In this document: positions 1-25,228 of the stretch, in pieces
How the letters are laid out: each line of letters begins with the position of its first letter
Numbering within the stretch: the first letter of the stretch is position 1
Virus record (IMG/VR): IMGVR_UViG_3300032893_000262
Location: 1-25,228 of that record
DNA: 25,228 bases
Direction: 5' to 3' (one strand)
Source of the DNA: a virus
The notes under the pieces: generated by a model
What the model was told of the DNA's origin: nothing
Seen by the model: the letters and a program-made list of their open reading frames with translations, nothing else
Database searches by the model: none
Translations under genes and position numbers: made by a program

Positions 1-71
1 TAATACCTATATATACGGAAAGTGGTGTAACAGGTGTCACAGGTGTAACAGTAAGAGGACCCAAAAAATGA
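1..71 (+). CDS. 3' end of an upstream gene (partial)
   Basis: The frame running through position 3 is open from the window edge to a TGA at 69-71. It reads IPIYTESGVTGVTGVTVRGP followed by two lysines and the stop. The stop overlaps the ATG of the next gene as ATGA (68-71), the junction used throughout this operon. That supports a real gene end rather than an intergenic region. Only about 22 codons are visible, so the product cannot be named. The Gly-Val-Thr triplets come from three 9-base direct repeats. The alternative is that these bases are a leader and the open frame is accidental. Confidence 0.45.
   Translation, partial: IPIYTESGVTGVTGVTVRGPKK
24..50 (+). repeat. Three tandem 9-bp direct repeats
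   Basis: GGTGTAACA (24-32), GGTGTCACA (33-41) and GGTGTAACA (42-50) lie head to tail with one base difference in the middle copy. They are in frame with the presumed upstream gene and encode Gly-Val-Thr three times. They could simply be coding, or could act as a small iteron or operator just upstream of the nuclease gene. The sequence does not decide between these. Confidence 0.8.
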
Positions 72-400
72 CTAAAAATAATGGCAGAAAATCCCGGACT
101 AAAGGACACGGTTTTGAACGCTGGTGCGCGATTCAAATGCGGGACATATTCCCCAAAGCGCGAAGGCATCTTGAGTATCAAGACGGCCAGTGCTTTGGTG
201 TCGATTTAGCGGAAACAGGTCCTTATAAATTCCAATGCAAGCGCTTTAGAGACTACGCACCGATTAACGCCATCATGGAAGTCCAGTGCGAACCTGAGCT
301 GGGAGACGTCCCCGTGTTGGTGACCCAAGGGGATCACAAGCCCGCGATGGCGGTGCTGCCCTTTGAGGACTTTATTAGGTTAGTAAAGAAAGGCATTTGA
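68..400 (+). CDS. Small PD-(D/E)XK-superfamily nuclease, resolvase-like
   Basis: This 110-residue protein is probably a small phage nuclease of the PD-(D/E)XK superfamily, which includes archaeal-type Holliday junction resolvases and VRR-NUC enzymes. The visible signature is a basic start (residues 1-13), then GFERW with Glu17, GVDL with Asp46, and KFQCKR with Gln56 and Lys58. This fits the E...D...(E/Q)xK metal site of the superfamily, with Gln in place of Glu, a known variant. The length suits a single-domain nuclease. The start has an AAGAGGA ribosome site at 53-59. Such genes near phage replication and packaging genes usually process branched DNA before packaging. The superfamily assignment is moderately secure. 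The substrate is inference. Confidence 0.6.
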   Translation: MTKNNGRKSRTKGHGFERWCAIQMRDIFPKARRHLEYQDGQCFGVDLAETGPYKFQCKRFRDYAPINAIMEVQCEPELGDVPVLVTQGDHKPAMAVLPFEDFIRLVKKGI

Positions 401-433
401 CAATCATGAATTCTTGTGTGTTACGACGGTCCC

Positions 434-628
434 ATGAACAAAACCAAAACAAAGCGGGTGAGGGGGGTAAAGCCCAATCCCCGTTCGAAGAACCAAAAAA
501 GCAAGGCTCCGCTTATCAACTTGTCCGTCCCAAAGAAGGAACTAGCCAAGATCAAGGCTATGGCGGCCAAGTATCAGGAAGGGAATATGTCTGCATGGCT
601 CAGGCGAATGGGCCAGAGGGCGCCGTGA
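434..628 (+). CDS. Ribbon-helix-helix (Arc/CopG-like) small DNA-binding protein
   Basis: This 64-residue protein has a basic, disordered first 25 residues. It continues with LINLSVPKKELAKIKAMA and, from about residue 50, GNMSAWLRRMG. A short beta strand with alternating residues, then helix, turn and helix ending in 'MSAWLRR', is the usual ribbon-helix-helix layout, a dimeric DNA-binding fold. I start it at ATG 434 because a GTG at 416 adds only six unconvincing residues; neither start has a strong ribosome site. Its stop overlaps the GTG of the next gene as GTGA (625-628). A likely role is a local repressor or packaging-related DNA-binding protein. Another frame across the same bases is open but encodes nothing protein-like before about 625. 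Confidence 0.65.
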   Translation: MNKTKTKRVRGVKPNPRSKNQKSKAPLINLSVPKKELAKIKAMAAKYQEGNMSAWLRRMGQRAP

Positions 629-816
629 CTGAGCTTCATTCTCGGTATCTCGCGTGGGCTTACCAGCCTGCGCGAGATACTTTTGAAGAGAGACTGAGGC
701 TCAAACTTTGGCATCTCTACTGCGATAAGCGCGATGGGGTGCCTGACGGAACGAATGAAGAGCGGGCAACCGCGAACTTCACGTACTCCCACTTTAAGAA
801 TCCGGCTGGCAAATGA
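625..816 (+). CDS. Small hypothetical protein (63 aa), GTG start
   Basis: I do not recognise this protein. I place the start at GTG 625, which overlaps the preceding stop (GTGA) and has an AGAGGG site at 615-620. The same frame is open further upstream to 397, but there it runs against the ribbon-helix-helix gene and has poor protein character. The product is mostly helical by appearance, with an RDTFEERLRLKLWHLYCDKR segment and a C terminus ending NFTYSHFKNPAGK. It has no membrane segment. The stop overlaps the next ATG as ATGA (813-816). A strong hairpin lies at 645-680 inside its first third. Confidence 0.55.
   Translation: MTELHSRYLAWAYQPARDTFEERLRLKLWHLYCDKRDGVPDGTNEERATANFTYSHFKNPAGK
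645..680 (+). other. Strong 16-bp hairpin with 4-base loop
   Basis: GTATCTCGCG (645-654) pairs perfectly with CGCGAGATAC (671-680). The stem continues inward through two G-U pairs (655/670, 656/669) and GGCT/AGCC (657-660/665-668) to a TACC loop at 661-664. It starts 20 bases after the GTG start of the 63-residue gene, so it could affect translation of that gene or form an RNA processing site. No T-tract follows, so it is not an intrinsic terminator. Confidence 0.85.
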
Positions 817-1556
817 TTTATTGGATTTCAGTCTTTCACATGCGGCCCGAAGTGATCAAATCGGCATTTAGTCAGATTCGGGAAATGACGACTGATGCTG
901 AGCGGGCGCGGATAGACCGCATGGTTTTCGTGGATCATCACTATCCTGTCCGAAAGGCCGAATGCTCAAAGCTTGTGGAAGAACTAGGGCGCTATTGGAA
1001 GGCTGAAATCTATTCGCCGCTCACCAACTTAGGTGGCCACGGGGGCGTGTCGTTTGCTTTAAATTACTTAAAGCCAACGTCCAATGACCTAGTCTTCGTT
1101 GTTGACCCTGATTCGTTTCCCACGTCTCAGGGCTGGGTCACGGCTTGCTTAGATGCATTTGCCGAAGACAACAAAAAGCCCTTTCAATCGCTGGGCTCAG
1201 TTTCTCTGACTGATGAGAGGCTGACCCATTGGGATTGGCCACGGTATCTTGAGCCCCAAAGAAGCGGGCCCAGGCTAGCCTTTCTGCCACGTGCTGAGAT
1301 GATCAATATGAGCGTGTGGCGTGCTTCAGTCTTAAAGAAAGGCTTTCTTGCCAATTCTCAGTTCTATGGCCATATGGAAACAGCCATGTGGGCTGAAGAG
1401 CAGCGCAAGGGGATGCGGCACGCCTATTTGGTGGACTACAAAGAGCGCACCAACCCCATTCCGCACGATGAGATTTACACCGCATGGAAGCATGATCACG
1501 CGCGCGGGGATTACCCTGGGAACTTTGATCAATACGTGAAGGAAAAATCAGCATGA
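813..1556 (+). CDS. GT-A-fold glycosyltransferase (family 2-like)
   Basis: This 247-residue protein looks like a soluble GT-A glycosyltransferase. Residues 72-84 (NLGGHGGVSFALN) followed by VFVVDPDSFP, with a DxD-type motif at Asp98-Pro-Asp100, match the nucleotide-sugar and metal-binding part of family 2 enzymes. The C-terminal half has FYGHMETAMWAEE near residue 185, where family 2 enzymes often carry the catalytic acidic residue in an 'ED'-like motif. It has no membrane segment or signal peptide. It overlaps the genes on both sides by ATGA and is paired with a second, GT-B-like transferase. The two may act in sequence on one acceptor, such as a virion protein, phage DNA or a host surface glycan. 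The acceptor is not visible. The fold call is fairly secure. Confidence 0.72.
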   Translation: MIYWISVFHMRPEVIKSAFSQIREMTTDAERARIDRMVFVDHHYPVRKAECSKLVEELGRYWKAEIYSPLTNLGGHGGVSFALNYLKPTSNDLVFVVDPDSFPTSQGWVTACLDAFAEDNKKPFQSLGSVSLTDERLTHWDWPRYLEPQRSGPRLAFLPRAEMINMSVWRASVLKKGFLANSQFYGHMETAMWAEEQRKGMRHAYLVDYKERTNPIPHDEIYTAWKHDHARGDYPGNFDQYVKEKSA

Positions 1557-2572
1557 TCCATGTCATTGGGCACATCCCCCGCATTAGTGAAGCCGTGAGC
1601 TGGTATCGCTCTTTAGGGCCGCTTGCTCACTTGGCTCGCCATCAGCACATTCGATTTTCTTTAGTGGATAAAGTGGACATCACCCATCCGCCTTTTGCGG
1701 ACATTGCCTATTTTCAAAGGCCTGATTGCGCTGAAGATATCGAAAAAATGGATCTCTTTAGAAATATGGGCGTCCCCTGCGTGGTGGACTGGGATGATCA
1801 CCCTTACGCTGTCACCGATAGCAACCCTTGGTGCTTTCACTACGCAACGAACGATGTGAGAGCCGCTATCTGGAATGGGCTCATGCGGGCTGATGTGATC
1901 ACGGTTTCCACCCCCTTTATTCAAAGAGAGTTTAAAAAACATTTCCCTGATAAGAAAATCTATGTGGTTCCTAATGCTTTGGATGAGCGTCTTCACCGGG
2001 GGCAAAAGAAGGAAGAAAACACGGCTAAGAAGTTTCTTTGGCGTGGAACGCCTTCTCACATGGGGGATTTGCTTGAATTTAAGCCCGATTATGAGCTTTT
2101 AATCAAAGAGTGGGAAGATAGCTCAGGGCCCAAGTTTACTTTCTTTGGAACCAATCCTTGGTTCATCAATGGTCAAATTGAAGCCATGAAGCCTGAGCCT
2201 CATCTGCTAAATTACTTCATGGTGCTTTACTCTTTGCCCCATCAATTTGGGGTGATTACTCTTTCTGAAAATACTTTTAACCATAGCAAATCAAACATCG
2301 CTTGGCTTGAGATGGCCTGGGCGGGTAAGATCGTTCTTGCTCCGCGCTGGGAAGAATGGACAAAGCCTGGCGTGATCACGTATGAAACCAAAGAAGAGTT
2401 TTTTAAACAAGCCATGTGGATGTGGAACTTGTCTGAAGCGTCGATTAAAGAATTAAAGCATCTGGCTTGGGCGGGGATTGATGCCCAATTTATGCTGAAG
2501 ACTGTGAATGAAAAAAGGCTAAGGGTTTACGAGGCTTTGGCGGGAAAAGGCCCATGGCCCGCCGAAACTTAA
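1553..2572 (+). CDS. GT-B-fold glycosyltransferase (GT4/GT1-like)
   Basis: This 339-residue protein has the layout of a GT-B glycosyltransferase. The N-terminal Rossmann half includes VVDWDDHPYA (77-86), ADVITVST (113-120) and IYVVPNALD (136-144), a usual run leading into the donor domain. The C-terminal half has FLWRGTPSHMGDL (161-173), FTFFGTNPW and then NHSKSNIAWLEMAWAGK (243-259), corresponding to the donor-binding 'E...A.G.P' region of GT4-type enzymes. No transmembrane segment is seen. It overlaps the GT-A gene (ATGA 1553-1556) and is followed by a 23-base gap before the small terminase gene. Carrying both transferase folds next to the packaging genes suggests a dedicated glycosylation step. 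The target is unknown. Confidence 0.7.
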   Translation: MIHVIGHIPRISEAVSWYRSLGPLAHLARHQHIRFSLVDKVDITHPPFADIAYFQRPDCAEDIEKMDLFRNMGVPCVVDWDDHPYAVTDSNPWCFHYATNDVRAAIWNGLMRADVITVSTPFIQREFKKHFPDKKIYVVPNALDERLHRGQKKEENTAKKFLWRGTPSHMGDLLEFKPDYELLIKEWEDSSGPKFTFFGTNPWFINGQIEAMKPEPHLLNYFMVLYSLPHQFGVITLSENTFNHSKSNIAWLEMAWAGKIVLAPRWEEWTKPGVITYETKEEFFKQAMWMWNLSEASIKELKHLAWAGIDAQFMLKTVNEKRLRVYEALAGKGPWPAET

Positions 2573-2595
2573 AGTGAGTTGTGATAGGATGAGTC

Positions 2596-2994
2596 ATGGC
2601 ATGGCCTAAAGGAAAACCGCGCCCGCCCAATGCAGGCCGCAAAAAGGGGACGCCCAATAAGAAGACGTTGGAAGCCCAACTCCTTTGCGAGAAATTGGGT
2701 GTCGATCCGTTTGAGTTTTTGCTTTTGGTGGTCAAGGGCGATGAAAAAGCGTTGGGCTACAAAAAGCCAAAGATCATTCTGGACGCTTTAGGCAAAGCTC
2801 ACCGCGTGCCCTGGATCACGCTTCCCAATCGATTGGCCGCTGCAAGCGAAGCCTGTGAGTATGTCAGGCCCAAGAGAAAGGCCATTGAACATACGGGAAA
2901 AGATGGCGAGGCTTTATTTCAATCCTTAACCGATGTACTGAAGAGCCTTGAATCTCAATCAACAGCGCCAATTATTTCAGAATCTCAGGAGTGA
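2596..2994 (+). CDS. terS: Terminase small subunit
   Basis: This 132-residue protein is probably the DNA-recognition subunit of the packaging terminase. It begins MAWPKGKPRPPNAGRKKG and continues TPNKKTLEAQL, a basic 'GRKKGTPNKKT' opening very common in phage small terminase homologues. A helical region with alternating charge follows (LLCEKLGVDPFEFLLLVVKG, then DALGKAHRV). The position immediately before the large subunit supports this. The gene is preceded by an AGGATG site at 2585-2590. Its 3' end overlaps the large subunit by 47 bases, long for this operon but consistent with translational coupling. The lack of an obvious helix-turn-helix keeps confidence below certainty. Confidence 0.7.
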   Translation: MAWPKGKPRPPNAGRKKGTPNKKTLEAQLLCEKLGVDPFEFLLLVVKGDEKALGYKKPKIILDALGKAHRVPWITLPNRLAAASEACEYVRPKRKAIEHTGKDGEALFQSLTDVLKSLESQSTAPIISESQE

Positions 2995-4507
2995 TCCCGC
3001 TGCTCACATTGAGCAAATCCAGGGCGTCTCCACGCTTACAGAATTTCAAACGCGCATTGCGCGCGAAATAGCGGCTCACGACCGGATCGCTATTTCGGCC
3101 TGCCACGACGTGGGCAAGACCTTTTTGGTGTCCAAAATGGTGCTGTGGTTTGGCTCCGTATTTCGCGGGAGCAAGATCATCACAACAGCGCCTACGTGGA
3201 CGCAGGTTGAGCATTTGCTTTGGAGCGAGATCCGAGCTGGCTATAGCAACTCCAAGATCCGTTTGGGCGGGCGAATGCTCACCACGGAATGGAAGATTGA
3301 TAGCGATTGGTTTGCCATAGGACTTAGCCCTAAAGACGATGCGGATACGAGTGGCGGCGGGCAAGGGGCCACATCAGGCTTTCAGGGCTTTCACGCGCCT
3401 TATATCCTAGTGATCTTTGATGAGGCCACAGGCGTGCCAAGCAAACGCTGGATTCAAGCGCAAGGGATGCTCACATCCGCAAATGTGAAATTCGTGGCCA
3501 TTGGCAATCCCACCACAAAAAACTGTGAATTCTTTAAATGCTTTCAATCACGGCTTTGGCGCAAAATTTACATCAGTTGCTTTGACTCGCCCAACCTTCA
3601 AGCCAATGGGATCTTTAATATCAGTGATCTTGAGAAAGAGCTGAATGTCCTAAGAGAGCTAAGCGAAGAGAAAGCCTTTGAGCGGATTAAGAGCTACAAA
3701 GTTGTGGTGCCTGCACTCATCACGCTCTCCTGGGTTGTGGATCGCGCTTTTGTCTGGGGGCTAAAGCATCCGCTCTTTATCTCAAAAGTTTTGGGCCAAT
3801 TCCCGGATGAAGACGACTCCACGCTTATTCCTTTGGGTGTTGTGGAAAATGCCCAACGTAGGTTGCCGCCGCCTAAATCTAACGGCCGCTGTGGCATTGG
3901 CGTTGATGTGGCTCGATATGGTTCGGACAAATCAGTCATTACGTCCATTCTTGGTGATCAGGTCATGCCCTCTCGCGTGATGGTGAAGAAGGACACCATG
4001 GAGATTGCGGGCCAAACAGTAAGAGAGATTGACGACCGGATCAAGGCGGGCACTTATCCATCGCTGATTTCCGTGGGAGTGGATGCCACGGGCATCGGGT
4101 CTGGTGTGGTGGACTCGCTTCTTGAATCTCAGCGAAATGGCATTATTCATAGGGAAGTCACCATCGTGGAAGTGCATTTTGGCCAGGGTTTTGACTACAT
4201 CCGGGATGAGACTGAGCGCGAAGAGTGCAAAGGGCTTTACATCAATCGCAAGGCCAAGCTTTATGTGGAACTGGCCAGCGATCTCAAAAACGCATTGTGT
4301 TTGCCCGAAGACTCGGTTTATCTGGAAGAGCTTCCCACAATTGTCAGTGAGTACGATTCGAAAGGCCGTCATGTCATTGAGAGCAAGGAAGACTATCGGG
4401 ATCGCACGGGCCGCTCTAGCCCGGATCATTCCGATGCTTTAGCGATTGCAAATGAGATGCGGAAACAACTATCGCCTTCGGCAGGCGTAATAAGGGTGAT
4501 TCGATGA
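2948..4507 (+). CDS. terL: Terminase large subunit (ATPase-nuclease)
   Basis: This 519-residue protein is the packaging motor and headful or site nuclease. The N-terminal ATPase has a Walker A-like P-loop ACHDVGKTFL (51-60, Lys57), a Walker B strand YILVIFDEA with Asp158 and catalytic Glu159, and a coupling motif AIGNPTT (184-190). The C-terminal RNase H-like nuclease has GIGVDVARYG (Asp320), VGVDATGIG (Asp379) and SPDHSDALA (Asp493/Asp496), giving the expected acidic triad. The start is taken as TTG 2948, the first start in the frame that gives a full N terminus; it has a weak GAAGAG site upstream. It overlaps the small subunit and ends ATGA into the next gene. The identity is secure and the exact start less so. 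Confidence 0.95.
   Translation: MNLNQQRQLFQNLRSDPAAHIEQIQGVSTLTEFQTRIAREIAAHDRIAISACHDVGKTFLVSKMVLWFGSVFRGSKIITTAPTWTQVEHLLWSEIRAGYSNSKIRLGGRMLTTEWKIDSDWFAIGLSPKDDADTSGGGQGATSGFQGFHAPYILVIFDEATGVPSKRWIQAQGMLTSANVKFVAIGNPTTKNCEFFKCFQSRLWRKIYISCFDSPNLQANGIFNISDLEKELNVLRELSEEKAFERIKSYKVVVPALITLSWVVDRAFVWGLKHPLFISKVLGQFPDEDDSTLIPLGVVENAQRRLPPPKSNGRCGIGVDVARYGSDKSVITSILGDQVMPSRVMVKKDTMEIAGQTVREIDDRIKAGTYPSLISVGVDATGIGSGVVDSLLESQRNGIIHREVTIVEVHFGQGFDYIRDETEREECKGLYINRKAKLYVELASDLKNALCLPEDSVYLEELPTIVSEYDSKGRHVIESKEDYRDRTGRSSPDHSDALAIANEMRKQLSPSAGVIRVIR
3064..3097 (+). other. Perfect 10-bp hairpin within terL
   Basis: CGAAATAGCG (3064-3073) is exactly complementary to CGCTATTTCG (3088-3097), with a 14-base loop. 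It lies shortly before the P-loop codons of the large terminase gene. No T-tract follows it. Confidence 0.7.
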
Positions 4508-4713
4508 GAGACTTTATCATGCAATTCTTTAAATATGATCATTTGCCTGAACATTTGCAGGCAATCAGTAAACCATTTGCTGAAGTGGCTGAGCTAATGC
4601 ATACATTGCTTCCTTCAAATCCAGAAAGATCGGCAATGCTAAGAAAATTACTGGAAGCAAAAGACTGTGCGGTAAGGGCACAACTTGGAGGTTTTCTTGG
4701 CCGAAATGCTTGA
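4504..4713 (+). CDS. Acb2/Tad1 hairpin-family-like small protein (possible anti-defence)
   Basis: This protein has 69 residues, or 64 if it starts at ATG 4519. From residue 8 it reads FFKYDHLPEHLQAISKPFAE, then LAEx-type helices, LPSNPERSAMLRKLLEAKD and AVRA. An aromatic and YxHLP opening, then two helices joined by 'LP.NPERS..LRKLLEAKD.AVRA', resembles small phage proteins of the Acb2/Tad1 helical hairpin group (pattern F.YH.P...Q...Y..I...A..LA..I.....P.S.E.S.A...L.EA...ANAAIA). Members of that group sequester cyclic nucleotides and block CBASS or Thoeris defence. It overlaps the terL stop (ATGA 4504-4507). The similarity is judged by eye and most relatives are untested. It could equally be an uncharacterised family of this shape. 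Confidence 0.5.
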   Translation: MRDFIMQFFKYDHLPEHLQAISKPFAEVAELMHTLLPSNPERSAMLRKLLEAKDCAVRAQLGGFLGRNA

Positions 4714-4879
4714 GCGAATTGAGCCCAAATTAGTCGAGTACATTCAGGTGGGCGCGTATAAGATTTGCCGCACTTCTCGTTTCACGTGGTGGATTGAGCG
4801 CGAAGGTGGTGAAGGCATGGAAGTGAGAGAAACCACCATGATCGAATTATTTAATATTTTCTGGGGTGAACATTTTTGA
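4697..4879 (+). CDS. Small hypothetical protein (60 aa), TTG start
   Basis: I do not recognise this protein. I chose TTG 4697 because GGAGG lies at 4687-4691 with a six-base spacer; a TTG at 4685 lies upstream of that site and an ATG at 4706 is too far from it. The product reads MAEMLERIEPKLVEYIQVGA, then KICRTSRFTWWIEREGGEG and METREx-like residues before ELFNIFWGEHF. It is short, acidic and aromatic, without a membrane segment. It overlaps the preceding anti-defence-like gene by 17 bases and ends TTGA into the next. With its neighbours it forms a three-gene group of tiny proteins between terL and the head genes, a common place for accessory genes in phages. Confidence 0.55.
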   Translation: MAEMLERIEPKLVEYIQVGAYKICRTSRFTWWIEREGGEGMEVRETTMIELFNIFWGEHF

Positions 4880-5148
4880 CGACTTCTAAAGAATCCAGCA
4901 TTGATGCAGTCATCGAAGAGATGGGCAAAGAAGTAAAAGAGTGCCGTGCCTTTGTCTTTATGGCGCTTGGGCAGAATGGGGACTTTGCCCATTACGCAAC
5001 CGGCGATTTGGTGTCTGTTTTAGGATGCGCAAAAGCTCTTGAATCCTACTGGCGCGCGAAGGCTGTTCAGCATATCGATAAGCAAATGGGCCAAGTCGTC
5101 ACCACACAGAAAGGCAAGAATGAAAAGCCCCCTTCGACCGCTCACTAA
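4876..5148 (+). CDS. Small hypothetical protein (90 aa), TTG start
   Basis: I do not recognise this protein. It starts at TTG 4876, overlapping the previous stop as TTGA, with GGGGTGA at 4863-4869. The body (IDAVIEEMGKEVKECRAFVF and ALGQNGDFAHYATGDLVSVL) is probably helical and continues GCAKALESYWRAKAVQHIDK before a polar, lysine-rich tail. There is no signal peptide or clear membrane segment. Its last 29 bases overlap the head morphogenesis gene, whose own ATG and ribosome site lie inside it. An ATG at 4921 is a possible shorter start but has no well-spaced ribosome site. Confidence 0.55.
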   Translation: MTTSKESSIDAVIEEMGKEVKECRAFVFMALGQNGDFAHYATGDLVSVLGCAKALESYWRAKAVQHIDKQMGQVVTTQKGKNEKPPSTAH

Positions 5149-6262
5149 GTCTTCTCGCTATGAAGACTACATGCGTGGGCGCGATATCGCGCTTGAGCGG
5201 TTGTTACAGAAATACTTGCGCCATGTGGGGGCCACGGTTTCAGTCCTAAAGAAAAAGGCCGCGCAAATCGCGGTTCATTTGGTTCATGCAGGAGTAACTC
5301 ATTATGACTTCAAGAAAAACCGCGAGCAATTCGAGAAACAGCTTGAGCCGTGGTTTAATATTGCAGCTCAAGAGACAGACTCTTTATTGCGACGACTCAG
5401 GCGCACTACTTATGCGCTTTCCTTTGCGGGACAAAGCGAAGCTATTGCGCGGTCTACTGGAAAAGCCGAAGCATGGCATCTTTCGACTAGTGATCTTCAC
5501 GGAGTTGAAAGACGGCCCGCACCGAGTGGTGGCCAACTTTCCATTCGAACAGATTTTCTTTATTCCAGGCTCTTACGCAAAGTGGTGGACGCGTTTCAAC
5601 TCTCGCAAGTCCAAGCGTCGGGTGAAAACAATCAAGAAACCATCCAAGACGTCCTTGCGCGGATAGACCGCGCGTTCCCGCGTCGGATCACTGACACCAA
5701 GCCGCGCCCGATGGCAAGGCTCCGCGAAGCAGGACGGCTTTTTGACAAGCCAACGTTAAACGATGGCCAAGGGGTTTCAGCGGGCACCATCGATCCCGAA
5801 GAGTGGGATCAAATCCTAGAAGACTATTTCACGGAGCAATTTCCGCCCGACTCGCCTAACCGCACGATGTATAGCCGGGTTTTCTACACAGACGCGCCCG
5901 AAGATCAGGGCCGCTATGAGTGGGAAGTGGAAGCGGACGTGACTCAAGACTTCGTACAAAGTGTGCGTGATGGGGAAAATGACGCGGCAAAGATGCAGGG
6001 CATTAACGATTTTCAGTGGATCTCAATAGTTGACTCAAAGACTGATGATTGTTGTCTGTGGCGAGATGGCTTGACAACTAGCGAAATTGAGCGCGAACTA
6101 GAATCAGACCACTCAGGGGATGACTGTGACGCAACGGTTCCGCCCGCGCACTTCAACTGCCGTTGTAGATTAGCGCCCATGACCGAAGATTTACCCGAAC
6201 CGGATTTGACCCCAGGACTCCCAAGCTTCGATGAATGGCTTGATGCCAAGTCGCGCGAATGA
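5120..6262 (+). CDS. Head morphogenesis protein, Mu gpF / SPP1 gp7-like
   Basis: This 380-residue protein belongs to the phage Mu F family of minor head proteins, which are packaged in the procapsid near the portal. The diagnostic part is C-terminal: WISIVDSKTDDCCLWRDG (300-317) and VPPAHFNCRCRLAPMTED (340-357). These match the family pattern of a 'D..TD..C..l.G' segment followed by 'PP.H..CRC'. The Cys/His residues (311, 312, 336, 344, 347, 349) may bind metal or form a knot. The first 100 residues are basic and helical. The frame is open from 5039, but ATG 5120 is chosen because an AAAGG site precedes it and the extra 27 residues look unrelated to the family. The order is unusual, since this gene normally follows the portal gene. 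Confidence 0.85.
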   Translation: MKSPLRPLTKSSRYEDYMRGRDIALERLLQKYLRHVGATVSVLKKKAAQIAVHLVHAGVTHYDFKKNREQFEKQLEPWFNIAAQETDSLLRRLRRTTYALSFAGQSEAIARSTGKAEAWHLSTSDLHGVERRPAPSGGQLSIRTDFLYSRLLRKVVDAFQLSQVQASGENNQETIQDVLARIDRAFPRRITDTKPRPMARLREAGRLFDKPTLNDGQGVSAGTIDPEEWDQILEDYFTEQFPPDSPNRTMYSRVFYTDAPEDQGRYEWEVEADVTQDFVQSVRDGENDAAKMQGINDFQWISIVDSKTDDCCLWRDGLTTSEIERELESDHSGDDCDATVPPAHFNCRCRLAPMTEDLPEPDLTPGLPSFDEWLDAKSRE

Positions 6263-6271
6263 AAGAGGGGA

Positions 6272-8083
6272 ATGGCTAAGAATAAAGAAGTAGTACCCAC
6301 ACCTATTGCCCAATCTCTCCAAGAGCGCAAAGTTGCTCTTCAAGTCTTAGCCGCACAAGCCGAATTCGATCCCAAAACATATCTCTTCGATGACCGTTTC
6401 AAGCCTGGCAATCCTTCTGATTTTCCTTCCGTTCACACTATTCCCGAAATGATGTCCTGCCTTGAAAGCCAAAAGGATGTGGAAGCTTCGGGCGTTTTTA
6501 TTGAGGCCACCAAAGATGGGCGCTACAGGTATAGAAAATTCGAAAACAAAGCTCAGCTCAAAGAAGGCTGGAAGCGCGGAAACTCCCTGCGCAAGATGCG
6601 CGAGGCGCGCTTTAGGGAAAACTCGCCCACATGGGCTGGCCAAAATGCTGGGCTAGTCGGAGACGATTTTGTCCCTTTGCTTGGTGGCCCCTTTAATAAA
6701 CAACCTTATCTTTATGACTACCTCCGCGCGCACGCGTACTGTTTCCACGAATACCATCACCACCCGCTCGCGCGGGCAATCGTACATATTACCCGGGATT
6801 TTGTTTTGGGTGGTGGATATCGAGTAGACTCCGAAGATGAAAAAGCATTAGTCCTTTGGCGCGCGTTTGAAGAAGCCAATCAGCTTGAGCAGATGATGGA
6901 GGACATTGTTAAAGAAGCCTCTATCTATGGCGAAAACATGATCTGGTGGCTTCCCAATAACGAAACGTTCATTGGCTATAACGATCGCCCAGGTCAAGAG
7001 CCACCCCAAGGTTTGATCCCGCGCATTCGTTTGATTGACCCATCGACGTGTTGGGAAATCGTGACAATGCCCGAAGACATTCACCGCGTTTTGTTTTACT
7101 GGCTGGTGTTTCCCACCCAGTATCAAATCAAAACGGGATCGCTTGCGGGCCAGCCTGTTCCCACTTCAAAATTCATCACCCAACAAATCGCTGCAAGCGA
7201 TGTGATGCATTTTAAGTACAACTGCGTATCAAACGAAAAGCGCGGGCGTTCGGATCTCTTTCCGGTCTTGGGCTATCTCAAGTGGGTGAGGGATTGCATT
7301 AACTACAAGCTCATTGCCTTAAAGAAACAAGCCGCATGGACGGAAGACGTGATTGTCCAGGGTTCACAGGCTGACGTGGATCAAATCTCAGCGGCTCTTA
7401 GGCAACTGGGCGAGTTTGAGCCTGCTGGCTCACGTTTCGTTCATACCGATAAAATCAAGCGCGAGTATCTGGCCACAGCCGTTGGGAGCCAGGGAAAAGA
7501 TGAAACCATCATGGAGGGCATTTCCATGATCGCGGCGGGCACGCAAATCCCAGTCACTTACTTTGGGCTTTCTATGCAGGCAGGCGCCTCAAGAGCGGGT
7601 GCTGTGGTGGGCACGGAACCTGTGGCTAAGAAATTTGAGCGAAGACAACTGGAAGTGACCCGCGTGATCAAAGCCCTTTGGCGTAAGTTTCAAGATCAGT
7701 ACGGCATCAAAGGCGCTGAGTGCTCTGTCACGTTCCCTGAGATCATCACGCAAGATCGCACGGCCAAACTAAAAGACATCAAGTTTGCGGAAGATTGCGG
7801 CTACATCGCGCGCTCAACTGCTGCACCGATTGCGGCCAAAGAACTAGAGCTGGGCGATGAGTATGATTACGACAAAGAAAAAGCCCTGATCTCTGAAGAA
7901 GAAGATCCGCCCATTATGCCAAATATTGGAGCGCCTTTAACAGCACCAGCGGGTAGCCCGGCCCAAGGTGGCGGGGGAAGTGCCCCAAAGTCTCCATCCT
8001 TGAGTGGTGGCACTTCCCCCTCGGCGATGACAAGCCAAGACCGGGCTGACATCAAGAATCAAGATAGGACGCCCATTCAATGA
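6272..8083 (+). CDS. Portal protein
   Basis: This 603-residue protein is the dodecameric portal through which DNA enters the capsid. After a variable N terminus, the core starts near residue 145 with YLYDYLRAHAYCFHEYHHHP and LARAIVHITRDFVLGGGYRV. It continues VKEASIYGENMIWWLP (213-228), RIRLIDPSTCWEI (251-263), then MHFKYN and GRSDLFPVLGYLKWVRDCIN. These are typical wing and stem segments of portal proteins; the last, with VEATG-like GISMIAAGTQIPVTYFGLS, precedes the clip and tunnel part. The C terminus (from about 545) is acidic and then rich in Gly, Pro and Ser, probably flexible. AAAGAGGGG at 6262-6270 gives a strong ribosome site. It overlaps the next gene by ATGA. Confidence 0.88.
   Translation: MAKNKEVVPTPIAQSLQERKVALQVLAAQAEFDPKTYLFDDRFKPGNPSDFPSVHTIPEMMSCLESQKDVEASGVFIEATKDGRYRYRKFENKAQLKEGWKRGNSLRKMREARFRENSPTWAGQNAGLVGDDFVPLLGGPFNKQPYLYDYLRAHAYCFHEYHHHPLARAIVHITRDFVLGGGYRVDSEDEKALVLWRAFEEANQLEQMMEDIVKEASIYGENMIWWLPNNETFIGYNDRPGQEPPQGLIPRIRLIDPSTCWEIVTMPEDIHRVLFYWLVFPTQYQIKTGSLAGQPVPTSKFITQQIAASDVMHFKYNCVSNEKRGRSDLFPVLGYLKWVRDCINYKLIALKKQAAWTEDVIVQGSQADVDQISAALRQLGEFEPAGSRFVHTDKIKREYLATAVGSQGKDETIMEGISMIAAGTQIPVTYFGLSMQAGASRAGAVVGTEPVAKKFERRQLEVTRVIKALWRKFQDQYGIKGAECSVTFPEIITQDRTAKLKDIKFAEDCGYIARSTAAPIAAKELELGDEYDYDKEKALISEEEDPPIMPNIGAPLTAPAGSPAQGGGGSAPKSPSLSGGTSPSAMTSQDRADIKNQDRTPIQ
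7973..8020 (+). other. Perfect 12-bp inverted repeat near the 3' end of the portal gene
   Basis: GGGGGAAGTGCC (7973-7984) pairs exactly with GGCACTTCCCCC (8009-8020), leaving a 24-base loop. It lies in the Gly/Pro/Ser-rich tail of the portal coding region, about 60 bases before the portal stop and the next gene's ATG. No T-tract follows, so RNA processing or stability is more likely than termination. Confidence 0.85.
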
Positions 8084-8436
8084 AATCAGCGGACACCATA
8101 GATCAATTTCTTGAAACGCCTGAGCAATTTGGCTTTTGCTCATTTGAAGATTTCAGGCGCAATAAAGAAAAATGGATGGGCCGTCCTGATGATGAGGTGG
8201 CCGCAATCGATCGTGGGGATCACATTCTTGGATGTAAGCAAAAATACATTATTGAGGGCTATCCTGTCCGGTCTCTTGAAGAAGCTGAGCGTGTTGCTCG
8301 CGAAATGGGGCTCAACCTGTTTTCGGATTGCCTATTTAAGCCGCAAGTGCGCCATGAGCTTGGATCGCGGCGGCACTTCTACACCGAAGTGAATATTATT
8401 TCTAAACAAACATTCGAGAAAAGAAAGGGCTGGTGA
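8080..8436 (+). CDS. Hypothetical protein (118 aa) between portal and protease
   Basis: I do not recognise this protein. It reads SADTIDQFLETPEQFGFCSF early on, then EDFRRNKEKWMGRPDDEVAA and GDHILGCKQKYIIEGYPVRS, with EEAERVAREMGLNLF as a probable helix. It ends with a basic segment. The composition is mixed and soluble, with five cysteines and no membrane segment. It overlaps the portal stop (ATGA 8080-8083), and its own TGA (8434-8436) shares a base with the ATG of the protease. Its position between portal and protease suggests a head-associated role, but nothing in the sequence proves this. Confidence 0.6.
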   Translation: MKSADTIDQFLETPEQFGFCSFEDFRRNKEKWMGRPDDEVAAIDRGDHILGCKQKYIIEGYPVRSLEEAERVAREMGLNLFSDCLFKPQVRHELGSRRHFYTEVNIISKQTFEKRKGW

Positions 8437-10178
8437 TGGCTCAGCCTAAAGCAAGACTTTTCGGAGCTTGGATTCTCTCACCCACCAAGAAGGTGGAAAC
8501 CAACTCCGCATCGGCAAATGGTGCGCAAACGCGCGCGATGGAGCCCGGGAAGGGTCACCATTCGGCGAAATGGGATCGATGTGTTAACGACGTAAAGAAA
8601 AAAGGGAGCAGTGTCGATCCATACGCTGTTTGCACCACCAGCGTCGGCCAGGCGAAGCAGGCGAGAAAATCGCCGACGTCTCTTAAGTTTCTCGGGCGAC
8701 TCCGAGAAACTGCCACAACCACAACGGGCGGAATTCCCGCTCAGCCTGGCCGACGTTTTAGAGCGGTTCTTCTGCAAGAGGGCTTGGGCAATCTGACGGA
8801 TTGCTATTACTACACCAAAGAAGCCATTGCTTCATGCCCCGAGCTTTTTGAGGGCAAGAAATTCTTTATCGATCACCCGGATGCGCTGGAAGAAAAGACG
8901 CGGCCCGAACGTTCGGTTCGGGACGTGGCGGGCTGGTTTGAGAATTGCTCAGTTGAGATTGAGCCCGATGGCCGTTCCCAATTGGTGGCCGATTTGGTGC
9001 TCTCTGAAAGTCCTGATGTAGACCCCTTCCGTATTCGGATGCTGGAAAGCTTGGAGTACACCAAGAATCACCCGGATCAGGATTTTGTAGCGCTCTCAAT
9101 CAACGCGGGTGGGGATTTCGATACGATGGCGCTTGAGCAATTCATTAAGCTCAATGAAGTGCCTGAGAGCTGTCTTCCAAAACTGCAAGAGGCGATGGAT
9201 CAGGCCATCTCCATGATCCGGCCTGTAAGTGTCATGACTTCCGCAACGTCTTGCGACCTAGTCACCGAAGCGGGTGCTGGGGGCAAGATTGCTCAACTTT
9301 TAGAAAGGGAAAGGGGAACTATGGCGACCAAAGTGAAAGAGTCCAAGGAAAAGGAAAAAGAGTCCAAGGAAAAGAAAGAGGGCAAGAAAGAATCCCATAA
9401 AGAAGATGGCGCTGGCGCACCTCCCGCGAAAGACGGGGGCGCTGATGGCGAGCATGCGGACGCGGATCAAGATGAAGAATTGATTCAGTCCATGATGAAA
9501 AAATATCTGGGCGATGGCTTTACGGAAGACGACCACAAGCTTGCGCATGAAGCTTACCAGCACGCGATGGAAGCCTGCGAAGGCGATCACGATGAAGCTA
9601 TGAAGATGGCTGGCTACAATCTCAAGATGGCCAAGCACATTCAGGCCAAGCAGGCCAAGGGCAATGCTCAGCCCCCCAATCCAGAAGGCGTCAAGGGCGA
9701 TGCCCCGGCCCCGGGCCAGGAAGCTCAGCCAATGGAAGCCGATGACGATGGCGGTGGTGTGGCTGGCAATAAGTCGCCCAAGAGCGGTCCGGCCGCTGCA
9801 TCGATGCCCGCTGATCAGCAGGAGTCGGAAAAGAAAGAGGGGCATAAAGAATCGGCCAAAGGTTCCATGGACATGGTGAAACTGGTGGCCGAAAACGCCA
9901 GACTCCGTGCGGAGCTGGATGAGATCAAGCTTGGCAATCACATTGACAAGACCTTGATGGAAAGTGGCTTGCCTAGAGCGGCCACCAAGAAATTTCGTGA
10001 AAGCTGCTTGAAGGGCATTAAAACCCAGAAAGCGTTTGACGAGACCTTTGCAACTTTCCGTGAAGCCTGGACAGCCGGAGCCGGTGAGGGCGATGGCTTT
10101 GGGTTTGTCATCGGAGCAGAGAAATCGGGTGGACAATCGGCGGGTGGGCTAGACTTCTCCGATTGCAAATCCGAATAA
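8436..10178 (+). CDS. Prohead protease fused to scaffolding protein
   Basis: This 580-residue protein appears to combine capsid maturation protease and scaffold. Residues 45-71 (KWDRCVNDVKKKGSSVDPYA, then VCTTSVG) form a small extra N-terminal module. The protease part runs from about 107: RFRAVLLQEGLGNLTDCYYY, then FIDHPDA with His147, EEKTRPERSVRDVAGWF (152-168), a VADLVLSE strand and FVALSINAGG with Ser221. His147 and Ser221 are candidate catalytic residues of this serine-type prohead protease group. From about 296 the chain is Lys/Glu-rich and then Ala/Gly/Pro-rich, ending in a coiled coil (MVKLVAENARLRAELDEIKL) and a helical C terminus, as expected of a scaffold. ATG 8436 is used; the GTG at 8433 adds one residue. 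AAAGGG lies at 8424-8429. Confidence 0.82.
   Translation: MAQPKARLFGAWILSPTKKVETNSASANGAQTRAMEPGKGHHSAKWDRCVNDVKKKGSSVDPYAVCTTSVGQAKQARKSPTSLKFLGRLRETATTTTGGIPAQPGRRFRAVLLQEGLGNLTDCYYYTKEAIASCPELFEGKKFFIDHPDALEEKTRPERSVRDVAGWFENCSVEIEPDGRSQLVADLVLSESPDVDPFRIRMLESLEYTKNHPDQDFVALSINAGGDFDTMALEQFIKLNEVPESCLPKLQEAMDQAISMIRPVSVMTSATSCDLVTEAGAGGKIAQLLERERGTMATKVKESKEKEKESKEKKEGKKESHKEDGAGAPPAKDGGADGEHADADQDEELIQSMMKKYLGDGFTEDDHKLAHEAYQHAMEACEGDHDEAMKMAGYNLKMAKHIQAKQAKGNAQPPNPEGVKGDAPAPGQEAQPMEADDDGGGVAGNKSPKSGPAAASMPADQQESEKKEGHKESAKGSMDMVKLVAENARLRAELDEIKLGNHIDKTLMESGLPRAATKKFRESCLKGIKTQKAFDETFATFREAWTAGAGEGDGFGFVIGAEKSGGQSAGGLDFSDCKSE
8686..8711 (+). other. Perfect 10-bp hairpin in the 5' part of the protease gene
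   Basis: AGTTTCTCGG (8686-8695) pairs exactly with CCGAGAAACT (8702-8711) around a six-base loop. Just upstream, CGTCGGC (8642-8648) can pair with GCCGACG (8672-8678), and a bulged stem spans 8462-8508 around a CCACC/GGTGG hairpin. The first 280 bases of the gene are therefore unusually able to fold. Confidence 0.75.
9321..10178 (+). CDS. Free scaffolding protein from an internal in-frame start (candidate)
   Basis: ATG 9321 is in frame with the protease-scaffold and is preceded by GAAAGGGAAAGGGG (about 9303-9316), as good a ribosome site as those of the separate genes. Starting here would give a 285-residue protein that begins MATKVKESKEKEKESKEK. It contains the whole charged linker, coiled coil and C-terminal helices but none of the protease. 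Lambda makes its scaffold Nu3 in the same way, from an internal start in the protease gene C. The site is seen directly. Its use is inference, since purine-rich lysine codons just after it are expected anyway, and the site could be incidental. Confidence 0.6.
   Translation: MATKVKESKEKEKESKEKKEGKKESHKEDGAGAPPAKDGGADGEHADADQDEELIQSMMKKYLGDGFTEDDHKLAHEAYQHAMEACEGDHDEAMKMAGYNLKMAKHIQAKQAKGNAQPPNPEGVKGDAPAPGQEAQPMEADDDGGGVAGNKSPKSGPAAASMPADQQESEKKEGHKESAKGSMDMVKLVAENARLRAELDEIKLGNHIDKTLMESGLPRAATKKFRESCLKGIKTQKAFDETFATFREAWTAGAGEGDGFGFVIGAEKSGGQSAGGLDFSDCKSE
9336..9374 (+). repeat. 18-bp direct repeat, period 21
   Basis: AAAGAGTCCAAGGAAAAG occurs at 9336-9353 and again at 9357-9374, three bases apart. 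It keeps frame and encodes the Lys/Glu/Ser-rich start of the scaffold segment. It probably reflects slippage expansion of a charged linker. Confidence 0.85.
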
Positions 10179-10208
10179 AGAAACCATTAACCAAGAGGGG
10201 ATAACCAA

Positions 10209-10739
10209 ATGGCTATCACAGCATACGGCTCCAACGTCGATCGCATCATCCGCGACGACCGGGGCGTCACCCTTTTCCAATCGGGCAAATCGGCGGTTGA
10301 CGCCAGCTCGACTTGGAATCAGGGCGATTTGATCACTTTCAACACTTCGGCTCATGCGCTTCGGCGTGTGGCGTCCACGGCTGACGGTCTGACGTGTGTC
10401 GGTATTGCCGATAACGTGGTCACCAACGGCAAGCTCGCTGGCCCGTATGATGGTCTCACGGCTGTCGATGCGGCTCAGGTGACGCCTGATTTCGTGGGCC
10501 CAAAATACGGTGTTGTGGCTTCGATGGTGCTTGTCACCAGCGGCGCTTTTCACTGTGGCGATAAAGTCTACCTGCAAGATGGTGGCGACTCGCAGACGGT
10601 GGGCCCGACGGGTGGTGACTCGAACTACGTCGGCATTTATGTGGGCACGACCATCGCTTCGGCGGCGGCTGGCCAACAGGGACCGATTCTGCTTGGCGCG
10701 CGCTATCCGGCGGCAACGGGCACGGGCCTTAACTTTTAA
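10209..10739 (+). CDS. Probable capsid decoration / head stabilisation protein
   Basis: This 176-residue protein is probably a capsid-surface protein. It is rich in Gly, Ala, Thr and Val and beta in character: GVTLFQSGKSAVDASSTWNQ with GDLITFNTSAH, GDKVYLQDGG and a second 'GGDSNYVGIYVGTTI'. The 'W.qGD.i..n....a.r.......a..vGia' arrangement is common in small structural proteins encoded next to major capsid genes. Its position between scaffold and capsid genes matches that of the lambda D-type stabiliser. AGAGGGG at 10194-10200 is a strong ribosome site. No homologue is recognised with certainty, so the role rests on composition and position. Confidence 0.6.
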   Translation: MAITAYGSNVDRIIRDDRGVTLFQSGKSAVDASSTWNQGDLITFNTSAHALRRVASTADGLTCVGIADNVVTNGKLAGPYDGLTAVDAAQVTPDFVGPKYGVVASMVLVTSGAFHCGDKVYLQDGGDSQTVGPTGGDSNYVGIYVGTTIASAAAGQQGPILLGARYPAATGTGLNF

Positions 10740-10761
10740 CGGCTGAGAAAGGAGCAGACAA

Positions 10762-11964
10762 ATGAGTGAAACAAAAACTGCGGTTCCTTCTCGGCGCCGC
10801 ACGGATATCAATCAAAAGATGCGCGAGCGCGCCGCTTGGCACTCGCCCGAAATGAAGGAATTTCGGGAGAGCATTCAGCGTCAGTTCGGGTTTGACGTTT
10901 GCGATAAGAGCAAATTCAACCCGGATTCGCTGGATTTTTCTTGGGACAAGTTCCGCAAGAAGGTCATGCGCGAAACCAATTCAGCGTCGGCCAACACGCA
11001 GCTTTTGCGTGCGGGCGTTCAGACGGCGGTAAACAATCTTTATCCCGCTGTTCCGACGACGTATGAAAAGTGGACGCACATCATCCACTCAACGAAGGAC
11101 ACCGAGCTGTACGCTCCGCTGAACGCTCTCACCTTCCTGGGTGAGATGGGCGAAGGCGAGAAGTACCTGGAAAGCTCGGTCGTCGGCCTGGACATCAAAC
11201 TTCGCAATAAGAAGTTTGGCCAAATGCTCCCGGTCACGTTTGAGTTGATCGATGATGACCAGACCGGCCAGTTCGCTCAGAAAGTGGGCGATATGGCGGA
11301 TTACGCGGCTCTTGCCTGGGAAGTCTATGCCTACGGCAAGCTTGCGTCACTGGCGGGTGGCTGTACCTACGGCAACCTGACGGTGCCTGCGTCTGAAACG
11401 AAGCCTTCCACGGAGACGACTTATCCGTGGAATAGCGCTGGTTTCGTCGCGGGTGGTGGTAAGACGAAGCCCGGAAGCTTCTCTCTTCCCACCCAGGCCA
11501 CTGTTCAGTCAGCGTTCACGGCGCTGGAAGAGCAGCTCAACCTGCAAAGCCTCAAGATGGCAGTCAAGCCCGATACCATCGCGGCTGGCCCGTTCAATCG
11601 TTGGAGCTTGGCGACTCTGCTCAACTCCAACTTCTACCCCTCGGGTGCTGCTTCGGCGGGCGCGGTGGGTGGTTCGCTTGCGGTGAACGTACTGCAAGGG
11701 ATCGCAGATCTCATCATTTCGCGATTCATGTTTGACAACAGCGGAAGCTCGGCAAACTCGGCCGCCTGGTATGTCATGGACACCAGTAAGCCGTGGTTCA
11801 TCGTGCAGATCCGTGAAGCGGCCAAGGTCACTCAGGAAAACCCTGAGTCGGGCGCTGGCTTTGAGCGAGACGTTTATCGCTGGAAGCTCTCGCTTCGTGG
11901 AAACGCGGACTTCATTGATCCGCGCTTTGCCTACCAGGGCAACGACGGAAGCGTGACCAGCTAA
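10762..11964 (+). CDS. Major capsid protein (HK97 fold expected)
   Basis: This 400-residue protein is the probable major capsid protein. Its place after protease-scaffold and decoration genes, its length and a strong AAGGAG ribosome site (10749-10754) all fit. The N-terminal 75 residues are helical and charged, like the delta domain that is often removed on maturation. The core follows with LLRAGVQTAVNNLYPAVPTT, then YLESSVVGLDIKLRNKKFGQ, MLPVTFELIDDDQTGQFAQ and a helix AALAWEVYAYGKLASLAGG that corresponds to the spine region. A Gly/Ser/Thr loop and the C-terminal AAWYVMDTSKPWFIVQIREA precede a basic strand-rich end. Cleavage near residue 75 would be expected but is not shown. A long hairpin starts 6 bases after the stop. 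Confidence 0.85.
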   Translation: MSETKTAVPSRRRTDINQKMRERAAWHSPEMKEFRESIQRQFGFDVCDKSKFNPDSLDFSWDKFRKKVMRETNSASANTQLLRAGVQTAVNNLYPAVPTTYEKWTHIIHSTKDTELYAPLNALTFLGEMGEGEKYLESSVVGLDIKLRNKKFGQMLPVTFELIDDDQTGQFAQKVGDMADYAALAWEVYAYGKLASLAGGCTYGNLTVPASETKPSTETTYPWNSAGFVAGGGKTKPGSFSLPTQATVQSAFTALEEQLNLQSLKMAVKPDTIAAGPFNRWSLATLLNSNFYPSGAASAGAVGGSLAVNVLQGIADLIISRFMFDNSGSSANSAAWYVMDTSKPWFIVQIREAAKVTQENPESGAGFERDVYRWKLSLRGNADFIDPRFAYQGNDGSVTS

Positions 11965-11969
11965 TCAGG

Positions 11970-12023
11970 TTTCCCGGGTGGGGCTCACAGTTGAGCCCTC
12001 ATCTGTGAGTCTCACCCGGGGAA
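11970..12023 (+). other. 21-bp hairpin after the capsid gene, with a competing inner hairpin
   Basis: Bases 11970-11990 can pair along their whole length with 12003-12023 (three G-U pairs, no mismatch) around a 12-base loop. Inside, GGGCTCA (11981-11987) is exactly complementary to TGAGCCC (11992-11998) with a CAGT loop; this forms only if the long stem opens. The two structures are mutually exclusive. No T-tract follows directly; TTTTT lies at 12042-12046, 18 bases past the stem. It is the only gap in the window of about 80 bases. Likely roles are mRNA end protection, RNase processing or attenuation after the capsid gene. Confidence 0.85.
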
Positions 12024-12046
12024 GCCCAAAATGGGGGCAACTTTTT

Positions 12047-12469
12047 ATGAGTAAAATAAAGAACGAGAAAATGGCAATCAACGCTTTAAAGCCTACGGAG
12101 CCCACGGCCACCAAGGAAGAGGCCAGAAAGCTCAATCCGGTCCAAGATCAGTCTGAAAAGTTAAAGGAACTGATTGGCGTGGCCGCTGAAGTGGCTCAAA
12201 GCACGATCTATTGCCGCAACTGGAAGTTCAAAAACGCTGACAAGCATTATCCCCATGAGCCGCTCATGCGTCGGGTTGAGAAGTATTTCCCCTACGCCGT
12301 GGGTGGCCCGCTCTATGTGGATGAGCCAGTTTCGAAACTGGATCTTGCTCAGTGCAAGGTCAAAGCCTTGGTGATGAAAAAAGAAGGTCTCAGGTACGTT
12401 TTCATTGAGAAAGACGCGAAGCTCTCTGATGTGCTTATGCAGCTTTCCAAGGAAGTGAAGGCGTCATGA
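12047..12469 (+). CDS. Hypothetical protein (140 aa) after the capsid gene
   Basis: I do not recognise this protein. I start it at ATG 12047, after GGGGG at 12033-12037 with a nine-base spacer. The frame is open to 11978, but those bases form the hairpin and the extra residues look random. An ATG at 12071 (MAINALKPTEP) is also possible. The protein is basic and soluble: a polar N terminus with KPTEPTATKEEARKLNPVQD, then AEVAQSTIYCRNWKFKNADK, a KYFPYAVGGPLYVDEPV stretch and a C-terminal helix. Its place between capsid and connector genes suggests a head-completion or minor head role. It ends ATGA into the next gene. Confidence 0.55.
   Translation: MSKIKNEKMAINALKPTEPTATKEEARKLNPVQDQSEKLKELIGVAAEVAQSTIYCRNWKFKNADKHYPHEPLMRRVEKYFPYAVGGPLYVDEPVSKLDLAQCKVKALVMKKEGLRYVFIEKDAKLSDVLMQLSKEVKAS
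12326..12341 (+). repeat. Perfect 16-bp palindrome
   Basis: CCAGTTTCGAAACTGG is its own reverse complement. It lies within the 140-residue gene after the capsid. As RNA it would form a six-pair stem with a TCGA loop. As DNA it could be a protein-binding site, but it may simply be coding. Confidence 0.8.
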
Positions 12470-13152
12470 GCTGGGCGTCGACGGCCGCCGCTATCACTGC
12501 GCTCCGAACATTGATCAAAGACAATCCAACGGACAAGCTCTGTTCGATGAAACAGGTTATCGGCACCGTCGACGGTTCCAATCTTATCTTTAAAACGTTT
12601 GAATATCGCAGGGTCACGGATTTCACCACGAATCCAACACCATTCCCGCTGGGCGTCTATAAGAACGGCGCGGCTCTTGATCCCGCAACGGACATCACGG
12701 CTGATGATACGGATTCGGGTACGTTTCAGATTGATGTTTCCGTGGTGCCCTCTAACCGCGATTCGATTCGGGCCACCTATTACTATCAGTGGTTTACCGA
12801 CACGGAGCTAGATGAGTTTTTGCAGAATGCATCTACTTGGCTGGGCTTGGGTGCCACTTACATCAATCTTCCTGATGGGCTCAATGCTTCGGCTTTGAGA
12901 TTTGCGGCTCAGGAAGCCTATCTTGCGGCGGCCATGAAATACTCCACGCGCGCAAGTGAAGTCTACAAAACCGAAGACGCTCCCAGTGAAGACATTTTGA
13001 AATCCATGACGGCTTTTAAAGATATGGCCGACTCCTTCATGGAAAACGCCAAAGACCTAAGAGACGACTACTACACGAGACAAGGTCAATCTTTGTCTCC
13101 CCTTTATGGCTTTTCTTTGGGCCAAGTATCGGACCCCACCCCGAGGCGATGA
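12466..13152 (+). CDS. Probable head-tail connector protein
   Basis: This 228-residue protein is probably an adaptor in the neck. It begins MSWASTAAAITALRTLIKDN and then has a beta domain with the pattern IGTVDGSNLIFKTFEYRRVT, FPLGVYKNGAALD, DSGTFQIDVS and IRATYYYQWFTD. The pattern 'TVDG.N..F.......G.y.NG......TD....F.......d.i.a.Y.y' is widespread in virion accessory proteins. A helical C-terminal half follows (TELDEFLQNASTWLGLGATY, then ALRFAAQEAYLAAAMKYSTR), as in head-tail connectors with a helical bundle. It sits between capsid and tail completion genes and overlaps both neighbours by four bases. It could be a minor head protein instead. Confidence 0.6.
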   Translation: MSWASTAAAITALRTLIKDNPTDKLCSMKQVIGTVDGSNLIFKTFEYRRVTDFTTNPTPFPLGVYKNGAALDPATDITADDTDSGTFQIDVSVVPSNRDSIRATYYYQWFTDTELDEFLQNASTWLGLGATYINLPDGLNASALRFAAQEAYLAAAMKYSTRASEVYKTEDAPSEDILKSMTAFKDMADSFMENAKDLRDDYYTRQGQSLSPLYGFSLGQVSDPTPRR

Positions 13153-13622
13153 TGGCATCAGGCGGACTCTCAGAGCTGCAAGACGGGATTGGCCAAAGGC
13201 TGGCCGGATTGGTGTCCCGTGGACGCTCGGCTTCCGCTTACTTTAACCGGACACTTCTTCAAGAATTTAAGGACAAGCAAAATGAACGCTGGCAAACGGA
13301 AAATGCCTCTCAAACCGGAAAGTGGGCACCCCTCAGCCCACTTTATGCCCGCCAGAAAAAGAAACGATTTGCAGGCTTCCCGGGCGGAGGGAATGCCCTC
13401 ATGGTGGCCACAGGACGGCTCGCCCAAGGCGCTCAGGGAATTAATTCGGGCTATTACTACAAAACCGTCACGGATCGAAGTTTCATCTTCGGTGTCAATC
13501 TCGGTGCCTTGCCTTACGCTAAGTATCCGGGCGTGCGAAGACCCTTCATGAGCTTTTCTGAGGACACCATCTCGGCATGGCGCCGGGGTGTAGGTGATTA
13601 CATCATGAAAGGCCAACTATGA
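13149..13622 (+). CDS. Tail completion protein (P2 gpS / Mu gpG-like)
   Basis: This 157-residue protein matches the virion morphogenesis family of P2 gpS and Mu gpG. The typical run is YFNRTLLQEFKDKQNERWQ, ENASQTGKWAPLSPLYARQK and then an FPGGGNALMVATGRLAQGAQ segment. This gives the family pattern of 'W....G..W.pLsp.ya.rK' followed by 'L..TG.L'. The C-terminal part has FGVNLGALPYAKY, which resembles the 'yA..hq.G' end of the family, and RRPFMSFSED. These proteins act at the head-tail junction during tail completion. The start is the first ATG of an ATGATG pair that overlaps the preceding stop. The next gene overlaps by ATGA. Confidence 0.8.
   Translation: MMASGGLSELQDGIGQRLAGLVSRGRSASAYFNRTLLQEFKDKQNERWQTENASQTGKWAPLSPLYARQKKKRFAGFPGGGNALMVATGRLAQGAQGINSGYYYKTVTDRSFIFGVNLGALPYAKYPGVRRPFMSFSEDTISAWRRGVGDYIMKGQL
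13319..13344 (+). other. Perfect 9-bp hairpin
   Basis: AAAGTGGGC (13319-13327) pairs exactly with GCCCACTTT (13336-13344), with an eight-base loop, inside the tail completion gene. A similar 9-bp hairpin lies at 11406-11432 in the capsid gene. One or two such stems are expected by chance in a window of this size. Confidence 0.6.
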
Positions 13623-14122
13623 GCACTTGGGCTCAACTCGCTGAAGGCGCGTCCAACCTCTTGGTGGATTTCATCAAGACAAATATTGGCGCGGCTTTGG
13701 ATACCGTGGGGGCCAACGTCGGCATTCCCCAGGTCATGATTGATAACCCAAAATCCTATTTTATTTATGAACAACCCCAGGCTTATGAGTGCCCCGCTGT
13801 TTTCGTGGTCATTGATGAGCAGGACTTTAAAGTCCAAGAGCGAAAGGCCAACTCAGTTAACGCGGAAGACGTTTTTAATGTCTCCGTCGTGGTGGAAGAT
13901 CAAGACGCTGATCTTCTCACCTATAAAGCCTGGCGCTATCAATCAGCACTTTTCAATATCTTGAATCTGGCCACCATCGCCGCAAATGATGGTTCGCTGG
14001 TGCTCAAGTGCGTGGTGTATCGGGCCAAGTTTTCTCAGGTCTATTCCATGAAGCAAGAGGGCGGAAAATTCCGAAAAGAAGTGATGTTGGAGTGCCGAAT
14101 CGCGCACTTTGAAAACTTTTAA
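13619..14122 (+). CDS. Probable tail terminator / minor tail protein
   Basis: This 167-residue protein sits directly before the tail tube gene, where long-tailed phages usually place the tail terminator (lambda gpU position). It begins with a helical region (WAQLAEGASNLLVDFIKTNI) and a FIYEQPQAYECPAVFVVIDE segment. Beta strands follow, FNVSVVVEDQDADLLTYKAW, with a helix (RYQSALFNILNLATI) and a final strand-rich part, YRAKFSQVYSMKQEGGKFRK. An alpha/beta fold of this size and strand order suits the terminator family, but I see no unique motif. The role therefore rests on position and architecture. AAAGG lies at 13608-13612 and the start overlaps the preceding stop by ATGA. Confidence 0.5.
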   Translation: MSTWAQLAEGASNLLVDFIKTNIGAALDTVGANVGIPQVMIDNPKSYFIYEQPQAYECPAVFVVIDEQDFKVQERKANSVNAEDVFNVSVVVEDQDADLLTYKAWRYQSALFNILNLATIAANDGSLVLKCVVYRAKFSQVYSMKQEGGKFRKEVMLECRIAHFENF

Positions 14123-14137
14123 AGAAAGGGGAATAAA

Positions 14138-15001
14138 ATGAGTTTGAGCAACGCTACGATTACTCCTACCGATATCCCGTTGACCCCCATGCGGGTCAAC
14201 TGGAACGGGGTGGATCTCGGGGGCACCACGGAAGGGGTGACTCTCTCGCTGAAGTATGAAACCGCTGACATCATGATTGATCAGTGGGGCAAGACTTCCG
14301 CTGACAAGAAGGTATCGGGTCAGGCCTATTCGGTTAAGATGACCCTGGCTGAGATCAAGAATAAAGATACCTTCCACGCCGCTTTTCAGTCCGCTCATGA
14401 GATCACCAGTGGCGGTAACAAGATGATCTATTCGGATTTGCAGATTGGGGATTCGCTCTTGGCGAAGTCTCAAGTGCTCATCCTGCACCCGCTTGAGAAA
14501 TCGGATGCGGATCTTTCGGAAGACTTCAAATTCTTTAAGGCAATCCCGATTCAGGTTTCCGAGGTGAAATATGGCCCTGACAAGCAATCGGGTCTGTCAG
14601 TTGAATTCGTGATCTTCCCCGATAGCACGACGGTGCCTGCCCGATTCTGGATTTATGGTGATCCCTCCATTGGCATCGTAAACGCGGTTGCGGGTTCGCC
14701 CAGCTACAACGGCGGCAATACCGGAAACGGTACTGTCGACACGATTTCCGTGGCCAACGGGTACACCAAGACAGAAACCATCACGGGTCTTTGCGTGGGC
14801 ATTGGGGCTTCAAGCGCCACAGTATTTGAAATCTCAGGAAGCGTTAGCGGTGTTCTTGGCGTGGTGACCTTGGCGCATGCAAGTGCGTCTACGGCTAACT
14901 TCGTTAGCAACCCGATTAACTTCACCATGCATCAGGGTACGACGGCCTTCGCGGTGGGTGATTCGTTCACCATCGCCACGACGGCGGCCAATTACGCTTA
15001 A
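14138..15001 (+). CDS. Major tail tube protein with C-terminal decoration domain
   Basis: This 287-residue protein is the likely tail tube subunit. The tube part (about 1-180) reads TPMRVNWNGVDLGGTTEGVT, LSLKYETADIMIDQWGK, then KKVSGQAYSVKMTLAEI and IPIQVSEVKYGPDKQSG. The 'v.w.g..lG.t.g.v.l......i..dq.G.t..d....G....v...laE' pattern is typical of tube proteins. From about residue 195 a separate beta domain follows: NTGNGTVDTISVANGYTKTE, ITGLCVGI, VFEISGSVSGVLGVVTL and TTAFAVGDSFTIAT. This module is shared by several phage virion proteins and probably projects from the tube surface. AAAGAAAGGGG at 14121-14131 is a strong ribosome site, as expected for an abundant protein. Confidence 0.82.
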   Translation: MSLSNATITPTDIPLTPMRVNWNGVDLGGTTEGVTLSLKYETADIMIDQWGKTSADKKVSGQAYSVKMTLAEIKNKDTFHAAFQSAHEITSGGNKMIYSDLQIGDSLLAKSQVLILHPLEKSDADLSEDFKFFKAIPIQVSEVKYGPDKQSGLSVEFVIFPDSTTVPARFWIYGDPSIGIVNAVAGSPSYNGGNTGNGTVDTISVANGYTKTETITGLCVGIGASSATVFEISGSVSGVLGVVTLAHASASTANFVSNPINFTMHQGTTAFAVGDSFTIATTAANYA

Positions 15002-15012
15002 AGAGGGGCTCA

Positions 15013-15429
15013 ATGAATTTCTTTAAGCGTTTATTTCTGAGTAAGTCTCCCCAGGCTGAGCTTACGGCTCAGCCTGGGGTGCGTCTGATTACGGACTTGG
15101 ATCTTCTGGTGACCCAGCCTGTGGGCTTTAAGTGGAAAGGCAAAGTCCACTTTATTAAGCCCATGAGCACGGCTGTTTACCTGGGACTCTTAGAGCGTTT
15201 GGCCCGAATGGATGCAATCTACAAACAGGGCTCAAAAGATCACCGCTTGGTGATCCGAGCTTACGCAGAGCTTTTTTCATTTGTCTGCGAAACCATTCGG
15301 TACAAAGACGTTGAAGAAATGACTCAGGCTCAAATCCGGGGGCTCTTCGCTGAGATCATGGCAACCGTGACGGGCAAGGCCCAAGCGGAGATTGCGGAAA
15401 AAAAAACTCTTCCAGAGAAGACCGGCTAG
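15013..15429 (+). CDS. Tail assembly chaperone, short form (G-like)
   Basis: This 138-residue protein lies between tail tube and tape measure, the place of lambda G. Lambda G and GT bind the tape measure and recruit tube subunits but are absent from the finished virion. The N terminus is basic (MNFFKRLFLSKSPQ), followed by GVRLITDLDLLVTQPVGFKW, a helix YLGLLERLARMDAIYKQGSK and HRLVIRAYAELFSFVCETIR. A run of nine A at 15398-15406 near the 3' end provides a -1 slippage site that extends the frame into the T part. GAGGGG at 15004-15008 precedes the ATG. A perfect 13-bp hairpin begins 36 bases into the gene. Confidence 0.78.
   Translation: MNFFKRLFLSKSPQAELTAQPGVRLITDLDLLVTQPVGFKWKGKVHFIKPMSTAVYLGLLERLARMDAIYKQGSKDHRLVIRAYAELFSFVCETIRYKDVEEMTQAQIRGLFAEIMATVTGKAQAEIAEKKTLPEKTG
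15049..15079 (+). other. Perfect 13-bp hairpin after the tail tube gene
   Basis: CCCCAGGCTGAGC (15049-15061) is exactly complementary to GCTCAGCCTGGGG (15067-15079), with only five bases (TTACG) between. It is GC-rich and would be very stable. It begins 48 bases past the tail tube stop, inside the start of the chaperone gene, and no T-tract follows. It could pause polymerase or ribosomes, or protect the 3' end of tube mRNA and so lower chaperone output relative to tube. Confidence 0.9.
15399..15405 (+). promoter_or_regulatory. Slippery heptamer A AAA AAA for -1 frameshift
   Basis: In the G frame the codons are GAA AAA AAA ACT, so 15399-15405 forms the X XXY YYZ-type heptamer A AAA AAA within nine consecutive A. 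A -1 slip re-enters at AAC (15405-15407), then TCT TCC AGA, and the new frame has no stop until 15783-15785. A short stem, TCTTC/GAAGA (15408-15412/15417-15421), follows closely. The G frame stops 22 bases downstream at TAG 15427. Confidence 0.85.
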
Positions 15430-15785
15430 AAGAGATCCGCATTTCAGCTCCCATTTTAATCGGCGAGGTATGCCGGTTCTATGGGTGGACCGATGAATAT
15501 GCGCTCACTATGCCAGCTTCCCGGTTCTTCGCGATGCTTGAGGCGGGCAGGCGTATTCGAAATAAAGAATACGTCCTGGGCTGTTGGCAGGCCAGGGCGG
15601 GCACTGTGAATAAAGAGGGCTTTCAGGAAATTGTCCAGTTCCTTGATACTTTCGAGGTGACACCTCCACCTAGACCGCCTGACGTGAAGATGCCACCCTT
15701 AAAGGGCGAGCAAGCGCGGGCGACCTTGGCGGCAATATTCAGCAGGGATCACCGAGTGCAAAGGGGAAGGATTAAGGTCCACTGA
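15405..15785 (+). CDS. Tail assembly chaperone T extension (GT product by -1 frameshift)
   Basis: This segment is translated as the C-terminal extension of the G chaperone. The fusion would be about 257 residues: 131 from G and 126 here, running from NSSREDRLEEIRISAPILIG through EVCRFYGWTDEYALTMPASR, FFAMLEAGRRIRNKEYVLG and CWQARAGTVNKEGFQ to a basic C terminus. Nothing suggests separate translation: the first ATG (15510) lacks a ribosome site, and the coding character of the frame begins well upstream of it. The 'F..WT..e...m....F..ml......' layout suits a T domain. The stop shares its last base with the tape measure ATG. In the lambda system the ratio of G to GT is set by slippage rate, a few percent. 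Confidence 0.8.
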   Translation, partial: NSSREDRLEEIRISAPILIGEVCRFYGWTDEYALTMPASRFFAMLEAGRRIRNKEYVLGCWQARAGTVNKEGFQEIVQFLDTFEVTPPPRPPDVKMPPLKGEQARATLAAIFSRDHRVQRGRIKVH

Positions 15786-17803
15786 TGGCGGACAATAATG
15801 ACACCACTACATTTCGGCTAGACCTAGACGCTGATAACTTCATTGAAGTTGCGCTCAAGGCTAAAAGCGCTGTTGATGGAATTGGCTCATCCGAAGGTGT
15901 CTCTGATCTCATTGAAAACCTAAGCAGTGCAGCGCCCATGGTCGCGGGTTTTGGTGCTGCACTCTTTGCCGTTAAAGAAACCATTGATCTTGTTTTTGAT
16001 GCTGAGAAGATCAGGCAAACCCAAGTCCAGTTTGAGGCGTTATCCACCCAGGCGGGCGTATTCTCGGGCACTCTCCTAAAGGGTTTGCAGGAAGCATCCA
16101 AAGGCTGGGTTGACGACACCACGCTCATGCAAGCGGCAAACAAAGCGCTTCTTGAGCTTGAAGTGGGGGCTGAGAAACTTCCTGAATTAATGGATTTGGC
16201 CAGAAAAGCTACCGCCGTGATGGGCGGGGATTTGGTGGCCAATTTCGAAGCGATCTCCCAGGCTGTCGCTTCGGGCAATACACGCCAGCTTAGGCATCTT
16301 GGGATTGTTGTTGATCAGCAGAAAGCTTACCGCGATTACGCTCAATCGATTGGTGTTTCGGTTGAAGCCCTCAATCAAGCAGGCCGCCAACAGGCTGTTT
16401 TAAATGCAGCGCTGGATGAGGGCCATAAGAAGTTTGGCCAAAACGTCGAAGACGTCCGGGCCAGCATCACAGCCTGGCAACAGGTCAAAGCCACACTGAC
16501 TGAAATTGGCGAAGTGATGACCCTGGCTTTTGAAAGAATCGCCGGGCCCACGGTTAAGAATTTCTTCTCAAATCTCAAGTCCATGGCGGATGACGCCAAG
16601 ACTTACATTCAAGACAAGTTTGGTTCGGGGGCTGAGCAGTCTGCTGCTCACCTGCAACGGGTCCAAGAGCGGATCATGGAGATCAAGGGCGCTCTTGTGG
16701 ACTTGGATCAGAAAAGCCTTAAGGGCACCACAACAGCCTTTGATACGTCCCAAATGGTGGCCTATCAGGCTGAGTTAAAGAAGCTTGAAGCTGAGCTTCC
16801 CAAAGTTCAGGCCATCGTCACTAAAAATGCGGATGTGGAAAAGGCAAAGGCCCAGGAAGTAGCTAACGCCAAAGGCACAATCCGCACCGTGGATTCAGAA
16901 AAAGAAAAGGCCCAGCGCGCGAAGGTCGCCCAAGAGCTTGCCGCAATCGATGCTCAGCTTTTGCAAGAGCAAGAAAAAACAATGACCACGCTGGATCAGG
17001 CCACCCAGATTTATCAGGCCCATCTTCAGCAGGCGGGCGCAAAAGTTCAGGCCGAAATTGATCAGGTAAAGGCTAAAGAAGCTCAGGGGATTCTCACGCA
17101 TCAGCAGGCCAACGAAGAATTAGTCAGGCTCAACAAACTTAAAGATATGCGAATGCGCCAGGATAACGATGAGCTTTGGCGCGTTCAAGAGCAGGCGCTC
17201 AATAACTACGTTCGGCAATCCCAGAATGCCTTTGATGGCGTAGGTCGCGCTTTCAGTGCAACCGCTCAGCGAAGCAAACACGATCTTCAAGACTGGGGAA
17301 AGTTCGGGGATAATACCGTATCGGCTTTCTCAAAGAATGCCACCAGTAATATCCAAGCGTGGGGAGCGGGTACTAAGTCCGCAACGGATGCGATTGAGGG
17401 AATGTTCGCGGGCATGGCCGGCCAAATGGCCAGCCAGTATGGCGAGATGATGATGCTGGCCTCAATCTGGCCCCCAAACCCGCCCGCCTTCGCGGCTGGC
17501 GTGGCCCTGATTGCGTTAGGCGGCCTGCTTGGGGGGATAGCCGGGGGCGGGGCTAAAACGTCCACCAGCGGGGCAGCGGTGAGCGCGCCCAGTGCGACAG
17601 CACCCGACGTGACGGCTTCAACGGGTGGAGCCGCACCTACCAGTGCTAATGCCTCTCAACCCGCCACGTCAAAGTCTACTAATATTGTCATCCAAGGCCA
17701 CATGCTGATGAGCGATCAGACCCAGCGCTGGCTTGTGGATCAAATCCGCGCGGCGGCTGACTCAACTGATTTCAAGATCCAAAGCGTAGGGGGTGGACTC
17801 TAA
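15785..17803 (+). CDS. Tape measure protein
   Basis: This 672-residue protein follows the G/GT chaperones and is the probable tape measure, which sets tail length and enters the host envelope with the DNA. It has long helical, heptad-rich stretches (for example from about 280 to 480, with repeated Gln/Lys/Glu/Ala runs). Two hydrophobic stretches flank the helical part: near residues 50-70 (PMVAGFGAALFAVKETIDLV) and near 560-600 (AFAAGVALIALGGLLGGIAG). Ser/Thr/Ala-rich sequence follows to the C terminus. By the usual rule of about 0.15 nm per residue, the tail would be near 100 nm; this is inference. The start is ATG 15785, overlapping the T stop by one base. Confidence 0.82.
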   Translation: MADNNDTTTFRLDLDADNFIEVALKAKSAVDGIGSSEGVSDLIENLSSAAPMVAGFGAALFAVKETIDLVFDAEKIRQTQVQFEALSTQAGVFSGTLLKGLQEASKGWVDDTTLMQAANKALLELEVGAEKLPELMDLARKATAVMGGDLVANFEAISQAVASGNTRQLRHLGIVVDQQKAYRDYAQSIGVSVEALNQAGRQQAVLNAALDEGHKKFGQNVEDVRASITAWQQVKATLTEIGEVMTLAFERIAGPTVKNFFSNLKSMADDAKTYIQDKFGSGAEQSAAHLQRVQERIMEIKGALVDLDQKSLKGTTTAFDTSQMVAYQAELKKLEAELPKVQAIVTKNADVEKAKAQEVANAKGTIRTVDSEKEKAQRAKVAQELAAIDAQLLQEQEKTMTTLDQATQIYQAHLQQAGAKVQAEIDQVKAKEAQGILTHQQANEELVRLNKLKDMRMRQDNDELWRVQEQALNNYVRQSQNAFDGVGRAFSATAQRSKHDLQDWGKFGDNTVSAFSKNATSNIQAWGAGTKSATDAIEGMFAGMAGQMASQYGEMMMLASIWPPNPPAFAAGVALIALGGLLGGIAGGGAKTSTSGAAVSAPSATAPDVTASTGGAAPTSANASQPATSKSTNIVIQGHMLMSDQTQRWLVDQIRAAADSTDFKIQSVGGGL

Positions 17804-18564
17804 TGGCTCTTAAAAATCCATCGCTCTTTCTTTATGGGCTTCAGATCACAGTTGAGAATCAAAATATCTCCTTTGGGACAAGCTCTAGCGAAACTCCCGG
17901 AATGGACACGGCACGTTTGGCAGTCTTAAACGTGGGCTACTATTCGCTTTCAGGTCTTGGGATTGAAGTGGCTCGTGCCATGGCGGCTGCTGATCCCCAG
18001 AATATTTATTCTTGCACCAGTGATCGCTCGGCGGCTGGGGGTACTCAGAATCGCACGACGATTTCCACAAGCGGGAGCTATCTGAGCATTTACTTTGGGA
18101 CGGGCAATGCGAGTAATCCCGCCACCATCTTGGGTTTTGATGAGAGCGATTATACCGGAGCCACCAGCTACACGGGAACAGGCACGGCGGGCACTCCGTT
18201 GGTGCCCAATCAACTGGGCTACACCTATCTTCCACCTGAGACGATGCAAAAGAACTTTGGTTCGCTCAATATCTCAGCATCAGGGCTTAAAGAATCCATT
18301 ACCTGGGCTCTTCAAAGCTTTTGGCAGGTGCAGTTTAAATACATCCCAGAAGACTTGCTTTCTGACTGGCTCCCTTTGGTGCAATGGATGATTCAACAAA
18401 GAGAGCTTGAATTCACGCCTGACGTGACCGTGCCCAATACCTATTACGCGGGAACGCTGGAAGATCCCAGTCAAGGGCTTGAATTTTATTTTTCTGAGAT
18501 GCTTCCCAACTATCCCTTTAACTATCAAACGCCTCTCATGAAATTCAGGGTGAGAAACACATGA
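17803..18564 (+). CDS. Probable distal tail / tail tip protein
   Basis: This 253-residue protein directly follows the tape measure, the slot of the distal tail protein in many long-tailed phages. It begins MALKNPSLFLYGLQITVENQ and has a Gly/Thr/Ser-rich middle, SSSETPGMDTARLAVLNVGYY, and ASNPATILGFDESDYTGAT, which is strand-like. The C-terminal part is helical and then mixed: SITWALQSFWQVQFKYIPED, LLSDWLPLVQWMIQQREL. No fold-specific motif is recognised, and the repeated 'TG(A)TSYTGTGTAGTP' segment is unusual. It could instead be a minor tail protein. TAATG (17801-17805) couples it to the tape measure stop, and it overlaps the next gene by ATGA. Confidence 0.5.
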   Translation: MALKNPSLFLYGLQITVENQNISFGTSSSETPGMDTARLAVLNVGYYSLSGLGIEVARAMAAADPQNIYSCTSDRSAAGGTQNRTTISTSGSYLSIYFGTGNASNPATILGFDESDYTGATSYTGTGTAGTPLVPNQLGYTYLPPETMQKNFGSLNISASGLKESITWALQSFWQVQFKYIPEDLLSDWLPLVQWMIQQRELEFTPDVTVPNTYYAGTLEDPSQGLEFYFSEMLPNYPFNYQTPLMKFRVRNT

Positions 18565-20630
18565 AACGAATCATTCAGAGTCTTATTGCGCTTCTTCTCT
18601 GCACTCAGGTTCAAGCCGGTGGTGTCACCAACGGCCAGCCGGTTAATGCCTCTGTCACGAATTCCGCTTTTCTTTATAAGAACGGAAATGACATTGAGCC
18701 CTACATTATTCAACTCACGAATGGGTCGCCTTCAAGCGGTTCATCCATCTCAAACATTCAAAGGGAATTTAACGCGCTTGCCTCGTACTTAGGGGCTTCT
18801 TTAAATCAGGTCTATAACTATCTGCCCACCTGGGCCACCAATAATCGGGGCAATTCTTCAAACAGCGTCTTCACTCGCGTTGAAGCGATTGACACCGCTT
18901 TTGATGGAACCAGCGGGCATACTCATGACGGGTCAACAGGCAATGGCCCAGTCCTAAACATTGCAACGGCAACTTCGGGCACTCTTCAGATTAATCGCGG
19001 GGGCACGGCTGGGACCACGGCCACGGCTGGATTTGACAATCTGTCCCCCCTTCTTACCCTGGGTGATACTCTTTATTTTGATGGGTCCCACAACGTTGCC
19101 TTGGCTGGTAATACCGCTGCAACTCGGAAGTTTCTCAGGCAAACGGGAACGGGTACAGTCAGTGCAGCGCCCGTTTGGGACACACTTCTTGATGCAGATA
19201 TCCCCCTAACCAGTGCTCATATTTTGGTGGGCAATGGGTCCAACGTGGCCGCTGACGTGGCGTGCTCAGGCGATGTCACTTGCGCCAACACGGGCGCTAT
19301 CACCATTGCCAATTCCGCTGTCACCAACGCCAAGATGGCCAATATGGCCAACAATACGGTGAAGGCCAATAAATCAGGGGGCTCAGCCGCTCCAAGTGAT
19401 CTCACTTTAAGTGACGTGAATGAAACAGGCTCTTCAATCTTTACCTTTGCCAATAACACTAAATCCGTAGTTTCAAGCTCAGCTCTTACGATTCAGGCCA
19501 ATCTTTCTGACACCAAATTTTACGTGGGCAATTCATCCAACTATCCCGTTGGCGTAAACATGTCAGGTGATGCCACCTTGGCCGATACCGGCGCAGTCAC
19601 CATTGCTAGCAATGCCGTGAGCAACGCCAAGCTTGCTCAGATGGCCGCCCACACGATTAAGGGCAACAATACGGGCTCCACGGCCAACGCCATTGATCTC
19701 ACAGACACCCAGGTCACGGCTGAGCTGAACCAGTTTACGTCTTCACTTCAAGGCGTGGTGCCCGGATCAGGCGGGGGCTCTTCTAACTTCTTACGCGCGG
19801 ATGGAATCTGGGCTGTTCCCCCGGGATCAGGTGGGTTCACCAACCCCATGACCACGACAGGCGATATGATTTACGGCGGAAGCGGGGGCACCGCAACCCG
19901 ATTGGCCGCTGGGGTGGCAGGACAAGTCTTGCGCTCTGCTGGGGTGGCTGCTCCCGCATGGAACTTCCCCCATACCACGGTGGCAAAATCTGCGAGCTAC
20001 ACCGTTACCGATACCGATGGCTATGAGACTTTTCTCATCACCACAGGGTCCTCGGCTGACGTAGCCATCACGCTCCCAGCAGCGGCAAACAATACAAATC
20101 GAAAATTAGTTTTCAAGAAGGTTGATTCGGGGACAAAAAAGATCACCATCACCCGCGCGGGAAGCGACACCATCGACGGGTACACCACCACGAATATTGG
20201 GGACGGGACAAACAATCAGTACTCCTGGATTGCGATGACTTCCGATGGAACCAACTGGAACGTAGTTGGGGTAGGTGGTGAAACGCTTGTTGCAACTAGC
20301 ACGACTGTCCCCACGACGAGTGTTGGCATTGTGGTGTCCGTGACAGTCCCCGCTGGGACGTGGCAGATATTTGGAAACATGTCCTCAAACGATATTGGGT
20401 CTGCTACAGCTTTACGGTTGGGCATCTCAACCGGAGTCTCTACCACCTATGGGTCAACGGCGGATCTTTTCACCCGCGCGGCACTTGCATCAAACGGAAC
20501 AGGAAGCGGGATCACGGGACCCACGTTGGCTAATGTCACCTCTTCCACCACTTACAACGTCATTGCCAACGCAACGGGGGGCTCTTTTAACTCCGTCTCA
20601 AACGTGATTCAGGCGTATCGCTTGAGGTAA
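18561..20630 (+). CDS. Tail fibre-like protein with an apparent signal peptide
   Basis: This 689-residue protein looks like a tail fibre or receptor-binding protein. It opens with MKRIIQSLIALLLCTQVQA, a basic start, hydrophobic core and VQA-type cleavage site, unusual for a phage virion protein. A region with ISNIQREFNALASYLG (63-78) and GHTHDGSTGNG (119-129) follows, the second a motif frequent in tail fibres and metal-binding loops. Residues 221-288 and 320-387 are two copies of one module. The C-terminal half has the common virion module TLPAAANNTNRKLVFKKVDS with ITITRAGSDTIDGYTT and ends SNVIQAYRLR. Because the signal is intact, export of the protein, or its use as an assembly anchor, cannot be excluded. 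Confidence 0.7.
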   Translation: MKRIIQSLIALLLCTQVQAGGVTNGQPVNASVTNSAFLYKNGNDIEPYIIQLTNGSPSSGSSISNIQREFNALASYLGASLNQVYNYLPTWATNNRGNSSNSVFTRVEAIDTAFDGTSGHTHDGSTGNGPVLNIATATSGTLQINRGGTAGTTATAGFDNLSPLLTLGDTLYFDGSHNVALAGNTAATRKFLRQTGTGTVSAAPVWDTLLDADIPLTSAHILVGNGSNVAADVACSGDVTCANTGAITIANSAVTNAKMANMANNTVKANKSGGSAAPSDLTLSDVNETGSSIFTFANNTKSVVSSSALTIQANLSDTKFYVGNSSNYPVGVNMSGDATLADTGAVTIASNAVSNAKLAQMAAHTIKGNNTGSTANAIDLTDTQVTAELNQFTSSLQGVVPGSGGGSSNFLRADGIWAVPPGSGGFTNPMTTTGDMIYGGSGGTATRLAAGVAGQVLRSAGVAAPAWNFPHTTVAKSASYTVTDTDGYETFLITTGSSADVAITLPAAANNTNRKLVFKKVDSGTKKITITRAGSDTIDGYTTTNIGDGTNNQYSWIAMTSDGTNWNVVGVGGETLVATSTTVPTTSVGIVVSVTVPAGTWQIFGNMSSNDIGSATALRLGISTGVSTTYGSTADLFTRAALASNGTGSGITGPTLANVTSSTTYNVIANATGGSFNSVSNVIQAYRLR
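19221..19721 (+). repeat. Two copies of a ~68-residue module in the fibre gene
   Basis: Protein residues 221-288 and 320-387 align along their whole length: VGNGSNVAADVACSGDVTCA against VGNSSNYPVGVNMSGDATLA, then 'NTGAITIANSAVTNAKMANM' against 'DTGAVTIASNAVSNAKLAQM', then 'ANNTVKANKSGGSAAPSDLT' against 'AAHTIKGNNTGSTANAIDLT'. Copies occupy roughly 19221-19424 and 19518-19721, 297 bases apart. They suggest a tandemly repeated shaft unit. Confidence 0.8.
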
Positions 20631-20632
20631 GA

Positions 20633-23185
20633 ATGGGCACTGACGGCATTCCTTTAAATTATTTAATCCAAAACGAAGCACTGGTAAAGAATCCAGTCAT
20701 CGTCGTTAAGATTAAAGGGCTCAATGACATCTTATCCAGCACCCCCGTCGGGACTGAGATTCTTTATGGGGACGTAGATGTCATCTATGGCGCGCCAGGC
20801 TTGGTGTACGGAGGACTCAGGCCCTACACCAAACAAAATGAAGACGGGTCTATTTCGACGTTTAGGCCTTATTTAAACTTAGATGGCTCAAGCCTCACCA
20901 TTGGCCAGCGTCTTGAGCCTGAGCAGGGGAAGGCATCCGTTTCGCTTCTGACCCTATCCTTCATTGACTATGAAGGATTCATGACCCAGCTTATCTCTCC
21001 GGGAGTTTTACTCCCTGAGATTTTGGGCGCTGAAATCCAAGTGTTCTTAGGCTTCTCAAATATCTCTTACCCCCAGGACTTTTTTGAAGTCTTCCGTGGA
21101 TACATATCGGCTGTGGATGATGGGCCCGGTACAGTCAATATCCAGGTCTCAGACCCCAACATCAAACGCCGCCAACAGCTCTTTTACATCGCTCAAAGTT
21201 CTTTAACAGGAGACATTTCCCCAAGCGACACTTCCATTCCAGTCACCAGTACGGGGGATTTCTTTGCCCCGATCATTGGCCCGGATGGAAATCCCAACAA
21301 CAGCGTTCACTGTTTCATTCAGATTGACGATGAGTGGATCGAGTGTGTCCCTGATTCAGGCACTACTTTTAGCGTGATCATGCGAGGTGCCCGGGGCACC
21401 ACGGCTGACTCCCATACGAGTGGAACCACCGTGTCGGCTGGAATTCAGATTGGTGACCCAACTTATCAAGTGAATGCCCTCGACATGGCCCTTCAGTTCA
21501 TGCTTTCAGGCTGGGATGGACCTTGGATCACAGGTGAGCCCCTTTTGGCCATTGGACCTGAACCTGATCCCGACCCAGGCACCACCACGACAGATTTCAT
21601 TACACTCCCAAGCGGCGTTGACGCCGTTCAGGATTATGGTTTGGTGGCCGGTGAATGGTGCATCCTGCAAGGAAGTTCTCACGGGGGAAACAACAACACC
21701 CTTTTTCAAATCGTGAGATTTGCCGATTTTGAAAGCCAGTCCAATCGTTTGATCTATGTCAATGCCACGCTCACTAAAGAGCAAGATACGCCTGCCACAA
21801 TCGGCTTTAGATCCCAGTATGACGTGCTCCCCGTGGGAGCAGGTCTTAGCCTCACTCCCATTGACGTGGATATTGCCCAACATCAGCTTATTAAAAATAT
21901 CTTCTTAGGTGGGAACGGAAACGACTATATCTTTTTCTTTAGTCAATCGGTCGATAGTGGTAAAGATTTCTTGGAAACGCAAGTCTACTTCCCCATTGGT
22001 GCGTATTCCCTCACGCGTCGAGGCAAGCTATCTTGCGGATACCATTCGCCGCCTATCGCCAATCAAAACCTAGCCATCCTGAATAAAGATAATGTTCTTG
22101 ATCCCCAAAACATAAGACCTTCGCGTGCGCTCAATCAGCGGGCATTCTTCAATGAAATCGATATCTCTTACAACTTTGATGACGCGGGGGATTCTTTATC
22201 AAATGTCGTCATCCTGGACAATGACAGTCTGAATGCCATTGGGATTACGAGTGTTCTTCCGATCTCAGCCCAGGGCGTTTATGCCGGGTACTCAGCGGCC
22301 AAGCTTCAAAAGCGCGCTTTCTTTCTCTTAAATCGCTACAAGCGCGGAGCCCTCATGTTCACCATCAAAGTGAACTGGAAAGTGGGAAGCACGATTGAGG
22401 CTGGCGATATTGTCACCATTCAGGACTATGGCAACCTTCAGCTTGCCAATTTCAATACGGGCGAACGGGGCTTGGATTATCAGCTCTTTGAAGTCATTGA
22501 CAGGACTTTTGATCTTAAAGCAGGAAACGTTTCTTTAAAATTGGTGGGTGGCCTTGGGGCCACCATTCAAGACCGTTTTGCCACCATCTCGCCAAGCTCC
22601 CATACGGATACAGGATGCACCAGCCAAAAAGTCATCATTAAAGATTCTTTTGGGGCTCTTTACCCGGGCAATGAATCTAAGAAATGGGCCCAGTATATTG
22701 GGCTTCCCATCGTGGTCCACTCTAAGGACTGGACTGTTTACGCCCAAGTGACACTTCTCTCCATTGATGCCACCAACAACTATCTCCTTCATGTCACGGA
22801 TCTTGGGTTTACACCCCCCGCTGATTACGTGGTGGACATTGCGGCCTATCCAAACAGCCCAGACCCCACGGAAAATGCGCTTTATAAAGTGATGCATGTT
22901 TTCCTAAGCCCCACTGTTTTAGTGACGTCTGGAACGGATACCACCCATTTTGATGTGGGGGGCGGGGACATTGGCAAATTCAAAGTGGGAGCGCCCGTCC
23001 GAATTCACTCGCTGGACTATTCCAGCGATTCGGGGGATCTTACGGTGGCAGGAATTGTGGGGACTACGATTCAGACTTCAGCCAGCATGGGCTTTACTCC
23101 CAGCGCGGGCTTTCAGGTGGACCTAATCGGGTTTCCTGATTTTAACCCGACCACCAACACGGGACAGCCTTACCGGCTGATTTGA
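20633..23185 (+). CDS. Tail tip / baseplate hub protein
   Basis: This 850-residue protein is the largest of the tail tip region and probably forms the hub under the tape measure. The N-terminal part begins PLNYLIQNEALVKNPVIVVK and has GDVDVIYGAPGLVYGGLRPY, with strand-rich sequence like the hub ring. Residues 228-267 (FIQIDDEWIECVPDSGTTFS, then VIMRGARGTTADSHTSGTTV) form a small domain seen in other phage tip proteins. The middle part has NEIDISYNFDD and QKRAFFLLNRYKRGALMFTI, which resembles the later hub domain. The C terminus carries two copies of a ~65-residue beta module (about 686-750 and 780-845). GAGGT at 20624-20628 precedes ATG 20633. Confidence 0.68.
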   Translation: MGTDGIPLNYLIQNEALVKNPVIVVKIKGLNDILSSTPVGTEILYGDVDVIYGAPGLVYGGLRPYTKQNEDGSISTFRPYLNLDGSSLTIGQRLEPEQGKASVSLLTLSFIDYEGFMTQLISPGVLLPEILGAEIQVFLGFSNISYPQDFFEVFRGYISAVDDGPGTVNIQVSDPNIKRRQQLFYIAQSSLTGDISPSDTSIPVTSTGDFFAPIIGPDGNPNNSVHCFIQIDDEWIECVPDSGTTFSVIMRGARGTTADSHTSGTTVSAGIQIGDPTYQVNALDMALQFMLSGWDGPWITGEPLLAIGPEPDPDPGTTTTDFITLPSGVDAVQDYGLVAGEWCILQGSSHGGNNNTLFQIVRFADFESQSNRLIYVNATLTKEQDTPATIGFRSQYDVLPVGAGLSLTPIDVDIAQHQLIKNIFLGGNGNDYIFFFSQSVDSGKDFLETQVYFPIGAYSLTRRGKLSCGYHSPPIANQNLAILNKDNVLDPQNIRPSRALNQRAFFNEIDISYNFDDAGDSLSNVVILDNDSLNAIGITSVLPISAQGVYAGYSAAKLQKRAFFLLNRYKRGALMFTIKVNWKVGSTIEAGDIVTIQDYGNLQLANFNTGERGLDYQLFEVIDRTFDLKAGNVSLKLVGGLGATIQDRFATISPSSHTDTGCTSQKVIIKDSFGALYPGNESKKWAQYIGLPIVVHSKDWTVYAQVTLLSIDATNNYLLHVTDLGFTPPADYVVDIAAYPNSPDPTENALYKVMHVFLSPTVLVTSGTDTTHFDVGGGDIGKFKVGAPVRIHSLDYSSDSGDLTVAGIVGTTIQTSASMGFTPSAGFQVDLIGFPDFNPTTNTGQPYRLI
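20996..21024 (+). terminator. Terminator-like hairpin inside the tail hub gene (weak)
   Basis: GGGAGT (21001-21006) pairs with ACTCCC (21010-21015) around TTT. Beyond one mismatch, TCTC (20996-20999) pairs with GAGA (21017-21020), and TTTT follows at 21021-21024. The shape is that of a short intrinsic terminator but the T-tract is only four bases and it lies in coding sequence. Confidence 0.35.
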
Positions 23186-23194
23186 GGGGGATTC

Positions 23195-23785
23195 ATGGCG
23201 GATGTAGATCCAGTTAGGCAAGACGTACCACTTCCTGGGACGCAGTTTCTCTCAGCCGTGAGCGAGTTTCTGGCCCAATCGATTGCGGGCTCAGTGAACT
23301 TCATCAACTACTTTCAGCACTCTGAAAAACAGTTTTTTCTAAATGGCTTTTACAACGTGAGCCAATCTTTTCCGCAATCGGCCGTAGACGGTATGGCCGT
23401 CTTTGAGTTTAATGCCCAGATTATCGATGTCTGGATGTTCAACGTGATTGCAGGGCTGAGTGGAACGACGGAGCTGGATATCTTGATTGCGGATAGCTCA
23501 GGGGGGAGCTTTACTTCAATCTTTACCACGACACCCAAGATTTCTTATCAGGCGGGGAACTATGCCTGGGTGGGTGCAGTTAACCCCTCGCTCATTGGGC
23601 CAAACTATAGCCCAAGCCCCTCTTACTCCCCGCCATCTAATACGACTCAGCCCGTGCTGAATGCCTCTATCACCAATGCTATCCCTGCTTGGAGCGCCAT
23701 CCGTTGTGATTTGATCCAGGCTCAGGGTGGTGGAACATCAGGGCCACAGAATTGTGGGATCTTGGTTCACTATAGACCCTTCTAA
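23195..23785 (+). CDS. Putative tail tip or receptor-binding structural protein
   Basis: This 196-residue protein lies between the hub and a small virion protein. It begins VDPVRQDVPLPGTQFLSAVS and then EFLAQSIAGSVNFINYFQHS. The body is a beta domain, with the run AQIIDVWMFNVIAGLSGTTE and LDILIADSSGGSFTSIF, a type of jelly-roll-like sequence found in tail-associated proteins. The C-terminal part is rich in Pro, Ser and Tyr (PNYSPSPSYSPPSNTTQP), a likely flexible linker, and ends CGILVHYRPF. GAGGGGG at 23184-23190 is a strong ribosome site. I infer a surface-exposed role from position and composition only. Confidence 0.55.
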   Translation: MADVDPVRQDVPLPGTQFLSAVSEFLAQSIAGSVNFINYFQHSEKQFFLNGFYNVSQSFPQSAVDGMAVFEFNAQIIDVWMFNVIAGLSGTTELDILIADSSGGSFTSIFTTTPKISYQAGNYAWVGAVNPSLIGPNYSPSPSYSPPSNTTQPVLNASITNAIPAWSAIRCDLIQAQGGGTSGPQNCGILVHYRPF

Positions 23786-23797
23786 GGAGATTAAAGA

Positions 23798-24112
23798 ATG
23801 GCAACGTATGGAAGTGGAATAAGAATTGACTCCAATATAGCCCAGAACCAGACCACAAGTGGCAGTATCACTTTATATTCAGTGCCGTCGGGGAAATACA
23901 TTGAAGCTACCATTGTGGCCAACAAGACTTCTGGGTCACCTGTGGTGGCCCTTGTAGTGGACGGTGTTGGTTATTCTTCAGTGGATCTTACTGTCACTAC
24001 TCAACAGCTTCTTGCCACCAATAGAAAGTTTGGCCCTGGCTCAGTCATTCAGATTCAAGTAACAGGTGGGACAGCGCAGGTTGCGGCCAGCGGGGTTCAG
24101 TTCACCAACTAA
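23798..24112 (+). CDS. Small beta-rich virion protein
   Basis: This 104-residue protein has the composition of a small tail or fibre accessory protein: Ser, Thr, Val and Gly dominate. It reads MATYGSGIRIDSNIAQNQTT, then SGSITLYSVPSGKYIEATIV and ANKTSGSPVVALVVDGVGYS, all short strands, and ends GGTAQVAASGVQFTN. The pattern of 'i.L..vPsGky.e.tI' is common in small structural proteins that form trimers or decorate fibres. AAGGAG at 23784-23789 is a near-consensus ribosome site, suggesting abundant expression. I do not recognise a specific family. Confidence 0.6.
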   Translation: MATYGSGIRIDSNIAQNQTTSGSITLYSVPSGKYIEATIVANKTSGSPVVALVVDGVGYSSVDLTVTTQQLLATNRKFGPGSVIQIQVTGGTAQVAASGVQFTN

Positions 24113-24124
24113 GAGGGGGTTGCC

Positions 24125-24322
24125 ATGGACACGGCGCGAATCTTAGGACGACTTGAAGAGCATAAAGATCATGCGGATTACCGTTTCAACAAACTTGAAG
24201 AAAAAGTAGACAAACTGTTAAACTCCTACTGGAAGCTGGTAGGGGTAACTGTGGGAGTGGCGACCTGTGTTTCGATACTCTCATTCTTCATCGAAGTGGC
24301 CGTAATGGCGCACTTTAAATAA
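24125..24322 (+). CDS. XhlA-like membrane protein, putative holin or holin-associated
   Basis: This 65-residue protein has a charged heptad-like coiled coil in residues 4-33 (RILGRLEEHKDHADYRFNKL and EEKVDKLLNS). One hydrophobic segment follows (WKLVGVTVGVATCVSILSFF, about 36-60) before a short tail. This is the layout of XhlA-type proteins, which act with a holin in cell lysis in several phages. AGAGGGGG at 24112-24119 is a strong ribosome site. It opens a run of membrane-linked short genes that ends in an endolysin gene. Confidence 0.72.
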   Translation: MDTARILGRLEEHKDHADYRFNKLEEKVDKLLNSYWKLVGVTVGVATCVSILSFFIEVAVMAHFK

Positions 24323-24332
24323 AGGGGGCTCT

Positions 24333-24482
24333 ATGGCTTGGCTTATCGCAAACTGGCGTGATGTTCTTTTGGCTGTGGTGGCAATTGACTCGGCTCTGAT
24401 CCCGCTTTTCCCGAAGGCCGGTATCCTGGCCACCATCAAGAACATTCTTTCGAGCTTGGTTGGCTCGCCGCCCGCCGCTTAA
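24333..24482 (+). CDS. Short membrane-associated lysis-region protein (49 aa)
   Basis: ATG 24333 is preceded by AAAGGGGG (24321-24328) and the frame closes with TAA 24480-24482. The product is MAWLIANWRDVLLAVVAIDS, then ALIPLFPKAGILATIKNILS and a short SLVGSPPAA tail. Two hydrophobic stretches, an early Trp pair and a 'PLFPK.G.L..IK.iL' run resemble short phage proteins found next to holin genes. The next gene's GTG starts at the base after this stop. A holin-partner role is inferred. Confidence 0.65.
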   Translation: MAWLIANWRDVLLAVVAIDSALIPLFPKAGILATIKNILSSLVGSPPAA

Positions 24483-24743
24483 GTGAAAGCGTTTCTTAAA
24501 GTAATTCTCAATGGCTTCCTGGGTGTAGTCGTTCCAGTCCTCACCCGGGAAGCCGAAACGCTCTTTCCTGAACCTGGGCGCGGGGATGATAAACACTACT
24601 GGGTCCAAGGAATGGTGAATAACTTGGTGTCCTCTTTGGTGGCCAAGTTTCACCTCCCCAACTGGACTGAGCAAATTCAGGCTGAAATCGTGGAGCAGGT
24701 CACCTATCTGATTCAGGCTGAGTTAAGGAAGATTGACCCATGA
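24483..24743 (+). CDS. Hypothetical lysis-region protein (86 aa), GTG start
   Basis: The GTG at 24483 directly follows the TAA of the preceding gene. No clear ribosome site precedes it, so it probably depends on coupling. The product starts with a hydrophobic segment (KAFLKVILNGFLGVVVPVLT) and continues REAETLFPEPGRGDDKHYW. It ends with a long amphipathic helix (NNLVSSLVAKFHLPNWTEQI and then EIVEQVTYLIQAELRKIDP). A strong RNA structure covers its first 80 bases. I do not recognise it; a membrane-anchored role within the lysis cassette is plausible. It overlaps the next gene by ATGA. Confidence 0.6.
   Translation: MKAFLKVILNGFLGVVVPVLTREAETLFPEPGRGDDKHYWVQGMVNNLVSSLVAKFHLPNWTEQIQAEIVEQVTYLIQAELRKIDP
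24488..24562 (+). other. Long bulged hairpin at the start of a lysis gene
   Basis: GGCTTCCTGGGTG (24513-24525) pairs with CACCCGGGAAGCC (24542-24554), 13 pairs with one G-U, around a 16-base loop. Directly outside, AGCGTTTC (24488-24495) pairs exactly with GAAACGCT (24555-24562), the left strand carrying a 17-base bulge. The stem begins three bases after the GTG start codon (24483-24485), so it may limit translation of this gene. Confidence 0.8.
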
Positions 24744-24838
24744 ACTGGTTTAACTGGCCCCCGACGGGCCCCCATTTGGTGGTCATTGTAGCCTGCGCTG
24801 TGTTTGCCATCATTCTTTTTTACCTGGGGCTTTCATGA
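24740..24838 (+). CDS. Very short single-span membrane protein (32 aa)
   Basis: ATG 24740 overlaps the preceding stop (ATGA) and AAGGAAG lies at 24725-24731. The product is MNWFNWPPTGPHLVVIVACA followed by VFAIILFYLGLS: a Trp/Pro-rich start and one 18-20-residue membrane span. It ends ATGA into the endolysin gene. Single-span mini proteins next to endolysins are often accessory to holins; this is inference from shape and position. Confidence 0.6.
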   Translation: MNWFNWPPTGPHLVVIVACAVFAIILFYLGLS

Positions 24839-25228
24839 CTGAAGCTGACGCTGTAGCCAGATATGGCCCTATTGTGAATGGGGTTTGGGCCAATGAAGCC
24901 CAGTGGTGCCAGGTGATGAAGATCCCAGCTCCCCTTCTTTCAGCAGGCACGTGGATCAATTCTATCAATGGGCTCCCCGTCACGCGTCTTTACTGCAATA
25001 CAGACATGCAAGGGCCTCTTTTTCGTGTACTTCTTCGAATCTATCAGATGGGCCTAGTCAGACAACTCAAGACGTTTGATGGGCTTTTTGAGATTAGGGA
25101 CGTCAGGGGCGAGCCCGGGAAACTCTCTTGCCATTCTTACGCTTTAGCCATTGACATCAATGCGGCCACCAATCGGTTAGGACAGACGCCGACGATGGAC
25201 CCGCTTATCGTCCAGTATTTTAAAGATG
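24835..25228 (+). CDS. M15-family peptidase endolysin (partial, C terminus beyond window)
   Basis: The ATG at 24835 overlaps the previous stop, and 131 codons are visible before the window ends. The segment around residue 88 reads IRDVRGEPGKLSCHSYALAI followed by DINAATN. His100 and Asp107, spaced HxxxxxxD, fit the zinc-binding motif of M15 peptidases (VanY, L-alanyl-D-glutamate endolysins). The 'S.H..G.A.D.N...N' pattern is the usual family signature. The enzyme would cut peptidoglycan stem peptides. It has no signal peptide in the first 20 residues, so it needs a holin to reach its target. The remaining zinc ligand must lie beyond the end. Confidence 0.82.
   Translation, partial: MTEADAVARYGPIVNGVWANEAQWCQVMKIPAPLLSAGTWINSINGLPVTRLYCNTDMQGPLFRVLLRIYQMGLVRQLKTFDGLFEIRDVRGEPGKLSCHSYALAIDINAATNRLGQTPTMDPLIVQYFKD

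Follow-up and report, generated by a model that had tools for sequence, protein, structure and literature searches.

The gene and its setting

The window analysed here is a whole stretch of 25,228 bases, a virus record without attached host, for which no near DNA relative was found among the phages searched. Its ORF of 69 codons, with the translation MRDFIMQFFKYDHLPEHLQAISKPFAEVAELMHTLLPSNPERSAMLRKLLEAKDCAVRAQLGGFLGRNA, lies directly behind the gene for the terminase large subunit (terL), as the initial annotation had stated, and the start of the one overlaps the stop of the other (Table 1). A candidate start codon overlapping a stop codon was found in 101 of the 176 family members. The protein opens with the aromatic FFKYDHLP and carries LRKLLEAKDCAVRA in its second long helix; the YxHLP opening and the helix end of the LRKLLEAKD.AVRA type, both pointed out previously, are present as described. 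On the 3' side of the gene are two small ORFs, a head-morphogenesis-like gene and a portal gene.

Table 1. Features at the locus of the 69-residue protein (positions in the window)
Feature	Position	Strand	Remark
terL, terminase large subunit, upstream neighbour	2948-4507	+	phrog_2, E 8.5e-29
AAGGG, Shine-Dalgarno-like	4492-4496	+	7 nt 5' of the ATG; from the sequence
ATGA, ATG of the 69-codon gene overlapping the terL stop codon	4504-4507	+	translational coupling
69-residue helical-hairpin protein of the phrog_1761/5120 family, diverged Acb2-like candidate sponge	4504-4713	+	ATG at 4504, TGA stop at 4711-4713
Predicted short N-terminal helix (residues 4-9) and YxHL segment (Y11, H13, L14)	4513-4545	+	codons 4-14
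Hairpin helix 1 (long), predicted	4549-4608	+	codons 16-35
Hairpin helix 2 (long), predicted, with the invariant RKLLEAKDCxVRA block	4621-4683	+	codons 40-60
Small ORF	4685-4879
Small ORF	4876-5148
Head-morphogenesis-like gene	~5168-6262
Portal gene	6272-8083

Elsewhere in the window, two glycosyltransferase-like ORFs are located just 5' of the terminase genes (813-2572), the first of which (813-1556) has a weak GlfT1 match and the second (1553-2572) no family match. At the other end, a truncated ORF (24835-25227) contains an M15-peptidase-like HSYALAIDIN motif, recognized by eye, and is a possible endolysin cut off at the window end.

A large family without assigned function

The 69-residue protein is a member of phrog_1761 (5.5e-28) and phrog_5120 (3.6e-21), neither of which has an assigned function in the annotation; no paper naming either family was found in the literature searched, and an earlier naming is possible. 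Relatives are encoded in at least 591 IMG/VR stretches, 301 phage records, 25 plasmid records and 123 stretches of GTDB genome contigs, the last belonging to Proteobacteria, Actinobacteria, Planctomycetes, Verrucomicrobia, Bacteroidota, cyanobacteria and other phyla. Therefore, the ORF is real and no chance ORF, and the family as a whole is very large, conserved and so far "hypothetical".

Among 62 aligned members, F9, H13, L14, A29, P37 and E41 are invariant, together with R58 and an uninterrupted block in the second long helix (R47, K48, L49, L50, E51, A52, K53, D54 and C55), and position 11 (Y11 in our protein) holds Tyr or Phe in all but two of the 62, i.e. in 60.

Two relatives are of interest in themselves. 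A longer one of 122 residues in BFVD, A0A6G6XYP8 of Ochrobactrum phage vB_OspP_OH, is named Anti-TRAP domain-containing and possibly represents a fusion of the hairpin with a zinc-binding domain. A contig of the cyanobacterium Stenomitos rutilans contains two family copies (L291 and L293) about 100 kb apart, possibly in two prophages.

Profile comparison with Acb2 and Tad1

When searched singly, the 69-residue protein had no match to PF24729 (Acb2_Tad1_hairpin) at E 0.1 and fails the gathering cut-off of that family (27 bits), whereas the controls T4 Vs.4 and Xandras gp101 scored 71 bits (7e-20) and 59 bits (5e-16), respectively. PADLOC returned no match, and the searches of Pfam, NCBIfam and PDB sequences gave nothing usable or convincing. 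Seven of the 62 family members matched PF24729, the best at E 0.005 and all under the cut-off, and our protein had a weak match (E 0.014) to phrog_1454, the family of Xandras gp101. The similarities to Occludin_ELL (E 0.014) and Dps, sub-threshold and either eukaryotic or partial, were judged to be chance, and a phmmer match of L255 to LRRTM (2e-4) was taken as spurious.

We built profiles of the family of the 69-residue protein (A), of Xandras-type Acb2 (phrog_1454; B) and of PaMx33-type Acb2 (C). In hhalign, A against B scored 39.6 (E 4.9e-8 as a single comparison, probability 95%), compared with 20.5 for the best of 300 column shuffles and 8.7 for the reversed profile, with LPxNPERT..LRKLLEA of A and LPxGREKS..xTKLEEA of B as the aligned core. 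With the HMM of B run over 26,129 six-frame ORFs, family A supplied 99 of the best 100 outsiders, and in the reverse ranking with the profile of A, 49 of the best 50 outsiders were of B type. An E of 1 was reached by 93 of 176 real members and by none of 3,520 scrambled ones. The ORF database was made from fetched loci and is enriched in A and B, which does not explain the scarcity of other ORFs among the best matches or the result with scrambled members. T4 Vs.4 itself had an E of 2.9 against the HMM of B and ranked under most members of family A.

No signal was obtained between A and C, the experimentally solved PaMx33 type, and the comparison of B with C was weak too. At E 0.21 and without a shift of register, the profile of A aligned with PDB 9ptq ("Acb2 homolog 43", in complex with 3'cADPR, a Thoeris signal), which ranked below two chance-like matches to Dps and a further one; the profile of B matched 9ptq at 8e-12 and Tad1 chains at 1e-4. 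Families A and B were not seen together in any one locus, the loci being short.

The hhalign score relative to the shuffles and the reciprocal HMM rankings argue for shared ancestry of the family with the members of PF24729, at the level of the Acb2/Tad1 hairpin superfamily. The assignment by eye to Acb2/Tad1 in the initial annotation, which profile-profile comparison, reciprocal HMM searches, the predicted hairpin and BFVD uphold for the superfamily, does not extend to membership in PF24729. We place the family beside Acb2, as a sister branch in the hairpin superfamily; it is neither Acb2 by the Pfam definition nor Tad1, since Tad1 carries a beta-sheet domain.

Predicted fold and structure searches

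AlphaFold2 with 62 sequences gave a monomer model with a pLDDT of 91 and helices at residues 4-9, 16-35 and 40-60, in agreement with the helical hairpin expected by the initial annotation. In the Acb2 protomer, a short N-terminal helix is followed by two long antiparallel helices (PMC12043709), and the model, as a prediction, has the same helix order. Tad1 consists of an N-terminal beta-sheet domain joined to a helical hairpin (PMC12043709); such a domain is absent from our all-helical model. Both the homology to Acb2 and the hairpin are computed results.

Foldseek against the PDB returned generic helical hairpins, with no Acb2 chain among the matches listed, and for a control Acb2-type model 7uq2 headed the matches with the poor E of 1.9. 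In a second structure comparison 9ptq came first (Z 7.1, rmsd 2.5, 60 residues aligned), with unrelated hairpins at nearly equal Z. For a two-helix hairpin, Foldseek and VIA-align against the PDB are uninformative, and the absence of Acb2 there is no counter-evidence. In BFVD, a library of viral structures, after six matches to the family itself, 16 of the next 44 listed were named Acb2/Tad1 hairpin, the best with a probability of 0.99, at TM values of 0.60-0.70.

The generic hairpins in the PDB, together with the sub-threshold matches to helical families such as Occludin_ELL and Dps mentioned above, would suit a small helical protein that does something unrelated, such as a regulator or an adaptor, and has no more than a generic hairpin in common with Acb2. 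We give this very little credence, as the reciprocal HMM rankings and the shuffle controls far exceed what composition or helix bias produces.

Comparison with the pockets of known systems

Among the closest known systems are the Acb2 of the Xandras gp101 type (phrog_1454; PF24729) and 9ptq, to which the 69-residue protein is homologous at the profile level. They share a length of about 65-75 residues, the two-helix hairpin and a block LPx(G/N)xE(K/R)(S/T)...KLxEA where the second long helix begins. They differ in that our protein lies under the Pfam threshold, has R47 in place of T48 and CxVRA in place of FWANAA, and begins with FxYxHLP instead of RFxxHPP in the N-terminal segment.

The Acb2 of T4 (Vs.4, PDB 7uq2) and the PaMx33 group (8h2j) likewise possess a short N-terminal helix and a long antiparallel hairpin, whereas our protein is about 20 residues shorter, and the PaMx33-type profile has no detectable sequence match to the family. 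T4 Acb2 also has an N-terminal Tyr, and its KLxEA...RA is in register by eye. With Tad1, the family of the C-terminal hairpin domain (PF24729) is held in common, whereas the N-terminal beta-sheet domain is missing.

In T4 Acb2, Y8 is needed for the binding of cyclic nucleotides (Y8A) and T68M lowers the affinity (PMC12657230). In the by-eye register, T68, which in Acb2 is the threonine of a KT pair in the second long helix, aligns with Arg47, which is invariant in 62 of 62 members. This replacement of Thr by Arg suggests that the pocket is not simply that of T4 Acb2, and both the pocket and its ligand may differ from the cyclic-nucleotide pocket there. As a lead only, Y11 could take the role of T4 Y8, the N-terminal segments aligning poorly across the families.

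Genome position, composition and virion detection

The 69-codon gene is a compositionally foreign, low-GC island. Its GC is 0.40 and its GC3 0.286, against a GC3 of 0.52-0.56 in terL, the head-morphogenesis gene and the portal gene, and by GC it belongs to the bottom 0.3% of 210-nt windows. The flanks of 10 terL relatives contained no family member, these relatives (26-30% identity) being too distant to show recent gain.

Family genes are often located inside head/packaging modules. Those of Gordonia phage Ruthy and Vibrio phage 1.012.O are found amid capsid and connector genes, the sites seen being between head-tail connector genes and 3' of the capsid gene; in other annotated phages they lie behind the holin (Brevibacterium AGM3), near the RNA ligase (Acinetobacter ZZ1) or in the right arm (BigNuz). 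Frequent neighbours in the IMG/VR loci are terL, head-tail adaptor, portal and minor head proteins, and others are integrase, endolysin and recombination genes.

One member has been detected in virions. Mass spectrometry of virions purified on CsCl revealed gp28 of Roseovarius phage RPP1 (PMC4193335, Table 4), which is 50% identical to the 69-residue protein (E 1e-8) and clearly belongs to the family; equivalents of C55 and R58 are absent from it. In the record FR682616.1 (RPP1 orf28; L243:3929-4192) it is annotated as a structural protein on the grounds of this detection (PMC4193335). The presence of RPP1 gp28 there may mean that it has a structural role, that it is a sponge taken along in the virion, or that the preparation was contaminated with it.

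The 69-residue protein itself might be a minor component of the virion or of head assembly, its Acb2-like hairpin having been retained or put to new use as a structural oligomer. The RPP1 virions, the frequent adjacency to terL, head-tail adaptor, portal and minor head protein genes, and the copies between capsid and connector genes in Ruthy and 1.012.O are in keeping with this. We nevertheless consider it unlikely, in view of the variable gene position (AGM3, ZZ1, BigNuz), the absence of the family beside distantly related terL genes, the low GC of the gene and the homology to a sponge family.

If the virion carried the protein as a sponge and injected it with the DNA to act at once, the detection of RPP1 gp28 would be reconciled with the Acb2 homology, and the late-module location of the gene would agree with it. 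It is a distinctly improbable explanation, however, as the virion report is a single one and concerns a diverged member without the C55 and R58 equivalents.

Proposed function

We propose that the 69-residue protein is a small, all-helical, diverged sister of Acb2 that would act as an oligomer, holding a host nucleotide immune signal and thereby keeping the effector off; we regard this as fairly probable, and the family as probably a diverged sister family of Acb2 that serves as a nucleotide-signal sponge. Oligomerisation, nucleotide binding and anti-defence action are inferred here from the behaviour of Acb2 and Tad1 (PMC12043709). The protein would be translated together with terL, and several copies would assemble into a small oligomer by analogy with Acb2 and Tad1; Acb2 forms a hexamer whose pockets take up cyclic oligonucleotides. 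The interfaces of the proposed oligomer would bind and hold a signal made by the host, be it a cyclic oligonucleotide of CBASS or a cADPR-type signal of Thoeris. With the signal held, the effector would stay off and abortive infection would fail.

Further, and with considerable doubt, we raise the idea that this family, among the commonest unnamed ones of small phage proteins, with hundreds of phage genomes and hosts from numerous bacterial phyla, forms another major branch of the Acb2/Tad1 hairpin sponges. Its pocket, with an invariant Arg replacing Thr, would be rebuilt for a nucleotide immune signal that the known sponges do not take up, and some phages would carry the protein in the virion.

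If the sponge function is true, the blocking of nucleotide immune signals would become the role of a family that more than 300 sequenced phages, and viral contigs by the hundred, encode. An altered pocket would speak for another ligand, perhaps a defence signal commonly met by phages, and the findings suggest that Pfam and the defence databases miss a large share of the sponge repertoire.
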